Shown here in pieces: positions 1-64,000 of a stretch of DNA of 64,000 bases. The stretch comes from an uncultured Erysipelotrichaceae bacterium. GTDB lineage: Bacteria > Bacillota_I > Bacilli_A > RFN20 > CAG-826. Both the position numbers and the translations under genes were made by a program. Position 1 is the stretch's first letter, and the number at the start of each line of letters is the position of its first letter. Location: the NCBI GenBank assembly GCA_902798595.1, contig CADBXE010000001.1:62001-126000 (forward strand), written 5' to 3'. The notes beneath the pieces were generated by a model, which did no database searches, had not been told where the DNA came from, and saw only the letters and a list, made by a program, of their open reading frames with translations.

Positions 1-422
1 AGATTGTGGGCTTAGATTTAGGCGCGGATGATTATTTGCCAAAACCATTTAATGTTGATGAACTATTAGCCCGTATTAGAGCGCTTCTCCGTCGTAAACC
101 TGCTTATGATGAAGTAGAAACATTATCCTTTGGGGATTTAGAGTTAGACATCAATACCCTAATGCTATCCACGAAAGAAGATAAAGTACCTTTGATGAAC
201 AAAGAAATGCAAATCATGACCTTATTAATGAAGGCTAAAGGTAACGTTGTCTCTTTAGAAACTATTTCTAAGAACGCTTGGGATATTGAATCATATTCCA
301 CGAGTGAAAATGTTTGGGTCTTTATTTCTTATTTAAGAAAGAAGATTGAAAAGATTAAATCTAGTGTAAAGATTAAATCTATCCGTTACCAGGGTTACTA
401 TTTGGAGTGCCAAAATGATTAA
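1..422 (+). CDS. Response regulator, OmpR/PhoB type (5' end outside window)
   Basis: The reading frame is open from the first bases, so the N-terminal part of the receiver domain with the phosphorylated Asp lies outside the window. What remains starts with the end of the receiver: a DDY/LPKPF segment holding the conserved Lys-Pro of strand 5, then helix 5. The C-terminal half fits the winged-helix DNA-binding domain of OmpR-type regulators (strands around FGDLELD, then a recognition region ending in IRYQGYYLE). The stop overlaps the start of the downstream histidine kinase by 8 nt, so the two form a translationally coupled two-component pair. The target is unknown; the surface-protein operon downstream at 1941-5603 is an obvious candidate by proximity, but that is inference. 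Confidence 0.93.
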   Translation, partial: IVGLDLGADDYLPKPFNVDELLARIRALLRRKPAYDEVETLSFGDLELDINTLMLSTKEDKVPLMNKEMQIMTLLMKAKGNVVSLETISKNAWDIESYSTSENVWVFISYLRKKIEKIKSSVKIKSIRYQGYYLECQND

Positions 423-1809
423 GAAACTAAGGCTCCGCTTCATATTAAGCGCTCTTTTCTCTATCTTCTTAGTCTTAGCCGCGACCATCGCGGCCATTAA
501 TGTATCTAACTACGTTCGCGCGGAACGTGATACTGCAACGTTATTGGACCAAGTAGTGGACAGAGAACGTGAATCATTAGTGAAACAAAACTCTTTTGAT
601 TATGTCAATAGAGGTCAACCAGGTGGTCAAGGTGGTTGGGGTCAACCAGGTCAACCAGGTGGTAACCCTGAAGAACAGCCGGAAAAGCCAGATGAGTTTC
701 AATTTAAAGAAAGCGATCCCAACAAAGACGATCCACGTGGTCAATATTTCATCACTGTTTTTAATACTGATAGCAGTGTTGAGTATACATACTTCCATAT
801 GATTTCCGTTGATAAAGAAGCGGATCAACAAATGGCCATCACTGTTTATAACGGCAATAAATTAACAGGCAAAATTGGTAACTATTCTTTTAAGAAAATA
901 ACCAAAACAGACTACGCTAGACAACATTATTATTCCGCAACATGGAACAACACTGGCTATAGGATGGATTATGAAGAAGTGGATGAACAAGTGCCTTTCA
1001 CCGCGACATATGTTGTGTTCGTGGATACCACTGAAGCAAGCAAATCTTTTGGTAACTGGTTAGCGACCTCAGTTATTATTGCTTTGGTGAGCTATACAAT
1101 TATCGCAACGTTAATCATTGTTTCTAGTCACTTTGTTTTTAGAACTAGTGAAGAATCATATAAAAAACAAAAAGCGTTTATCACCAATGCTTCCCATGAG
1201 CTAAAAACGCCATTAACCATTATTAATACCGATGTTGAGATTCTTAAGATGGACCATGGGGAAAACGAATGGACTGATTCAATCGCTGATCAAGTGAGAA
1301 GATTAACAATGATGACTAATCAATTAGTCACTCTTTCTAGACTTGATGAGGCTAATATGCAAAACTACCCATTCACTGTGTTTTCTATTTCCCAATTAGC
1401 AAAAGAATCCGTGGATGCTTTCTTACCAACATATGAGAAATCTGGTTTTAAATTTAAAAGCGATATTGATGAGGATATAGATGTACGTGCGAACAAATAT
1501 TTAATTAATGAATTATTCTATATCTTCTTAGATAATGCGCTTAAGTACGCAACCCCTAAAGGGGAAATCATCTTCAATGTTAAAAAGACTAATAAGAATA
1601 AATTAGAAATTTTATTCTCTAATGATACTGATGATAAAGAAGTTGATATTAATCAACTCTTTGAAAGATTCTATCGTAGCCCTAAGAACAGCAAAAAAGA
1701 AGGCTCCGGTATTGGTTTAAGTATCGCTAAAGAGATTATTGAACTACATAAAGGTAAAGTATCTGCTTCTTTAAGAAACGGTAAGATTTACTTCAATATC
1801 TCATTCTAA
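415..1809 (+). CDS. Sensor histidine kinase
   Basis: Membrane sensor kinase of 464 aa that would phosphorylate the response regulator ending at 422. Residues about 7-30 form the first membrane helix. An extracellular domain follows, to about residue 215, and contains a Gly/Pro/Gln-rich stretch at about residues 64-90. A second membrane helix lies at about 217-240. The HisKA H-box (NASHELKTPL) has the phospho-acceptor at His261. The HATPase domain shows an N-box (LDNALKYA) and a G-box (GSGIGLSIAKEI). The catalytic parts look complete and no HAMP domain is evident. The start codon overlaps the regulator's stop. The Gly/Pro-rich segment resembles one in the surface lipoprotein at 3354-5603. The signal it senses cannot be told from sequence. 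Confidence 0.93.
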   Translation: MIKKLRLRFILSALFSIFLVLAATIAAINVSNYVRAERDTATLLDQVVDRERESLVKQNSFDYVNRGQPGGQGGWGQPGQPGGNPEEQPEKPDEFQFKESDPNKDDPRGQYFITVFNTDSSVEYTYFHMISVDKEADQQMAITVYNGNKLTGKIGNYSFKKITKTDYARQHYYSATWNNTGYRMDYEEVDEQVPFTATYVVFVDTTEASKSFGNWLATSVIIALVSYTIIATLIIVSSHFVFRTSEESYKKQKAFITNASHELKTPLTIINTDVEILKMDHGENEWTDSIADQVRRLTMMTNQLVTLSRLDEANMQNYPFTVFSISQLAKESVDAFLPTYEKSGFKFKSDIDEDIDVRANKYLINELFYIFLDNALKYATPKGEIIFNVKKTNKNKLEILFSNDTDDKEVDINQLFERFYRSPKNSKKEGSGIGLSIAKEIIELHKGKVSASLRNGKIYFNISF

Positions 1810-1866
1810 AAACAAACTTAACAAAAAGATTTTTGATTTTAATTTCGTTTAAGTTTGTTTTTTTAA
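1809..1866 (+). terminator. Intrinsic terminator after the two-component genes
   Basis: An inverted repeat, AAACAAACTT at about 1810-1819 and AAGTTTGTTT at 1851-1860, is followed by a T run to 1864. The loop is long (about 31 nt), which weakens the call slightly. Confidence 0.65.
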
Positions 1867-1875
1867 TATGGAACT

Positions 1876-1932
1876 GACAATAGAGGCAAACTATATACCC
1901 AACATCCCTCTTTTGTCGTAACGGAAAGGAGG
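1876..1932 (+). promoter_or_regulatory. Leader with two competing hairpins before the VTC gene
   Basis: GACAATAGAGG (1876-1886) can pair with CCTCTTTTGTC (1907-1917) with one mismatch. The same CCTCTTT (1907-1913) is also complementary, with one bulge, to the Shine-Dalgarno AAAGGAGG at 1925-1932. The two pairings exclude each other, as in a leader that switches ribosome access. Pairing was judged by eye; no known riboswitch class was recognised. Confidence 0.4.
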
Positions 1933-1940
1933 TCAAATAG

Positions 1941-2675
1941 ATGGACGTTATTACTGTCATGAAACGTTACGAGATGAAGTTTATCCTTACTAAGGAACAG
2001 CTAGTATTCCTTAAGGATGCTTTAAAAGACCATATGGTAGTAGACCAATATGGCAAGACTTCTATCGCTTCCATTTATTACGACACTCCAGATTATCGCC
2101 TTATAAGAAGGTCCATTGAAAAACCCTCTTATAAGGAGAAGATCCGTTTAAGAAGTTATGGTCTGATTAAAAACGGTAAACCCGCTTATTTAGAAATTAA
2201 AAGAAAATGCGAAGGCATTGTTTATAAACGTAGAGTGGAAACTTCAGAAGTTGAAGTCGCTAGATTCTTGAATAAAGAAATTGATGATATTAGTGAAGGT
2301 CAAATCGCTAAAGAGATGGTTTATTTTAGAGACCTCTATCAAACTTTAGAACCTAAAATCATGATTGCCTATGATCGAACATCCTATAAAGAAATAGTGG
2401 GAGATATCCGTTTAACAATTGATGAGAATCCACGTTATAGAGCCTATGACCTTAATCTTCATACCTCCATGGATGGAGCGCCTCTTCTTCCATTAGGAAA
2501 TGCGATTTTAGAAATCAAAGTCCAACAAGAAATGCCTTTATGGTTAACAAGTATTCTTTCCGAAGGAAAGATTTATAAAACCACCTTCTCTAAAGTTGGT
2601 GAAGCATTTAAGAAAGTCATGAACATTAACAATATGATCATAGAAAGGAAGAAGGAACATGAACTCGTTATTTAG
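1941..2675 (+). CDS. VTC-domain protein (polyphosphate polymerase-like)
   Basis: 244 aa, matching the VTC/CYTH-tunnel family (VTC domain, polyphosphate polymerase-like). The signs are an N-terminal RYEMKF strand, YYDTPDY, the basic KIRLRSYG and YLEIKRK strands, YDRTSYK, and a C-terminal LEIKVQ strand. These Lys/Arg/Glu-rich strands line the triphosphate tunnel in characterised members. Eukaryotic Vtc4 makes polyphosphate from ATP; the bacterial substrate is not known. A strong ribosome binding site (AAAGGAGG) sits 8 nt before the ATG. The gene overlaps the DUF4956 gene by 17 nt and is followed by a Cthe_2159-type surface protein. I recall this trio as a recurrent bacterial cluster, pointing to a shared cell-surface or polymer-related role. 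Confidence 0.85.
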   Translation: MDVITVMKRYEMKFILTKEQLVFLKDALKDHMVVDQYGKTSIASIYYDTPDYRLIRRSIEKPSYKEKIRLRSYGLIKNGKPAYLEIKRKCEGIVYKRRVETSEVEVARFLNKEIDDISEGQIAKEMVYFRDLYQTLEPKIMIAYDRTSYKEIVGDIRLTIDENPRYRAYDLNLHTSMDGAPLLPLGNAILEIKVQQEMPLWLTSILSEGKIYKTTFSKVGEAFKKVMNINNMIIERKKEHELVI

Positions 2676-3357
2676 TTTATTAAGCAATGTTGATACAGTG
2701 CTCGTGGCATTAATGGTTACTTTTATTGCTTTAATTATCAGTGTTCTTTTCACTTTCCTGATTTCTTTAAAGATGAGAGGCACTAAAAGTTTCTTTGTGA
2801 CTTCGGCGATTATGCCAATGATTGTAGCGGCGGTTGTCTCTATGGTTTCTATATTCTTAGATCAAGCCACAACTGGAGTGGTACGAATCGCCACAATTGC
2901 GGTAGCTTTAGGCTTAATTAGATTTAGAAGTCAAAACGCTAAAGCAGAAGAACTATTACTCTTATTTAGTGGTGTCGCTATTGGATTGATCTGTGGTTTA
3001 GGCTATGTCGTATTCGCTTTAATCTTCGCTTTAGTAATCGCAGGCTTATACATTTTATTTACTAGCACTAAGTTATTCTCTAATAAGAGATTCAGTGGTG
3101 AAAAGATGTTAAAAATCACCATCCCAGAAACATTAGAATATAATGATGTTTTTGACGATATATTTAATCATTACTTGAAAAGTAATGAACTTTTAGAAGT
3201 TAAAACGACAGCGATGGGATCGTTATTTAGACTTTCCTATCGTGTGGAATTTAAAAACATCGAAGAAGAAAAAGAATTCATTGATGAATTAAGAGTGAAG
3301 AACGGTAATCTTGAGATTTCGGTTCTTCCATATGTTGGTGAGGAGAAATCTTTATGA
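2659..3357 (+). CDS. DUF4956 family membrane protein
   Basis: 232 aa. The N-terminal two thirds are hydrophobic with about four membrane helices (residues about 10-38, 45-68, 72-90 and 98-135). The C-terminal 90 residues are soluble and probably cytoplasmic. A basic RFRSQNAKAEELL motif falls between helices, typical of DUF4956, which commonly accompanies VTC-domain genes. The function is unknown; a membrane partner or transporter for the VTC-domain enzyme is a reasonable inference. It overlaps the VTC gene upstream by 17 nt and the lipoprotein gene downstream by an ATGA junction, so the three should be co-translated. Confidence 0.82.
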   Translation: MNSLFSLLSNVDTVLVALMVTFIALIISVLFTFLISLKMRGTKSFFVTSAIMPMIVAAVVSMVSIFLDQATTGVVRIATIAVALGLIRFRSQNAKAEELLLLFSGVAIGLICGLGYVVFALIFALVIAGLYILFTSTKLFSNKRFSGEKMLKITIPETLEYNDVFDDIFNHYLKSNELLEVKTTAMGSLFRLSYRVEFKNIEEEKEFIDELRVKNGNLEISVLPYVGEEKSL

Positions 3358-5603
3358 ATAAGAAAGTATTTTTCATTCCATTAACCATGTTTCTTGCTCT
3401 ATCTTTAGGAGCATGCAAACAAAAGTCCCATAACAGTAATGAACCAAGTCAAAACCAGAACACATCCTCTGTAAGTGGTGTGTCGCTTAACTATGAAGCA
3501 TTAACCATGTATGTTGGTAAAAGTGCGACATTAACCGCTACTGTTGAACCAGATACCGCTTCTAACAAGGAAGTATCTTGGTCATCAAGTGACACAAGTG
3601 TGGCCACAGTTAAAAACGGCACAATTAATGCGCTTAAAGAAGGTAACTCTAATATTGTAGTGACCACTAAAGAAGGTAACTACACAGCTACCTGTGCTTT
3701 AACTGTGGTAACTGAAGAAGAGGATACTCCATATGTTCCAGATACAAGTGACACAAATATCTACTTTGTGACTACTTCTAATCTAAATGAAGGAACATAT
3801 GATTCTAGTAAGGATGAATATACTTTCTCCGTTAATAAAAACTATAAACAAATCTATGTTAATGTTCCTGATAAAACTATTGTCTTAGAACTCAATGGTG
3901 TGACTATTGAAAATAACGCCAACTCACCTATTTATGTAGAGGACTGCGATACCTTAGAATTATCCGCGAAAAAGAGCACAACTAATAACATAAAAGATAC
4001 ACGTGGTGCCTATGTTACTGATCAACCAGGTCAAGGTAAGGGTGCAATATTTGTTAATAATGGTGACCTTAAACTTAAAGGTACAGGTACATTGAATATC
4101 AATGCTGGATATCTAAATGGTATCCACGGAAAAGATGATGTTAAGGTCCAAAAACAAACATTAAATATTAGCGCAGTTAACCACGCAATTAGAGGCAATG
4201 ATAGTGTAACCATTACTAGTGGTACATTAGATATCTCTTGTGGTGGTGATGCTTTCCATACAGAGAATAGTGATGTCTCCTCTAAAGGTAACCAAAAAGG
4301 TGATGTCACCATTAATGGTGGTAGCATCACTATTAACTCTTGGAGCGACGCTCTTCAAGCCGCTCATGACGCTGTTATTGAAGAGCTTGATAGTGAGAAT
4401 CCAATCAACTTAACAGTTAAAACAAATAAGTATTCTTCCTATAGCGGCTCTACTGTAGAAACAAGTACTTCAAACTTCTATTTAAGAATGAATAATTCTA
4501 CCTACTCTAATGGTGGTTATACATATGCCGCTTTAATTAATTCAGAGTGGTATGCCGCTAGCTATAAAGGCACGCAATCCAGTGATGGTCAAGGTGGTCC
4601 TGGTGGAGGCAGTCATGGTGGCCCAGGTGGATCAAACACATACCATATCTATCAAATTGCTAAACCAAGTGGTGCAACAAGCTTTACTTTATATCGTTTC
4701 CAAGGTAGTAACGTGACGTCATTTAACGCTGATAGTTATAACGCTGTTAGTGATGCAAAAGCCTTTAATGAAGCCTACGATATGGTCACTATCTCAGTGA
4801 GCAGTAAAACAATTAGCTTTGGTAGCTGGGGCAATTACGCTTCAGGTAACTCTAATAGTGCAGATGTGTCCGCAAAAGGCATTAAAGCGGAAAATGAGAT
4901 CTACATTAAATCAGGTGATATCAATATAAAAGCCTATGATGACGCAATCCACGCTAATAATGATGGCATTTTAGAAAATGGTACAACTCCATTAGGTAAC
5001 ATCAATATTTCTGGTGGTAGCTTAGTACTTAACGCCAGTGATGATGGTATCCACGCTGACAATATCGTTAACATCTCCGGTGGTGAGACACATGTTGAAT
5101 CCGCTTATGAAGGTATTGAAGGTAATGTCATCAATATCACAGGTGGTGAAACATATGTCTATGCTACAGACGATGGCATGAACGCCACTAAGGGTAAAAC
5201 TAACGCGGCAATTAATGTCAGCGGTGGCTTCCTTGATGTTGAGGTTCCTACTAACGGCGATACCGATGGTATCGATAGTAATGGCGCATATAATCAAACA
5301 GGTGGTGCCGTCATCGTTAAAGGTCCAGGATCTGCAAGTGGTAATTCTGGTGGTGGTGCAGCGGCTTTAGACACTGATGGTAGCGTTACTTTAAAAGACT
5401 GCACATTAATCATCTTTGGTGGCATGGAGAAGACTCCTAGCACCACAAATGTCACAAAGACAATTTGTTCTTCAACTACGGTTAGTACTGGTTCGCATTC
5501 AGTTTCATTCTCGTCTGGAAGTGCCAGCTACAATACAACACTAAAAACATCTTCAAAGGGATGCTTGGTCTATAGTGCGTTGGGTCAAGCAACATTGAAA
5601 TAG
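3354..5603 (+). CDS. Surface lipoprotein with BIG2 and Cthe_2159-like carbohydrate-binding domain
   Basis: 749 aa. A lipoprotein signal peptide ends in a lipobox (LGAC, Cys21). Residues about 40-122 form a BIG2 Ig-like domain (YVGKSATLTATV, VSWSSSDTSVATV). The rest consists of repeated turns such as NISGG, DDGIHA and DDAIHANND, typical of the right-handed beta-helix Cthe_2159 (DUF4353) family, whose founding member binds polysaccharide. Two blocks of these turns are separated by a Gly/Pro-rich linker near residue 410. The protein is likely anchored outside the membrane and binds a surface or dietary glycan. It is the last gene of the VTC/DUF4956 operon and overlaps the gene before it. The ligand cannot be assigned. 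Confidence 0.85.
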   Translation: MNKKVFFIPLTMFLALSLGACKQKSHNSNEPSQNQNTSSVSGVSLNYEALTMYVGKSATLTATVEPDTASNKEVSWSSSDTSVATVKNGTINALKEGNSNIVVTTKEGNYTATCALTVVTEEEDTPYVPDTSDTNIYFVTTSNLNEGTYDSSKDEYTFSVNKNYKQIYVNVPDKTIVLELNGVTIENNANSPIYVEDCDTLELSAKKSTTNNIKDTRGAYVTDQPGQGKGAIFVNNGDLKLKGTGTLNINAGYLNGIHGKDDVKVQKQTLNISAVNHAIRGNDSVTITSGTLDISCGGDAFHTENSDVSSKGNQKGDVTINGGSITINSWSDALQAAHDAVIEELDSENPINLTVKTNKYSSYSGSTVETSTSNFYLRMNNSTYSNGGYTYAALINSEWYAASYKGTQSSDGQGGPGGGSHGGPGGSNTYHIYQIAKPSGATSFTLYRFQGSNVTSFNADSYNAVSDAKAFNEAYDMVTISVSSKTISFGSWGNYASGNSNSADVSAKGIKAENEIYIKSGDINIKAYDDAIHANNDGILENGTTPLGNINISGGSLVLNASDDGIHADNIVNISGGETHVESAYEGIEGNVINITGGETYVYATDDGMNATKGKTNAAINVSGGFLDVEVPTNGDTDGIDSNGAYNQTGGAVIVKGPGSASGNSGGGAAALDTDGSVTLKDCTLIIFGGMEKTPSTTNVTKTICSSTTVSTGSHSVSFSSGSASYNTTLKTSSKGCLVYSALGQATLK

Positions 5604-5630
5604 TTTTCAGTGATAGGTTCCTTTCTCACG

Positions 5631-5662
5631 GAAAAGGTCAGTTCGCTGATCTTTTCTTTTTG
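5631..5662 (+). terminator. Intrinsic terminator of the VTC operon
   Basis: AAAAGGTCAG and CTGATCTTTT form a 10-bp stem (one G-T pair) around a TTCG tetraloop, followed by TTCTTTTTG. Confidence 0.85.
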
Positions 5663-5933
5663 CCTATAAATATTAAAAGAAAGTGCGGGTGTGAGGGTGT
5701 GCAAGCGGGTGCCTGCACACACCTCTGGGCGCGCTCAAAATATAAAAAGATAAATAATGAATAAAAATGCTTAAAAAATAGACAAAAATACCAAAAATTA
5801 ATAAAAAAACAAAAAATCTATATTAAAAAAGTTAGACTATATCAAAGAAAAATAACTACTATAAAAAATAATTGAAAAATTTTTAAAAAAAGTATTGCAA
5901 TAATTTTTAAATAAGCGCATACTATAATAACCC
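5663..5933 (+). promoter_or_regulatory. Gene-free spacer: GC-rich hairpin, A-rich tract and promoter of the noncoding RNA
   Basis: No ORF of note. A GC-rich hairpin pairs GAGG-GTGTGCA (5693-5703) with TGCACAC-A-CCTC (5714-5725). About 170 nt of A-rich sequence follow, with runs of A spaced like an UP element or bent DNA. TATAAT at 5923-5928 is a clear -10 box. TTGCAA at 5895-5900 lies 22 bp upstream, too far for an ideal -35, but 18 bp from an overlapping CATACT. Transcription would start near 5934. Confidence 0.6.
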
Positions 5934-6034
5934 ACCCGGTAAACGAGTGAGTTAGATAATAAGAATTGATAGATTCTTAATATCTAAAGACCAGATAAAT
6001 CAATCAACGCAGGTATGTAAGTTGCTAAAGCGTT

Positions 6035-6340
6035 TCTGAGATTAAAGAAAAAGTTCAGATTAATGATTGTACTGGCAGGCTAGAGCAATCTAGCCAAGGG
6101 CAAAATCCTCCCTGCTACAGTGGATGCTGAATTAGAGTTTGACAGCGTAAAGCCACCGCCCGACAAGATCGAAGAGGAAGATGAAGGTGAATTACCCATC
6201 GAACACCCCACATTCAGGCTAGAGCAACTTAAAACCTGAAATAAGCTAACTGGTCAGTAATGGCACAGAGAGTGAATGGGCGAAAACTTAGCCTTAAAAA
6301 GTAAGACGATCACCACTAAAACGACGTTGATAGTAAGGCT
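6035..6340 (+). repeat. RNA repeat unit 1
   Basis: Hairpin A: TCTGA 6035-6039 with TCAGA 6055-6059. Hairpin B: outer GTGG 6120-6123 with CCAC 6153-6156, inner GCTG 6126-6129 with CAGC 6143-6146. CGAAGAGG at 6170-6177. A further hairpin TTCAGG/CCTGAA at 6213-6240. A closing AGCCTTA/TAAGGCT pair at 6290-6296 and 6334-6340. Confidence 0.75.
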
Positions 6341-6649
6341 CTGGGATTAAAGCTCCCAGTTAATGATCGCAAAAGGCTGGAAGACCGCAAGGAAATCCAA
6401 ACGGCAAACCTCACTGCTACAGTGGTCGCTGAGTTAGAGTTTAACAGCGTAAAACCACCGCCGGACACAAAGACGAAGAGGGAAAAAGAGAGCGAGTTAG
6501 AGAAAACCTAACCGCAAAGCCTAAATCGCATTACTCAACCTAACGTGCGATGATAGCGAGAGAACCCAGATGGAAATCTCGTGAAGAAAGGGCCTAGAGA
6601 GCTTAAGACTAGATAAGTCAACCACCTCCATTAACTGATTATGGAGCCT
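6341..6649 (+). repeat. RNA repeat unit 2
   Basis: Hairpin A: CTGGG 6341-6345 with CCCAG 6355-6359 around ATTAAAG. Hairpin B: GTGG 6422-6425 with CCAC 6455-6458, and GCTG 6428-6431 with CAGC 6445-6448. CGAAGAGG at about 6474-6481. GTTAG/CTAAC at 6496-6512 and ATCGCA/TGCGAT at 6525-6551. Confidence 0.75.
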
Positions 6650-6938
6650 CGAAGGATTAAAGAACCATCGTTAACTGGTTGCGCTAGCAAAGAATCATCA
6701 GGAATGGTGATTATCGGTACGATCCCACCTAACTAGCAATAGTTACCGGCATCTGCGTTAAAGCTTGGCAGAGTAAACCCGGCACCGGACATGACGAAGA
6801 GGATAACAGTTCCAAAGCCAATGACTTGGAAAAGCTGGCCATTAATGCGCTACTCAGTTCAAAACGCATTTTAACAAGAAGCATCACCAGCGAATGCAGC
6901 TTAACTTGGGTATCTGGTAACAGGTACAACGGTTCAAA
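6650..6938 (+). repeat. RNA repeat unit 3
   Basis: Hairpin A: CGAAGG 6650-6655 with CCATCG 6665-6670 around ATTAAAG. Hairpin B with compensatory changes: CCGG 6746-6749 with CCGG 6779-6782, and TCTG 6752-6755 with CAGA 6769-6772. CGAAGAGG at about 6795-6802. TTCCAA/TTGGAA at 6810-6831 and AATGCG/CGCATT at 6844-6870. The most divergent of the three units. Confidence 0.7.
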
Positions 6939-6975
6939 AGAAGGAAGCGGAAATTGTCCGCTTCTTTCTTTTTGT
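6939..6975 (+). terminator. Strong intrinsic terminator of the noncoding RNA
   Basis: A 13-bp stem (6939-6951 with 6957-6969, core GAAGCGGA/TCCGCTTC) with a 5-nt loop and a T-rich tail. It ends about 20 nt before the next start codon. Confidence 0.92.
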
Positions 6976-6995
6976 TTTTGTATTAAACTATTGGT

Positions 6996-7820
6996 ATGTA
7001 CGATCCACATTCAACAAGATATAAATATCCAGATTTTACTGACCAACATTATTTAGTGGTTAAAAAGAATAATGGGGCAATTTTTGATGAGAATTACCCA
7101 TATATTGATAATTCCAAAGGCTTTAGATTTAAAAAATGGTGGGTACGTGTACTATTAAACTTAATTGTTTTCCCAATTTGTCCTATTTACATGGGACTAA
7201 GAATTAAAGGTAGAAAGAACTTAAAAATATATAAGAATGAACTATCTAATGGAGCGATAACAGTCTCTAATCATATTCATATGTGGGACTATATCGCTAT
7301 TATGAAGGCTATTAGACCAAGAAAACCTAGAGTATTAGTGTGGGCCCCTAATGTTAGAGGTGAAAGTGGTACTTTAGTGAGATTAGTAGGGGGTATCCCT
7401 ATCCCTGATGGTAATTTAGGTGGTAAAGTTGCTTGTAATAAAGCAGTGGAACAATATTTAAATGATGGAGGATTCCTACAAATATACGCTGAAGGCAGTA
7501 TGTGGGAATGTTATCCATATATTAGACCATTCCATACGGGCGCTATGTCGTTAGCCTGTCGTCTTAATAAACCAATCTTACCAATTGGCTTTTCTTTTAG
7601 AAAACCAAGTTGGATAAGAAAACATATCTTTAAACAAGAAGTAGCAATCACGCTTACTATTGGCAAACTATTATTTAGAGATGATGGTTTACCAGAAGGT
7701 GAGCAGCGCATTGATTTAACTAAACGTGTCCATCGTGAAGTATGCTTACTCGCCGAGGTTGATCCTAAAGATAATATTTACGAGCCAATATTTAATAACT
7801 CGAAAAGAATAGAAAAATAA
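6996..7820 (+). CDS. 1-acylglycerol-3-phosphate acyltransferase family (PlsC-like)
   Basis: 274 aa, membrane-associated acyltransferase. The catalytic H-X4-D motif is seen as NHIHMWD (about residue 90). The substrate-binding block is YAEGSMW (about residue 168), followed by the conserved PILPIGF. A short hydrophobic segment (VLLNLIVFPICPIYMGL) precedes the catalytic site, as in PlsC. Expected reaction: transfer of an acyl chain to lysophosphatidic acid in membrane lipid synthesis, although the family includes other acceptors. The start lies just past the noncoding RNA terminator and no clear ribosome binding site is present, so the first ATG is accepted with some doubt. The downstream gene is convergent, with a shared terminator. 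Confidence 0.85.
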   Translation: MYDPHSTRYKYPDFTDQHYLVVKKNNGAIFDENYPYIDNSKGFRFKKWWVRVLLNLIVFPICPIYMGLRIKGRKNLKIYKNELSNGAITVSNHIHMWDYIAIMKAIRPRKPRVLVWAPNVRGESGTLVRLVGGIPIPDGNLGGKVACNKAVEQYLNDGGFLQIYAEGSMWECYPYIRPFHTGAMSLACRLNKPILPIGFSFRKPSWIRKHIFKQEVAITLTIGKLLFRDDGLPEGEQRIDLTKRVHREVCLLAEVDPKDNIYEPIFNNSKRIEK

Positions 7821-7860
7821 AACAGTCACCTCTTTAGCACTTAAGGGTGACTGTTATTCA
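7821..7860. terminator. Bidirectional terminator between convergent genes
   Basis: A perfect 10-bp inverted repeat, AACAGTCACC (7821-7830) and GGTGACTGTT (7846-7855). It is flanked by A-rich sequence on the left and T-rich sequence on the right, so it serves the plus-strand acyltransferase and the minus-strand small gene. Confidence 0.85.
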
Positions 7861-7872
7861 TTAGTGAGCACA

Positions 7873-8097
7873 CTATGCTCTAGCGATTCTGAAGCGATTT
7901 TCGTAGTCATAGACATAAGCAATATCATGCTTGTTATTACCGATGAAATATTCATCGTTGATTCTAAGGTCGACTAGGCCATGTCTACTGTAGTAATTGA
8001 AGATGTAATCAATAGCTTTAGTTCTGGTGTTAAACTTGTGGCGGAATTGAATGAATCTTCCATCTACGACGGCTTCTAATGTGTACTTATTCATCAT
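7873..8097 (-). CDS. Small hypothetical protein with controlled leader
   Basis: 74 aa (73 if the second of two adjacent ATGs is used). No family recognised. The sequence is basic and aromatic with predicted mixed alpha/beta character (LEAVVDGRFIQFRHKF, then KAIDYIFNYYSR) and has no membrane segment or signal peptide. Reality as a gene is supported by a ribosome binding site (AAAGAGG, 7 nt spacing), a promoter with a consensus TTGACA, an 18-bp palindrome between the promoter boxes and a terminator downstream. It stands alone. The unusually elaborate control region implies regulated expression, perhaps stress-linked; the function is unknown. Confidence 0.7.
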   Translation of the reverse strand: MMNKYTLEAVVDGRFIQFRHKFNTRTKAIDYIFNYYSRHGLVDLRINDEYFIGNNKHDIAYVYDYENRFRIARA

Positions 8098-8098
8098 C

Positions 8099-8152
8099 GG
8101 AATACCTCTTTTCTTTTAGCCTTTTTACGTCTTGCTTGGGACGAGGTATTCC
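8099..8152 (-). promoter_or_regulatory. Leader hairpin that hides the ribosome binding site
   Basis: A perfect 10-bp inverted repeat: GGAATACCTC (8152 down to 8143) pairs with GAGGTATTCC (8108 down to 8099) across a 34-nt loop. The second arm contains the Shine-Dalgarno GAGG of the 74-aa gene, so the stem would block initiation. Confidence 0.65.
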
Positions 8153-8164
8153 TCAAGTGAATAC

Positions 8165-8195
8165 AATATATTAGTCCTTTTTAAAGGACTGTCAA
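8165..8195 (-). promoter_or_regulatory. Promoter with palindromic operator
   Basis: On the minus strand, TTGACA (8195-8190) and TATATT (8170-8165) are 19 bp apart. Most of the spacer is the palindrome AGTCCTTT-tt-AAAGGACT (8173-8190), placed as a repressor site would be. Confidence 0.6.
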
Positions 8196-8240
8196 GTATT
8201 TTAGTAAAAAATATTAAAAATATTATGCTATATTTAAATC

Positions 8241-8558
8241 ATGATTGGTTTATATATCGCTTTAGGCATCTTAGGCTTTATCTTTTATCCACTTCTTAAT
8301 TTAACTAGTCATATATTCGCTCATGAAAGTTTAAATAAAACATCAGCGTATAATTCCATTAAGAATAGTGATAACAAAATACTTATCATGCACGGTGATA
8401 AAGATCATGTTATTCCATATACCATATCTAAGAAATTAGCGGACACCTACCCTCATAAAATAAGATATGAAGTATTTAAAAACGCTGACCATGGTGCATC
8501 AGCGTTAACGGACTATAATCGTTATCAAAAAGTAGTGGAAGAGTTTTTAAAAGACTAA
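8241..8558 (+). CDS. Truncated alpha/beta-hydrolase-like protein (probable remnant)
   Basis: 105 aa. An N-terminal membrane helix (residues 2-24) leads directly into the C-terminal part of an alpha/beta hydrolase. That part has the acid-residue strand (ILIMHGDKDHVIP) and the catalytic-His loop (NADHGA), ending in a final helix. The nucleophile elbow (G-x-S-x-G) and the central sheet are missing, so it should not be catalytically competent. The simplest reading is an internal deletion that fused the N-terminal anchor to the C-terminal end of a membrane-anchored hydrolase of about 300 aa. A TATATT box lies 6 nt before the ATG, so it may still be transcribed. It converges on hepT, with only a few bases overlapping. 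Confidence 0.55.
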   Translation: MIGLYIALGILGFIFYPLLNLTSHIFAHESLNKTSAYNSIKNSDNKILIMHGDKDHVIPYTISKKLADTYPHKIRYEVFKNADHGASALTDYNRYQKVVEEFLKD

Positions 8559-8908
8559 TTGATAGGGCCGAACATTTCGTCACGTATTGCCATGATTTTT
8601 TCTTTTAATTCAGGCAAGTCGTTCATTGCGGTTTTATATATTTGTGCAGCGTCAACCTTGTTATAAATGTGTACAATGAGGATTCTCATGTCTCTCGCTT
8701 CGTCCCATGGTAAATCTGGATATTTGTCAGCTAAATGCTTTTCTAGCTTAGTCATTTGTTCACCAACTTGTACAATTGAGAAACAAGTAGCTCTTACTAA
8801 TAAATCAGATTCGGCGAATTGTTCTAACGTTTTGCCTTTTGTATCAGACAACACAGTATCGATATGTTTTAATAGGAAACGAATCCTATCTTTGATTGAA
8901 TTACCCAT
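8555..8908 (-). CDS. hepT: HepT-like HEPN ribonuclease toxin
   Basis: 117 aa, all-helical HEPN protein of the HepT/DUF86 family. It carries the diagnostic RX4HXY motif as R75-ILIV-H80-I-Y82. In characterised pairs this motif forms the RNase site and the Tyr is the residue AMPylated by the MntA antitoxin. It lies downstream of, and overlaps by 8 nt, the MntA-like gene at 8901-9374, the usual antitoxin-first order. The expected role is a type VII toxin that cleaves RNA when MntA is lost. The motif residues are all present, so it looks active. Confidence 0.88.
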   Translation of the reverse strand: MGNSIKDRIRFLLKHIDTVLSDTKGKTLEQFAESDLLVRATCFSIVQVGEQMTKLEKHLADKYPDLPWDEARDMRILIVHIYNKVDAAQIYKTAMNDLPELKEKIMAIRDEMFGPIN

Positions 8909-9374
8909 AAATTTTTATTCCTTCTGTAAGTAGATTTTCTAAAAACGAATCATTATCGCCAATTTGTCTGTGTGTTTGAAGATCAACTTTTTTAAATAGC
9001 AGTTTTTCTAAATCGCTAGCCATTTTATAAAAACGTAATCCCATAGCAGGGCAAACCACTAAAATATCAACATCACTTTCTCCAGTAGCTTCGCCCCTTG
9101 CGTAACTACCATACAAATAGGCGCATTTTACCTCTGGATATTTTGAAAACACGTAAGCACAGTAAGACTTAATTAACTTGACGCTTAAAATATAGCGTTT
9201 TCCTTCAACATCGCAAACCTCATTCAGTTGGGTTAATAAGTTATTATATGTTTCATTCTTCAAACTCGTTTCTTCGTATGTTTGATAAGTACGACGTGAA
9301 ACGCCACATATTTTCGCCATCTGTGTTTGGGTTAAACCAAGTTGTTTTCTTTTTAGCCTTAATTCGTTTTCCAT
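8901..9374 (-). CDS. mntA: MntA-like nucleotidyltransferase antitoxin with N-terminal HTH
   Basis: 157 aa. Residues 1-40 form an XRE-type helix-turn-helix (LGLTQTQMAKICGVSRRTYQ). Residues about 65-157 form a minimal nucleotidyltransferase with the GSX10DXD signature (G89-S90, D101-D103). Known MntA proteins neutralise HepT by AMPylation; here the fused HTH should also give autoregulation. The upstream region fits: two TTGCGCA direct repeats overlap the promoter. TATAAT ends 6 nt before the ATG, so the transcript is probably leaderless. hepT follows with an 8-nt overlap. Confidence 0.85.
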   Translation of the reverse strand: MENELRLKRKQLGLTQTQMAKICGVSRRTYQTYEETSLKNETYNNLLTQLNEVCDVEGKRYILSVKLIKSYCAYVFSKYPEVKCAYLYGSYARGEATGESDVDILVVCPAMGLRFYKMASDLEKLLFKKVDLQTHRQIGDNDSFLENLLTEGIKIYG

Positions 9375-9380
9375 AATTCA

Positions 9381-9409
9381 ATTATAACTGCGCAAGTAAA
9401 AATGCGCAA
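9381..9409 (-). promoter_or_regulatory. Autoregulated promoter of mntA-hepT
   Basis: On the minus strand, TTGCGC (9409-9404) and TATAAT (9386-9381) have an ideal 17-bp spacer. Two TTGCGCA copies (9409-9403 and 9395-9389), 14 bp apart, overlap the -35 and the spacer, consistent with HTH binding on one DNA face. Confidence 0.7.
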
Positions 9410-9450
9410 CTTGTTTAATGCATAATAATTGTGCTAATCTATATGGTTAC

Positions 9451-9966
9451 ATGAAAAAGAGCAGAAAAGATTTGATATTACTGATAACATTCATCGTACT
9501 AGCGGTACTAATTAACGCTTATATTATTTATCATGCTTGTTTAAACGGCATGCAAAGCTCTAATGCCTCTGAAGGAGTCGTGGAAGTGAGTGAAGAAGTC
9601 GTTAATACAGTAAGACCTAACACTATTACAGAAGCTAATCATGATCAATTTGCGACTTTTATTAGAAAAGCCTTTGGTCACTTTGGTTTATTTACTCTCA
9701 GTGGTATCTTCTCTTCCTTTGCCACTTATTTTGTAATTAAGGACACTAAATGGTACACAAAAGGATTAGGTATTGGTATCTCCTTCCTATTTGGTTTCCT
9801 TTTAGCGGTACTAACGGAAATCATTCAATTAAATGTCCCAGGAAGAAGTGGGGAATTCGTTGATGTTTTAATCGATACAGGTGGATATGTCATTGGTTTA
9901 GGTATTACTGTATTGATTCTTGCCTTAGTTTTAAAACATCAAGCAAAGAAGAAGGAAAACCACTAA
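9451..9966 (+). CDS. VanZ-family membrane protein
   Basis: 171 aa from the ATG at 9451, chosen over an ATG 33 nt upstream because MKKSRKDLILL gives a normal membrane-protein start. There are four hydrophobic segments: residues about 7-28, 73-93, 101-125 and 136-158. The VanZ signature is clear: RKAFGHFGLF in the first conserved region, then TEIIQLNVPGRSGEFVDVL with its conserved Glu, Arg and Asp, then a Gly-rich last helix. VanZ of enterococci gives low-level teicoplanin resistance, but most family members are uncharacterised envelope proteins. It is divergent from mntA, so the two share a short intergenic region. Confidence 0.85.
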   Translation: MKKSRKDLILLITFIVLAVLINAYIIYHACLNGMQSSNASEGVVEVSEEVVNTVRPNTITEANHDQFATFIRKAFGHFGLFTLSGIFSSFATYFVIKDTKWYTKGLGIGISFLFGFLLAVLTEIIQLNVPGRSGEFVDVLIDTGGYVIGLGITVLILALVLKHQAKKKENH

Positions 9967-10009
9967 CTTTTTGCGATTATACGCGTAATGTGATTAAATA
10001 AATGCACAA

Positions 10010-11857
10010 ATGAAGAAGAAAGAATTAAGAACATTTGACTTAAATCAACCATTCAATCCTAGTGATATCAAAGGATTAAGATGGGAAGAATTAGATCTCC
10101 TCAGCGAAGAGATAAGAAAGAATATTATCGCTAGCTGTGCTAAAAATGGAGGTCACCTTTCTAGTTCTTTAGGGGCTACTGATTTAACTGTGGCTATTCA
10201 TCATTATTTTGATTTACCAAAAGATAAAGTCATCTTTGACGTTGGCCATCAAAGCTACGCTCATAAGATTCTTTCTGGTAGAAGCTTAGAAAACTTAAGA
10301 AAGAGTGATGGTGTATCTGGTTTCCAAAAAAGAAGTGAATCAGAATATGATCCATATGAAGCAGGACACTCATCCACATCTATAAGCGCAGCGATGGGTT
10401 TAGCACTTCACCGTGACCTAAACAAAGAACAATATGAAGTTATCGCTGTTATTGGTGATTCTTCTTTAGCCAATGGAGTGGCGTTTGAAGGTCTTAATAA
10501 CCTCGCTAACTTTGATCATAAAATCATTATCATCATTAACGATAATAACCGCAGTATTAGTGAATCACGTGGTTTATTACATCGTTATTTTGAAAAGTTC
10601 AGATTATCTAAAGGCTATTTAAAGAGTAAAAGCCGTTATCAAAGATTTTTAAAGAAGACTTTCTTAACTAGATGGTTCTATCACTTAACTAGTTGGATTA
10701 AGCGTCAATTTAAAAAACTCTTATTAAGAAAGAACTTCTTTACGGAAATGGGTTTATATTTCATTTCTAATGTTGATGGACATGATATTAAACAATTAGA
10801 GAAAGCCTTTAACTATGCGAAGAACGCTCCTAGTTCAGTCGTTGTCCATGTCACCACACAAAAAGGACATGGTTATAAATATGCAGAAGAAGACTATGTT
10901 GGTAACTGGCACGGGGTTGGTCCATTTGATATTGAAACTGGTAAACCACTTAAAGAAAGAAACCCATATTACCTTAGTTGGTCACAAATATACGCTCAAT
11001 TATTAAAAGATCGATTAAAAGTTGATGAACGTATGGTCTTAATTAATCCTGCGACAATGGTGGGATCATGTGTTGATGACTTATTAGAAAAATACCCTGA
11101 CCGTGTATTTGATGTGGGCATTTCTGAAGAACATGGTGCGGTATTTGCCGCGGCTGTGGGCTTAAATAAAGATATCCATGCTTATTACAATATCTATAGC
11201 ACCTTCTTACAACGTAGTTATGATGAAATTAGCCATGACGTCGCTAGACTTGATAGTGATGTGACTTTCCTTATCGATCGAGCGGGCTTACCAGGAGAAG
11301 ATGGGGAAACCCACGCTGGTATTTATGATGTCGCGTATTTATTAAGTATTCCTAATATCGCTATTTGTATGGCTAATACGATGGAAGAAGCCATTGATTT
11401 ATTTAACTTCTCAACCATATATCCACACCCATTAGCGATCCGTTATCCAAAAGACATCGTTGAGAAATGTGGTAACCATGAACCAAGAGAAGTCAAACTT
11501 GGTGAATGGAAGATTGAAGTGGATGATGGTGATACCGCGATTATCTCTTATGGTCCAGTTATTAAACACCTTGTCGAAGAAATGCCTGGCTACACAATTG
11601 TTAATGCAATGTTCATTAGACCAATTGATGTTGATTGCTTAAAGTCATTATTTAATAAAAAACAAATCATTCTTTATGATATCTATGGTACGAAAGAGGG
11701 ATTCTGCTCCTATGTGCTTAATTACTTAATTGAATTAGGCTATCAAGGTGATATTAAAACACTCGCAGTGCCAAATACATTTATTAAACACGGTAATGTC
11801 TTAGATCAAGTTAAAGATCTTGGTATTACCTTTGATGATTTAAGAAAACTCATTTAA
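10010..11857 (+). CDS. dxs: 1-deoxy-D-xylulose-5-phosphate synthase
   Basis: 615 aa. It condenses pyruvate and glyceraldehyde 3-phosphate with thiamine diphosphate, the first step of the MEP isoprenoid pathway. Visible elements are GGHLSSSLG near the N-terminus, DVGHQSYAHKIL, a thiamine-diphosphate motif near residues 149-178 (GDSSLANG to NDNN), DGHD, the transketolase Pyr domain (DVGISEEHGAVFAA) and DRAGLPGEDGETHAG. The thiamine motif has Ser where most DXS enzymes have the second Gly of GDG. Length is normal. ispH and uppS, for later steps of isoprenoid and undecaprenyl synthesis, lie 2.7 kb downstream, separated by an accessory cluster. Confidence 0.92.
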   Translation: MKKKELRTFDLNQPFNPSDIKGLRWEELDLLSEEIRKNIIASCAKNGGHLSSSLGATDLTVAIHHYFDLPKDKVIFDVGHQSYAHKILSGRSLENLRKSDGVSGFQKRSESEYDPYEAGHSSTSISAAMGLALHRDLNKEQYEVIAVIGDSSLANGVAFEGLNNLANFDHKIIIIINDNNRSISESRGLLHRYFEKFRLSKGYLKSKSRYQRFLKKTFLTRWFYHLTSWIKRQFKKLLLRKNFFTEMGLYFISNVDGHDIKQLEKAFNYAKNAPSSVVVHVTTQKGHGYKYAEEDYVGNWHGVGPFDIETGKPLKERNPYYLSWSQIYAQLLKDRLKVDERMVLINPATMVGSCVDDLLEKYPDRVFDVGISEEHGAVFAAAVGLNKDIHAYYNIYSTFLQRSYDEISHDVARLDSDVTFLIDRAGLPGEDGETHAGIYDVAYLLSIPNIAICMANTMEEAIDLFNFSTIYPHPLAIRYPKDIVEKCGNHEPREVKLGEWKIEVDDGDTAIISYGPVIKHLVEEMPGYTIVNAMFIRPIDVDCLKSLFNKKQIILYDIYGTKEGFCSYVLNYLIELGYQGDIKTLAVPNTFIKHGNVLDQVKDLGITFDDLRKLI

Positions 11858-11874
11858 AGGAAAATTTTATAAAA

Positions 11875-11955
11875 AATTTGCCTTTATAATATTATATTAG
11901 TCTCTACGTAGATATAGATTACTTATATATAAATATAATATATAAAGGCAATTTT
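11875..11955. repeat. Long AT-rich imperfect inverted repeat
   Basis: GCCTTTATA and TATAAAGGC (9 bp perfect, 11880-11888 and 11941-11949) extend inward with further A/T pairs to arms of about 18 bp around a loop of about 35 nt. The position after dxs suggests a transcript-end structure or a small mobile-element relic. Confidence 0.5.
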
Positions 11956-11957
11956 GG

Positions 11958-11980
11958 TGGGTCTATTGACTCATTTTTTT
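11958..11980 (+). terminator. Intrinsic terminator after dxs
   Basis: TGGGTC (11958-11963), TATT loop, GACTCA (11968-11973) with one G-T pair, then seven T. Confidence 0.8.
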
Positions 11981-12028
11981 GTGTGTGAGAATGTAAATAA
12001 GAAAGCGAAATAAAAGGAGACCGTATCA

Positions 12029-12904
12029 ATGAATTATGAAGTTATTAGGTTCGAAAATGGCAATGTAGAGTTAGAAGTGAATGTTTCTCCGGAAGAAGAA
12101 ACGGTTTGGTTAACACAAGAACAAATAGCGCTTTTGTTTGGAAAATCTCGCTCTACTATCACTGAACACATAAATAACATTTTTGATGAAGGCGAATTAG
12201 AAAAAATGACTTCCGTCGGAAATTCCGACAGAACTAATCATAGACCAGCGAAACTATATAACTTAGATGTTGTGCTCGCTGTTGGTTACAGAATAAACTC
12301 TAAAAACGGGATAGCGTTTAGAAGATGGGCTAATTCTGTACTGAAAGAGTATTTACTCAGAGGATATGCGCTGAATGAAGGAAGAACTCTTATCACAAAA
12401 GATAATTACCTGAATTTAGTTAATAGAGTGGATTCTTTGGATGTCAGAATCGGTTCTATTGAAAACGCTGTAAAGCATCGCTTCGTCGAGGATGTGATTA
12501 TTAGTGATGGAGAAATGTTCGATGCGCTCGTTCTTATTACTAAAATGATAGAGACAGCCTATTCTTCGATTGTTCTAATGGATCCATATATTGATGCAGC
12601 TTCTTTGAGCTTCTTTAAAAACAAGAAAGAAGGAGTGACTCTTGTTGTGATTACTTCTTCTAGAGCAAACATCGGAAGAAGAGAAATATCTTCTTTCTCA
12701 GATAGGTTTGGAAGAATTGAAATCAAAATTGATGATAAATGTCATGATAGATATTTGGTTTTAGATAATGAGCTTTTCTACCATCTAGGTTGTTCGATTA
12801 ATTATATCGGCAAAAGGCTTTCACAAATTACTTTGATAAAAGACGAATTTGTAATAGATGCGCTTAAAAAGAGAATTAATACTTTATGTGGAAATGGTGA
12901 CTAA
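12029..12904 (+). CDS. RhuM-family protein with C-terminal PLD-like domain
   Basis: 291 aa. Residues 1-115 match the RhuM family (virulence-associated, often phage- or island-borne): ETVWLTQEQIALLFGKSRSTI, HINNIFDEGEL, YNLDVVLAVGYRI and FRRWANSVLKEYLLRGYALN. A short linker follows. A C-terminal domain of about residues 165-290 (IVLMDPYIDAASLSFF, then HDRYLVLD at about 237) resembles a phospholipase D-like fold, with a single HxRx4D variant of the HxKx4D motif. A good ribosome binding site (AAAAGGAG) precedes the ATG. It heads an accessory cluster between dxs and ispH. Biochemical role unknown; nuclease activity is possible but unproven. Confidence 0.8.
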   Translation: MNYEVIRFENGNVELEVNVSPEEETVWLTQEQIALLFGKSRSTITEHINNIFDEGELEKMTSVGNSDRTNHRPAKLYNLDVVLAVGYRINSKNGIAFRRWANSVLKEYLLRGYALNEGRTLITKDNYLNLVNRVDSLDVRIGSIENAVKHRFVEDVIISDGEMFDALVLITKMIETAYSSIVLMDPYIDAASLSFFKNKKEGVTLVVITSSRANIGRREISSFSDRFGRIEIKIDDKCHDRYLVLDNELFYHLGCSINYIGKRLSQITLIKDEFVIDALKKRINTLCGNGD

Positions 12905-12905
12905 T

Positions 12906-13682
12906 ATGATTTTTATTACAGGTGATACACATGGAGATATTGACTATAAGAAACTCCTTGCCTTGAAAGAGAAGAATCTTTCGTATGACGATTATCTAAT
13001 CATTTGCGGTGATGCTGGCATCTGCTGGTCACCAAAATCATTTCCATACATGCTAGACCTATATAGAGATATTGGATGTACAATTCTTTTTATTGATGGT
13101 AATCATGAAAACTTCGATATGTTAGAACAGGCTCCTCTCGTGGAATACAAAGGAGCCCTGATGCACCATATAGATGACCACATATTTCATGTACTCCGTG
13201 GTGAGATAATGACGTTAGACAATAAAATCTTTCTGTGCCTCGGAGGAGCATGCTCTATTGATAAGATGTATAGAACGCCACATCTTTCTTGGTGGCCTCA
13301 AGAAGAAATAACACAGCACGATATCGATAATGCTATGTGTAATTTAGAAAAAGTTAATAACAAAGTCGAATTTGTTATAACTCATTGTTGTGATACCAGT
13401 ACTGTTTTGAAAGCATTTGGTTTTAGAAGAGATATTTGCACTGATTACTTGATGTTTGTGGATAAAGTAGCGAATTATAAGCATTGGTTCTTTGGCCATT
13501 ACCATTTTAATAGAGATATAAATGAGAAAAAGACATGCCTCTATAATCAGATTATCGAGTTGGAAGATGTTCCAAATGAAGAAACAATAAAAGCCATGAA
13601 AGAAGTGGAAGAGTTAGAAAGAGATCCAACCACTAAAAAATATAGTAGTGTTGAAGAACTAATAGACGACTTAAAGGATTAG
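12906..13682 (+). CDS. Metallophosphoesterase (calcineurin-like)
   Basis: 258 aa from the ATG at 12906, two bases after the rhuM stop; this start places the first catalytic motif near the N-terminus, as expected. All metal-ligand motifs are present in order: GDTHGD, GDAG, GNHEN, THCC and GHYH. No signal peptide, so it is cytoplasmic. The enzyme would hydrolyse a phosphate mono- or diester; similar small proteins occur near phage-like and defence genes. The acidic C-terminal tail (about residues 225-258) looks like a helical extension. Likely co-transcribed with the RhuM-like gene. Confidence 0.87.
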   Translation: MIFITGDTHGDIDYKKLLALKEKNLSYDDYLIICGDAGICWSPKSFPYMLDLYRDIGCTILFIDGNHENFDMLEQAPLVEYKGALMHHIDDHIFHVLRGEIMTLDNKIFLCLGGACSIDKMYRTPHLSWWPQEEITQHDIDNAMCNLEKVNNKVEFVITHCCDTSTVLKAFGFRRDICTDYLMFVDKVANYKHWFFGHYHFNRDINEKKTCLYNQIIELEDVPNEETIKAMKEVEELERDPTTKKYSSVEELIDDLKD

Positions 13683-13709
13683 TCACCTTTGTTTTAGGAG
13701 GACAAATAT

Positions 13710-14156
13710 ATGAAAAAAGTTATTTTAAATAAGTGCTATGGATTATTTAGCGTTTCACCTAAAGCGTATTTTCTCTACGCTAAAAAGATTAATAAAGAAT
13801 TATATTGCTATAGAGGCAACCATAATTCAAAAGATGGCTTTGTTTACACTAAAGAAAGCCTTGAAGACTTTATCAAAAATGAACCAGACCTCTTATATTT
13901 CTATTCTTTCGCGGATTGTGGAGATATAGTACATCTTTCTTCTTTTAATGATGAAGTTGAAGGCCACCTTATTTTAGATGGTAAACATAGATTTGATCCT
14001 ATTCTAATTGAAGTGATTGAAGAACTTGGAGATGCTGCTAGTGGCAAGTACAGTGAATTGCGTGTTGTTGAGATACCCGATGATGTCGCTGAAGATTATA
14101 TGATTGATGATTACGACGGGATTGAAATATTACACAAAAAGGTAACGGAATATTAA
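13710..14156 (+). CDS. Conserved hypothetical protein
   Basis: 148 aa, no known domain recognised. The opening, MKKVILNKCYGLFSVSPKA, resembles a widespread uncharacterised family of phages and gut bacteria that starts with an I-N-K-C-Y-G-x-F-x-L-S pattern; this is from memory, not a search. The C-terminal half is acidic (IPDDVAEDYMIDDYDGIE) and contains LRVVEIPDDV, also typical of that family. A strong ribosome binding site (TAGGAGG) precedes the start. It is the third gene of the accessory cluster with the RhuM-like protein and the phosphoesterase. Confidence 0.7.
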   Translation: MKKVILNKCYGLFSVSPKAYFLYAKKINKELYCYRGNHNSKDGFVYTKESLEDFIKNEPDLLYFYSFADCGDIVHLSSFNDEVEGHLILDGKHRFDPILIEVIEELGDAASGKYSELRVVEIPDDVAEDYMIDDYDGIEILHKKVTEY

Positions 14157-14233
14157 AAAACAAAGACAACTTCTTACCAATGGATGGCGAAGGAAAGAAA
14201 AGATTTTGTAATTAGAAACAGGGGGATCAACTA

Positions 14234-14509
14234 ATGAGAACTCGGGAAGATTATAAAAAAGACGCAAAAAGTACTAGCGATGTGGTTAAGCAGGACATTG
14301 AAGAAATGGAAGTGCTTGCCGCCATTGCCACAGCAATCATAGATAGACGTAATGAACTTGGATATACCGAAAGAGATTTAGCGGTTATATGCGGCCTTCC
14401 TCAATCATCTGTGGCAATAATCGAAGCATGTATTGTTAAACCGAATATTGAAACACTTATTAAGATTATGAAACCACTTGGGTTAACGCTTTCTGTGGTA
14501 AATGCTTAA
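14234..14509 (+). CDS. Small XRE-family HTH protein (antitoxin-like)
   Basis: 91 aa. An N-terminal charged helix is followed by an XRE-type helix-turn-helix at about residues 30-88 (IIDRRNELGYTERDLAVICGLPQSSVAIIE, then PNIETLIKIMKPLG). The layout is that of HigA-type antitoxins or small repressors. No toxin gene of normal size lies next to it; only 77 nt separate it from the hypothetical gene upstream. It has a G-rich ribosome binding site and a strong terminator directly downstream, and ends the accessory cluster. Confidence 0.75.
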   Translation: MRTREDYKKDAKSTSDVVKQDIEEMEVLAAIATAIIDRRNELGYTERDLAVICGLPQSSVAIIEACIVKPNIETLIKIMKPLGLTLSVVNA

Positions 14510-14522
14510 TTGCTTAAGAAAG

Positions 14523-14556
14523 GTATGTGTGCAAATCATGCACATATACTTTTTTT
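14523..14556 (+). terminator. Intrinsic terminator
   Basis: GTATGTGTGCA (14523-14533) pairs with TGCACATATAC (14539-14549), 11 bp with one G-T pair, loop of 5 nt, then seven T. Confidence 0.9.
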
Positions 14557-14579
14557 ATGGAATGGTGGATAATAATTAC

Positions 14580-15437
14580 ATGATTAAATTACTTAAACCT
14601 ATTGCCCACTGCTATGGTGTGATAAATGCGATTAATCTCGCGAAGAAAGTCGCTAATGATTATAAAGATAAGAACATCTATGTTTTTGGTTTACTCGTCC
14701 ATAATGAAGAAGTGACTAAAGAGTTAGATAGCTATGGTATTAAAACAATAGATTTAACTAATCAGAATCCATTAGATATCTTAAAGAGATTCACTAGTAA
14801 TGATATTGTGATTTTCACTGCACATGGTCATCCTGATGTCTATGAAGATATCTTAACTATTAGAGGTGTCCGTTATTTTGATGCGACATGTCCTAAAGTT
14901 AAGGAATGCTTTGATGCGATTAGAAATAGCAAAGAAACAATCTATATTGGCAAACGCAACCACCCAGAAGCGATGGCGGCCCTCACTCAAAACGAAAATG
15001 TCTTACTTTATGACATCAATAGTGAGTTTGATTATAAACAAGTGAAGAGTGATAACCCATTAATCATTAATCAAACAACGTTATCGTTCTTAGAATTAGA
15101 AGATATCCATAAAGAGATAAAGGATAATATTAAAAACCCTAATATCATTGATGAAATATGTGACGCGACTTTATTAAGACAAAAGGCAATCAATGAACTT
15201 GTGGATGATATCGATACAATCATCATCGTGGGTAGTAAGAAATCATCTAATACGATGAAACTATATGAAGTCGCTAAAAAGAAACATCTTAATAAAGCGA
15301 TATATCTATTTGAGAACATTGAAGATTGTAAGAAGTTTGATATTAAATATAAAAACGCAGTTATCGCCAGTGGGACATCCACTCCGTTAAATACCATCAA
15401 TCAAATCAAAGAATATCTAGAAAGTAGGAATAAGTAG
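14580..15437 (+). CDS. ispH: 4-hydroxy-3-methylbut-2-enyl diphosphate reductase
   Basis: 285 aa from the ATG at 14580; upstream in-frame ATGs lie inside the preceding terminator and give no family match. It is the last enzyme of the MEP pathway, a [4Fe-4S] protein producing IPP and DMAPP. The three cluster cysteines are present at Cys11 (HCYGV), Cys104 (DATCPKV) and Cys194 (CDATLLRQ). So are His41 (VHN), HPE (128-130), NQTTLS and the C-terminal SGTSTP. The usual GHPEV segment reads RNHPEAM, a mild variation. It is 2 nt from uppS, so the two are co-transcribed. Confidence 0.93.
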   Translation: MIKLLKPIAHCYGVINAINLAKKVANDYKDKNIYVFGLLVHNEEVTKELDSYGIKTIDLTNQNPLDILKRFTSNDIVIFTAHGHPDVYEDILTIRGVRYFDATCPKVKECFDAIRNSKETIYIGKRNHPEAMAALTQNENVLLYDINSEFDYKQVKSDNPLIINQTTLSFLELEDIHKEIKDNIKNPNIIDEICDATLLRQKAINELVDDIDTIIIVGSKKSSNTMKLYEVAKKKHLNKAIYLFENIEDCKKFDIKYKNAVIASGTSTPLNTINQIKEYLESRNK

Positions 15438-15439
15438 TT

Positions 15440-16153
15440 ATGGCTAATAATCAAATTAATCACGTGGCCCTTATTATGGACGGCAATGGTAGATGGGCTA
15501 AAAAAAGAGGATTACCAAGAACCGCAGGTCATGAAGAAGGCTGCAAAAGAATTATTGAAATATTTGACGCAGTTAAGGCTAATCATATCTACTGTATGAC
15601 CTTATATGCTTTTTCTGCTGAAAACTGGAATAGACCAAAAAGTGAAATCACTTTGTTGTTTAGATATCTAGATAAGTTCTTTAAAGACAATATTGCGGAT
15701 TTAATGAGAGATGGTGTGAGAGTGCAAGTGATGGGGGACATCACTAGACTCCCTAAACACTCTCAAAAAACAGTCTTAGAAGCACTTAATAAGACAAAAG
15801 ATAACAATAACTATGTTTTTAACATTGCTTTAAATTATGGTTCTAGACAAGAACTAGTCAAAGCCACGAAAGAAATTGCTACATTAGTGAAAGATAATAA
15901 GTTAGATATAAACGATATTGATGAACAAACAATTAGTGATCATCTATACACAAGCAATTTACCACCAGTGGACTTAATGATTAGAACAAGTGGTGAACAA
16001 CGTTTAAGTAACTATTTACTATACCAACTCGCTTATTCTGAGTTTATTTTTACCCCAACATATTGGCCAGACTTCACTAAAGATAAGTTCCAAGAATGCT
16101 TAAAAGAATATCAAACTAGAGATAGAAGATACGGTAAAATCGTTGAAGAATAG
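15440..16153 (+). CDS. uppS: Undecaprenyl diphosphate synthase (cis-prenyltransferase)
   Basis: 237 aa, typical length. Motifs: HVALIMDGNGRWAKKRG with catalytic Asp14, GHEEG, LYAFSAENWNRP, NYGSRQEL, and RTSGEQRLSNYLLYQLAYSE. It extends farnesyl diphosphate with IPP units to the C55 carrier used for peptidoglycan and for the capsule made by the operon starting at 17061. Directly follows ispH with 2 nt between. Confidence 0.95.
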   Translation: MANNQINHVALIMDGNGRWAKKRGLPRTAGHEEGCKRIIEIFDAVKANHIYCMTLYAFSAENWNRPKSEITLLFRYLDKFFKDNIADLMRDGVRVQVMGDITRLPKHSQKTVLEALNKTKDNNNYVFNIALNYGSRQELVKATKEIATLVKDNKLDINDIDEQTISDHLYTSNLPPVDLMIRTSGEQRLSNYLLYQLAYSEFIFTPTYWPDFTKDKFQECLKEYQTRDRRYGKIVEE

Positions 16154-16178
16154 CTTAGGAAATCCTAGGTTTTTCTTT
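16154..16178 (+). terminator. Intrinsic terminator after uppS
   Basis: CTTAGGA/TCCTAGG stem at 16154-16169 followed by a T-rich tail. Confidence 0.75.
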
Positions 16179-16330
16179 TGTTTTAATATGCCTTGTAAAA
16201 AGCACAATAGAGTATAAAAAATACAAAAAGTAGAATAAGCAAACATTGTAACGAATGGTTTACAATTCATATAACATGTCTATTGTTTATGAGCACTGAT
16301 TTGTTTTGATGTATATTTTGTAAAAATTAA

Positions 16331-16360
16331 TTGATGTGTAAAAAATACAACTGATATAAT
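16331..16360 (+). promoter_or_regulatory. Promoter of the XRE gene, leaderless
   Basis: TTGATG (16331-16336), 18-bp spacer, TATAAT (16355-16360). The expected start falls at the ATG (16368), and no ribosome binding site is present. Confidence 0.7.
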
Positions 16361-16367
16361 ACGAGAC

Positions 16368-16703
16368 ATGGACTTAGGTGAAAGATTTAAAACATATCGT
16401 TTAAAACAAAAGCTATCCCAAAAAGAAGCTGCGGATCTGATTGGTGTTAAATCCTACCAATTAGCGAACTATGAAACAAATCGTAGTGAGCCTTCTATCC
16501 AAACACTTAAAAACATGTCCATGGTCTATCATGTATCTATTGATAAACTAGTGAACAATGTGCAACTTGGTAGTGTTTCTATGGAAGAGCAGAAAGTATT
16601 CGAAGAAGAAAAAGCTCTCTTCACTAAGAAGTTAGAAGAGATTCTTGAAGCTTTAAAAGATTGGGAAGTTAACGACACAAAAAAGTACCCTGGAGAAGAA
16701 TAA
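16368..16703 (+). CDS. XRE-family transcriptional regulator
   Basis: 111 aa. N-terminal helix-turn-helix of the Cro/CI type (residues 5-60: RFKTYRLKQKLSQKEAADLIG, then LANYETNRSEPSIQTLKNMS). A short helical, Glu/Lys-rich tail (about 70-100) is probably for dimerisation. It sits alone between uppS and the capsule operon, on its own promoter and terminator. A role in controlling the capsule operon downstream is possible from position only. The mRNA appears leaderless. Confidence 0.85.
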   Translation: MDLGERFKTYRLKQKLSQKEAADLIGVKSYQLANYETNRSEPSIQTLKNMSMVYHVSIDKLVNNVQLGSVSMEEQKVFEEEKALFTKKLEEILEALKDWEVNDTKKYPGEE

Positions 16704-16718
16704 ATCTCCAGGTCTTTT
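16689..16718 (+). terminator. Intrinsic terminator overlapping the XRE stop codon
   Basis: CCTGGAGA (16689-16696) pairs with TCTCCAGG (16705-16712), then TCTTTTAT. The stop codon lies in the loop. Confidence 0.75.
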
Positions 16719-16774
16719 ATCCTCTAAAACTATGCTTGTGTAACAAAACTCTTCCTCACCATAGCGTTATTATG

Positions 16775-17060
16775 TATAATAAGGGCAAGAAAGATAAAAT
16801 ATTTGTTACCCGACATCAAAAATATTTTGCTCAATAATTTGTTGAATATTATGAATAACATCGTTAAACATTGTAGCAACTACGCGTTCATCGCTTGTTT
16901 AAGTGATGTTTTTTATTTTAATAAAATTGACGCTGACTGATGTCCGGAATGTAGAAACTACATTTATAATGTACTTATCTTTCAGTTGCGCTAATTGAAA
17001 GATAAGCGCAAGATATAAAATAGTATTTTATCCAAAAAACAACTTGAGGGGGTTAAGTTT
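16775..17060 (+). promoter_or_regulatory. Capsule operon promoter and long structured leader
   Basis: This 357-nt gap holds TATAAT at 16775-16780 (weak -35 TTCCTC, 17 bp upstream) and then a leader of about 270 nt. Within it, AACATCGTTAAACA (16857-16870) pairs with TGTTTAAGTGATGTT (16896-16910) and is followed by a T-rich run: an intrinsic terminator inside the leader. Past it, CTTATCTTTCA (16974-16984) pairs perfectly with TGAAAGATAAG (16996-17006). The loop's TTGCG (16986-16990) can pair with CGCAA (17007-17011), giving a possible pseudoknot. The presence of loaP in the operon makes antitermination here likely. Confidence 0.65.
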
Positions 17061-17864
17061 ATGGACGAAGAAAAACAAGTCGTCGAAGAAGGTAGAGGCT
17101 TAACGTTTAAAGATATTTTATTTATCATCCGTAAGCACTGGATTGCTATCGTCGTATTTATCTTTTTAGGTACCGCTGCCGGCTTCACTTGGACCAAAGT
17201 CGAACAAAGAGTCAAACCTGTATACCGTAGTACTGGTACAATGTTAGTTTCCTATGATAGTGGTAAAGATACTCAAATCACCACTGAATATAACTTCTCT
17301 AACTACATTACCAATACTTATGTCGCTTTCATTAAAGAAGAAGCTGTCTTAAGTAAAGCTGCTGATAAGCTCAACGAAAACAAGGCTCTTCTTAAAAAGC
17401 CAATTGAATATACCGCTGGTAACTTAAAGAGGAATCTTTCAGTGAGCGCTAATTCACTTATCTTAACTGTTTCTTATACCGCTAGAGATGCAGATGATGC
17501 TAAATTCATCTTACAAACCGTCATTGATACCGCTAGTGAAGTCGCTGATTCACCAAAATTAGATGAACAAGGTAATGTGATTTTAGATAGTGAAGGTAAT
17601 CCAGAACCAAAATATAAATTCTTAAATGGTAACTTAACACCTGTTAGTGAAGCTAAGAAAGGCAAACAAGTTAGCAACACCTTAAGAAATACCGTTATCG
17701 GCTTTGGCGCAGGCATTGTAGCAGCCTTCTTATATGTTGTTTTAAGAGAATTACTCGATAATAAATTCAAATCAAGCGAAGAAGTCGAAAGAATGCTTGG
17801 TGTCCCAGTCCTCGCTGGTATTCCTGACTATCATTTCGATGATGAAAAGAAAGGTGGTAAGTAA
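17061..17864 (+). CDS. Polysaccharide co-polymerase (Wzz/CapA-like)
   Basis: 267 aa chain-length regulator and membrane activator of the capsule tyrosine kinase. Two membrane helices (residues about 32-52 and 212-233) flank an extracytoplasmic domain. The second is followed by a cytoplasmic tail with the SSEEVERMLGVPVLAGIP segment, which contacts and activates the BY-kinase in Gram-positive systems. First gene of the operon, with a GAGGGGG ribosome binding site; the kinase gene follows after 2 nt. Confidence 0.92.
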   Translation: MDEEKQVVEEGRGLTFKDILFIIRKHWIAIVVFIFLGTAAGFTWTKVEQRVKPVYRSTGTMLVSYDSGKDTQITTEYNFSNYITNTYVAFIKEEAVLSKAADKLNENKALLKKPIEYTAGNLKRNLSVSANSLILTVSYTARDADDAKFILQTVIDTASEVADSPKLDEQGNVILDSEGNPEPKYKFLNGNLTPVSEAKKGKQVSNTLRNTVIGFGAGIVAAFLYVVLRELLDNKFKSSEEVERMLGVPVLAGIPDYHFDDEKKGGK

Positions 17865-17866
17865 TT

Positions 17867-18655
17867 ATGGCCTATAAAGCAAAAGTTAAACACACAGTAA
17901 CCGATAATCCACATTACAGAATTATCACTGTTGAAGAACCATTATCCATTGCCGCTGAATCTTATAGAAGAATTAAAACTTCCTTAGAATTCGCTAATGT
18001 TGATAAGCGTTTACAAGTTATTCAAGTCTGTTCCTCTATGCAAGGCGAGGGTAAATCAATTACCGTTTTAAACATCGCTGCAACATATGCAGAAGATGGT
18101 AAGAAAGTCCTCGTGGTTGATCTTGACTTTAGAAGACCAAAACTTCATCGTTCATTCAGAAGAGAAAATAAAGATGGTATTACCGATGTCCTCGCAGAAC
18201 ATATTAAGTTAAAAGACGCCATCATCCATGGTGAAAACGGCATCGACTGTTTAAATAGAGGTAGCAAAGCTCCATTCCCAACTGCTTTATTAGGCAGTGA
18301 AGGTATGACTAAACTCTTTGAAGAGTTAAGAAAACAATATGAATACATCATTGTTGACTGCCCACCTATCTTAGCGGTCTCTGATGCTGCAATCATCTCT
18401 AAATTATGTGATGGTTGCTTATTCGTTGTTAGCCAAGCTAAAACCGAAAAAGCTGCTGCTAGAGAATCAGTCAAGATTCTTAGAGATAACGGAGTTAACA
18501 TCTTAGGTGTTGTCTTCGCCAATATCTCTGCTAAACGTGGTAATTACTACTACAGCAATAAATACAAATACTATTACCAAAACTACTATGGTAAAGATAA
18601 TGCTCCTGATGGTAGCAAGGCTCCAGAAGAAGCTGAAGAAGAGAAAGATAACTAG
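17867..18655 (+). CDS. Capsular tyrosine-protein kinase (BY-kinase, CpsD/CapB-like)
   Basis: 262 aa cytoplasmic kinase that autophosphorylates and controls polymer assembly with the Wzz-like protein. Walker A (MQGEGKSITVLN, about residue 60), Walker A' (VLVVDLDFRRPKLH) and Walker B (YIIVDCPPIL) are all present. The C-terminus has a tyrosine cluster (NYYYSNKYKYYYQNYYG) typical of the autophosphorylation tail, then an acidic end. It is placed between its activator and its phosphatase. Confidence 0.94.
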   Translation: MAYKAKVKHTVTDNPHYRIITVEEPLSIAAESYRRIKTSLEFANVDKRLQVIQVCSSMQGEGKSITVLNIAATYAEDGKKVLVVDLDFRRPKLHRSFRRENKDGITDVLAEHIKLKDAIIHGENGIDCLNRGSKAPFPTALLGSEGMTKLFEELRKQYEYIIVDCPPILAVSDAAIISKLCDGCLFVVSQAKTEKAAARESVKILRDNGVNILGVVFANISAKRGNYYYSNKYKYYYQNYYGKDNAPDGSKAPEEAEEEKDN

Positions 18656-18663
18656 TTACAAAT

Positions 18664-19326
18664 ATGATTGATATCCATACCCATGTTATTCCCTGTGTCG
18701 ATGATGGTAGTCACTCCATTGAAGAGTCACTAGCCATGATTAAACATGAAATAGATATTGGAGTGGATACCATTATCGCTACTCCACATCATATCTATCA
18801 CCGATATGAAAAAACTGTGGAAGAAATAACTAAGCAGTTCAATCTCTTAAAAGAAACGGTAGAAAAAGAAAATCTACCTGTAAAACTATATTTAGGTCAA
18901 GAGATTTGCTACACACATCGTGAAGATCAAATCAAGATGTTAAAAGAAGGCAAATTATTGACTTTAAATAACACTAATAGGATTCTCCTTGAGTTCTCCT
19001 TCACCAGAGAACCAGAAGACGTCCTAGATGTCATCTATAACTTCTCCATTAATGGCTATCAAGTGATTATAGCCCATGTCGAACGTTATGAATGGATGAC
19101 ATATGACAAAGTGGTGGCCTTACGTCAAGAAGGTGCCTTAATTCAGATTAACTCCAATTCTTATCTAGGTATGACCACTTGGAAAGAAAAGAGATTAACA
19201 AAGAAACTATTGAAGCACAATCTTGTAGACTATGTTGCAAGTGATACACATAGTTTTAGACCATCCACACTGGATAAGTCATTTAAGAAAATTAAGAATC
19301 CTGACTTATTCAACTACGTAAGATAG
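18664..19326 (+). CDS. Tyrosine-protein phosphatase (PHP family, CpsB/YwqE-like)
   Basis: 220 aa manganese-dependent PHP phosphatase that dephosphorylates the BY-kinase. Metal motifs: DIHTHVIPCVDDG at the N-terminus, TPHH, GQEICY, HVERY and a C-terminal SDTHS. Length is slightly below the usual 240-255 aa at the C-terminal end, but all metal-binding motifs are there. Completes the Wzz-kinase-phosphatase module. Confidence 0.92.
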   Translation: MIDIHTHVIPCVDDGSHSIEESLAMIKHEIDIGVDTIIATPHHIYHRYEKTVEEITKQFNLLKETVEKENLPVKLYLGQEICYTHREDQIKMLKEGKLLTLNNTNRILLEFSFTREPEDVLDVIYNFSINGYQVIIAHVERYEWMTYDKVVALRQEGALIQINSNSYLGMTTWKEKRLTKKLLKHNLVDYVASDTHSFRPSTLDKSFKKIKNPDLFNYVR

Positions 19327-19355
19327 TTAATTCTTACAAAACTCCTTCTTATTCT

Positions 19356-19422
19356 ATATCACTAGGTCGAAGCCTGTGGCACCTCAATAGGGTATAGATG
19401 CCATCATCTTATCTAGGTATAT
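19356..19422 (+). promoter_or_regulatory. Structured leader before loaP
   Basis: The 148-nt gap before loaP can fold with ATAT (19356-19359) and CTAG (19362-19365) pairing to CTAG (19413-19416) and ATAT (19419-19422). Inside is a GGCA...TGCC hairpin (about 19378-19402) holding CCT-caat-AGG. No known riboswitch recognised. Confidence 0.4.
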
Positions 19423-19474
19423 TTATTGGACTATATCTAATGAACCAACATGCCATAAAAACGGGAGATTATGT

Positions 19475-20008
19475 ATGTATTACGTTATTCAAGTCAAAAC
19501 CGGAAAAGAACAGAAAGCCATCGAAGACATATTGAAAAATAAGCCAGATGATGCTTCTTTCGACGTCTTCTCACCATATCGTAAATCTCTTCGTAAATAT
19601 AAGGGCGAAAATAAAGAAGTCATCGAAAGATGCTTCCCTGGCTATATTTTTGTCGAAACAAATGATGTTAAACAGTTATTTAGACAACTATATTTCACTC
19701 CAGGATTTCAAAAGCTATTAGGTAGAGAAGAAGGAACAGAAAACTTTGTTCCTCTAGATAAAGATGAATCTCGTATGATTGATATCCTTTATAGTGCGAA
19801 TAACTCTCGTATCACAGAAATCAGTCATATCGAAGTTAAAGAAGGAGAAATGATTAGAGTTTTAGACGGCCCATTACTTGGCCTAGAAACTCAAATCAAA
19901 AAAGTAAACCTTCATAAACGCACAGTAACAGTGGAATTCACACTTTGTGGTCGTTTAGTGGAGGCTAATGTCGGTATCGACTTCGTCACAAATATCATAA
20001 ATAGGTAA
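19475..20008 (+). CDS. loaP: LoaP-like transcription antiterminator (NusG paralogue)
   Basis: 177 aa. NGN domain at residues 1-110 (MYYVIQVKTGKEQKAIEDI, SPYRKS, FPGYIFVET). KOW domain at the C-terminus (EGEMIRVLDGPLLGLETQIKKVNLHKRTVTVEF). Its place inside a capsule operon and its short form fit the LoaP clade, specialised NusG proteins that bind a leader RNA and let RNA polymerase read through terminators in long biosynthetic operons. General NusG would sit with secE, which is not seen here. The internal leader terminator at 16857-16918 is a plausible target. Confidence 0.88.
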   Translation: MYYVIQVKTGKEQKAIEDILKNKPDDASFDVFSPYRKSLRKYKGENKEVIERCFPGYIFVETNDVKQLFRQLYFTPGFQKLLGREEGTENFVPLDKDESRMIDILYSANNSRITEISHIEVKEGEMIRVLDGPLLGLETQIKKVNLHKRTVTVEFTLCGRLVEANVGIDFVTNIINR

Positions 20009-20014
20009 ATCGTT

Positions 20015-21982
20015 ATGAAGATTTCTAACAAACACAAATTCTCGTTCTTCCCAATTAGATGGTTGCTCATACCATATGACACACTCATCTATATGGCGGT
20101 GATTGTGTTTGCTTTTGTTATCTATAAAAAGCCAATCACTAGTGATGGTATTCAATTAGACTGGCTACAGATCTTGTGGCACTTCTTAATCGGCAACGCT
20201 TGTGTCATTTTAGCCAGATTCTTCTGGAGAGTGTATGGTCAGATTTGGAGATACGGCGGTGTTCAAAGTTATATCCGTATCATGATTGCCGACACATGCG
20301 CTTTAATCGTATACTACTTGATTCAAAGATTTGTTCCTGGCATCGGTAATATCACATTCGTCTTAGTGACATTGATCGTTTTCGCTAATACACTCATTTG
20401 TTTAGCGGTGCGTATGGTATATCGCTTAGTTTATAAAAAGCTAGATAGAACCACGAAGTTTGGTAGATTTGTGACCAGGATGGTTAATATCTTTGGTCGT
20501 TCTAATTGGTCTATCAATGATAAAGGAGATCCAATCGAAAAGATTAGAATCGCAATCATTGGTGCTGGTGTTGTTGGTACCGCTCTAGCTGAAGAACTTG
20601 GCAACAACCCTCATAGTGTTTATAAAGCTGTCTGCTTCGTTGATAATGACCCTGAAAAATTAGGTAGAGAAATATACGGCTTAGAAGTTATTGATGAAGG
20701 AGAAGATGCTCCTGAATTATTAAAAGACTTTAACGTTCAAGAAGTTGTTTTAGCTTTACCTGGCACAGTTGAAGGCGAAGAAAGAAAGATGTTATACCAA
20801 CGTTATAAGAACGCTGGTTTTAAAGTTAAATCTTATGACTATCCTTCAATGCAGAATACTCAAAAAGGCAAGCGTACTTTAAGAGAATTCGATATTGAAG
20901 ACTTGTTGTTTAGAAAAGAACAAGAAGTAATTACCGACGCCACTGTAAATTACTACAAAGAAAAAGTTATCTTAGTCACCGGTGGTGGTGGTTCTATTGG
21001 TAGTGAAATTGCTAGACAACTCGCTAAGATGGAACCAAGACAATTAATCTTATTAGATATCTATGAAAATGGTGTCTATGATGTTCAACAAGAATTAAGA
21101 ATTGAATATGGTGACAATTTAGATCTCAAGATTGAAATCTGTTCTATCACTAATAAAGCCGCTTTAGAAAAAGTCTTCAAAGAGTACAAACCAAATATCG
21201 TTATTATGGCCGCGGCACATAAGCATGTCCCATTAATGGAACATAATATTGTTGAAGCAATTGATAATAATGTCTTTGGTACATTAAATACAGTCTTACT
21301 CGCAGAGAAATATGGTGCAGATCGTGTCCATATGGTTAGCACTGATAAAGCAGTTAACCCAACGAACGTTATGGGTGCGACCAAGAGAATGTGTGAAATG
21401 ATTTGTATGACACACGCTGCTATTAAACAACACACTAAATTTAGTGCTACACGTTTTGGCAACGTATTAGGCAGTGCGGGTTCAGTTATCCCATTATTTA
21501 AAAAGCAAATCCAAAATGGCGGTCCGGTTACCTTAACTGATAAACGTATTATTAGATACTTCATGACAATTCCTGAAGCATCACAATTAGTTTTACACAG
21601 TGCCACAATCGCTAAAAACGGTGAACTAATGGTTTTAGATATGGGACAACCAGTTAAAATCTATGACTTAGCCGTATCCATTATCAAAATGGCGGGCTAT
21701 GAACCTGATAAAGACATAAAAATTATTGAAACAGGTTTAAGGCCAGGTGAAAAACTATATGAAGAATTGCTTGTTAAAAATGAACATTTAGCCAAAACAA
21801 GCAATGAAAAAATCTTCATAGAAAAAGATACACCTGTCAGTTTAGAAGAACTTACTGCAAAATTAGATAGACTCGCTAAGGCTGTTGAAGCTGAAGATGA
21901 CAAACTCGCTAAACAGGCTTTAAAAGAAGCAGTGCCTACCTATGTCAATGGTGATGGCACAAATGGTGGAGGAATGAAATAG
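20015..21982 (+). CDS. Membrane nucleotide-sugar 4,6-dehydratase (PglF/CapD/EpsC family)
   Basis: 655 aa. Four N-terminal membrane helices (about residues 15-135), a first Rossmann-like region (IAIIGAGVVGTALAEELG, about 188), then the catalytic SDR domain from about residue 310. That domain has a GGGGSIGSEIARQL dinucleotide site and the MAAAHKHVPLME and MVSTDKAVNPTNVMGATKR segments. Members convert UDP-GlcNAc to the 4-keto-6-deoxy sugar, the start of bacillosamine, QuiNAc or FucNAc routes. Active side cytoplasmic. It precedes the PIG-L deacetylase and the priming transferase, so it probably makes the first sugar of the capsule repeat. Confidence 0.92.
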   Translation: MKISNKHKFSFFPIRWLLIPYDTLIYMAVIVFAFVIYKKPITSDGIQLDWLQILWHFLIGNACVILARFFWRVYGQIWRYGGVQSYIRIMIADTCALIVYYLIQRFVPGIGNITFVLVTLIVFANTLICLAVRMVYRLVYKKLDRTTKFGRFVTRMVNIFGRSNWSINDKGDPIEKIRIAIIGAGVVGTALAEELGNNPHSVYKAVCFVDNDPEKLGREIYGLEVIDEGEDAPELLKDFNVQEVVLALPGTVEGEERKMLYQRYKNAGFKVKSYDYPSMQNTQKGKRTLREFDIEDLLFRKEQEVITDATVNYYKEKVILVTGGGGSIGSEIARQLAKMEPRQLILLDIYENGVYDVQQELRIEYGDNLDLKIEICSITNKAALEKVFKEYKPNIVIMAAAHKHVPLMEHNIVEAIDNNVFGTLNTVLLAEKYGADRVHMVSTDKAVNPTNVMGATKRMCEMICMTHAAIKQHTKFSATRFGNVLGSAGSVIPLFKKQIQNGGPVTLTDKRIIRYFMTIPEASQLVLHSATIAKNGELMVLDMGQPVKIYDLAVSIIKMAGYEPDKDIKIIETGLRPGEKLYEELLVKNEHLAKTSNEKIFIEKDTPVSLEELTAKLDRLAKAVEAEDDKLAKQALKEAVPTYVNGDGTNGGGMK

Positions 21983-21984
21983 TA

Positions 21985-22656
21985 ATGAATTATTTAGTAG
22001 TCGTTGCTCATCCAGATGATGAAGCATTAGGAGCTGGTGCTACCATTCATAAATTGATTAAAGACGGTCACAAAGTGGCCGTTGTTACAATGGCAAATCA
22101 TGCAGCTGCAAGAGCAAACATCTCTGTTACATTAGCAGATGATCAAAAGAAAGCCTTTGAAATTATGGGCGTAACTAAGTCATATGCCGCTGATTTCCCA
22201 AATATCAAAATGAATACTGTTCCACATCTTGACTTAGTTCAATTTATTGAGAAATGCATTGAAGATTTCGGAGCAGATGCAATTATCACTCATCATCCAA
22301 GTGACACAAACAATGATCATGTTGTTACTAGTTATGCTGTCCAAGCGGCTTGTAGACTATTTCAAAGAAAACCAAATGTTCCTGAATTAAAGGAATTACT
22401 ATACATGGAAGTTCCATCCTCAACAGAATGGAGTTTCGATAGCAGCGCGAATCGTTTCACGCCTAACTATTTCGTTGAAATTGGTAAAGATGGTGTAGAA
22501 CTCAAATTAAAAGCAATTGAAGCGTATAAAGGCGTTATGAGACCATACCCACATCCAAGAAGCAATGAAGCTATCAAAGGTCTAGCGGCGCATAGAGGCG
22601 TGCAAGCTGGATGTAATTATGCTGAAGCTTTCGAACTAGTATTTAAGAGATATTAA
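21985..22656 (+). CDS. PIG-L family deacetylase
   Basis: 223 aa zinc-dependent N-deacetylase. Metal motif AHPDDEALGAG at the N-terminus and ITHHPSDTNNDH near residue 100, with the third His expected in that block. The end reads AAHRGVQAGCNYAEAFELV, as in LmbE-like proteins. It would remove an N-acetyl group from a sugar or sugar nucleotide. The 2-nt spacing from its neighbours ties it to the dehydratase and the priming transferase; the exact substrate is unknown. Confidence 0.9.
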   Translation: MNYLVVVAHPDDEALGAGATIHKLIKDGHKVAVVTMANHAAARANISVTLADDQKKAFEIMGVTKSYAADFPNIKMNTVPHLDLVQFIEKCIEDFGADAIITHHPSDTNNDHVVTSYAVQAACRLFQRKPNVPELKELLYMEVPSSTEWSFDSSANRFTPNYFVEIGKDGVELKLKAIEAYKGVMRPYPHPRSNEAIKGLAAHRGVQAGCNYAEAFELVFKRY

Positions 22657-22658
22657 TA

Positions 22659-23324
22659 ATGGAATGGTGGGTCATTCTTCTTATTGCTTTGGGCTCGCTG
22701 CTCGTAGTCTTTTTAATAGTGGTACTTTTTTACCGCTATTTTGCTAAAAGGATATGTGAAATAATTGGCTCTATCCTTCTCCTGTTGATTCTTTGGCTAC
22801 CGATGATTATTATCGCCATAGTCATTAAATGCGATAGTAAAGGACCAGCCTTGTTTAAGCAAAAAAGAATTGGGAAAAATAAAAAACCATTTACAGTTCT
22901 AAAATTCAGAACAATGTGTGATCACGCTTATGAAAAAGGTGGTGTAGCATCTTCTGAAAGTGACAACAGAATAACTAAAGTTGGAAAATTCTTAAGAAAA
23001 ACAAGTATTGATGAACTTCCACAATTATTAAATATCTTCTTAGGCCAAATGTCCGTGATTGGGCCAAGACCAGTTTTAGATTGGGAGTATGAAGAATTTG
23101 CCAAAGAAGAATACGAACCAAGATTTAAAGTAAGACCAGGAATGTTTTGTACCGTTGATGTTAAATATAGAGCGGCGGCATCGCGAGAACTCCAATTTGA
23201 AATGGATGCCGAATACGCTAAAAAGATGTCACTTTGGTTAGATGTAAAAACATTCTTCGGCGTTTTAAAAACTGTGTTCACTGGAAAAAATGTTTATAAA
23301 GAAGAGAATAAAGAAAATGAATAA
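22659..23324 (+). CDS. Undecaprenyl-phosphate sugar phosphotransferase (priming enzyme)
   Basis: 221 aa, bacterial sugar transferase of the small PglC-like type. A first membrane helix lies at residues about 2-27, with a re-entrant or second hydrophobic segment at 33-58. The catalytic domain has FKQKRIGKNKKPFTVLKFRTM, RKTSIDELPQLLNI and MSVIGPRPVL. It moves a sugar 1-phosphate to undecaprenyl phosphate, starting each capsule repeat. The extra N-terminal helix precedes the usual PglC start. The next gene overlaps by 8 nt. Confidence 0.93.
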   Translation: MEWWVILLIALGSLLVVFLIVVLFYRYFAKRICEIIGSILLLLILWLPMIIIAIVIKCDSKGPALFKQKRIGKNKKPFTVLKFRTMCDHAYEKGGVASSESDNRITKVGKFLRKTSIDELPQLLNIFLGQMSVIGPRPVLDWEYEEFAKEEYEPRFKVRPGMFCTVDVKYRAAASRELQFEMDAEYAKKMSLWLDVKTFFGVLKTVFTGKNVYKEENKENE

Positions 23325-24453
23325 TCAATTAAATGGTCACGTTGTTATTGTGTTTGCGCTAGAACACTATAATCCATTAGGTCTTATTAGAAGTCTAGGC
23401 GAAAATGGTGTTAATCCTGTCTACTTTTCAATTAAAAGGAGACAAGAAGTAGCAACACATAGTAAATACATATCTAAAATTTATAGAGCTAATTCTGTAG
23501 AAGAAGGATTTGATTTACTTCTCAAAGAATATGGCAATTATGATTATGAACACAGACCAATATTATTGTTCTCTGATGACAAAACTATCGGCTATTTTGA
23601 TTTGCATTATGATGAAATAAAGGACAAATTCATTTGTTATAACGCCGGTAGAAGTGGAAGAATAAATGAATTTATGGATAAAAAGAATATCTTGGATTTA
23701 GCCAAAAAGCACGGATTTAATATATTAGATTCGTACGTTGTTAAAAAAGGTGAAATACCAGCTGGATTGATTTATCCAATAATTACTAAAGACATTTCTC
23801 CAAACTCTGGCTCATGGAAATCAGACGTTTTTATTTGTCAGAATGAAGAAGAACTAAAAAAAGCATATGAGACCATTACAAGCCCAGAAGTGTTGGTTCA
23901 AAGATTTGTAAACAAAAAGAACGAATACGCTTTAGAAGGCTTTTGCATTAATCACGGAGATGAAATGATGATAGTCACTTCCTTAACATGGAAGTATTTG
24001 ATAGAAGGCTATTATTCTCCATACCACGATGTAATGCCGTTTACCAACAAAAATATGGAAGAGAAACTTCAAAAAATGTTCAAAGAGATTGGTTTCGAAG
24101 GAATATTTGAAGTTGAATTCCTTATTGACCAAGATGATACATACTATTTCTTGGAAACTAATTTTAGAGCATCTGCTTGGAATCATACAGGCTCTATAGC
24201 AGGCATGCCACTTTCATATTTGTGGGCTAAATCGACATTAGATGGTCATATTGATCCAAACGCAAAGAAGGATTTTAAACCATTTACCGATATGTCAGAA
24301 GTAATTGACTTTGGTAAGCGTGTTGATAGTGGAAAGATTAGTCTTGCTCAATGGTTATTAGAATTTAAACAAGCTAAAGGAACATATTTCTACGACGAGA
24401 ACGACCCAGAACCTTTCAAAGTTCTTTTTGAGCATTGGGAGGATTTTAAATAA
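23317..24453 (+). CDS. ATP-grasp family ligase
   Basis: 378 aa from the ATG at 23317, which overlaps the previous stop by 8 nt; an upstream ATG adds only nine basic residues. The N-terminal pre-ATP-grasp domain (HVVIVFALEHYNPLGLIRSLG) is followed by an ATP-grasp core: ITKDISPNSGSWKSDVFIC, VLVQRFVNKKNEYALEG, and the metal site FLETNFRASAWNH. Family enzymes form amide or peptide bonds using ATP. In a capsule locus the likely role is adding an amino acid or similar acyl group to a sugar precursor, but the substrates cannot be named. Confidence 0.82.
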   Translation: MNNQLNGHVVIVFALEHYNPLGLIRSLGENGVNPVYFSIKRRQEVATHSKYISKIYRANSVEEGFDLLLKEYGNYDYEHRPILLFSDDKTIGYFDLHYDEIKDKFICYNAGRSGRINEFMDKKNILDLAKKHGFNILDSYVVKKGEIPAGLIYPIITKDISPNSGSWKSDVFICQNEEELKKAYETITSPEVLVQRFVNKKNEYALEGFCINHGDEMMIVTSLTWKYLIEGYYSPYHDVMPFTNKNMEEKLQKMFKEIGFEGIFEVEFLIDQDDTYYFLETNFRASAWNHTGSIAGMPLSYLWAKSTLDGHIDPNAKKDFKPFTDMSEVIDFGKRVDSGKISLAQWLLEFKQAKGTYFYDENDPEPFKVLFEHWEDFK

Positions 24454-25340
24454 TGAAAAAGGTTCTAATTACTGGTGAAAATAGCTATGTTGGAACAAAT
24501 GTTGAAGCATGGCTCAAGAAAACACCAGAATTATTTGAAGTTGATACTGTCTCTACTTTTAATGATGAATGGAAACAAGCAGACTTTACCAAATATGATG
24601 TAATATTCCATGTTGCCGGCATAGCCCATGTGGATGCTAAGAAAAAAATGGAACCTCTATATAGAAAAGTTAATACTGACTTAACAATCGAAGTAGCTAG
24701 GTGGGCAAAAGAGCACGGAATAAAGCAATTCATTTTTATGAGCTCCGGCATTGTTTTTAGAGAATCTAAGTCTTTGAAAGCTAACGTAGTTACTCCAGAA
24801 ACAAAACCAAATCCAAACGGTTTTTACGGAGATAGTAAGCTTCAAGCAGAGATTGGCCTTCACGAGCTTGAAGACGATTCTTTCAAAGTAACTATATTAA
24901 GACCACCTATGATTTATGGTCCAAATTGCAAGGGTAACTTTATGAGGCTTGCTAAATTAGGAACAGTAACTCCCATATTCCCCGCTTTTCACAATAAAAG
25001 AAGTATGCTGTTTATCGACAATCTTGCTGAATTTGTCAAACAAATAATTTTAAGGGAAGAAGAAGGAACTTTCTATCCTCAGAACAAAGAACTGGCGGAT
25101 ACCGTTGAAATAGTGAAGGCTTTTGCAAAACAAAATAATCATAAACTGCATGTTTGGAGATGGCTTAATTTCTTTGTTTATTTAGGATCACCATTTATTC
25201 GCTCGCTAAATAAAATGTTTGCCGACTTTTATTATCTGCCAGAGATGAGCAAGTATGATTTTGAATATCAGCTGATAAGTCAAGAAGATAGTTTTAAAAA
25301 TATAAGTTTGGATAACGTTTCACTAACGCATATGAATTAA
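24453..25340 (+). CDS. NAD-dependent sugar epimerase/dehydratase
   Basis: 295 aa extended SDR. Dinucleotide site is TGENSYVGTN, with Glu and Asn in place of the usual Gly residues. Further on are the FHVAGIAHV strand, MSSGIVF with the catalytic Ser, and YGDSKLQAE giving the YxxxK pair. ILRPPMIYGPNCKGN lies in the substrate region. Shares an overlapping stop/start (TAATG) with the ATP-grasp gene. Likely acts on a UDP-sugar at C4 or on a keto-sugar; not more specific. Confidence 0.87.
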   Translation: MKKVLITGENSYVGTNVEAWLKKTPELFEVDTVSTFNDEWKQADFTKYDVIFHVAGIAHVDAKKKMEPLYRKVNTDLTIEVARWAKEHGIKQFIFMSSGIVFRESKSLKANVVTPETKPNPNGFYGDSKLQAEIGLHELEDDSFKVTILRPPMIYGPNCKGNFMRLAKLGTVTPIFPAFHNKRSMLFIDNLAEFVKQIILREEEGTFYPQNKELADTVEIVKAFAKQNNHKLHVWRWLNFFVYLGSPFIRSLNKMFADFYYLPEMSKYDFEYQLISQEDSFKNISLDNVSLTHMN

Positions 25341-25360
25341 TTTATAAAAGGAGAAAAAAT

Positions 25361-26677
25361 ATGTCGCTTTACGAAAAAATTGTAAAAAAAGAAGAATGCC
25401 TTTCGCTCATTGGCTTGGGATATGTTGGTATGCCAATAGCTGTCGAATTTGCAAAAAAAGGTGTTAAAGTCATTGGATTCGATTTAAATAAATCAAAAAT
25501 TGATCTATACAAAAGTGGCATAGACCCAACAAAGGAAGTCGGTGACGAAACAATAAAAGCGACAAAAGTGGAATTTACAGCTAACGAACAAGACTTGAAG
25601 CGCGCAAAATTTCACATTGTTGCCGTTCCGACCCCAGTTAACACCGACCATACTCCAGATTTGACTCCGGTGATTGGAGCTTCTGAAATTCTAGGGCGTA
25701 ACTTAACAAAAGGGTCAATTGTTGTTTATGAGTCAACAGTTTATCCAGGATGTACTGAAGATGTCTGCATCCCTATCTTAGAAAGAGAATCAGGATTAAA
25801 ATGTGGTGTTGATTTTAAAATTGGCTATTCTCCAGAAAGAATTAATCCTGGCGATAAAATTCATAGATTACAAAATATCCACAAGATTGTGTCAGGCATG
25901 GATGCTGAATCCCTAGAAGAAATCAAGAATGTCTATAACATCGTTATTGAAGTAGGAACTTATCCAGTTTCAAACATTCGAACAGCTGAAGCTGTTAAAG
26001 TTGTTGAAAATTCTCAAAGAGATATCAATATTGCTTTTATGAATGAACTAGCTATGGTGTTTGATAAGATGAATATTGATACAAATGAAGTTGTTGATGG
26101 AATGAATACAAAATGGAACGCTCTAGGATTTAGACCTGGCCTAGTTGGTGGTCACTGTATTGGTGTCGACCCATACTACTTCACATATCAGGCTGAAAAG
26201 TTAGGATATCATTCCCAAATTATCCTTAATGGCCGTATAGTGAATGACAACATGGGAAAATATGTGGCTGATGCTACAATCAAAGAAATGATTAAAGCGG
26301 GTAAGGCCCCAAAGAATTCAAAAATAGCAATTTTGGGACTAACGTTCAAAGAGAACTGTCCTGATACAAGAAATTCAAAAGTAGATGATATTATCAAGAG
26401 ATTAAATGAATTCGATATTAAACCAATCGTTGTCGATCCATGGGCAAGTGAGCGAGATGCAATGCATGAGTATGGCATAAAACTTACAAAACTAGAAGAT
26501 GTTAGAAATATTGACTGTATTATCATCGCTGTTGCTCATAACGAATTCAAAAGTTTGTCGTTAGATGACTTAAGAAAGTTATACAAAGAAGGAACGGAAC
26601 AAGTGATAATTGATGTCAAAGGTTTATTTAAGGTCAGTGATCTTGAAAAATCCGGCATGAAATGGTGGAGACTCTAG
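25361..26677 (+). CDS. UDP-HexNAc 6-dehydrogenase (TviB/WbpA-like)
   Basis: 438 aa, full-length nucleotide sugar dehydrogenase oxidising a UDP-N-acetylhexosamine at C6 to the uronic acid with two NAD. GLGYVGMPIAVEFAKKG binds NAD, GYSPERINPGD and the helix region AEAVKVVENSQRDINIAFMNEL follow, and the catalytic Cys is in GGHCIGVDPYY (about residue 265). ILGLTFKENCPDTRNS marks the C-terminal domain. The SPERINPGD form is typical of the GlcNAc/GalNAc branch rather than UDP-glucose dehydrogenase. A clear AAAGGAG ribosome binding site is present. Confidence 0.92.
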   Translation: MSLYEKIVKKEECLSLIGLGYVGMPIAVEFAKKGVKVIGFDLNKSKIDLYKSGIDPTKEVGDETIKATKVEFTANEQDLKRAKFHIVAVPTPVNTDHTPDLTPVIGASEILGRNLTKGSIVVYESTVYPGCTEDVCIPILERESGLKCGVDFKIGYSPERINPGDKIHRLQNIHKIVSGMDAESLEEIKNVYNIVIEVGTYPVSNIRTAEAVKVVENSQRDINIAFMNELAMVFDKMNIDTNEVVDGMNTKWNALGFRPGLVGGHCIGVDPYYFTYQAEKLGYHSQIILNGRIVNDNMGKYVADATIKEMIKAGKAPKNSKIAILGLTFKENCPDTRNSKVDDIIKRLNEFDIKPIVVDPWASERDAMHEYGIKLTKLEDVRNIDCIIIAVAHNEFKSLSLDDLRKLYKEGTEQVIIDVKGLFKVSDLEKSGMKWWRL

Positions 26678-26678
26678 T

Positions 26679-27866
26679 ATGATTGATGTTTTTATTATTG
26701 GGGCTAGAGGATACGTTAAAAAATATGGTGGTTGGGAAACCCTTGTACACGGCTTGGTCGATAATCAAATAGACAATAGTATCAAGTATCATATTTTTGA
26801 AATTGTTACTGACAAAAAAGAAACTGGTTCGGTTATCATCGATGGCATCGAATGCATCCGTATATGTGAAAAAGCTAAAGGTGGATTTCAAATGATTTTC
26901 GCCGATATAAAAGCATTTAAAAGCGTTAAAACAATAGTAACTAAAAATCAAATTAAAAATCCTATTATTTTGTATTTAGGCGCAAGAATAGGACCGATTC
27001 AGTGGCTGATGCAGCGTTCACTGAGAAAAAAAGGTATTGTCACACTTGAGAACCCTGCTGGATTAGAATGGAAAAGGCCTAAGTGGGGCATTATAGGAAG
27101 TTTGTACCAATATATTTCTTGCTATTTTACTGCTATATCATCCGATTACATCGTTTGTGATTGTGAGGCTATGCGTAGAGTATATGATAAAATGGTGAAG
27201 AATAGTAAGCACCCAAAAGAGTTTATTGCTTATGGTTCATACCCTGCAGATATTTTAGATGGAAAAATGCCTCCAATTGTTGATGATTTTTTCAAAAAGC
27301 ATTCAATTACTCCAAATCAATATTTTCTTATTATCAACCGCTTTATGCCTGAAAATAGTTGGGAATTAATTTTAAAAGAATATATGAAGTCAAGCACAAA
27401 GAGAGACTTTGTAATAATCTCAAACATTGATAAAGAGTCAAAATACTATAACAAGTTGAAAAAGAAACTAAAGTTTGATACAGACAAAAGAATAAAGTTT
27501 GTCGGAACAACATATGATAAAGAGATACTTTCTTATGTGCGACAAAACGCTTATGGCTATTTTAACGGTCACACAGTTGGCGGAACAAACCCTGGCCTTT
27601 TGGAAGCGATGTCTACGAGTGGTTTTATTTTGGCAAGAGATTGTGTATTTTCGAGAGAAGTTTGTGGAGAATGTGCGCTATATTTTGATGATTCAGATGT
27701 GAATTCTCTTTCCAAAGTAATCGAGCGTTCTGAAAGTATAAGCAAAGAAAGAATTGAAAGAATCAAAAAAAATGCAAAACAAAGAATGAAAGAATTATAC
27801 GATTGGAAGGATGTTGCGTCTAAATATGAGCATTTGTTTCATAAAGCAATCGATGAGCGAAAATGA
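26679..27866 (+). CDS. Glycosyltransferase, DUF1972/Cps2T-like rhamnosyltransferase
   Basis: 395 aa GT4-type enzyme. The opening IIGARGYVKKYGGWETLVHGL is the DUF1972 signature found in rhamnosyltransferases such as pneumococcal Cps2T. The C-terminal GT-B half ends with GGTNPGLLEAMSTSG, the nucleotide-sugar binding Glu region. dTDP-rhamnose genes (32904-37766) are in the same operon and could supply the donor. Overlaps the polymerase gene by an ATGA junction. Confidence 0.88.
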   Translation: MIDVFIIGARGYVKKYGGWETLVHGLVDNQIDNSIKYHIFEIVTDKKETGSVIIDGIECIRICEKAKGGFQMIFADIKAFKSVKTIVTKNQIKNPIILYLGARIGPIQWLMQRSLRKKGIVTLENPAGLEWKRPKWGIIGSLYQYISCYFTAISSDYIVCDCEAMRRVYDKMVKNSKHPKEFIAYGSYPADILDGKMPPIVDDFFKKHSITPNQYFLIINRFMPENSWELILKEYMKSSTKRDFVIISNIDKESKYYNKLKKKLKFDTDKRIKFVGTTYDKEILSYVRQNAYGYFNGHTVGGTNPGLLEAMSTSGFILARDCVFSREVCGECALYFDDSDVNSLSKVIERSESISKERIERIKKNAKQRMKELYDWKDVASKYEHLFHKAIDERK

Positions 27867-29113
27867 TTTCAAGAACAATTAATGATAAACAAATTTTATG
27901 CAAAACAGAGACTGATCTGAGTGTTTATCTGCTCGTTGTTTTTTTAACGATATCACCCGCTTTGTCTTTCTTATCTTCATATGGTATTAGCACAATAATA
28001 TCTTATGTTTTGATAGCGCTTTTACTATATACTCCACTAATTATTGGCTTAGTTACAAGAAAAATCGAACTAAATAAGACTTGTGTGCTTTTGTTTATTG
28101 CGATTTTCGTTTATGTTTTGATATGTTCGAAAAAATTAACTGCTTTTGAAGATGTTTACCTTAGTGAAACAAATGGTGTTTTTTCTAGAATTCTCACGTT
28201 TACTTCTTCAATATTTGGATTATTATTTTTTGGCATAAAGTTTAGTCCCACCTCTTTTAAAAAAGGAATCAAAATAGCGAGTTATATAAATGTAATAATA
28301 TCTTTTTTCAGATTTATTTTAGTGACAATAAGAGGAAATGAGTTTTTAACTTACGGTTATGATATGAATTTTGGATACACGCTTTTATTTCCTCTTTTAT
28401 GCTTCTTGTCACTATACGCGATAGAGAGAAAAAAAACGTACCTTATCATATCGTTGATTAGTTTCTTCTTTATTCTATTCTTTGGATCAAGAGGCCCAAT
28501 TCTATGCGTAGTTATTTATTCTTTCTTGCTTTTCTTTTTTGTTATCCTAAAAAGAATTACTCCAGCGAAACGAGCACTAATCATTTTCTTAGCAGCTTTA
28601 CTCGTTTTTATCGGCGTTATCTTTTTCTTGTTGGTTGTACCACTGCTCGACCTGTCTTCGCTTCCTAGGTCATTGAGGTATATTTTAAGCACAGGTTATT
28701 TTACTTCTTCAACTGATTCCGGAAGAAGAATCATTGTCGATGATTTGAGCCCTTATTTATACAACATCCCTTTATTTGGGTATGGGCTTCTAGCGGATCA
28801 AGGTTTTTTGGGAATTGGAAAATATAGTCACAACATATTGCTGGAAATGTGGATTACATTTGGACCAATTCTCTCCATCTCTTTTATCTTTTTAATACTG
28901 CTGCTCACTTTCAAAGTTTTATTTAACAAACATATTGATATTACTTTCAAAGTATATTTCATAGCATTGTGGTCATTTTCTTTTGGAAGACTGATAGTTT
29001 CTAATTCGTTCTGGTACGAAACATATTTCTGGTGTTTAATTGCTTTTGGCTTATGCATAATTTCTAAAAAAAACAGTAATGAAAAATTCAAGCAAAAGGA
29101 ATTTCGTATATAA
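27863..29113 (+). CDS. O-antigen polymerase/ligase family (Wzy-like)
   Basis: 416 aa integral membrane protein with about 11 to 12 hydrophobic helices. A larger loop at about residues 275-330 contains FTSSTDSGRRIIVDDL and GYGLLADQGFLGIGKYSHNILLEMW. That matches the conserved Wzy_C region (the D-S-G-R and S-H-N motifs). It joins repeat units on the outer face of the membrane. The flippase gene overlaps its 3' end by 35 nt. Confidence 0.9.
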   Translation: MISRTINDKQILCKTETDLSVYLLVVFLTISPALSFLSSYGISTIISYVLIALLLYTPLIIGLVTRKIELNKTCVLLFIAIFVYVLICSKKLTAFEDVYLSETNGVFSRILTFTSSIFGLLFFGIKFSPTSFKKGIKIASYINVIISFFRFILVTIRGNEFLTYGYDMNFGYTLLFPLLCFLSLYAIERKKTYLIISLISFFFILFFGSRGPILCVVIYSFLLFFFVILKRITPAKRALIIFLAALLVFIGVIFFLLVVPLLDLSSLPRSLRYILSTGYFTSSTDSGRRIIVDDLSPYLYNIPLFGYGLLADQGFLGIGKYSHNILLEMWITFGPILSISFIFLILLLTFKVLFNKHIDITFKVYFIALWSFSFGRLIVSNSFWYETYFWCLIAFGLCIISKKNSNEKFKQKEFRI

Positions 29114-30497
29114 CCTTGTATATCAACTCTTTATTCTAATCACTCCTTTAATCACTGCCCCATATATTTCAAGAGTATTTGGTCCAGAAGGGGTAGGAGT
29201 TTATTCGTTCAATTATTCTATTGCAACGTATTTCATTTATTTTTGCTTATTGGGAATCAATAATTATGGTGTTAGAGAGATTGCCAAATGCAAAACAAAT
29301 GATGAAAGAAATAAAATCTTTTGGAGCATTTATTTCACTCAGTTTGTAGTGTCTTTTGTTGTTTTAACTACCTATTTAATCTATCTACTATCTTTTAATG
29401 TCGATAACAAAGTTATAGCCGCTTGTTTTATACCATATGTCTTCTCTGGAATGATTGACATAAATTGGTTCTTTTTCGGAACAGAAAAATTTGCAGTGAC
29501 GACCATAAGAAATTGTGTGGTTAAACTACTGATGATTGTGTGTGTCTTTGTCTTTATAAGAAACGGAACCGATTTATGGGTTTATTGTTTGATTATTTCT
29601 TTTTCGGCGCTTTTGACACAGTTAATAATGTGGATTAGCTTTTTTAGAGTTGGCAAGTTCAAAAAACCTGATTTTAAATCATTTCCTAATCATCTAAAAG
29701 GATTGCTTGTGTTATTTGTTCCTGTTCTTGCAGTTTCTTTATATAGAATTATGGATAAAATAATGCTTGGTTTTTTTTCGACAAAAGATTTTGTCGGATA
29801 TTATGAAAACGCTGAACAAATAATAGGTGTTCCTGGTACAATCACCACCGCCCTTGGCACAGCAATGCTTCCAAGAATGACCAATATGTTAGCAACTAAA
29901 AAAGACACTCAGTTTAATGGCTTGTTCAAAAATTCAGTTTACTTTGTAGAGTTTATTTGCTTTCCGATGGCGTTTGGAATATTAGCTGTTTCTGATACTT
30001 TCATCCCACTCTATTTCGGAGAAGCTTTCAGACATTCTTCAGTTATTTTAAAAATATTGTGCCTATCATTTATTTTTTCTTCTTTAGCAAGCGTATTGCG
30101 AACACAGTATTTGATACCTAAAAATAAGGACAAGATCTATATTGGCTCAGTAATAAGTGGTGCGTTAGTCAATCTAATAATTAATTTGATTCTTATCCCG
30201 CGTTTTAACGCAATCGGAGCTGCGATTGGCACTGTTGTTGCAAATATCGTTGTTGCACTGTACCAATTCGCGTTTGTGTACAAAGAGTATAAAACTGTTA
30301 GATGTTATTCCAAAGGTGTACCCTTTCTGTTTTTTGGTTTTATGATGTATCTCTTGGTAATTGGAACAAGCAATTTCTTTAACTTTGATGGTTTTCCACT
30401 TTTAATCACGCAAGTATTTATTGGAATTGTTTCTTATCTATTTTTATCCATTCCATTTTTACTCATTAAGAAGAGAGAGCTTGATTATGGTAATTAA
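29079..30497 (+). CDS. Polysaccharide flippase (Wzx-like)
   Basis: 472 aa, about 12 to 14 membrane helices, MOP superfamily. N-terminal NLVYQLFILITPLITAPYISRVFGPEGVGVYSF is the typical start of oligosaccharide flippases, and the middle has YRIMDKIMLGFFSTKDFVGYYENA. It moves undecaprenyl-linked repeats across the membrane. The start lies inside the polymerase gene and the end overlaps the next glycosyltransferase by 11 nt. Confidence 0.93.
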   Translation: MKNSSKRNFVYNLVYQLFILITPLITAPYISRVFGPEGVGVYSFNYSIATYFIYFCLLGINNYGVREIAKCKTNDERNKIFWSIYFTQFVVSFVVLTTYLIYLLSFNVDNKVIAACFIPYVFSGMIDINWFFFGTEKFAVTTIRNCVVKLLMIVCVFVFIRNGTDLWVYCLIISFSALLTQLIMWISFFRVGKFKKPDFKSFPNHLKGLLVLFVPVLAVSLYRIMDKIMLGFFSTKDFVGYYENAEQIIGVPGTITTALGTAMLPRMTNMLATKKDTQFNGLFKNSVYFVEFICFPMAFGILAVSDTFIPLYFGEAFRHSSVILKILCLSFIFSSLASVLRTQYLIPKNKDKIYIGSVISGALVNLIINLILIPRFNAIGAAIGTVVANIVVALYQFAFVYKEYKTVRCYSKGVPFLFFGFMMYLLVIGTSNFFNFDGFPLLITQVFIGIVSYLFLSIPFLLIKKRELDYGN

Positions 30498-31656
30498 AAA
30501 AGTGTTGTTTGTAAGAACGCCACCATACGACCTTAACTTTGGAAAGTATAACGTCCAACAAATAGGCATGGGGAAAGCTTTTTGTGAAATGGGCGTTGAT
30601 TTTGACTTTGTAACTTTTAAAAAAAATAATTGCCGTACCTGGACTACGTTTGAAAAAGATGGGCACAAATGTACCGTAATTGAAGTTCCTCGCTTCAAGT
30701 TGTTTAGGTGGGGTATCAATAAAAAGCTGCTTGATGCCAATTTTTTGAAACAGTACGATTTGGTCATTTCTCAAGAATACTATCAACTGATGACATATCT
30801 TATTTCCAAAAAAACTCCACTTACTGTTATGTATACTGGACCTTATTGGAATCTTTTTCACTTAAAGATTTCATCAATTCTGTATGATTTGTTTTTTACA
30901 AAGAGAATTAATCAGTCTGTAAAATACAAGTTTACAAAATCTTTGTTGGCTAAAAATTTTTTGGAAAAAAAGGGGTATACGAACGTATACGACATTGGCG
31001 TTGGTTTTGAACTAGAAAACTATATTGGCGTTCAAATTAGCGATTTAACAAAAAATGTTTTGAATCGAATTGGGAAATCAAGGTTTTTATTATATGTAGG
31101 AAGGATAGACAAAAATAAAAATACTGATTTTTTGTTAAAAGTTTTTGAAAAAGTTTTATGCAAATATCCCGATATCAAGCTGGTTGTTGTGGGAAAGTGT
31201 CAACAATCGATCATTAATAGATTACTACATAAATATAATAATGATTATTTGAATTCCATATTAAAAAAGCATTCAAGATTGTTGGTGGATAATTTAATTC
31301 ATATTGATAGCATCGATAATGTCCAACTTCAATTTTTATATTCAAAAGCAAGCGCTTTTTTATTGCCATCTTTATTCGAAATATTTGGAATGGTTCTTTT
31401 GGAAGCAATGTGCTTTGGAGCACCAGTTATTTCCAGCTTTAATGGAGGCGCAACCAGCCTTATAAAAAACGACAAATATGGTCAAATTATGCATTCTTTT
31501 GATCAAGACGCTTGGGCTTCGGCGGTGTTTAGATATTTAGAAGACGAAAACTATGTGTCTATAGTAAAAAAGAATGCTAGAGACTGTGTCTTAAATGATT
31601 ATAGTTGGAATTCAATTGTTAGAAAGATGTTGGCGACAATGGGCCATATGAATTAG
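30487..31656 (+). CDS. Glycosyltransferase family 4
   Basis: 389 aa from the ATG at 30487; the longer frame adds 22 hydrophobic residues encoded inside the flippase gene and is unlikely. GT-B fold: donor domain with LLYVGRIDKNKNTDFLLKVF, KLVVVGK, and ALLPSLFEIFGMVLLEAMCFG-like signature (seen as SAFLLPSLFEIFGMVLLEAM) with the E-x7-E pattern of GT4 enzymes. Transfers a hexose or deoxyhexose inside the repeat; the sugar is unknown. Confidence 0.92.
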   Translation: MVIKKVLFVRTPPYDLNFGKYNVQQIGMGKAFCEMGVDFDFVTFKKNNCRTWTTFEKDGHKCTVIEVPRFKLFRWGINKKLLDANFLKQYDLVISQEYYQLMTYLISKKTPLTVMYTGPYWNLFHLKISSILYDLFFTKRINQSVKYKFTKSLLAKNFLEKKGYTNVYDIGVGFELENYIGVQISDLTKNVLNRIGKSRFLLYVGRIDKNKNTDFLLKVFEKVLCKYPDIKLVVVGKCQQSIINRLLHKYNNDYLNSILKKHSRLLVDNLIHIDSIDNVQLQFLYSKASAFLLPSLFEIFGMVLLEAMCFGAPVISSFNGGATSLIKNDKYGQIMHSFDQDAWASAVFRYLEDENYVSIVKKNARDCVLNDYSWNSIVRKMLATMGHMN

Positions 31657-31672
31657 ATTAGATAATTTTGAT

Positions 31673-32902
31673 ATGAAAACATTAAAAAGCATATGTTTTT
31701 TCATCATAAACAATTTTATAAATCTATTGGTTTTGGTGACCAATCTTTTTATTTGGAGAACAAAAAGAATATGGATCTTTGGGTCGTGGTTTGGAGATAA
31801 TTTTTCAGATAATTCACGTTTTATGTATCAATTTGTTTTCGCAAACAAAGATAGATATAGAGTAAAAAGGGTCATTTGGATGACAAGAAGCGAAAAAGTT
31901 TTTTCAATGATGAAGGATCTTAACTATGATGTTGTGAAAATCAGATCTTTTAAAGGATTTTTTTACCATTTGAGAAGTGGAGTCCATATTCTCTGTAATA
32001 ATGCTTCTTTTTCTGGCTATAAGCATGATTTGAATACTTTTCTTTCTTTTGGGGCAATAAAAATTCAACTATGGCACGGAGTGGGAATTAAAGCTTGCGG
32101 AAGACTAAAATTAAAGAATCCAGAAACAATTAAGACAAAATTTTACTACCATTTTATCAATCGTTATGGACAACCAGGCATGTGGGGTAGATGTTTTCAG
32201 TTAGCTACAAGCGAAGAAAATAAACGAGTCGCTATTCAAGATTATGCTGTCCTACCAAATAAAATTATAATGGCTTATTATCCTCGAAATTGTTTAAATC
32301 AAGTGCTTCTTAAAAATGAAGCTACTTTAATCAACAAAATAATAGAACTAAGAAAAACACATAGAATCATTTTATTCTTACCGACTTTTCGTAATGATTC
32401 TTCTAACTATGTTCTTCCTAATCAAATACATGGTTTTGATACATTTTTAAACAAATACAAGTATATTTGGATACAAAAAAAACATACTGCAGATACTAAT
32501 CTTGGAAAATTAGATGATGGTGAATGTACCATTAACTTGGATTCAAGATTCGATGTTAATGTTTTATATGATTATATAGATTTGCTTATTACCGATTATT
32601 CATCGTCTTCTTCTGATGCGATAGCTAAAAACAAAATGACCCTTGAATACTGTCCTGATTTTGACTATTACAATAAAAGCGATCGAGGTTTTGTTAACGA
32701 TTTTTCACTATATCATGTTAATAAAACCATTAAACATCCCAATCTTCTTTTTGAAGCAATTAATAATGTTATAGAACTTAATCCATGCGAGTTGGATTCC
32801 CACAAAAAAGTGAGAAAATTCTTGTTTGGTGAAAAAGAATGGTCGATTGAAGAAGTTTGCGACAAAATAGTATTGCAAACTAAAATTAGAAAGAGCATTT
32901 AG
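31673..32902 (+). CDS. CDP-glycerol glycerophosphotransferase family (TagF-like)
   Basis: 409 aa. An N-terminal membrane-associated helix (about 8-28) is followed by the Glyphos_transf domain: IQLWHGVGIKACGRL, IILFLPTFRND and LLITDYSSSSSDAIAKNK. Characterised members add glycerol or ribitol phosphate from CDP-activated donors to teichoic acids or capsules. The SDR-cytidylyltransferase fusion at 37770 can plausibly make the donor, so the capsule is predicted to carry a polyol phosphate. Confidence 0.9.
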   Translation: MKTLKSICFFIINNFINLLVLVTNLFIWRTKRIWIFGSWFGDNFSDNSRFMYQFVFANKDRYRVKRVIWMTRSEKVFSMMKDLNYDVVKIRSFKGFFYHLRSGVHILCNNASFSGYKHDLNTFLSFGAIKIQLWHGVGIKACGRLKLKNPETIKTKFYYHFINRYGQPGMWGRCFQLATSEENKRVAIQDYAVLPNKIIMAYYPRNCLNQVLLKNEATLINKIIELRKTHRIILFLPTFRNDSSNYVLPNQIHGFDTFLNKYKYIWIQKKHTADTNLGKLDDGECTINLDSRFDVNVLYDYIDLLITDYSSSSSDAIAKNKMTLEYCPDFDYYNKSDRGFVNDFSLYHVNKTIKHPNLLFEAINNVIELNPCELDSHKKVRKFLFGEKEWSIEEVCDKIVLQTKIRKSI

Positions 32903-32903
32903 T

Positions 32904-33815
32904 ATGGTTGTTTTTGTTACTGGAGTAGGCGGGCAGCTTGGTCACGATGTTGCTAATGAGCTCTCTAACGAAGGAATCGAAGTCATTGCTAGTGATGTAC
33001 ATCCTTTTGAAATAATAATCAACAAGGCGAAATGGAAAGAATATGTCCAATTGGACATTACTGATAAGGAAGCAGTAAAAAAAGAGATTAGTGATTTTAG
33101 ACCAGATGTTATTATTCATTGTGCTGCATGGACAAATGTCGATGGTGCAGAGGAATTGAATAATGAAAAATTGGTTAAAAAAATAAATGTCAACGGTACT
33201 GATAATTTAGTAAAAGAAGCCAAAAGAGTCGGTGCTAAATTCATGTACATATCCACTGACTATGTTTTTAATGGAGAAGGTACCAAACCATGGAAACCAG
33301 ATGATAAAGACTATGCTCCTTTGAATTATTATGGGCAAACAAAGTTGGAAGGAGAATTGTCTGTATCATCTCAATTAGAAAAATACTTTATAGTTAGGAT
33401 AGCGTGGGTTTTTGGCTTAAACGGAAAGAACTTTATTAAGACTATGTTGTCTTTAGCAGATAAAGGCTATAAAGAATTAAGAGTGGTGGATGATCAAATA
33501 GGAACGCCTACTTACACATATGATTTAGCTAGATTATTAGTGGATATGATTTTAACTGATAAGTATGGTTATTATCACGCTACTAATGAAGGCGGATATA
33601 TTTCTTGGGCAGATTTTGCTGAAGAAATATTTAGACAAGCAAATAAAGATGTCAAAGTAAAAAGAGTAACAACCGCTGAATATGGTGCTTCTATTGCAAA
33701 GAGACCATTTAATTCAAGATTAGATAAAAGTAAACTGGTAGAAAATGGATTTAAACCTCTTCCCGATTGGAGAGATGCTGTTAGAAGATATCTAGGAGAG
33801 ATAAAGGAGAAATAG
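32904..33815 (+). CDS. rfbD: dTDP-4-dehydrorhamnose reductase
   Basis: 303 aa SDR that makes dTDP-L-rhamnose. VTGVGGQLGHDV at the N-terminus, CAAWTNVDGAE, STDYVFNGEG, and YYGQTKLEGE with the catalytic Tyr-Lys pair. RIAWVFGLNGKNFIKTM and VDDQIGTPTYTYDLA are family signatures. First gene of the rhamnose set; rfbA follows after 3 nt. Confidence 0.95.
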   Translation: MVVFVTGVGGQLGHDVANELSNEGIEVIASDVHPFEIIINKAKWKEYVQLDITDKEAVKKEISDFRPDVIIHCAAWTNVDGAEELNNEKLVKKINVNGTDNLVKEAKRVGAKFMYISTDYVFNGEGTKPWKPDDKDYAPLNYYGQTKLEGELSVSSQLEKYFIVRIAWVFGLNGKNFIKTMLSLADKGYKELRVVDDQIGTPTYTYDLARLLVDMILTDKYGYYHATNEGGYISWADFAEEIFRQANKDVKVKRVTTAEYGASIAKRPFNSRLDKSKLVENGFKPLPDWRDAVRRYLGEIKEK

Positions 33816-33818
33816 GAT

Positions 33819-34706
33819 ATGAAAGGTATTATTCTTGCTGGTGGTAGTGGCACACGCCTTTACCCACTTACATTAGTTACATCAAAACAATTATTACCTG
33901 TCTACGATAAGCCAATGATTTATTATCCGTTATCTGTTCTTATGATGGCTGGCATTCGTGACATATTGATTATTTCTACAAAAGAAGACACTCCTAGAAT
34001 GGAACAATTATTGGGTGATGGTTCTAAATTTGGTATTAAATTATCTTATAAAGTACAGCCATCACCTGATGGATTAGCCCAAGCATTCATTCTCGGAGAA
34101 GAATTTATTGGAGATGACGCCTGCGCTATGGTTTTGGGTGACAACATCTTTTATGGCGCTGGTTTAATCAAGCATCTTCAAAATTCAGTTAATAGAGCAG
34201 AAAAAGAAGAAATTGCTACAATCTATGGCTACTATGTTAACGATCCAGAAAGATTCGGAATAGTGGAGTTAGATGAAAACTACAATGCTATTTCTATTGA
34301 AGAAAAACCACAACATCCTAAATCAAACTACTGTGTTACAGGTTTATATTTCTATCCTAAAGGCATAAGCAAACTCGCCAAACAAATTAAGCCATCCGAC
34401 AGAGGTGAATTAGAAATTACTTCTTTAAATAATATGTATCTAGAACAAAAGAGGTTACATGTTACTACATTAGGTAGAGGCTATTCTTGGTTAGATACAG
34501 GCACACACGAATCACTAATCGAAGCTAGTGATTATATTAAGATGTTAGAAGAGCATCAAGGCTTAAAAGTATGTTGCCCTGAAGAAATTGCGTATAAAAA
34601 TGGCTGGATTAGCAAAGATAAACTAATTGAAACTGGCAAATTAATGAAAAAAAATCAATACGGTCAGCATTTATTAAATGTAGCTGAAGGGAAGATTAAG
34701 TATTAA
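33819..34706 (+). CDS. rfbA: Glucose-1-phosphate thymidylyltransferase
   Basis: 295 aa. Forms dTDP-glucose. [63 protein letters not shown] and [15 protein letters not shown] are all canonical. The ribosome binding site is GGAGAAATAGGAT. After it the rhamnose set is interrupted by an unrelated lipoprotein gene before rfbC. Confidence 0.96.
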
Positions 34707-34806
34707 AAAATAATCCAAATCTATTTTATTAACGCGTATAGATATTAAGTAGTTCTTTGAAAAATAAATTTCACTAGACAACTACAATATTGAAACGATT
34801 AAAAAT
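34707..34806 (+). promoter_or_regulatory. Spacer with possible promoter for the inserted lipoprotein gene
   Basis: TACAAT at 34783-34788 could be a -10 for the lipoprotein gene. TTGAAA lies 20 bp upstream, a poor spacing. No terminator hairpin is evident. Confidence 0.3.
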
Positions 34807-36123
34807 ATGGATAAAACAAAAAGCAACTCTTTATTAAGTAAAATAGCTTTTTTATTTGTGCTATCTTTCACTCTTTCTTCTTGTAATTTAGGTATTACAT
34901 CATCGGTTGTTTATAGTGAAGATACATATTTCTTTCACAAGCACGAATACTCAGAAGGATGGGCAAGCAACGAAACTTTTCATTGGCACCCAGATTTATG
35001 CAATCATGGCACAAGGACTGATGTGGGTGAACACATTTATGAAGAATGGATTACCGATAGTGTTCCGGAAGACTGCAACCTAAAGGTCAGATATAGAAGA
35101 TGCTTAATATGCAATTACATTGAAAAAGCATTACCTTCTTATTATGATACGGATAATTATTTAGAGTATAAAATAAACTCAATAAACGACAACATCCCTT
35201 CAGAAAAAGGCATAACGTTTTCTTTTATAACTGATTTGCATCTTCTTCATAATAGCCTTTCTTCGAAAGAATTGATGAAAGTTGTTTTAGACAACACTCC
35301 GACTTCGTTTGTTGTATGCGGTGGTGATATCGTTTCGGCCTACTGTAAAGAAAGTGAAACGGCTGAGAACAGTTGTGACGCTCAATTGGCGACGTGGAAC
35401 TCATTATTGGATTATTGGTACCCAAAAAGAGTGTTCCAAGTAAGAGGGAACCATGATTTTATAGTAAATGATTCTCTAAATAAGACATTCTATAAAAAAA
35501 CAGAGGAAGAAACTTTTCGATATGTTATATCTAGGAACGAAGATATTGTTACATACAATAATAGCTTAGGACTTTGCTATTCTTATGATCATCCAGATAG
35601 TAACATACGGTTCTTATTTATTGATGATTATATCGCTTTTGATGATGGTCAAAATATGCTATCACGAAGTCTCACTTCAGAAAAAATGGAATGGCTTATT
35701 GACACTTTAGATTGTTCGGATGATTATCATTTGATTGTAGTTTCTCACGAAGCATGCAATGAAATGATGAGTGAATGTTCGCCGAATATGATTGCTCTTC
35801 ATAATATTCTAAGTTGTTTCAAAAACAAGAAAATGTTTGAGGGGGAATATAACGGACGTTTGTGGTACCATGATTTTAGTAAATCGAAAGGTGAATTAAT
35901 ATGCGTTTTAAGTGGTCACTCACACAAAGATGAAGACCACATAAAAGATAGTGTTTTGTCAATTTCAACTACTTGCGACGCACCATATAACGACGATAAA
36001 GAAGCAAGAATTAGAGGCTTTGTTAGCGAAAGTGCTTTCGATGTTTTTAATATAGACATCAGTAATAAGACAATTAAAGCAACGAGAATTGGAGCAGGAC
36101 GTGATAGATTCTGGAATTATTAA
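34807..36123 (+). CDS. Surface lipoprotein metallophosphoesterase
   Basis: 438 aa. A lipoprotein signal peptide ends at Cys26 (LSSC). A His/Cys-rich segment follows (about residues 44-105, with HKHEYSEGW, FHWHPDLC and CLIC), probably metal-binding. A calcineurin-like phosphoesterase domain then has TDLHLL (Asp143, His145), CGGDIV (Asp174), GNHD (214-217), VVSHE and LSGHSH. So it would act outside the membrane on a phosphate ester. It splits the rhamnose genes between rfbA and rfbC, where no other operon uses such a gene that I know of. A link to polyol-phosphate turnover on the capsule is speculative. Confidence 0.83.
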   Translation: MDKTKSNSLLSKIAFLFVLSFTLSSCNLGITSSVVYSEDTYFFHKHEYSEGWASNETFHWHPDLCNHGTRTDVGEHIYEEWITDSVPEDCNLKVRYRRCLICNYIEKALPSYYDTDNYLEYKINSINDNIPSEKGITFSFITDLHLLHNSLSSKELMKVVLDNTPTSFVVCGGDIVSAYCKESETAENSCDAQLATWNSLLDYWYPKRVFQVRGNHDFIVNDSLNKTFYKKTEEETFRYVISRNEDIVTYNNSLGLCYSYDHPDSNIRFLFIDDYIAFDDGQNMLSRSLTSEKMEWLIDTLDCSDDYHLIVVSHEACNEMMSECSPNMIALHNILSCFKNKKMFEGEYNGRLWYHDFSKSKGELICVLSGHSHKDEDHIKDSVLSISTTCDAPYNDDKEARIRGFVSESAFDVFNIDISNKTIKATRIGAGRDRFWNY

Positions 36124-36151
36124 GGCTTTTAATATAATTTAGAAAAAGTGT

Positions 36152-36724
36152 ATGAATAAACAAATAGGTAACTTCTTATTTAAAGAAACATCTATTAAGG
36201 GTGTATATAAAATAGATGTCAATAAATATGGCGATAACCGTGGTTATTTTATGGAAACTTATAAGAAGACTGACTTCGATGAAGCTGGTTTAGTTTATAA
36301 CTTTGTACAAGATAACCAATCTAAATCTAAAAAAGGTGTATTAAGAGGATTACATTTCCAAAAGAAATATCCTCAAGCTAAATTAGTGAGATGCATCGAA
36401 GGTGAAGTCTTTGATGTGTGCGTTGATTTAAGACCAGGCTCACCAACATATGGTAAATGGGAAGGTGTAGTGTTATCCTCTGAAAAGGGCAATCAATTTA
36501 TGATACCTAGAGGATTTGCGCATGGCTTCTTAGTATTGAGTGAAACCGCTACATTCTGTTACAAAGTGGATGAATTCTACCATCCTGAGGACGAAGGCGG
36601 ATTAATGTATGATGATCCTGACATTAGTGTTGATTGGCCTGATGTTGGAGAAATACTATTATCAGAAAAAGATAAAAAGAATCTTTCTTTTAGAGAATTA
36701 AATAAATTAGGACTATTCAAATAG
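36152..36724 (+). CDS. rfbC: dTDP-4-dehydrorhamnose 3,5-epimerase
   Basis: 190 aa cupin enzyme. DNRGYFMETYKK, VQDNQSKSKKGVLRGLHFQ with the catalytic His, DLRPGSPTYGKWEGVVLS, and IPRGFAHGFLVLSETATFCYKVDEFYHPEDE are canonical. Part of the rhamnose set; rfbB follows after 13 nt. Confidence 0.95.
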   Translation: MNKQIGNFLFKETSIKGVYKIDVNKYGDNRGYFMETYKKTDFDEAGLVYNFVQDNQSKSKKGVLRGLHFQKKYPQAKLVRCIEGEVFDVCVDLRPGSPTYGKWEGVVLSSEKGNQFMIPRGFAHGFLVLSETATFCYKVDEFYHPEDEGGLMYDDPDISVDWPDVGEILLSEKDKKNLSFRELNKLGLFK

Positions 36725-36737
36725 GAGATTAACTACT

Positions 36738-37766
36738 ATGGAAACAATCTTAGTTACAGGTGGAGCGGGTTTTATTGGTAACTGCTTCTGCAAATTATTA
36801 TTAAAAGAAAGACCAGAATGGAAAGTGGTGAATGTTGATTCATTAACATATGCCGCTAATCCTAATACTATTAAAGAAGAATTAAATAATCCTAACTATA
36901 AGTTCTATAAAACTGATATTAGAGATAGAGAAGCAATCTATAAGATATTTGAAGAAGAAAAACCAAATATCGTTGTTAACTTCGCCGCAGAATCTCATGT
37001 TGATAGATCTATCTTAGATCCAGAATCGTTCTTAACCACTAATATTATTGGTACAGAAGTATTAATGGATGCTTGTAGAAAATATGGTATAGAAAGATAT
37101 CATCAAGTATCTACTGATGAAGTATATGGTGATCTACCATTAGATAGACCAGATTTATTCTTCCATGAAGATACTCCATTACATACATCATCACCATATA
37201 GCACATCTAAAGCTAGTGCAGACCTATTAGTATTAGCGTACTTCCGCACATACGGCCTACCAGTTACTATCTCTAGATGTTCTAATAACTATGGTCCATA
37301 TCAATTCCCTGAGAAGTTAATACCATTAATGATATATAAAGCTAACCATGACCAAAAACTTCCAGTTTATGGTGAAGGTATTAATATTAGAGACTGGCTA
37401 TATGTTGAAGACCATTGTAGAGGTATTCTTGCGGTCCTAGAAAAAGGAAGAGTAGGGGAAGTATATAACTTAGGCGGCCATAACGAAAGAAATAACTTAT
37501 ATATTGTTAAACGTATATTATCTGAACTTAATAAACCAGAATCATTAATAGAACATGTCGCTGATAGACATGGTCATGACCAAAGATACGCAATTGATCC
37601 CGCTAAAGCTAATAAAGAATTAGGTTGGGATCCAATAACTACATTTGAAGTAGGTATTAAGAAAACAATAGAATGGTATCTATCAGATAAAGGTTCTGCT
37701 TGGTTAGATGAATGTATGAAACAAAACCAAGAGTGGCTGGTTAAGAATTATAAGAATAGGAAATAA
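36738..37766 (+). CDS. rfbB: dTDP-glucose 4,6-dehydratase
   Basis: 342 aa. TGGAGFIGNCFCKLLL, NFAAESHVDRSI, QVSTDEVYGDL, YSTSKASADLLVLAY with Tyr-Lys, SRCSNNYGPYQFPEKLIPL and INIRDWLYVEDHC are all typical. Converts dTDP-glucose to the 4-keto-6-deoxy sugar. The Gly-Gly-Ala-Gly-Phe-Ile-Gly site and the T-D-E catalytic triad are intact. Confidence 0.96.
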   Translation: METILVTGGAGFIGNCFCKLLLKERPEWKVVNVDSLTYAANPNTIKEELNNPNYKFYKTDIRDREAIYKIFEEEKPNIVVNFAAESHVDRSILDPESFLTTNIIGTEVLMDACRKYGIERYHQVSTDEVYGDLPLDRPDLFFHEDTPLHTSSPYSTSKASADLLVLAYFRTYGLPVTISRCSNNYGPYQFPEKLIPLMIYKANHDQKLPVYGEGINIRDWLYVEDHCRGILAVLEKGRVGEVYNLGGHNERNNLYIVKRILSELNKPESLIEHVADRHGHDQRYAIDPAKANKELGWDPITTFEVGIKKTIEWYLSDKGSAWLDECMKQNQEWLVKNYKNRK

Positions 37767-37769
37767 TGT

Positions 37770-38930
37770 ATGAAGGCTTTGATTGTTGGTGGAAATTCAG
37801 GTATAGGATTAGCAATATCTGAAGAATTATTACGTCGTGGTGTCGACAAAATATATATCGTAGGAAAAGACGAACCTGATTTCTCCGCTTTAGATGATAA
37901 TGTCAAAAGAGATTTTCAAGAAAAAGTCACATTCAAGAGACAAAATTTCGTTAATTTCGACGAAAGTCTATTTAATGACATTGATGATATTGACTCTTTG
38001 ATTATCACGGCCGGTTTTGGTAGGGTAGCTTTGTTTGAAGACTTAACGGATGCAGAGATTAAAAACTTATTACGCGTTGATTTGGAATCTATCACTAGAA
38101 TTATTAGACACTATTACAATAAAATCGCTGATAAAAAAGATTTCTATACCGCTGTGATGGTTTCTATATGTGGACAAATAGTTTCACCGTTTTTCAGTGT
38201 ATACGGTGCCGCTAAAGGGGGGTTGCGCTTCTTAATTGAGAATCTCAATTGTGAATTAGAGGCAAACGGATATAAAAATAGAATACTAGATGTTTCACCA
38301 GGATCTCTTAATGGAACCGCGTTCAATGGAGGCAACAACAACTTATCTTTAGTAAACAATGTTGCTAACGAAATAATTAATAGAATGTTGAATAGAGAGG
38401 CTTTATATATTCCGCAGTACGATGAAGTGTATAAAGGCGTATTAGAGAGGTATAACAAGAACAAAGAAACGTTTGGACAAGATAGTTATCAATACAAGAT
38501 TAAAAGTGGTAGAAAATCCACAAAGCCTCAAGTGGTGGTTGGCTACTTATCCGGAACATTTGATTTGTTTCACATCGGGCATTTAAATTTGCTTAAAAGG
38601 GCAAAAGAACAATGCGATTATCTAATTGTTTCTGTTCATGATAGTGGCGCTTGGAAAGGCAAAGAAACATTTATTCCATACGAAGAAAGAAGAGCGATAG
38701 TTGGATCGATTAAATATGTTGATTTAGTGGTTGAAGACTACATAGAAGATTATGATGCTTGGAAAGTCTATCACTATGACAAGCTCTTTGTTGGTTCGGA
38801 TTACAAAGGAACAGAAAGATTTAATAGGTACGAAGAACTTCTAAAAGGAAAGGCAGAAATAGTCTACTTCCCTTATACAAAAGGAACTAGTAGTACTCAA
38901 TTACGTGAAGCTCTTTCGAGGAAAAAATAA
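37770..38930 (+). CDS. SDR-cytidylyltransferase fusion (predicted CDP-polyol synthesis)
   Basis: 386 aa, two enzymes in one chain. Residues 1 to about 225 form a short-chain reductase with [16 protein letters not shown] and an active site near [21 protein letters not shown] (Ser, Tyr and Lys). Residues about 250-386 form a TagD-type cytidylyltransferase: [23 protein letters not shown], the [11 protein letters not shown] stretch, PYEERRAIV and [12 protein letters not shown] sugar-phosphate reductase joined to a CTP transferase parallels ribulose-5-phosphate reductase/CDP-ribitol synthases (Bcs1), but with the domain order reversed and a different transferase family. It would feed the TagF-like enzyme at 31673. 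Confidence 0.85.
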
Positions 38931-38944
38931 CGCTATTGAAAAAG

Positions 38945-38988
38945 TGTATGTGACTCGCATTGCTATAGGATGCGCAACACTCGCCGAA
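38945..38988 (+). repeat. Module-border repeat, copy A (truncated)
   Basis: Shares GACTCGCATTG and CAACACTCGCCGA, at the same spacing, with copies B (46211) and C (54683). It begins 15 nt after the stop of the fusion gene and joins directly to the ugd fragment, losing the hairpin part seen in B and C. Confidence 0.75.
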
Positions 38989-39186
38989 AAGAAAGCCAAA
39001 GGTGTTAAAGTTATTGTCTATGAACCAACATTAGAAGATGGTTCTGAATTCTTTGGCAGTAAAGTAGTTAATAACTTAGAAGAGTTTAAGAAACTATCTA
39101 ATGCAATTATCGCTAATAGATATGATAGTTGTTTAGATGATGTAGAAAACAAAGTATATACAAGAGATTTATTTAGAAGAGACTGA
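38986..39186 (+). pseudogene. 3' fragment of a UDP-glucose/GDP-mannose dehydrogenase gene
   Basis: The frame encodes only the last 66 or so residues of a Ugd-type dehydrogenase ([48 protein letters not shown]); the NAD and catalytic domains are missing. An ATG at 38905 opens a longer frame, but its first 27 codons lie in the fusion gene and in repeat copy A, so it is not a real gene. The break point coincides with the end of the repeat, pointing to deletion or recombination there. Remnant of an older capsule gene content. Confidence 0.82.
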
Positions 39187-39246
39187 TTTTAAAAACTACA
39201 CTAATAATAGAAGAGAAATCATATCAATATTGGAGATCGAATTAAA

Positions 39247-39690
39247 ATGATCAAAGCAAATTTAGTTTTCGATGAAAAGAGCGTCTACACTTTGAATTCC
39301 TTACCAGCGGATGATGGTAAGATTATCTACGTTTTTAGAGATACCAGTGATTCAAATGATGGCAAATGGATAATTCATAAAGTCCTTTATATAGGCATAT
39401 CAATTGATGCGAGTGGAAGATTAAATACATCTCACAACAAAATAGAACCTGCAAAAAAGTTACTTGCAAATGGCCATTTTTTAACGTTCGCTTATTATAA
39501 GTTTGATAATAGTGTTTCCGAAAAAACAATAAGAGCAATCGAAAATGCTTTGATTTATTCCAATAAACCATGTTTGAACGACAACAATAAAGACAATTAT
39601 CATTTCGAAGAATACGGAAATATTGAGGTGCATTGCTCTGGGCATCGTTCAACGAAGCTTGTTAAAGATATTCAATTATTAGATAGTTAA
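39247..39690 (+). CDS. GIY-YIG-like small protein
   Basis: 147 aa. The central part resembles a GIY-YIG nuclease core: KIIYVFRD, HKVLYIGISIDASGRLNTSH with a conserved Arg and His, then IENALIYSNKPCLND with the Glu and Asn expected at the metal site. The C-terminal 30 residues are unassigned. No ribosome binding site beyond GGAGAT. It opens the defence-like island next to the TIR gene. Function as a nuclease is a motif-level inference. Confidence 0.6.
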   Translation: MIKANLVFDEKSVYTLNSLPADDGKIIYVFRDTSDSNDGKWIIHKVLYIGISIDASGRLNTSHNKIEPAKKLLANGHFLTFAYYKFDNSVSEKTIRAIENALIYSNKPCLNDNNKDNYHFEEYGNIEVHCSGHRSTKLVKDIQLLDS

Positions 39691-39737
39691 TATGAAACGC
39701 ACCAATAGAAGATTGGAATATTTGATAAAGAACAAGT

Positions 39738-40556
39738 ATGGATATTTATAGACGATTAAAAACAGAATTTGATGGTATAGATTCCACAATTAAGGAATAT
39801 ACCGACGATGGTTATATTTGTAATTATTTAAATAAGCTAAAAGATTCAATTAAAACTAGTGATAGAGAGTTAATGATTTATTGCTTAGAGGCTATTGATA
39901 AATGGTATGCAGAGAATCTAGATGACATATTGCATAATGTTTATGTTGTAAACCCAGAATCGCATAAAAAAACTAAAAAGTTGGTACATGATTTACTTGA
40001 GACTATAAAAATAACAGAATTAGTAATACCAACTATCGAAAACAAAGAACCAAAGAAAAATAATTTAAAGAAAGTGTTTTTAAGCCATTCATCCGTCGAT
40101 AAGAAATATGGTGATGCTTTGAGAGCTCTTTTAATAGGTTTAGGTTTAAAGAACTCTCAACTAGTATATACTTCATATGCCGCTAATAAGATACCAGTTG
40201 GTGAAAATATATTTGATTATCTAAGAGAGAATATAGGTTCTAATGTTTTCGTTATTATCCTATTATCAAATCACTATTTAAATAGTGTTGCTTGCTTGAA
40301 CGAAATGGGCGCAGCGTGGGTAGTGAAAAGTGATTATCTATGCTTCTACACGCCAGATTTTGATTTCAGCAATCCTAAATATAGTCAGTGCGCATTAGAT
40401 ACTAGAAAGATGGGCGCTGTTTTAAAACCAAATTCAAATTGTCGAACTAGCATGTTGGAATTTAAAAATATAATATGCAAACTGTTTAATTTAGATGTTG
40501 ACGAAAAATCATGGTCATCTTTACTAGATGAGTTTATAGAGAACATCAAACAATAA
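39738..40556 (+). CDS. TIR-domain protein
   Basis: 272 aa. An N-terminal helical region of about 110 residues is followed by a TIR domain (about 112-250): KKVFLSHSSVDKKYGDALRALL, SSYAANKIPVGENIFD-like BB loop (YTSYAANKIPVGENIFDYL), VIILLSNHYLNS, and CLNEMGAAW with the catalytic Glu used by NAD-cleaving TIR enzymes. In bacteria such proteins typically cause NAD depletion or make signalling molecules after phage sensing. It lies 5 nt before an ApeA-like gene, suggesting a joint unit. Confidence 0.87.
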   Translation: MDIYRRLKTEFDGIDSTIKEYTDDGYICNYLNKLKDSIKTSDRELMIYCLEAIDKWYAENLDDILHNVYVVNPESHKKTKKLVHDLLETIKITELVIPTIENKEPKKNNLKKVFLSHSSVDKKYGDALRALLIGLGLKNSQLVYTSYAANKIPVGENIFDYLRENIGSNVFVIILLSNHYLNSVACLNEMGAAWVVKSDYLCFYTPDFDFSNPKYSQCALDTRKMGAVLKPNSNCRTSMLEFKNIICKLFNLDVDEKSWSSLLDEFIENIKQ

Positions 40557-40560
40557 TCGA

Positions 40561-41895
40561 ATGAAATTGATTAACGATAGAATATCCTTACTTAGTGGAA
40601 ACATAACCATCGGTGAATGCGAGTGCTCTTTTATTTTTGATGTTATAAGTTTTGAATTATCACTCACCGGTTGCTCACTGAATTCATTTGGAAGAGATTT
40701 TGTTGGGAAAACCCTAAATGGTGTTTTTGTCTGTCAGATTTTAAATAGCGATCAGCATATTGCTTTCTACAATATAAGAGTTGTGTTATCATCATTGACC
40801 AAATACAAATGCGTTGTTGAGGCGTTTGCTATTTACATTAGTAGCAAAAATGAGAATATTGTTTCAAATAGAATTGACTTTAGAGGAGATTGTGTTGATA
40901 CTGTAACTCTTCTATACAGGGCGACTCAAATTGAATCTGGAAATAGATTGCTACGTTTGATGCCAATTAGCGAGTTTTCGTTTGATTTCGATATAAGCGA
41001 AAATGAAAGAATTGAGTTTTCTTATGAATACAAAACACACTTATCAAGAGACAATAGAAAAAATAGTATTGAGTGCAGTGGTTTACAGACCCTCTTTATA
41101 AACAATACAAGTATTTCTTTGTTGTGTCTTTTTGAATATTACAAAAAAATGATTGCAGCCAATAGATTAATAACAAATAAAGTGAGCATTAATTTTATGG
41201 ATACTGAATTTGCGATTTGTGACGAAAAAGGAGACGTTTTAGAGGGAGAGGTATTTGGTAACTTAAGTACCAATTATTTAAACAACAATTATTTAATAAC
41301 CGATTTTGATACTTATAAAGAAGGATTGAAATACATATATAAAGAAGCATTTAATAACCATTTAATATACACCAGTTTTTTAAGAGATGAATTTGGAGAT
41401 GTTTTCACCTACGAAAGACAGTTTAAATTGTTTGCTGCGTTCGATCATTATTACAAAGAGAATTGTGATTGTATTTCATATTCAGAGCCAATAGAAATGA
41501 AAACTTTGAAAAATGATCTCATTTCTTTAATTGACGATAACAAAGATGCATTAGAAGCATCTAAAAAAAGAAAAGATTATTTAAAAAGTATTAAAAGAAG
41601 CATTGTTAATTATGATAATTCTATGGCAACGATTATCGAATCTATCCTAGCCAAGACATTTATTTGCGACAACGAAATTGCTTCCTCCTATTCTGATAGA
41701 ATGAATGACTATAGGAACGGCATTGTTCATGGCCACGATTTTGAGAGAATAGACGAAAACGAAGAGAAGTTATCAGACAAGATGAGCTATTTTGATTTTG
41801 TTATTTACCAAAGACTTCTCCTCTATATTATCCTCTATTCATATAGAAAAGACTTTGATTTGATTGCTTTTTGCAAACAACTATATGCCCTCTAG
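40561..41895 (+). CDS. ApeA-like HEPN protein (predicted abortive infection)
   Basis: 444 aa. The first 260 residues look like a beta-rich domain similar to the ApeA N-terminal domain (LLSGNITIGECECSFIF, GRDFVGKTLNG). The C-terminal 180 residues are helical with an RX4H HEPN motif at Arg385-His390 (YRNGIVHGHDF). Proteins of this plan, such as ApeA, act alone as anti-phage RNases. It follows the TIR gene by 4 nt with no ribosome binding site, so translation is probably coupled. Assignment rests on architecture, not a search. Confidence 0.65.
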   Translation: MKLINDRISLLSGNITIGECECSFIFDVISFELSLTGCSLNSFGRDFVGKTLNGVFVCQILNSDQHIAFYNIRVVLSSLTKYKCVVEAFAIYISSKNENIVSNRIDFRGDCVDTVTLLYRATQIESGNRLLRLMPISEFSFDFDISENERIEFSYEYKTHLSRDNRKNSIECSGLQTLFINNTSISLLCLFEYYKKMIAANRLITNKVSINFMDTEFAICDEKGDVLEGEVFGNLSTNYLNNNYLITDFDTYKEGLKYIYKEAFNNHLIYTSFLRDEFGDVFTYERQFKLFAAFDHYYKENCDCISYSEPIEMKTLKNDLISLIDDNKDALEASKKRKDYLKSIKRSIVNYDNSMATIIESILAKTFICDNEIASSYSDRMNDYRNGIVHGHDFERIDENEEKLSDKMSYFDFVIYQRLLLYIILYSYRKDFDLIAFCKQLYAL

Positions 41896-41957
41896 AGTAG
41901 TTTTTTAATAGAAAGCAATAGAGTGCATAATTCGATGAATACTAAAGGATTAATGGC

Positions 41958-42728
41958 GTGAACTTATTTGAAATGCTTGACACATACCAAACCAATCCAG
42001 TTAAAGAGATTAACAAAATAAAGACCATCCTTGATAGAGACGGATATGTAAATTTTAATCATTGCTATTTGAAAGATGCTTTTGATTTAACGTATTCAAA
42101 TACAAGTTTTGCTGCTCACGAACCATCGTTTGATGATTTCTTAAAGAACATAGTTTTCCAAGACTATGATTCGAAAGATGTTAATGGTGCAATTAAAAAT
42201 TATCGTTATTTGTGTGAATTCTTGCTTGCACTCATTGATTCCGGTATCAATTACGCTTTTGAGGAAACGTTTGGTGACGACATTGCTCAATTACAAAAGA
42301 TTATTAACGCAGGCCTTGAAAGAAGCGGCTACACTCTTGTAAAACACGGGAAGTATAAAGTCACAAGCAAAAAAGATGAACAAGCGGAGGCTACCGCTGC
42401 TATTCATAAAGAATACCAAAAAAACATATTGGACTATTTATTAGCGAAAACAGTTGATGAAAAAGAAAAGGTGCTAACATCCCTTTCAATTCAATTGGAT
42501 GGTCATAAACCATTAGATAATTACTCCAAAGAATGTAGAGAATGGGTTCAATTATTAAGGCACAAAGAAGAGAAGATTGTTGATTCTAAATATTCTTGGT
42601 TCTTTGATAATGATGATTATGAAAAGAACCTAGACAAACTATTTAGAATCTATTTATCCATAATTTCTCACGATGACAGTCATGATTATTTAGAAGAATT
42701 CAAAAGCAAGAGAGGAGCTAGGGCATAA
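41958..42728 (+). CDS. Unknown protein of a nucleotidyltransferase-HEPN cassette
   Basis: 256 aa, starting at GTG (AAGGAT ribosome binding site, 7 nt spacing; the nearby ATG is out of frame and stops at once). No family recognised. It is acidic and mostly helical; a C-terminal half from about residue 145 (IHKEYQKNILDYLLAKTVDEKEKV) contains no RX4H motif. The next gene, a nucleotidyltransferase, begins 2 nt later, and a HEPN gene follows. The three appear to be one operon. Confidence 0.7.
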   Translation: MNLFEMLDTYQTNPVKEINKIKTILDRDGYVNFNHCYLKDAFDLTYSNTSFAAHEPSFDDFLKNIVFQDYDSKDVNGAIKNYRYLCEFLLALIDSGINYAFEETFGDDIAQLQKIINAGLERSGYTLVKHGKYKVTSKKDEQAEATAAIHKEYQKNILDYLLAKTVDEKEKVLTSLSIQLDGHKPLDNYSKECREWVQLLRHKEEKIVDSKYSWFFDNDDYEKNLDKLFRIYLSIISHDDSHDYLEEFKSKRGARA

Positions 42729-42730
42729 GC

Positions 42731-43351
42731 ATGTCTTTTCGCTATCCTTCTCAAAAAGAAGTAACAGAACTAAATAAATGGTGTTTAGACATCATTCATG
42801 AAGTTCAATATGATTTGAAAGACTATTTCACTTTTGATATAAGGCTTATCGGTAGTGGTGAAAAAAGATTAGTTACTCAAAACGAAGATGAATGTTTTGA
42901 TTTAGACTACAACCTTATTATTCAAAAAGATAAGAAAGATTTGATAAATAATCCAAAAGCAATTAAACAACTGTTTATGAAATCTTTTAATGAAGTCTTA
43001 GAGGATGCCGTTAATGGTTATAAACATGTTTGTGATTCTACATCGGTGGTCACAAATAAGATTGTTATTAATAATAGATTAGAGTTTAAGTTTGATGTTG
43101 CTATTCTCATTAAAGCGGATAATGACAAATATTACCGTTTAATCAATGATAAAAATACTGGCCGCTATATATGGAATGAATTAAGGGGTTCAAAGAACTA
43201 CATTGAGCGTTTCTCACGTGTTAAGCATCTAGGTTTATTTAACGATTTTAAAATAAGATATTTAGAACTTAAAAATATGCATTTAAGTAGAGGCGAAGAT
43301 ATAAAATCTTTTTCTGTGTTTCTTGAAATCTTAAATGAATTTGAACAATAA
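42731..43351 (+). CDS. Nucleotidyltransferase (polymerase-beta fold)
   Basis: 206 aa. IRLIGSGEKRLVTQ gives the Gly41-Ser42 site, FDLDYNLII the metal pair Asp57-Asp59, and EFKFDVAILI the third Asp122. All three catalytic acids are present, so it looks active. Length is near that of minimal nucleotidyltransferases, with a C-terminal helical tail. It sits between an unknown protein and a HEPN protein. By analogy with MntA-HepT it could modify the HEPN protein, but it could equally make a signal nucleotide. Confidence 0.78.
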   Translation: MSFRYPSQKEVTELNKWCLDIIHEVQYDLKDYFTFDIRLIGSGEKRLVTQNEDECFDLDYNLIIQKDKKDLINNPKAIKQLFMKSFNEVLEDAVNGYKHVCDSTSVVTNKIVINNRLEFKFDVAILIKADNDKYYRLINDKNTGRYIWNELRGSKNYIERFSRVKHLGLFNDFKIRYLELKNMHLSRGEDIKSFSVFLEILNEFEQ

Positions 43352-43352
43352 C

Positions 43353-44069
43353 ATGAATGATAGAGAAAAGTATTTCTTTGATAATGTTGAAATTAAACCT
43401 GAAGACATAGAAAGAGCGAAACGCGCTATCTTTTCTAAAGGAATTGAAAAGCACATCATCATTCTTGATAAATTAAAAGCGTGGATAGAAAACGATAAAG
43501 TTCCATATGAATTAATCGCCTCATTATATAGATATGATAAAAGATTACGGGAAACACTTTATAAATACATCTCATATTTAGAAGAGTATTATCGGTCATT
43601 ATTATTAGACAATTACCGCTCCCACTGGAGCGGCATTGTTTTAAAAGAGGAACTTAATAAAGAGTTAAACAAGACAAATGATTTTAATTCCGCTTTAGAG
43701 GAGATATCTTTTTCCACATTAATTAATCAAGTTGTTTTATTAAAAGATAACTTTGGTGAAAAGTTCGTATTTCCTAATATGTTTCATTTCACGAAGAATA
43801 AAGATGCATTGATTGAATTAAGAAACTGTGTGATGCACAACAAGATGCTTGTGTTATTTAGAGGATACAAGGAGTGCTATTTAAGCGATGCCAATGAATC
43901 TAAAGGATCAACACTTAAGGATAACATCATTAATCTAATTCATTTCTTGCCGGAAGAGTTGAGAGAGAAATGTATGGAAGAGATAAAAGACTGCGCTTCG
44001 GAAAGAAATAACGAAGGTAAAACGGCCTGGGCGATACCTAACTATATATTGGTAGATGTTGAGCGATAA
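43353..44069 (+). CDS. HEPN-domain protein, Abi-like
   Basis: 238 aa from the ATG at 43353; an in-frame ATG 18 nt earlier is inside the previous gene. The protein is helical and resembles the Abi_2 (AbiD/AbiF) family: AKRAIFSKGI, RYDKRLRETLYKYISYLEEYYRSLL. It carries an RX4H HEPN motif, ELRNCVMHNKML, near residue 160. HEPN proteins of this family are RNases in abortive infection or toxin-antitoxin systems. One base separates it from the nucleotidyltransferase stop, so the pair is tightly coupled. Confidence 0.75.
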   Translation: MNDREKYFFDNVEIKPEDIERAKRAIFSKGIEKHIIILDKLKAWIENDKVPYELIASLYRYDKRLRETLYKYISYLEEYYRSLLLDNYRSHWSGIVLKEELNKELNKTNDFNSALEEISFSTLINQVVLLKDNFGEKFVFPNMFHFTKNKDALIELRNCVMHNKMLVLFRGYKECYLSDANESKGSTLKDNIINLIHFLPEELREKCMEEIKDCASERNNEGKTAWAIPNYILVDVER

Positions 44070-44115
44070 TCATAGAAATAGTTTTTTATTTTGCAATAAT
44101 TAAGTATGGTTTATT

Positions 44116-44202
44116 TCTAGACAATTCAAAAGTTGGGATTGCAAATGTTCAAATTGCCAATCAAAAATTATTGTTTTAGACGAAGAAGACAGAGAATTAT
44201 AA
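44116..44202 (+). pseudogene. 3' fragment of the coiled-coil/zinc-ribbon gene family
   Basis: Translation in this frame gives SRQFKSWDCKCSNCQSKII and VLDEEDREL then stop, closely matching the last 28 residues of the intact protein at 59267-59665 (same CxxC pair, same end). Upstream of 44116 the similarity ends. A relic or a recombination scar linking this module to the island's right edge. Confidence 0.8.
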
Positions 44203-44203
44203 T
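44198..44203 (+). promoter_or_regulatory. -10 box giving a probably leaderless PIN mRNA
   Basis: TATAAT ends 8 nt before the ATG at 44212 and overlaps the stop of the zinc-ribbon fragment. No ribosome binding site follows. Confidence 0.5.
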
Positions 44204-44211
44204 AGTGCAAT

Positions 44212-45312
44212 ATGATTTTATATTGGTTTGACACTAACTGTTTTTCACTTTTGATAGATGGAAACATGCCCATTTCTGTCGAAAGAGAAGTTTTTCAAAA
44301 TGTAGCTAATAAAAAAGCATATCTTGTTATTTCTCCATTCACATTTTACGAAATTTTAAAAGGAGAAAATAGCATTGCAAAAATTAAAAATCTCTATGAC
44401 AAATTAATGCTAATTCCTGATTTTTACGTGGCAAACCTTTTTAACATTTTTGAAATGAAACAAGGTCTTTTAGATGGCAAAAGATATATTGATGATATGA
44501 AAATGGGAGAGATTATGGGAGAAATGCCAATAGAATACGCTTGGTTTAGGGATGGCTTTAAAAAAATGCTTGGTGTTCCCTATGCTAACTATTTTGTTCA
44601 ATACGCTAAAATGGCCGCAATTGTTTTCATGATTTCGTTGGAATGTGATGAGAAAGGGCACCTTAATCAACGAGCGATAAATAAAATCTCATATATCGAA
44701 CAATTTGACAAGATTGGCAACAATAAGAATACATTTGAAAGTATTTTTTCTGAGTTCTTCATTCATTATGATTATAAATCAGTTCATCCAAAAGAAGATT
44801 TAGGCAAAAACGGAATGCAGCTTCAAGTATTAGACTTTGCAAATCTATTGCTAAATGCTGCAGAATCAAAGCAACAATTAATAGATGAAAAGGTTCCTTA
44901 TAGTGGCATCGTTTTTAATGAAAGGCTCGTAAATAATAGTCATTTGTTCAATTATTCTTTAATCGATTTTCATAAACATATCAAAGGCGTTTCATCTAAA
45001 ACAAATAACGCATTATCACTCAGAGCCATTTTTGACAAGTATATTAAAGATCGAATTGGAGGGACTTTCTTTAAGGAGATGTTTGAAGATTTAATATGTT
45101 GCAAGGGCATCTTATATACTAAATTGAATAACGATTTCATTGATGGCCTTAATATATTTTTCGCCGCAACATTCTTTTCTGGCAATGATAATTATTATTT
45201 TACAAACGATAGATATTGGTTGGCTTTTATAAAAAAGCGCAAAAATAAAAACTTGTTCAACGGCAATGTGTTGCAAATTAGATATGATGAAAAACTTGAG
45301 GGTAAGTTCTAG
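44212..45312 (+). CDS. PIN-like domain protein
   Basis: 366 aa. The N-terminus YWFDTNCFSLL (Asp7) and ISPFTFYEIL (Glu47) match the first acidic positions of PIN nucleases. The far C-terminal segment NDFIDGLNIFFAATFF and YYFTNDRYWLAF supplies the remaining acids, so the fold would be split by a long helical insert of about 250 residues. Likely a ribonuclease in a defence or toxin role; no antitoxin partner is visible next to it. Preceded by the zinc-ribbon fragment and followed by a capsule-gene relic. Confidence 0.65.
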   Translation: MILYWFDTNCFSLLIDGNMPISVEREVFQNVANKKAYLVISPFTFYEILKGENSIAKIKNLYDKLMLIPDFYVANLFNIFEMKQGLLDGKRYIDDMKMGEIMGEMPIEYAWFRDGFKKMLGVPYANYFVQYAKMAAIVFMISLECDEKGHLNQRAINKISYIEQFDKIGNNKNTFESIFSEFFIHYDYKSVHPKEDLGKNGMQLQVLDFANLLLNAAESKQQLIDEKVPYSGIVFNERLVNNSHLFNYSLIDFHKHIKGVSSKTNNALSLRAIFDKYIKDRIGGTFFKEMFEDLICCKGILYTKLNNDFIDGLNIFFAATFFSGNDNYYFTNDRYWLAFIKKRKNKNLFNGNVLQIRYDEKLEGKF

Positions 45313-45340
45313 TCCATTGATTATTTGAATAACATTAATT

Positions 45341-46204
45341 GGTAGATATGATGGTGAATATGGTAGAAGTAAATTAGCGGGAGAACAATATTTAGAAGAG
45401 TACGCTAAAGAAACAGGCACTAAGGTATATATTTATCGTTTCCCTAATTTAATGGGACATAGTAGACCTAAATACAATAGTGCGGTTTCTACATTCTGCT
45501 GGGCCATCGCTAATGGTGAAGAATTCTCTGTTAGTGATAGATCTAACGAAGTAGAACTTTTATACATTGATGATTTAATTGAAGCGATGTATGACTGCTT
45601 AGAAGATAAACCAACTAGATGCGAATATGATGGATTAAATCCAGTTGTTAAAGATAATGGTAAATACTGCGTTGCTTTTCCAACACATAAAGTCACTCTT
45701 GGTGAAATAGTGGATCTTCTTCAAGAATTTAAACAACAACCAGTATCTTTATTAATGCCTAAGATGCCAGAAGGCAGCTTTGCTAAAAAGTTATTTAGTT
45801 TATATCTAAGTTATTTACCAAAAGAAAAATTTAAATATCAATTAAAGATGAATATAGATGATAGAGGTAGCTTTACTGAACTAGTTCACACATTAGACTG
45901 TGGTCAAGTATCTATCAATATATCTAAACCAGGTATTACTAAAGGTAACCACTGGCATAATTCTAAATGGGAACAATTCATCGTTGTTGCGGGTCATGGT
46001 TTAATCCAAGAACGCAATATCAATACAGGTGAATTTATAGAATTTGAAGTATCTGGAGATAAGATTGAAGCAGTGTATATGATTCCAGGCTGGACTCATA
46101 ACATCATCAATCTATCTAAAACAGAGAATCTTGTTACAGTAATGACGTGTAATGAGATATTTAATAAAGATAGGCCAGATACATTCTTTGAAATAGTGAA
46201 ATAA
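45341..46204 (+). pseudogene. 5'-truncated capF-like gene (SDR C-terminal part plus cupin)
   Basis: The open frame starts around 45341 with YGRSKLAGEQYLEEYAKE, the catalytic YxxxK helix of an extended SDR; the dinucleotide-binding N-terminal part is absent. It continues through RFPNLMGH and ends with a full cupin domain (KPGITKGNHWHNSKWEQF, GWTHNIINLS). This is the plan of CapF, which works in UDP-N-acetyl-fucosamine synthesis. The first ATG (45452) would give 250 aa and possibly express the cupin half. With the ugd relic at 38986 it brackets the first defence block, marking an insertion into older capsule genes. Confidence 0.82.
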
Positions 46205-46210
46205 CAAAAC

Positions 46211-46290
46211 ACTAGGTGGCTCGCATTGTTACTATGTGGGCAACACTCGCCGATAGGTATAGGTCCTGGAATCAGGACCTTTATTATTGT
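46211..46290 (+). repeat. Module-border repeat, copy B, with terminator hairpin
   Basis: Begins 6 nt after the capF relic. Contains ACTAGGTGGCTCGCATTG, CAACACTCGCCGATAG and a hairpin AGGTCCTG-gaat-CAGGACCT (46261-46280) followed by a T-rich tail. Nearly identical in layout to copy C at 54683. Confidence 0.85.
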
Positions 46291-46467
46291 TTGGGATATA
46301 TTTGTTCTAGATAGTAATTGCATATTAAAAAGATTTGGAACAGTCAATGAATCTATTTCTTACTGTTTTCATATATTCAATTCTTATCATCAGCAAACGA
46401 TTAATGTTTTTTCTTTATAGTAATGAAACGTTTATTCATAATATAATATGAAAAGAGTTTAAAAAGT

Positions 46468-49400
46468 ATGGATGACAAAAAGAAAAATCGCTATTTTAGC
46501 AACTCTCCTATTTCCTCTAAAGAGTATTATGGTGAAGGCGTTGAAGCAATCGATGAGATGGTTGCCAACAAAGATGTTTTTAATATAGGTGTCATCGCTC
46601 CGTATGGCGCTGGCAAAAGTAGCTTGATTAAAACTTTTAAAGAAAGTAACTCACTTAAAGCTAAAAGAAATAAGAAAAAAATTGCCGAAATATCTCTTTT
46701 GCATCTTTCTGAGCAGGATGATAATAAAAAAGAAAGTAGCGATAAAGAGCCAGTGAAAAACAAAGATGCTCTTTTGGAAAAAAGCATCCTTGAACAGCTT
46801 TTCTTCAAAGAAGGAAGAGCAAAGCTACCGTTTTCTAAAATAGAGAGAATACATAATAGAGTTTTAACGTCATTTTTAGTTGCTTTTTTAGTTGTTGTTT
46901 CCACTCTTTCTTTGCTGTTTGCAATAATGGAATATAAGAAAGTGCTACCTTGGTCAGATGGAAACAATCTATTGGTTTATATTGTCGTGGCCGCGGTGTC
47001 GCTTTTGCTTACTATCACATCATTGATTCTATCTTTTAGAATAGGAAAGATTTCTTTCCAAAACATTGAAATAGAATTCAACAAAATTGAATCAGGGTCT
47101 GTCCTTAATTTCTTCTTGGATGAGATAGTTTATTTTTTCAAGAATACTAAAACAGACGTTGTAATTTTTGAGGACATTGAAAGATTTGGTTCTGTTAGTC
47201 TTTTTACAAAGTTACGCGAAATTAATCATGTTTTAAATAACAACAAGCGAATTAAGAGAAAAATCACATTTATATATTGTGTTACTGATGATTTTTTTGC
47301 AGGAGAAAGAGATCGTGCTAAATTTTTCGAGTTTGTGATTTCTCTCGTTCCAATTCTGAATCCTAAAAATGTTAATGAGCATATTGTTTCGTGCCTTAAA
47401 GAAAATAATATAGAACTGAATGATGTCTTCTTAAAGAAGATATCACGATTTATTGCGGATAAAAGAGTGCTTAATGACATTATTAATGACTTTATTTATT
47501 TTGGAACCACTCCTGATATTTCTGCATTAGACAAAGAAAAACTGTTTGCCATGATGGTTTATAAGAACGTGTGCTTCAAAGACTACGTCAATCTTCTAGA
47601 AGAAAAAGGGGATTTATTCGACTTGTTCAATTCGTGCAAACAACAAATAATTGATAATGTCTCTCTGGAGTTGAGAAACAACTTTAATACACTACAAAAA
47701 TCAATCGAAAACATCAAAGAGTCTACCTCTGTTATTAAGAAATTTGCTGATTTAAAAGATCTCGTATCAGGAATTATCTCCAGAGAAGGTGACTCTTCGC
47801 CAACAATCCCAACTGATTATGTTGACGTTTTAAGTGCTAAGACATTTTCTAACGTGAGTACTGGCTTATATATTGCTTTGAATGTTTCAATTCTTTCCAA
47901 TCATTACTATAATCAACAAGCCCGAGGAACGGCCTATAAGTATATGGATTTAGAAAAACTAAATTCAAAATTAGGAAGGACAATTAAAGAATATGAGGAT
48001 TTGATTTCTGGTAGTACTTTACGCAATCTTGATGAGCAAAAAAGGCGTGTGGCCTCAGAAATCTCCGCTATTAACGGCTTGAAACTTCAACAATTGCTCG
48101 AAAGATACGATATTCCGAACAATTTAAAAGCGAAAGTGACCAAGAATCGTTTTTTGCTTTTTGCTGTTAAGAATGGTTACATCGACGAAACTTACTATAT
48201 GTATATAGGGCAACACGATTCTAAAATAGACAGCTCTTTTATAAACTCTGTTATGTCTGATGCTCCTACCGATCCGGCTGCCGTACTTAAAAACTGTGAA
48301 TTAATCATAGAAGAGCTAGACAAGAGTGAGTTCGGTAACAAGTATATTTTTAATTATTCTCTTATCGAATCGCTTTTTGGTAAAAGTAGCAATCTAGAGA
48401 AAAAAGAGGTTTTTCTAAATTATCTTTCTTCAAGAAACGACGACACAAAGAAATTTGTTAAAGATTATTATCTTTCAGGCCGCTCGTTTGACGAGTTTTT
48501 CTGCTTGCTATGTAATCACAATAAATTCGCTTTGTATGATTTGCTAAATGATCAAGATATTGCCGAAAAAGGAAAAATGGATTTAATAAAACTCTTTGTC
48601 AAACACAAAGCTTTAAACGAAATGCCTGATTTTAATATCGATAACATCATTGCAAAAACAATTGAAAATTTTTCTTTTCCAATTGAAGGACTATCCAACG
48701 TTTTCGAAAAAGCAAGTCTGTTTGTTGACTTTGCCAAAATAATCGGAATAAAAGAAATCGCTAATATTGATTACAAAGGCGGAGACAATATAATACAAAA
48801 AGATATTTTTAAGGCCATCATAGAAAATAGATGGTTTGCAATCAACTACAATAATATTGAATCGATTGAAATCTATTATTTTGAAAAAAACGACGTTACT
48901 TTGACGACTCTTTTGTTTGAGAATGAAGAATTGGCTAATTATTTTAATTCATCACTAAATGATGTTGTTTCTTATATTGCTTCAAATAATAACTCTTTAC
49001 ATGAAAAGGCTAATGTTGTTAATTCGTTGCTTGCTAGCCAAAACATTTCGGGTGATACAAAGATAGCGTTTTTAAGGTCTTTGGCCGATAGTGTATCTTT
49101 TTCAAAAGAATTTGATTTAGATGTTTGCTTGGCTCTCTTAAGGGAAGATAAAATGGGCAAGACATGGTCTAATGTTGCAGGAGTGTTCCATATTGGGGAC
49201 AATGTAAATGACGAAATAATCTCTTTTATAATTAGGAATATTGATTATTTTGAAGATAAATTAATTGATGTTGATTTGTTTAAATTTGTTTTATCTAAAA
49301 TATCTCATAATCAACATCTAGCAGGCTTAAAAGACAAACTGCTTGATATGGTGGATTTATCGATTGGGGCAGAATATGTTAATGACGACATTATGTGCAA

Positions 49401-50010
49401 AGTACTGATTGAAAAAGAAATAGTCGAACCAACCAAGAGTAATTTTGTCACCCTTAGCAACAAACCTTATTCTATTATCGCTATGCTCATCAAGAACCCT
49501 GATTTAGCAAGCGATATTTCAATGCTCACACTGAACGCTGATAATTTAATGGCTATTGTCGAAAGCAATGAAATCAATCCCGCATTTACGAAAGAATTCA
49601 TAAAATCAAATTCGGCGACAGTTGAAGAAAACACAACTAATTACAGACTGTGCGAGGCCATTTTGAACTTTTTTATCACTTCCAATGATGTTGTTCTTCC
49701 CGCTAAACTTGTTTCAAAAATATACAACACTTCGCTTTTAAATAAGTATTCCTCCACTGAAAGAGTTAAAGACCTTTGCTTGAAAAAATATGAAAGCAAG
49801 GAACTCGTGGTTTTCATCGGTGAAACGAACAAGGCTATAATAGATATGCTGAAACCAGTTAATGGGAATGATGCGTATATTAAAACTCCAATTTATGATT
49901 CCAACGAATTCATTAAAGCCTTATTGGAAAAGGAAATAATTCACAAAGTTCAAAGATCAAAAAATAATACAAGAGTTAATGTGACTATTTTACTTGGTTT
50001 GCTAAAATAG
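46468..50010 (+). CDS. YobI-like membrane P-loop NTPase
   Basis: 1180 aa, close to the length of Bacillus YobI. The P-loop APYGAGKSS is at about residues 44-52 and Walker B VVIFEDIERF at about 231. Two membrane helices between them (about 132-153 and 168-190) interrupt the NTPase domain, as in the YobI/KAP group. The remaining 850 residues are helical, perhaps repeat-like, with no recognised domain. Such NTPases are thought to act in conflict or defence at the membrane; direct evidence is limited. The SF1 helicase gene follows after 80 nt. Confidence 0.78.
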   Translation: MDDKKKNRYFSNSPISSKEYYGEGVEAIDEMVANKDVFNIGVIAPYGAGKSSLIKTFKESNSLKAKRNKKKIAEISLLHLSEQDDNKKESSDKEPVKNKDALLEKSILEQLFFKEGRAKLPFSKIERIHNRVLTSFLVAFLVVVSTLSLLFAIMEYKKVLPWSDGNNLLVYIVVAAVSLLLTITSLILSFRIGKISFQNIEIEFNKIESGSVLNFFLDEIVYFFKNTKTDVVIFEDIERFGSVSLFTKLREINHVLNNNKRIKRKITFIYCVTDDFFAGERDRAKFFEFVISLVPILNPKNVNEHIVSCLKENNIELNDVFLKKISRFIADKRVLNDIINDFIYFGTTPDISALDKEKLFAMMVYKNVCFKDYVNLLEEKGDLFDLFNSCKQQIIDNVSLELRNNFNTLQKSIENIKESTSVIKKFADLKDLVSGIISREGDSSPTIPTDYVDVLSAKTFSNVSTGLYIALNVSILSNHYYNQQARGTAYKYMDLEKLNSKLGRTIKEYEDLISGSTLRNLDEQKRRVASEISAINGLKLQQLLERYDIPNNLKAKVTKNRFLLFAVKNGYIDETYYMYIGQHDSKIDSSFINSVMSDAPTDPAAVLKNCELIIEELDKSEFGNKYIFNYSLIESLFGKSSNLEKKEVFLNYLSSRNDDTKKFVKDYYLSGRSFDEFFCLLCNHNKFALYDLLNDQDIAEKGKMDLIKLFVKHKALNEMPDFNIDNIIAKTIENFSFPIEGLSNVFEKASLFVDFAKIIGIKEIANIDYKGGDNIIQKDIFKAIIENRWFAINYNNIESIEIYYFEKNDVTLTTLLFENEELANYFNSSLNDVVSYIASNNNSLHEKANVVNSLLASQNISGDTKIAFLRSLADSVSFSKEFDLDVCLALLREDKMGKTWSNVAGVFHIGDNVNDEIISFIIRNIDYFEDKLIDVDLFKFVLSKISHNQHLAGLKDKLLDMVDLSIGAEYVNDDIMCKVLIEKEIVEPTKSNFVTLSNKPYSIIAMLIKNPDLASDISMLTLNADNLMAIVESNEINPAFTKEFIKSNSATVEENTTNYRLCEAILNFFITSNDVVLPAKLVSKIYNTSLLNKYSSTERVKDLCLKKYESKELVVFIGETNKAIIDMLKPVNGNDAYIKTPIYDSNEFIKALLEKEIIHKVQRSKNNTRVNVTILLGLLK

Positions 50011-50089
50011 AGTCGAACTCACATATTATCTTCATAGAAATCTAACGCCTTCAGCCCTTATTTTTTTAAGACTTTCTGCCAAATACAAT

Positions 50090-52969
50090 ATGTCAATACT
50101 TTCAGAACTAAAACAAAAAATTACACGTACGTGTGAAATAATTGATGATAAAATATCATTTTCAGTTCATTCAGATAATTGCTTAAATGCAAGCTTGGAA
50201 ACCATCAAAGAACTGCGCAATCTTTCTGATTTTTGTCTAGCCTATGTCTTCTATAAAAATAATCCAAGCATCACATCTCCATATTGTTATAAAACTTTTT
50301 CCCAGCAAATAGAACCATATGTGAAACAATCTAGGGATAGGATAATAAAAGAAATATACGAGCTTCATACGATTGTTAATGAGACAACTGCTCATGATTT
50401 ACCGTCCGATTGTGGCGCCGATATGGTTATTTTAAGATATAAAGATAGAATTTTAACAATCATTTCTTTTATCAAAAACGAAATGAATATAGATGTCCTA
50501 AAAAACTTCAATCTGATATTCAGCAATATTTCAAAGGATGTTGGTGACTACTATGACAAAATATCGAAAGCAATAGATGAATCTAATCTTGGAGAAAAAA
50601 GGAAAAACAATAATCGATATAAAACAAATCATTATTATCTAGAAAAAACAAAACCTTTTCCGTCAATAAAGAGCTATTATGAATTAACATTTGTTCCAGC
50701 TAATGATGACGAAGACAAGAGCCTACGGTTCATCGTTTATTCCGACATTAAAGTGCCAGATTATTATCCAGTTCGCATACAATATGAAAGAAAGGCAATT
50801 TCTTTGATAGATGGCGTCAAAATTGACGTTTTGATCCTCGTTGATTATTTGATTGTTCTTAAAGAGCAAGATATAAATAATCTTTCCTATATTTTGCATA
50901 TTAGAAACAATGGAAATTATATAAACTATGCTGCTTTAGACGACTACAAGAGAATAACTGCATATATGAAGAGTTATCAACTCTCGCTGTATGATATGAT
51001 TGTTAAATTGTCAAATGATGAATGGAATGACCTTATTGATGGGATTACAGTTCATCCTCTGTATAATGTGATAATGGAAGCAAAGAAATACATAGATAAA
51101 GATTTACCTGGATGTCACACTTTATCTCTTTTATTGCACAGACCACGTGTTAAATGCTTAAAGAAATGTATTTTGTATACGACGTTTAATTTTCCCAAAA
51201 ATGAGAACGAATACGCTAGCAACTTAGCCCTTTCTTATCAAGCTTTACCTTATGAACAAATGCCTGTAGCCAGTTCTCTTCCTGACTATCCAGTTTCGAT
51301 AATCGATAAAAGACACACAATTAAGGATTTTTATCAAAGAAAAGATGAATTGCTTTCTTTATATTTGAATATTTATTCTTCTAATATGGGTAGGATTTAT
51401 ATCAAAAAGAATGAAATAGAAACGCCGTTTAATTTAGAAGGCGAGAACATAAACGATTTAATAAATTCCTTCAACAATAAAATCTATCGCAAGCATATAT
51501 CGACGCGTAGCATCAAAACGTTTCACTTCGATTCCAAATACGTATTTGTTCAGAATATGGAAGATAATTGCCTTAAATGCTTGAGAAAAATTAAAATAAT
51601 TGAGAATATGACTTATTCAAATTATCAGAATTGTATAAACCGTTATATCGCAAACAATAGCAGTGATTATTTATATTTAAGTGATGAACAAAAAGCGGTT
51701 ACTAATAGTGGATTTTCTTTAAGGGGTGTTTTGTGCATTTCTGGGCCGGCCGGAACTGGCAAAACGACACTTTTAAGAAATATGCGTAACATTTTGAATA
51801 ATCTAAATTTCCAGTTTTTGTCTCAAACAAATGCCTCTGTAAACAATTTAAGACGTAAAATTGGGTATTTGAGAATAGAGGGCGTTTCCACAAGATATAG
51901 TACAATAGAATCGTTCCTTCGTGAAAACAATGCCTTTATAGATAATGTCTGTGTTGTCATTGATGAATCTAGCACCGTCTCGAATAAAGATATGGCAGAT
52001 GTCTTAGATAGAATTAATAGTGCTAATTGTTTATTGATTATATGTGGCGATGATCAGCAAATCGAGGCTATTGAATTTGGCAACTGGTTCTCCCTATCTA
52101 AAAGATTTTTGAAAGCCGATTCTGTGTTTTACCTAACGCGTCCGTTCAGAACCAACAATGAGATGCTTCAAAATCTTTGGAACATGGTTAGGACACAAGA
52201 TAGTAAATTAAAAACTTATCTTCCGCGAATTGGCATAGTCGAAAATGTTTCAATAGAAAAAATATCAGAGATTTTTAAACAGGACAGCAGTGTAGTTCTT
52301 TGTTTAAACTATGATGGGCTTTATGGTGTTAATAATCTTAACAACATTTTGCAGCAAAGAAATCAAAAAACACCTTATGAAATAAATGACCGTATCTATA
52401 AAGAAGATGATCCAATTATTTTTGATTCTTCAATAAGATTAGAAAAGTTTATTTATAACAATCAAAAAGGAAAAATCAAGTCTATTATAAAAAAAGGTGA
52501 TTATTACGAATTTGTAATTATTTTGTTTGACATAAACGATACTTTGCAAAAAGATTCTTATACTAATGAGTCTTGTGAATTTTCGATAGTCAAAATCAGC
52601 GAATCAACAGCAGAACTTACTATAAATTTTTATGAATACAAAAAGGTTGCTCGAAAAGACAATAAAGAATGCTTCCTAGACGATATTCCTTTTGCTACAG
52701 CCTATGCAATTACAATTCATAAAGCGCAAGGACTTGAATTTGATAATGTGGCTGTCGTTATTTCGGATGAAACCGTTGAAAGAATAACAAAGAATATATT
52801 TTATACTGCCATCACTCGTTCAAAAGACAATTTAAGAATCTTCTGCAATTCTATCACAACGAACAAGATCATTGATTGTATTGTTAATCAAAGAAGAAAT
52901 ACGCAAGATAAAGAATTGATTGAGAGAGCATATCCTGAGTTTGTTGATAATGGAAAAGAGGAGTATTAA
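50090..52969 (+). CDS. SF1 helicase with large N-terminal domain
   Basis: 959 aa. The helicase core occupies about residues 530-945: LSDEQKAVTN (Q-like motif), ISGPAGTGKTTLLR (Walker A), VVIDESSTVSN (Walker B with DESS), GDDQQIEAIEF (motif III), AYAITIHKAQGLEFDNVAVV, and FYTAITRSKDNLRI (motif VI), in RecD/UvrD_C_2 style. The first 500 residues have no recognised domain and may sense or bind a partner. Probably works with the NTPase upstream. A TACAAT box directly abuts the ATG, so the true start may be a little downstream, or the gene relies on readthrough from upstream. Confidence 0.82.
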   Translation: MSILSELKQKITRTCEIIDDKISFSVHSDNCLNASLETIKELRNLSDFCLAYVFYKNNPSITSPYCYKTFSQQIEPYVKQSRDRIIKEIYELHTIVNETTAHDLPSDCGADMVILRYKDRILTIISFIKNEMNIDVLKNFNLIFSNISKDVGDYYDKISKAIDESNLGEKRKNNNRYKTNHYYLEKTKPFPSIKSYYELTFVPANDDEDKSLRFIVYSDIKVPDYYPVRIQYERKAISLIDGVKIDVLILVDYLIVLKEQDINNLSYILHIRNNGNYINYAALDDYKRITAYMKSYQLSLYDMIVKLSNDEWNDLIDGITVHPLYNVIMEAKKYIDKDLPGCHTLSLLLHRPRVKCLKKCILYTTFNFPKNENEYASNLALSYQALPYEQMPVASSLPDYPVSIIDKRHTIKDFYQRKDELLSLYLNIYSSNMGRIYIKKNEIETPFNLEGENINDLINSFNNKIYRKHISTRSIKTFHFDSKYVFVQNMEDNCLKCLRKIKIIENMTYSNYQNCINRYIANNSSDYLYLSDEQKAVTNSGFSLRGVLCISGPAGTGKTTLLRNMRNILNNLNFQFLSQTNASVNNLRRKIGYLRIEGVSTRYSTIESFLRENNAFIDNVCVVIDESSTVSNKDMADVLDRINSANCLLIICGDDQQIEAIEFGNWFSLSKRFLKADSVFYLTRPFRTNNEMLQNLWNMVRTQDSKLKTYLPRIGIVENVSIEKISEIFKQDSSVVLCLNYDGLYGVNNLNNILQQRNQKTPYEINDRIYKEDDPIIFDSSIRLEKFIYNNQKGKIKSIIKKGDYYEFVIILFDINDTLQKDSYTNESCEFSIVKISESTAELTINFYEYKKVARKDNKECFLDDIPFATAYAITIHKAQGLEFDNVAVVISDETVERITKNIFYTAITRSKDNLRIFCNSITTNKIIDCIVNQRRNTQDKELIERAYPEFVDNGKEEY

Positions 52970-53087
52970 CTTTCAAACGTTCTATCAAAACGAAAACAAA
53001 AATATTAATACTATGTTGCTTTAGTGGTGCACTTTCTTACACTTCGAATGTGTGACATATTTTTAATGGATTTAGGCATACTAATTT

Positions 53088-54053
53088 TCATTTGTAATAA
53101 TTAAATAAAGCAAGAATAAACTGTTTTGTTTTATAAGAATCCTTTGAACTATCTAAATAGATACTAAGTATCTCGTTCGTTTCTCTAAAATTCATAATTA
53201 CTTCCCTGAACGCTAGAAGATACTGAACAACATTTTTTGAAATATGCTTTAATTGTTTAGCTTGATCCAAATAGGATATCTTAGAAAAATAATTATCTGG
53301 AACGTTATAAATCAAACATTCTAACTCAAAAGAACTGATATCTTTTGCTATTTGAATCCCATCATCTTCCATATCTTTTTTAATATTTTTTAGTACTCTC
53401 ACTACTTTTTTGTAATAGTAATCAGTTCTATTGTTTTTAGCGGTGCTGTTTAAGATACTTTGCTCAGGATAGTTAATTCTTTCATTGCCATCGTTGGTTC
53501 TTATTAAAGTTCCATACTGATAATTATTGGGATCATTATTATAGTCTTTACTATAGTCTCTATACCTTAAACACGGAACTAAATCAAAACTCTTTTTATT
53601 GTATTCATTAAAATCTACGTTAATACATTTATTGCCATTCTTTGCATTGAAGCCATTGCTTCTAAGCGTGGCAAGCACTCTGTTTTTAAAATCCAAAATA
53701 TTAAAAGAAGAATTAACAAATCCATAATCGGCTGCGGTTTTGCCTGGTCTGTATTCACCTCTAAATGTGCCTTCAGAGATAATAGCGATGTCTAAATCGC
53801 TTTCTTGCCTTATGCATGTACCATTTGCGAAAGAGCCCTGGACAAGGAATAGAAAATCATTGCCGCTTAAATCTTTCATTCTAAAGTTGTATTTTAGACC
53901 ATCGGTGTCACTATAAACGTGATTGCTGATTGTAAAACCGTTATTTAAGAAAATGTTGCGCAATTTTTCTAGTGTACGATAACAAAGTTTATCCTCAGTA
54001 TCGCTAATATATTTTGAATACCTATTAATCTTTTCAAATTCGTAATATGGCAT
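53088..54053 (-). CDS. CD-NTase (CBASS cyclase, cGAS/DncV-like)
   Basis: 321 aa. The nucleotidyltransferase core has LVQGSFANGTCIR (Gly73-Ser74), SDLDIAII (Asp86 and Asp88) and SFDLVPCL (Asp157), followed by a helical C-terminal domain, as in CD-NTases that make cyclic di- or trinucleotides on phage infection. All catalytic residues are intact. GAGGAG lies just before the ATG. It is divergent from a Cap15-like effector (54129), so together they form a two-gene CBASS. The product nucleotide is not predictable here. Confidence 0.82.
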   Translation of the reverse strand: MPYYEFEKINRYSKYISDTEDKLCYRTLEKLRNIFLNNGFTISNHVYSDTDGLKYNFRMKDLSGNDFLFLVQGSFANGTCIRQESDLDIAIISEGTFRGEYRPGKTAADYGFVNSSFNILDFKNRVLATLRSNGFNAKNGNKCINVDFNEYNKKSFDLVPCLRYRDYSKDYNNDPNNYQYGTLIRTNDGNERINYPEQSILNSTAKNNRTDYYYKKVVRVLKNIKKDMEDDGIQIAKDISSFELECLIYNVPDNYFSKISYLDQAKQLKHISKNVVQYLLAFREVIMNFRETNEILSIYLDSSKDSYKTKQFILALFNYYK

Positions 54054-54068
54054 AATGTCTCCTCATAT

Positions 54069-54083
54069 TATAATAATATTATA
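54069..54083. promoter_or_regulatory. Crossed divergent promoters of the CBASS pair
   Basis: TATAAT on the plus strand (54069-54074) and TATAAT on the minus strand (54083-54078) lie within 15 bp. The -35 regions on both sides are weak. RNA polymerase could occupy only one at a time. Confidence 0.5.
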
Positions 54084-54128
54084 CCAATAAGTTTTTCACC
54101 AAGTAGAAGGAGGAAAGAACAAATTCAT

Positions 54129-54677
54129 ATGAAAGCCGGATTCTCAATTTCTTTCACAATCTTTGGGTTCGTTTTGTCGGTTGCTTCTTTTATCGCTCAT
54201 TTTGTTGGTGATATAGATTGGCTGTTTTGGCTGTCTATTATTATTTTTGTCTTGCAAATACTAGTAATAATGTTTTGCCTATTTGGATGGAGACTTGTTA
54301 AAAAGGTTCCTTTGTTTAAAAACATTTTACCTTGCGATTTGAATGGTAACTTTTTCGGTGAATTGCAATTTGATTTTGAAGGCGGAGGCAAGAAACCAGT
54401 GGCTCTAAATATAGTTCAAACTCTTTATGGAATTAAGGTTGTAGCCACAACAAACTTAATCAGAAGTGAGACAATTACAAGCGAACTCAAAAACGATGGC
54501 GGTATCTATCATTTAATTTATACTTACAAGACAAATTCTAAAATGACTAATACTGACTCAAGAAATCCTGAAAGTATTGGTACGGCTGATTTAGTAGCTG
54601 ATGGCAATGTTTTGGAAGGCAGATATTGGACTACAAACCAAACAATAGGAAAAATAAAAGTTGAAAAGCAGAAATAA
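54129..54677 (+). CDS. Cap15-like CBASS effector (two TM helices plus beta-barrel)
   Basis: 182 aa. Two N-terminal membrane helices (about residues 5-26 and 31-56) and a C-terminal beta-rich domain with GNFFGELQFDFEG, NIVQTLYGIKVVATTNLI, GIYHLIYTYKTN, and SIGTADLVADGNVLEGRYWT. This matches the Cap15 plan, in which the beta-barrel binds a cyclic dinucleotide and the helices disrupt the inner membrane. A AAGGAGG site precedes the ATG by 15 nt, a long spacing. Divergent from the CD-NTase rather than downstream of it, which is unusual. Confidence 0.8.
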   Translation: MKAGFSISFTIFGFVLSVASFIAHFVGDIDWLFWLSIIIFVLQILVIMFCLFGWRLVKKVPLFKNILPCDLNGNFFGELQFDFEGGGKKPVALNIVQTLYGIKVVATTNLIRSETITSELKNDGGIYHLIYTYKTNSKMTNTDSRNPESIGTADLVADGNVLEGRYWTTNQTIGKIKVEKQK

Positions 54678-54682
54678 AAGAC

Positions 54683-54760
54683 ATTAGGTGGCTCGCATTG
54701 CTATAAGATGCACAACACTCGCCGATAGATATAGGTCCTGGAAACAGGGCCTTTGTTATT
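54683..54760 (+). repeat. Module-border repeat, copy C, with terminator hairpin
   Basis: Begins 5 nt after the Cap15-like stop. ATTAGGTGGCTCGCATTG, CAACACTCGCCGATAG, then AGGTCCTG-gaaa-CAGGGCCT (54733-54752), in which A-to-G at one stem position keeps pairing through G-T. Confidence 0.85.
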
Positions 54761-55143
54761 ATATGAGATATATTTATTACTAATAGATATAAATAATAGA
54801 TATTAGATGGTAATAGTGTATTAGTAAGATTATAAGTAGTGGATGAAGTGACAACTTCAAGTATATCTTCCTATAAGTGCATTATAGGGAAGATAACCGC
54901 TTGTATAAATATGTATACGGTTATTATAAGAATAATCGATATTATATCTATCAAGATATAGAAATGAATAATATTAATACTTTTAGTGGAGAACCCATTT
55001 AAGTGCGGGAGAAGAAATCCGCTTTATGGGTATTATGCTTTAGCTGCATAAAAATGACTTGTGTAGTTAAAATTTATCGTTTGAATTTATACATACCAGT
55101 CTTGTAACGTTTTGTTATAATTTTTAAGAAAGGCGTTTTTTTG
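54761..55143 (+). other. Gene-free stretch with six consecutive hairpins before the Avs-like gene
   Basis: No ORF. Perfect or near-perfect stems follow one another: TTACTAATA/TATTAGTAA (54777-54827), GAAGT/ACTTC (54845-54858), a 13-bp stem TATCTTCCTATAA (54864-54895, one bulge), ATAACCG/CGGTTAT enclosing GTATA/TATAC (54893-54924), TATATCT/AGATATA (54943-54960), and ACCCAT/ATGGGT with further pairs (54993-55031), then TATGC/GCATA (55034-55050). TATAAT at 55116-55121 is the likely -10 of the next gene, so the hairpins precede its mRNA. Confidence 0.55.
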
Positions 55144-58100
55144 ATGAATTATTCTTGGATCGACTTCATAAGCAAAAGCAGAAATACTCAAAACGATTTT
55201 GAAGATTTGGCAAGAGTCTTTTTTAAAATCAAATATACAGGCTCAATCAGCACTGTATTGAATCAGACTCGAACGAATCCAGGTTTAGAAACAGAGCCAA
55301 TATCTGTTCAAGGGATTAAGATAGGGTTTCAAGCAAAGTTTTTTGAAGCTAACATAAATTATGTATCAATTGTCGAATCTTTAGAAAAGGTAATAACTTA
55401 TTACGCTGGCAAAGTTGATAAAGTAATACTGTTTTCAAACAAAGATGTGTCTTTAAATACCAAATCATTAAAGAAAGTGCTGGAAGATTTATGCGCTGAA
55501 AACATAATTGTTGAAACCGTTTGTAATAAAAACATTTTAGATTTGATTAATTATGATTCAAATTATAGCTGCTTAAAATCGACTTTTTTCACCGATGATT
55601 CTTATGACAAAGAATGGTTTGATAGTAAACTAAGACAATCAATTAAAAATCTAGGACCTAGATACACCAAAGATTTTAATGTTGAGAACGTTAATTATGA
55701 GGAATACTTTGATACTTTTTATAAAAATGAAAAAGGAAAAGAACTGGTAATTGGTTGCATTAAAGATGTCATTTCATCTTTAGATAATTTGCTAATTAAA
55801 GATGAAACGATTAAAGAATTACGATCTATTTTATTCGATACGTACATATCTTCAAAAAAACAAATTACTGATGCTTTGAGGATATATGAAAGAATTAGAC
55901 CTTATGTTGCAAAAATAGAGGACATTATTAGCAGTAATAAAGATGATGAGCACTTTGATTATTATCGCTACTCAAGGGTCATTAATATTGTAGAAGAACT
56001 AAACCAAAACAATGCGCTTTTCAGACTTTTTGAAAGCAAAGTACTCGTTGTTGAGGGAGATGCTGGAACAGGGAAGTCTCATTTATTGGCTCATGAAGCA
56101 GAGAAACACAGTGATAATTCCAACAGTATATTACTTCCTGGACACACCTTAATATCAAATGCATCGCCAGAAGACCAAATAAAAAGTTATCTTAATTTGA
56201 GCTGTAGTGTTTTTGATTTTCTAAACACCTTAAATACCATTGGTTCATCCAAGGAAGAGGTCTCTTTAATATATTTTGATGCGGTTAACGAATGTTATAA
56301 TCACAACAACTGGTCTCAATTTTTGGCAAGACTAGTATATAAAATACAAGAACTCGATTATGTTAAAATCGTCTTTTCAATTAGAAGCACTTATTTCGAT
56401 GGAATCTTTATAGGCGATTTTCTTAACGCAATTAACAGTGGAAAATGGTTCAAGATTTACCATCTGGGATTTGATTATGATCCTTTGTTCGCCTGCAAAT
56501 CATTTTTTGAGCACTACAATATTCTGTTTGATCCTTTGCTTGGATTGGAAAAAGATTTCTCTAACCCAATGTTTTTGAAGATGTATTGCGAGGTTGAGAA
56601 AGAAAAAAGTTTTGTAAAAAAGCCTGATATTTTTACTATTTATGACGAATTTGTTAATAAAGAAGAAAATAAAATAAAATTAAAAAATGGGATAAACGAT
56701 GCAAGATCGCTTTCTTCTATTGTGTTTGACGTTTGTTATAATAAGTATATTTTAGATAACAAATCATCTTTTGATAAGCAAGAAATTGATTGTTTATTAA
56801 AAGAAGAGAATATCAACTCGGCTTTTATCGATGGTTTGGTTTATTCTGGTGTTTTTTCAAAGTTTTTGAGTAATAACAAAGAATACCTTTATTTTGGCTT
56901 TGAATTGTTTTTTGAATATTGTATGGCGAAAAGAATCTTAGAAAGTATGCCTTCGATTGACGAGATAACTGTTTTTTGCAATGAGACACTTTTAAAGAAA
57001 AATTCATTTGGACACATTAATTATAATTCAGCAGGTATATTTTCAATTCTTGCAAATTTGGTCAAAAAACGTTTCGGTGTCGAACTAATTGAATGTATAA
57101 AAAGCAGCACTTTTAATAGAGATTCATATCAAAAATTAATAAATAGTTATTTCGACTTATATCTCCGCCGCGACGATGAATTAATCGACAAAGAATTTGT
57201 GCTAGATTGTTTTAATAAAAAAATAATAAAAACAGACAGGTTTTTTGAAATTTGCTTAAACTGTTGGTTCCGTGATTGTAATCTAAACTACAACTATTTA
57301 AATGAATATCTAATGGGCTTAGATTTACCAATTAGAGATTTTTGTTGGACCTTATTTTTAAACGATTCTTTTTATAATGAAGGCTGTGTCAGTAGATTAA
57401 TCAATCTGTTATATGAGAATGATTTTGATTTTAAAGATAAAAAAATCCCTATTTCGATTTTATTTTCCTGGTTCTTAGTTTCTAACAATCAAACGATTAG
57501 AGACAAATCAACAAAAATACTTGTAAAATTATTGATCAATGATCCTAATACTTGCTCTATGTTAATTAATAACTTTCATAATGTTAATGATCCGTATGTT
57601 TTAGAGAGATTGTACGGCAGTATTTATGGCTCTGTTTTAAACAGTGATATTACGCCTAATTATCAACAGTTGGGACAGCTTATTTTTGAATATTGTTTTA
57701 GGAACAAACCTATCAACGATATTTTAATTAGAGATTATGCCGGCAACACAATAGACTATTTATCAAAGAACAACATATGTTTTGATTTTGATGTTAAATC
57801 TTGTTTTCCTCCTTTTGCAAAGCAAAAAATTCCTAATATACCAGTTAGCAAGTTACTAAAACTATACCAAGATGAAGATGATGAAGACTATCGTAAAAGA
57901 GCCGGGACAATGGCGATAAAACGCTCATTAAATCCTGAATATGGAATTAAAGGCTTTTCAGATACGATATATGGTGATTTTGGAAGATATACATTTGGCA
58001 ATAAGCTTTCACATTTTGAAGGAATGCAGCAAGAACTGGTTTTTAAGTATGCATTTTTCTACTTGATAAATAATCTTGGCTATACAGATGAATTGTTTGC

Positions 58101-59208
58101 TGCCTATGATAGAAGCTTAAGAGACTATTCTAGAAGCAGGCCAACCCTTGAAAGAATTGGGAAAAAATACGAATGGATAACAATGTACCATACATTAGCT
58201 CTTGTTGCTGATATGTATAAATATACGGAGTTATATAGTGATGTTTCATACCTAGAATGTAAAGGCGCATGGAGATTTAATGTTAGAGACCTAGATTATT
58301 CATTTGTTGATAAAGCCAAAAATGATGGTGAGTTCACTAATTTAAAAAGAGAAAAATATAATGATTGGGATACAGAAACTAGTGATTGGTGCTCAACGGT
58401 AGATATATCATCTTTTTCTAGTGATATTTTGCTTTCTGACAACTTAATAAGTCTTTATTATTCAAACAACGATGAAAATGAAAAAGTTGAGGAAACAAGA
58501 CAATCTGTTTGGAAAAGCGCTATTGGAATGCTTATAAAAAGAGATGAATTTAAAGCGTCTTTGAGCGCGATAAAAAATAAAAAGATGTTGTATCTATTTA
58601 ATGATTGCTCTCCAACGCAGGTATATAACATTATGCTGAAGGAATTTGGTTTTAGCATTCCTTATTTCGATGAATTTCAAAGTTATTTTGAGGTCGATAT
58701 AGAGGCTGATTCTAACGAAAAAGAGATGGTTGACACCCCTGTGATTAAAAAGATTGGTAAAAAAATGATAGTAGAAATCACAAAGAAGGAAACATATAAA
58801 AGAAAAACAATTGGAAAGCTAATACCGACAAGTTCTATTTATACATGGGAATCATATAAAGACTCAACTATAAACGATAGCCGCAACTCGTTTATGCCTT
58901 CAAAATTTCTTATTGAAAAAATGTCATTAAGGCAAAAAAGCGCATTTATTTGGAGCAACGAAAAAGGCCCAATTTGCTACGATATGTCAAATTTAAACAA
59001 TAACGGTATCAATGGATTGTACATCAATAAAAGCGAATTGATTAATTTTTTAACTGCAAATAATTTAGAAATCATTTGGTTCTGCTTTGCAAATAAGCTA
59101 GAATATAGCACTTTTAAAAGTGGTAAGAGAGTTGACAAGCAAGCGATTGTCTATTTTGATAAAGATTATAATCTTGTGGAAGACTTGTTGTATAAAGAGA
59201 GCGATTAA
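55144..59208 (+). CDS. Avs-like STAND NTPase with N-terminal PD-(D/E)xK nuclease
   Basis: 1354 aa from the ATG at 55144 (the preceding TTG is also in frame but adds one residue). Residues 1-150 look like a restriction-endonuclease fold: DFEDLARVFF, NPGLETEP and IGFQAKFF supply the Glu/(D,E)/QxK set. The NTPase follows with VVEGDAGTGKSHLL (about residue 300) and Walker B SLIYFDAVNE, whose D-A-x-N-E pattern is typical of STAND proteins of the Avs type. The last 700 residues are helical and repeat-like, the expected sensor. The plan suggests binding of a phage protein triggers DNA cleavage. Stands alone downstream of the six-hairpin stretch. Confidence 0.75.
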   Translation: MNYSWIDFISKSRNTQNDFEDLARVFFKIKYTGSISTVLNQTRTNPGLETEPISVQGIKIGFQAKFFEANINYVSIVESLEKVITYYAGKVDKVILFSNKDVSLNTKSLKKVLEDLCAENIIVETVCNKNILDLINYDSNYSCLKSTFFTDDSYDKEWFDSKLRQSIKNLGPRYTKDFNVENVNYEEYFDTFYKNEKGKELVIGCIKDVISSLDNLLIKDETIKELRSILFDTYISSKKQITDALRIYERIRPYVAKIEDIISSNKDDEHFDYYRYSRVINIVEELNQNNALFRLFESKVLVVEGDAGTGKSHLLAHEAEKHSDNSNSILLPGHTLISNASPEDQIKSYLNLSCSVFDFLNTLNTIGSSKEEVSLIYFDAVNECYNHNNWSQFLARLVYKIQELDYVKIVFSIRSTYFDGIFIGDFLNAINSGKWFKIYHLGFDYDPLFACKSFFEHYNILFDPLLGLEKDFSNPMFLKMYCEVEKEKSFVKKPDIFTIYDEFVNKEENKIKLKNGINDARSLSSIVFDVCYNKYILDNKSSFDKQEIDCLLKEENINSAFIDGLVYSGVFSKFLSNNKEYLYFGFELFFEYCMAKRILESMPSIDEITVFCNETLLKKNSFGHINYNSAGIFSILANLVKKRFGVELIECIKSSTFNRDSYQKLINSYFDLYLRRDDELIDKEFVLDCFNKKIIKTDRFFEICLNCWFRDCNLNYNYLNEYLMGLDLPIRDFCWTLFLNDSFYNEGCVSRLINLLYENDFDFKDKKIPISILFSWFLVSNNQTIRDKSTKILVKLLINDPNTCSMLINNFHNVNDPYVLERLYGSIYGSVLNSDITPNYQQLGQLIFEYCFRNKPINDILIRDYAGNTIDYLSKNNICFDFDVKSCFPPFAKQKIPNIPVSKLLKLYQDEDDEDYRKRAGTMAIKRSLNPEYGIKGFSDTIYGDFGRYTFGNKLSHFEGMQQELVFKYAFFYLINNLGYTDELFAAYDRSLRDYSRSRPTLERIGKKYEWITMYHTLALVADMYKYTELYSDVSYLECKGAWRFNVRDLDYSFVDKAKNDGEFTNLKREKYNDWDTETSDWCSTVDISSFSSDILLSDNLISLYYSNNDENEKVEETRQSVWKSAIGMLIKRDEFKASLSAIKNKKMLYLFNDCSPTQVYNIMLKEFGFSIPYFDEFQSYFEVDIEADSNEKEMVDTPVIKKIGKKMIVEITKKETYKRKTIGKLIPTSSIYTWESYKDSTINDSRNSFMPSKFLIEKMSLRQKSAFIWSNEKGPICYDMSNLNNNGINGLYINKSELINFLTANNLEIIWFCFANKLEYSTFKSGKRVDKQAIVYFDKDYNLVEDLLYKESD

Positions 59209-59266
59209 TAAGATTCTTTGACAATCTTGTAATATAATAGTATTCAAGAATAAAAGGCTAAACTAT

Positions 59267-59665
59267 ATGGGAACACTAATGGATGCATACGAAATTCTAA
59301 AGGATCTAATCAAAGAAGCGAAACGATTGAAAAATCTTGAAATGATTTCTTTGTCAATGGATGTTCAAGAAAAAATATTTGAATTCAAAGAAGAACTCGA
59401 GTCAGTCAAAGATGAAAATAGGGAACTGAAGAAACAGTTGGAGTTAATAAAGAATCCATCAATTAGCGAAGATGATATTAAGTATTATCCAGCTGGCTTT
59501 TTCACATTAAATAGCAAAGGCAACAAACTTCCATACTGTTCTGCATGCTGGAAAGCTAAAAGAATTCAAATTCCTCTATCAAGACAATTTAAAAGCTGGG
59601 ATTACAAGTGTTCTTCCTGCCAATCAAAGATAATTGTGTTAGATGAAAAAGACCGAGAAATATAA
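59267..59665 (+). CDS. Coiled-coil/zinc-ribbon protein of unknown function
   Basis: 132 aa. An N-terminal helical coiled coil (about 8-65, ELESVKDENRELKKQLELI) is followed by a zinc-ribbon-like region with YCSACWKAKR and YKCSSCQSKI, two CxxC pairs, ending in VLDEKDREI. An AAAAGG ribosome binding site is present. The family is not known to me. Its last quarter is duplicated as a relic at 44116-44202, so it may travel with defence modules. Confidence 0.72.
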   Translation: MGTLMDAYEILKDLIKEAKRLKNLEMISLSMDVQEKIFEFKEELESVKDENRELKKQLELIKNPSISEDDIKYYPAGFFTLNSKGNKLPYCSACWKAKRIQIPLSRQFKSWDYKCSSCQSKIIVLDEKDREI

Positions 59666-59836
59666 CTAATCGGATACGCTACTCAGTGAAGATGTGTTCA
59701 AAAATCTACTTATCAAAACAATCTTAATATACATCAGTTATTTGTTGATTGAGGCATGCGTTTCTCTTTATTAATACATATTCCTCTATCTATTTCCCAA
59801 ATACATGATATGATAAGGCTATAACCATCATATACG

Positions 59837-59842
59837 TATAAT
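59837..59842 (+). promoter_or_regulatory. -10 box before the large lipoprotein gene
   Basis: TATAAT at 59837-59842, with no good -35. AGGGAG at 59870-59875 is rather far (18 nt) from the ATG at 59894. Confidence 0.4.
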
Positions 59843-59893
59843 TTGAATCAAATATTAGATATTGGTTCCAGGGAGTTGTTTTAAATACACATT

Positions 59894-62038
59894 ATGAAAA
59901 AGATTAATTGTTTTGTTGCTACGCTAGTAGGCGCTTTTGCTATAGGCTTAATTGGTTGTAACTCTAATAAGTTACCTACTACACAATATGAGAAAGTTAA
60001 GTTTGCGTTTAACGGTGTGGAGAAATCATTTAAATCTCCTAAAGTTGTTAAAAGAAATAAACCATTATTATTAAAAAGAAATAAGATAGGGGGATCTAAT
60101 CCATCTTCTGCGTTAGATACTATCTTTAATCTATATACAGAAGAAGATAAAAGAGATGATTTCTTAGATGATGTTTCATACAATCAACCCCCAATGATTC
60201 AATTCCAATACATTAAGAAAGTATTAGAAAAGATTGGTAACGGCTATGAGTTTGATAAGAAATACTATGACACTGTTACTGGTGAAATGTATGTCGATAT
60301 TAATACAGGAGCAAAGAAAAAAGAAGGTGACGAATTTAAATATAACTACACCTTCACTTTAGGTATGGATATTAATATCGATGATAATAATCTCATTACC
60401 GCGGATGTATCATTTGATATTAATCTTAAAAAAGGTAGTGAGTCATATACCACGAAATGGTATGTAGGAATAGAACTAGACTATGATATGGCTAATAACT
60501 CTCCTAACTATACAATGAGTATGGTGACAGAGAATGATGAAAGAGAACTACCATATTATGGAAGCTATACATATGAATATGATTATGTAGAAGTTAAGAA
60601 CTCCGAAATTAATGAATGGAGAAAATTCTGCATGGATAACGATCATCGTTTAGTGAAAGACGCTAGTCATCAAGACTTTTATGCTTACGTTAATGAAGGA
60701 TGTGAATATAAAGTAGATGCCTGTTCTTGGTATAAGAATGGTACTTATTATAAGAACAAGAATGTTAGACAAAAAGGCGAAGCTGCTAAGACAATCGCTA
60801 ATGCATTGTTTACTAACTTAGGATTAAATACTAATGAGATAGACGCTGATAGTTTCTTTAATAAAACTGGTACACAAAACAGTGTTCTTAAAACTTGCTA
60901 TAACGATTTCTCTAAAATCGCTAAAGAAGACATTATCTATAATCTAGTTTGTAAAGATGAACAAGAAGAACAAAGACAAGAGATTGTGGCTATTAGAGCG
61001 ATGAATGGTAGTTTATCCGGAGGCGCTGGTAACTACCAAGTTCCTGGTAATGTCACTATACGAGAACTACTCAGTGGCTTTGTTGATGAGAATGGAGAGA
61101 AACTAGCTATCCATTTATATTACATCGATCAAAATGATGCTTTAGTTTCAGAAATCACTGATTTAGTGGCTTTAAGATTCTATATTAGACAACAAGATAA
61201 CAATGAAGCCAAGGAAGTTAGTTTAGTCGATAGTTTATCCGACATTATGGAGAGATATAAATTCACAAATAGAAACCTCATCATTGCCTTTGTGGACGAA
61301 CAAGGTATAGGTGGTGTGATGGATTTCATCTATTCAGGTAATTTACCAGATACATATGTTAAACCGACATTCCCTAAAGTCTTAGCGGACATCGGTGTTC
61401 CTGAATATGACGGGGAAAGAATTGAATATGGTACACAAGAATTAAGTAAAGAACCATATGTCTTAGAAATTAAAAATACTAGATATAGTGAATCACAAAA
61501 TTATAAAAATAAGTTAAACGGTAATGGCTTTGTTCTTGATGGTGGATATCTCGGCACATTTAAAGGTGCCTATTACCGTAAAGAAGCAGGCGATAGATAT
61601 CTCTGGGTTAACTATGATGATAGTGATGCTAGTTTAGGCATCGTTATCATTCGTGCTTTCCACGAAGCTAAACCACAACAACATGAAGATGACAGTATTA
61701 ATTCCATCTCCATGGTCGGTGATTTCAATGACTGGGATGTCACAAGTGGTGGCTTGATGTTTACGAAAATGGGTGATGATCTATTCCGTTTAACTAGTGT
61801 ATATCTTCAACCAAACCAAGCATTTAAATTTGTCGTTAATAATGACTGGGGCACTAGAGGCGGCTATGGTTATAGTGATGTTCTTAATATTGCCGAATAT
61901 GGTAAGTACTTAGTCGGTGGAATAAACGATAATATCGTTGTCCAAGATCAAACAGTGTTTTTCGCAGTTGACGCTGTTATTTATGAAGGTAGAATAACGT
62001 TTACTATTTCTGAATTTGAAGTTATAGCGCCAAAGTAA
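59894..62038 (+). CDS. Large lipoprotein with C-terminal starch-binding-like domain
   Basis: 714 aa. Lipoprotein signal with lipobox LIGC (Cys22). Most of the chain has no recognised domain; it is rich in charged and aromatic residues. Residues about 610-690 (SISMVGDFNDWD, LFRLTSVYLQPNQAFKFVVNNDWG) resemble the N-terminal beta-sandwich or CBM48/SusE-like modules that bind starch-like glycans. Probably a cell-surface binding protein. Codon use is like that of the core genes, and it stands outside the defence island on its own promoter. Confidence 0.72.
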   Translation: MKKINCFVATLVGAFAIGLIGCNSNKLPTTQYEKVKFAFNGVEKSFKSPKVVKRNKPLLLKRNKIGGSNPSSALDTIFNLYTEEDKRDDFLDDVSYNQPPMIQFQYIKKVLEKIGNGYEFDKKYYDTVTGEMYVDINTGAKKKEGDEFKYNYTFTLGMDINIDDNNLITADVSFDINLKKGSESYTTKWYVGIELDYDMANNSPNYTMSMVTENDERELPYYGSYTYEYDYVEVKNSEINEWRKFCMDNDHRLVKDASHQDFYAYVNEGCEYKVDACSWYKNGTYYKNKNVRQKGEAAKTIANALFTNLGLNTNEIDADSFFNKTGTQNSVLKTCYNDFSKIAKEDIIYNLVCKDEQEEQRQEIVAIRAMNGSLSGGAGNYQVPGNVTIRELLSGFVDENGEKLAIHLYYIDQNDALVSEITDLVALRFYIRQQDNNEAKEVSLVDSLSDIMERYKFTNRNLIIAFVDEQGIGGVMDFIYSGNLPDTYVKPTFPKVLADIGVPEYDGERIEYGTQELSKEPYVLEIKNTRYSESQNYKNKLNGNGFVLDGGYLGTFKGAYYRKEAGDRYLWVNYDDSDASLGIVIIRAFHEAKPQQHEDDSINSISMVGDFNDWDVTSGGLMFTKMGDDLFRLTSVYLQPNQAFKFVVNNDWGTRGGYGYSDVLNIAEYGKYLVGGINDNIVVQDQTVFFAVDAVIYEGRITFTISEFEVIAPK

Positions 62039-62085
62039 CAATTAATTACAATTAATATAAATAACTCAACGTTATTCATTCCTTG

Positions 62086-62114
62086 TTGTTATTTTGCTAT
62101 ACTTTAAATACAAT
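62086..62114 (+). promoter_or_regulatory. Promoter of the Lrp-aminotransferase operon
   Basis: TTGTTA (62086-62091), 17-bp spacer, TACAAT (62109-62114). A leader of about 32 nt with GAGGTG (62142-62147) leads to the ATG at 62153. Confidence 0.6.
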
Positions 62115-62152
62115 TATTAGAAATTAACTAGACATAATATTGAGGTGTTTTT

Positions 62153-62635
62153 ATGAAAACCAAAATCTTAGAGTTATTAGAAAAGAATGCGAAGCTTTCC
62201 GCTAAGGAAATCGCTAAAGAATTAGGCTTAAAAGAAAAGGAAGTTATCCAGCTTGTTGGAGAGTTAGAAGCAGATAAAGTTATCTGTGGCTATAACGCTA
62301 TTATCAACTGGGATAAACTTACCGAAGAAAAAGTCGACGCTTTGATTGAACTTAAAGTTGCGCCACAACGTGGCACTGGTTTTGATAGAATCGCCGACCG
62401 AATTGCGAGATTTGATGAAGTTGACTCTGTTTATTTAATGTCAGGTGGTTATGACTTCATGGTTATCGTTAATGGTAAGTCCATGAAAGAAGTATCATCC
62501 TTCGTCTTTAATAAACTAGCGACACTTGATTACATTCAAAGTACTGCTACTCACTTTGTTTTAAAGAAATATAAGGACCACGGGGTTAAATTATTAGATA
62601 AAACATTCGATAGAAGAACTAACGTCGTATTATGA
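62153..62635 (+). CDS. Lrp/AsnC-family transcriptional regulator
   Basis: 160 aa. Winged helix-turn-helix at residues 1-55 (LELLEKNAKLSAKEIAKELGLKEKEVIQLVGELEADKVI) and a RAM/AsnC effector domain at about 68-150 (VDALIELKVAP, DSVYLMSGGYDFMVIVNGKSM). Such proteins bind amino acids and control amino-acid genes. Its stop overlaps the aminotransferase start by 4 nt (ATGA), so it likely regulates that gene and responds to an amino acid. Confidence 0.92.
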   Translation: MKTKILELLEKNAKLSAKEIAKELGLKEKEVIQLVGELEADKVICGYNAIINWDKLTEEKVDALIELKVAPQRGTGFDRIADRIARFDEVDSVYLMSGGYDFMVIVNGKSMKEVSSFVFNKLATLDYIQSTATHFVLKKYKDHGVKLLDKTFDRRTNVVL

Positions 62636-63786
62636 GAGATTTCGTATCAGACAAAATAAAGAATATTAAACCTTCTGGTATCAGAAAGTTCTTTGATATT
62701 GCTAATAGTATTGAAGACTGTATCTCTTTAGGTGTTGGGGAACCTGATTTTGAAACACCTTGGCATATTACAGAAGAAGGTATCTATTCCTTAGAACAAG
62801 GAAGGACATTCTATACCTCTAATCAAGGTTTACCAGAATTAAGAGAAGAAATCGCTAAATGGAATAAGCGTAAATATAATCTTGATTATAGTAAGGATGA
62901 AGTCATTATCACCTGTGGTGGCTCAGAAGCTATCGATATCGCCCTAAGAGCGACATTAAACCCAGGGGATGAGGTAATTATCCTTGAACCTAATTACGTC
63001 TGCTACGAGCCCGATATTATTCTCGCTGGTGGTGTACCTATTAAGATTAAACTTAAGAACGAAAATGAGTTTAGATTAACTCCAGAAGAATTAGAGAGTG
63101 TTATCACCCCTAAAACAAAGATTCTTTTAATGAACTATCCTAATAACCCCACAGGGGCTATTATGGCTAAAGAGGATTTAGAAAAGATATCTAAGGTTAT
63201 TATTAAACATGACTTATTAGTAATTACTGATGAAATATATAGTGAACTTACATATGAGGGTAAGCACTTTTCTATTGGGGCATTACCAGGTATGAGAGAT
63301 AGAACCATTACCATTAATGGCTTCTCTAAAACATATTCTATGACTGGATGGAGATTAGGCTATGTCATGGGCCCTAGAGTAATTATTGATCAAGTTAAAA
63401 AGATCCATCAATTCGTGGTCATGAGTGCGCCTACTATATCTCAATATGCTGGATTAGAAGCTTTAAGAAATGGCGATAACGATATTGAAAGAATGAAGAA
63501 GGAATACGATAAAAGAAGAAAATACCTTCTCAAAGAATTTGATAGATTAGGTTTACCATGCTTTGAACCTAAAGGAGCATTCTATATCTTCCCTGATATT
63601 AGAAAATACAATATGAGCAGTGAAGAGTTCGCTACGGAGTTATTAAATAAAGAACACGTAGTAGTGGTACCAGGTACCGCTTTCGGGGACAGTGGTGAAG
63701 GATTTGTTAGAATATCCTATGCCTATAGCCTAGATGCTCTAAAGGAAGCAATTAAGAGAATAGAGAGATTTCTCAAATCTTTATAA
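62632..63786 (+). CDS. Class I/II aminotransferase (aspartate aminotransferase family)
   Basis: 384 aa PLP enzyme. GVGEPDFETPWHI, TSNQGLPELREEIAKW, the ITCGGSEAIDIALRAT PLP loop, YPNNPTGAIM, DEIYSELTY, and NGFSKTYSMTGWRLGY with the Schiff-base Lys (about residue 232). C-terminal GAFYIFPDI and VVPGTAFGDSGEGFVRISYA complete the fold. Best match is the PatA/AspC-like fold type I subgroup; amino donor not determined. Coupled to the Lrp-like gene. Confidence 0.93.
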   Translation: MRDFVSDKIKNIKPSGIRKFFDIANSIEDCISLGVGEPDFETPWHITEEGIYSLEQGRTFYTSNQGLPELREEIAKWNKRKYNLDYSKDEVIITCGGSEAIDIALRATLNPGDEVIILEPNYVCYEPDIILAGGVPIKIKLKNENEFRLTPEELESVITPKTKILLMNYPNNPTGAIMAKEDLEKISKVIIKHDLLVITDEIYSELTYEGKHFSIGALPGMRDRTITINGFSKTYSMTGWRLGYVMGPRVIIDQVKKIHQFVVMSAPTISQYAGLEALRNGDNDIERMKKEYDKRRKYLLKEFDRLGLPCFEPKGAFYIFPDIRKYNMSSEEFATELLNKEHVVVVPGTAFGDSGEGFVRISYAYSLDALKEAIKRIERFLKSL

Positions 63787-63836
63787 TAATTTTTCGCTGT
63801 AGTCGGTTTTTTCTTTATAAAAGCTTCATATTATCG

Positions 63837-63868
63837 CATACTATTTTGTGGTGGCATAAAATAGTATG
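63837..63868 (+). promoter_or_regulatory. Inverted repeat embracing the next start codon
   Basis: CATACTATTTT (63837-63847) and AAAATAGTATG (63858-63868) form a perfect 11-bp inverted repeat with a 10-nt loop; the second arm includes the start ATG. It could hide the start codon or be a protein-binding operator. Confidence 0.6.
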
Positions 63869-64000
63869 AAAAAACAATACCAAAACGTTGGTGCTCAGAT
63901 TATTAATCTTGAAAAGAATAAAAATGTTGATAAGGCAACTATCAATTTACGTTGCTTTGAAGAGAAGACTTATTTGGATTTGATAACACCTTATTCGGAT
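63866..64000 (+). CDS. Start of an unknown gene (3' end outside window)
   Basis: 45 codons run open from the ATG at 63866 to the window end, reading MKKQYQNVGAQIINLEKNKN then a segment ending in TYLDLITPYSD. No family assigned with confidence; the last part recalls some Abi-family proteins, but this is too short to judge. No ribosome binding site, and the start codon lies in the inverted repeat described above. Confidence 0.5.
   Translation, partial: MKKQYQNVGAQIINLEKNKNVDKATINLRCFEEKTYLDLITPYSD

Follow-up and report, generated by a model that had tools for sequence, protein, structure and literature searches.

A kilobase non-coding RNA from a rumen bacterium, probably a chain of three pseudoknotted domains that each contain a cow-rumen-1 hairpin

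Several large, ornate non-coding RNAs of unclear function have been described in bacteria, among them OLE, ROOL and GOLLD, and ROOL is also found in rumen bacteria. These RNAs are homo-oligomers of one chain, with 2, 8 or 14 copies; ROOL and GOLLD form 8- and 14-mers (PMC12286853). The raiA motif (ModT) of Bacillota, a structured RNA that stands alone, is instead a monomer. At the other end of the size range, Rfam holds cow-rumen-1 (RF02946) as a free-standing hairpin of 61 nt. It was reportedly first described by Weinberg et al. in 2017; neither its name nor its accession is mentioned in the literature that we searched apart from that description. Here we describe an intergenic RNA gene of about 1,040 nt (5930-6975, + strand) in a 64,000-nt stretch of rumen-bacterium DNA, hereafter the window. 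When the Rfam models of ROOL, GOLLD, OLE and raiA were run against this region, none matched even at E values up to 5, and the window RNA shows no sequence or structure match to the first three; the first-pass annotation was thus right to set it apart from OLE, ROOL and GOLLD. It also differs from these RNAs in repeating a domain within one chain, and from raiA, which is not a multi-domain array.

The region shows the marks of an independent transcription unit. A candidate promoter lies at 5895-5923 (+), with a -35 hexamer TTGCAA (5895-5900), a 17-nt spacer and a -10 hexamer CATACT (5918-5923), and transcription would start at about 5930. Since a generic promoter scan did not list this site, the assignment rests on conservation: across 38 aligned relatives, TTG at 5895-5897 and T at 5923 are present in all 38 and A at 5919 in 37, which gives a conserved -10 element NATANT 17 nt after the -35 hexamer. 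The clean -10 box originally read as TATAAT at 5923-5928 is therefore probably wrong, the better candidate being the conserved one five bases upstream. The terminator stem of 13 bp, in contrast, is present in the window sequence as claimed, as the core of an intrinsic terminator with a T run (6936-6978, +); in 38 of 38 relatives a T run follows the last module by 141-182 nt, nearly always immediately preceded by a hairpin. Near the 5' end, an 8-bp leader hairpin with a conserved GATA loop (5960-5979, +) contains the covarying pairs 5963:5976 and 5966:5973. No conserved reading frame was found in the relatives, whose longest ATG ORF has a median length of 44 aa against 45 aa in shuffled sequence. 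A protein-coding reading was rejected on this comparison, in agreement with the first impression that the region holds no protein gene. Folding-energy z scores of single sequences (-1.6, -1.0 and -0.5) were not significant and, being weak, were not used as evidence. Together, the comparisons show the locus to be a separate non-coding gene with a predicted promoter and terminator of its own. A cis-regulatory leader is highly improbable. At some loci a gene follows closely on the same strand, as in the window with an acyltransferase gene at 6996, but the terminator precedes that gene, and across genera the downstream genes vary and often lie on the other strand; a riboswitch or other cis-regulator would be marked by a conserved gene following it with no terminator in between, and this is not seen. 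The RNA would thus very likely act in trans.

Inside the RNA, three units of about 300 nt each contain a cow-rumen-1 module, the hairpin B of the first-pass annotation, on the + strand: 6117-6177 (78.6 bits, E 4.9e-17), 6419-6481 (77.8 bits) and 6743-6802 (71.8 bits). By covariance-model score all three belong to RF02946, far above its gathering cut-off of 53.4 bits (model length 61 nt). No other Rfam family exceeded its threshold in 5930-6975, a permissive search included. The Rfam entry covers only about a fifth of the whole RNA. Since a significant Rfam match, which the first-pass annotation had itself named as a refutation, is present over 61 nt of each unit, the claim of a new large RNA class cannot be kept in its unqualified form, although a large, structured, non-coding RNA it is. 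Our search of Rfam, and of literature other than the original cow-rumen-1 description, turned up neither the RNA of kilobase size nor the domains, pseudoknots and length rule described below; with the module known to Rfam and the whole not found, we regard it as a new large modular RNA containing a known motif. Sequence and outer stem of the modules are those of cow-rumen-1, but what Rfam treats as a free-standing hairpin is here one element of a pseudoknotted domain of about 300 nt within an RNA of about 1 kb.

Read directly, the hairpins have the 13-nt loop and the 2-nt and 6-nt internal loops that had been reported, together with the pairing-preserving stem changes (GTGG/CCAC of units 1 and 2 is replaced by CCGG/CCGG in unit 3; GCTG/CAGC against TCTG/CAGA). 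Of the stems in the Rfam consensus, the outer and the middle one (6120-6123/6153-6156 and 6126-6129/6143-6146) are conserved and paired in 98-100% of sequences. The innermost 3-bp stem with its UAGA loop is compatible with the sequences, with a best covariation rank of 7e-3 and no strong double-change support. In addition, a helix would close each module: UCCUC 6106-6110 with GAGGA 6174-6178 in domain 1 (+) and 6409-6412/6478-6481 in domain 2 (+), both near-invariant, and 6722-6725/6801-6804 in domain 3 (+), where covariation is strong (6722:6804, rank 1.8e-5; 6723:6803, rank 4.7e-5).

A covariance-model search of related genomes yielded 38 complete three-unit relatives with a median length of about 1,045 nt, which are 61-91% identical to the window RNA, have the same promoter, terminator and domain plan, and contain no conserved ORF. 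One relative was deposited as 'uncultured Bacillales bacterium' SRR12081303_bin.29, and locus L059 is identical to L288. Covariation was scored by an APC-corrected G-test and judged against a null made by shuffling substitutions on the tree, a re-implementation of the idea behind R-scape rather than R-scape itself. Because an alignment of mixed units (A1) misaligned the variable hairpins, the structure was taken from whole-RNA alignments. Without any assumed structure, 7 of 571,915 column pairs covaried at E<0.05, all of them 100% Watson-Crick or G-U and two of them the leader-hairpin pairs given above. The RNAalifold consensus comprised 214 pairs, 82 of which fell in the top 0.1% of covariation, compared with 0-3 in shuffled alignments, and its covariation term was 176 as against 58-90 after shuffling; this comparison matters because alifold itself picks pairs by covariation. 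The compensatory changes noticed within the single sequence are matched by covariation among the relatives, which show no coding signal.

These alignments support three domains, in agreement with the three repeats of about 300 nt first seen in the 1.04-kb sequence: the modules begin at 6117, 6419 and 6743, at spacings of 302 and 324, and the stem around ATTAAAG that had been noted recurs in every unit. Domain 1 (5985-6283, +), assigned to type 1 by profile, has covarying helices at 5989-5994/6072-6076, 5999-6006/6064-6070 and 6213-6218/6235-6240. In domain 2 (type 2; 6284-6598, +) the first strand, 6284-6289, would pair back to domain 1, and the consensus structure places helices (+) at 6290-6295/6373-6378, 6305-6312/6364-6370, 6341-6346/6354-6359, 6380-6386/6391-6397, 6525-6531/6545-6551 and 6556-6561/6577-6582. 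Domain 3 (type 3, the 3' cap; 6599-6905, +) likewise opens with a strand, 6599-6604, predicted to pair back to domain 2; its consensus helices (+) are 6617-6624/6676-6682, 6693-6700/6705-6712, 6730-6735/6740-6745, 6810-6817/6825-6831, 6834-6838/6887-6891 and 6843-6849/6865-6870.

We searched for pseudoknots as stacked covariation outside the nested structure, and the same two contacts recurred at equivalent places of the units. In the first, PK-A, the cow-rumen-1 loop of domain 1 (6135-6140, GAGUUU) is matched to AAACUU at 6284-6289, where domain 2 starts (span 6135-6289, +), with double changes at 6137:6287 (A-U/G-C) and 6138:6286 (C-G/U-A), 100% pairing and ranks of 4e-5 and 1e-4 among all column pairs. 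The loop of domain 2, 6437-6442, is matched to 6599-6604 at the start of domain 3 (6437-6604, +; 6439:6602, rank 5e-5; 6440:6601, rank 1.2e-3), and that of domain 3, 6761-6765 (AAGCU), to 6898-6902 (AGCUU) in the 3' tail (6761-6902, +; 6761:6902, rank 1.5e-4; 6764:6899, rank 2.1e-4). With its own downstream strand, PK-A is fully paired (5/5 pairs) in 100%, 92% and 97% of the RNAs, as opposed to 29-68% when strands are swapped, and none of 2,000 between-genome shuffles, which ignore relatedness, reached the observed Watson-Crick count. PK-A and the innermost three Rfam pairs compete for the same loop bases, and PK-A is the better supported (rank 4e-5). The comparative evidence shows pairing of each cow-rumen-1 loop with the opening strand of the next domain or, for domain 3, with the 3' tail, a contact given neither by Rfam nor by the first-pass annotation. 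In the second contact, PK-B, a strand of AGUUGA type pairs with the tail-hairpin loop. In domain 1 this loop belongs to hairpin 6213-6240, and 6020-6026 (AGUUGCU) pairs with its bases 6223-6229 (AGCAACU; span 6020-6229, +; covarying pairs 6024:6225, 6025:6224 and 6026:6223), and in domain 3 it pairs 6633-6637 (AACUG) with 6855-6859 (CAGUU; span 6633-6859, +), where 6634:6858 and 6635:6857 covary. The domain 2 equivalent, 6326-6330 (GUUGA) with 6535-6539 (UCAAC; 6326-6539, +), is nearly invariant and putative, by alignment equivalence, covariation being seen in units 1 and 3. On this comparative evidence the RNA very probably folds into three homologous, pseudoknotted domains of about 300 nt linked in a chain.

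Rich pseudoknotting, size and an ornate fold recall ROOL and GOLLD, and the long-range pairs could in principle be kissing loops between molecules of a homo-oligomeric, RNA-only assembly or nanocage, as for ROOL, GOLLD or OLE. We consider this unlikely: Rfam models of those three RNAs do not match, the covarying pairs are explicable within one molecule, and a large RNA need not oligomerise, as the monomeric raiA illustrates.

The domains are not interchangeable. Classification by profile placed 116 of the 116 units of three-unit arrays correctly by position. The three five-unit arrays, two complete and one beginning at a contig end, all read 1-2-1-2-3, and PK-A matches are found at their domain junctions too, including a changed pair, GAUU/AAUC, in L298. 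None of the complete arrays fetched had two or four units. At five further loci (L301, L306, L314, L326 and L328) there is a single diverged module. L301 and L326 retain only the 3' half of a unit; in L306, L314 and L328 the strands of PK-B and PK-A stand at the expected places, and in L314 the PK-A pairing has changed from GGACU/AGUCC to GAGCU/AGCUC. At L328, a TTGCAT-17-TATAGT promoter and a terminator would delimit an RNA of roughly 330 nt. The simplest rule for unit order appears to be [1-2]n-3; the single-unit RNAs, too diverged for a type 3 call by profile, have an extra hairpin and tail in common with type 3. The single-unit loci make up a second, short RNA class. A conserved protein of about 110 aa, without a Pfam match, is encoded convergently just downstream of some of them, on the minus strand of the oriented locus (L301, 4891-5209; L306, 5372-5597; L328, 5464-5803), and in L306 and L326 the RNA adjoins a comFA-like helicase gene, with secA- and prfB-like genes beyond, as read from the sequence. 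Several genomes hold multiple, mutually diverged copies: L333 (G203), L327 (G183) and L312/L313 (G123). In G203 a three-unit and a five-unit array lie about 1.1 kb apart, and G183 has two three-unit RNAs besides the single-unit type.

These arrays bear directly on the pseudo-trimeric assembly that the first-pass annotation had suggested. Although three domains are found at 38 complete loci, a closed pseudo-trimeric particle is very unlikely, given the natural five-domain and single-domain versions, the distinct conserved types of the three domains, and PK-A contacts that link successive domains and end in the 3' tail, with no ring closure. Nothing in this pattern points to a closed three-fold ring; an extendable rod with a 3' cap better accounts for the rule [1-2]n-3, for versions with one, three and five domains and for the directional PK-A contacts. 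The repetition might reflect duplication drift, against which type-specific conservation argues. A decoy or sponge, in which each domain sequesters a regulatory protein or an anti-Shine-Dalgarno-like target and domain number sets capacity, would account for the repeated conserved unpaired sequence, for a CCUCCCU kept in all domain types despite differing pairing, and for domain numbers of 1, 3 and 5. It is improbable nonetheless, as known protein sponges, CsrB among them, are far smaller and less structured than these domains, and a sponge would have no need of a fixed type order.

RF02946 is present in 44 of the 224 genomes searched from the window's family, in 10 of 35 genera, and this patchy distribution implies that the RNA is not essential to the lineage. 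It was absent from 55 other genomes of the order and, outside the family, from a phylum sample of 295 genomes, and a broader covariance model (R1) run over 346 genomes of the class found nothing outside the family. Three extra weak matches of R1 (G115, G214 and G239) were rejected, as they resemble protein-coding sequence. In places the RNA tree mixes genera; for example, a g41 RNA falls within a g48 clade with strong support. Neighbouring genes are mostly the same within the window's genus and unrelated across genera, where no conserved neighbour was found; genomes without the RNA do not keep its flanking genes together. In the window, the upstream group at 415-5603 (+), by Pfam a histidine kinase, a VTC-domain protein, a DUF4956 protein and a Cthe_2159-like carbohydrate-binding protein, stays together in most members of the genus. 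Farther downstream lie a HEPN/MNT toxin-antitoxin pair by Pfam, namely a HepT-like ribonuclease with a helix-turn-helix nucleotidyltransferase (8555-9374, -), and a RhuM-family protein (PF13310; 12029-12904, +). A viral or plasmid origin is not supported, as no trace was seen in phage and plasmid records searched with blastn or, using two specific patterns, in the viral contigs of IMG/VR (an earlier, looser pattern had given mostly chance matches). A catalytic or mobile RNA spread by transfer, whether ribozyme, intron-like element or retroelement remnant, could explain the patchy distribution, the mixing of genera in the tree and the multiple copies in G183, G203 and G123. We give this reading only a slight chance, with no associated protein, no conserved insertion context and no match in phage, plasmid or viral contigs.

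Our best overall explanation, in which we place about even confidence, is a chained-domain RNA serving as a linear multivalent scaffold. A stand-alone non-coding gene would produce an RNA of about 1,040 nt with three homologous pseudoknotted domains of about 300 nt. In each domain, PK-B would hold together a P1-P4 junction, the variable side hairpin P5, the cow-rumen-1 hairpin P6 with its closing CCUC/GAGG helix, and a tail hairpin. PK-A would staple the domains head to tail into what may be a linear rod in three dimensions, with types 1 and 2 as its extendable pair and type 3 as the cap at the 3' end. Acting in trans, the chain may offer three copies of one conserved unpaired surface to a single partner, which could be a protein, the ribosome or another RNA; the candidate contact surface lies around CCUCCCU, UUAGAG and GCCGGACA, kept in all domain types. 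The assignment of function as a multivalent scaffold is tentative. The RNA may, with a probability that we put near one half, be a natural counterpart, in RNA, of a repeat protein: a single chain of homologous pseudoknotted domains joined head to tail by loop pairings specific to each domain, with lengths [1-2]n-3 and free single-domain relatives, forming a genetically tunable multivalent particle. At about 1,040 nt, and longer in the five-domain relatives, it exceeds the sizes quoted for OLE, ROOL and GOLLD. What RF02946 describes as a hairpin of 61 nt is redefined as part of a kilobase RNA, and the pairing of the cow-rumen-1 hairpin loop is corrected to PK-A. Versions with one, three and five domains occur naturally and allow direct tests of multivalency and of RNA domain assembly.
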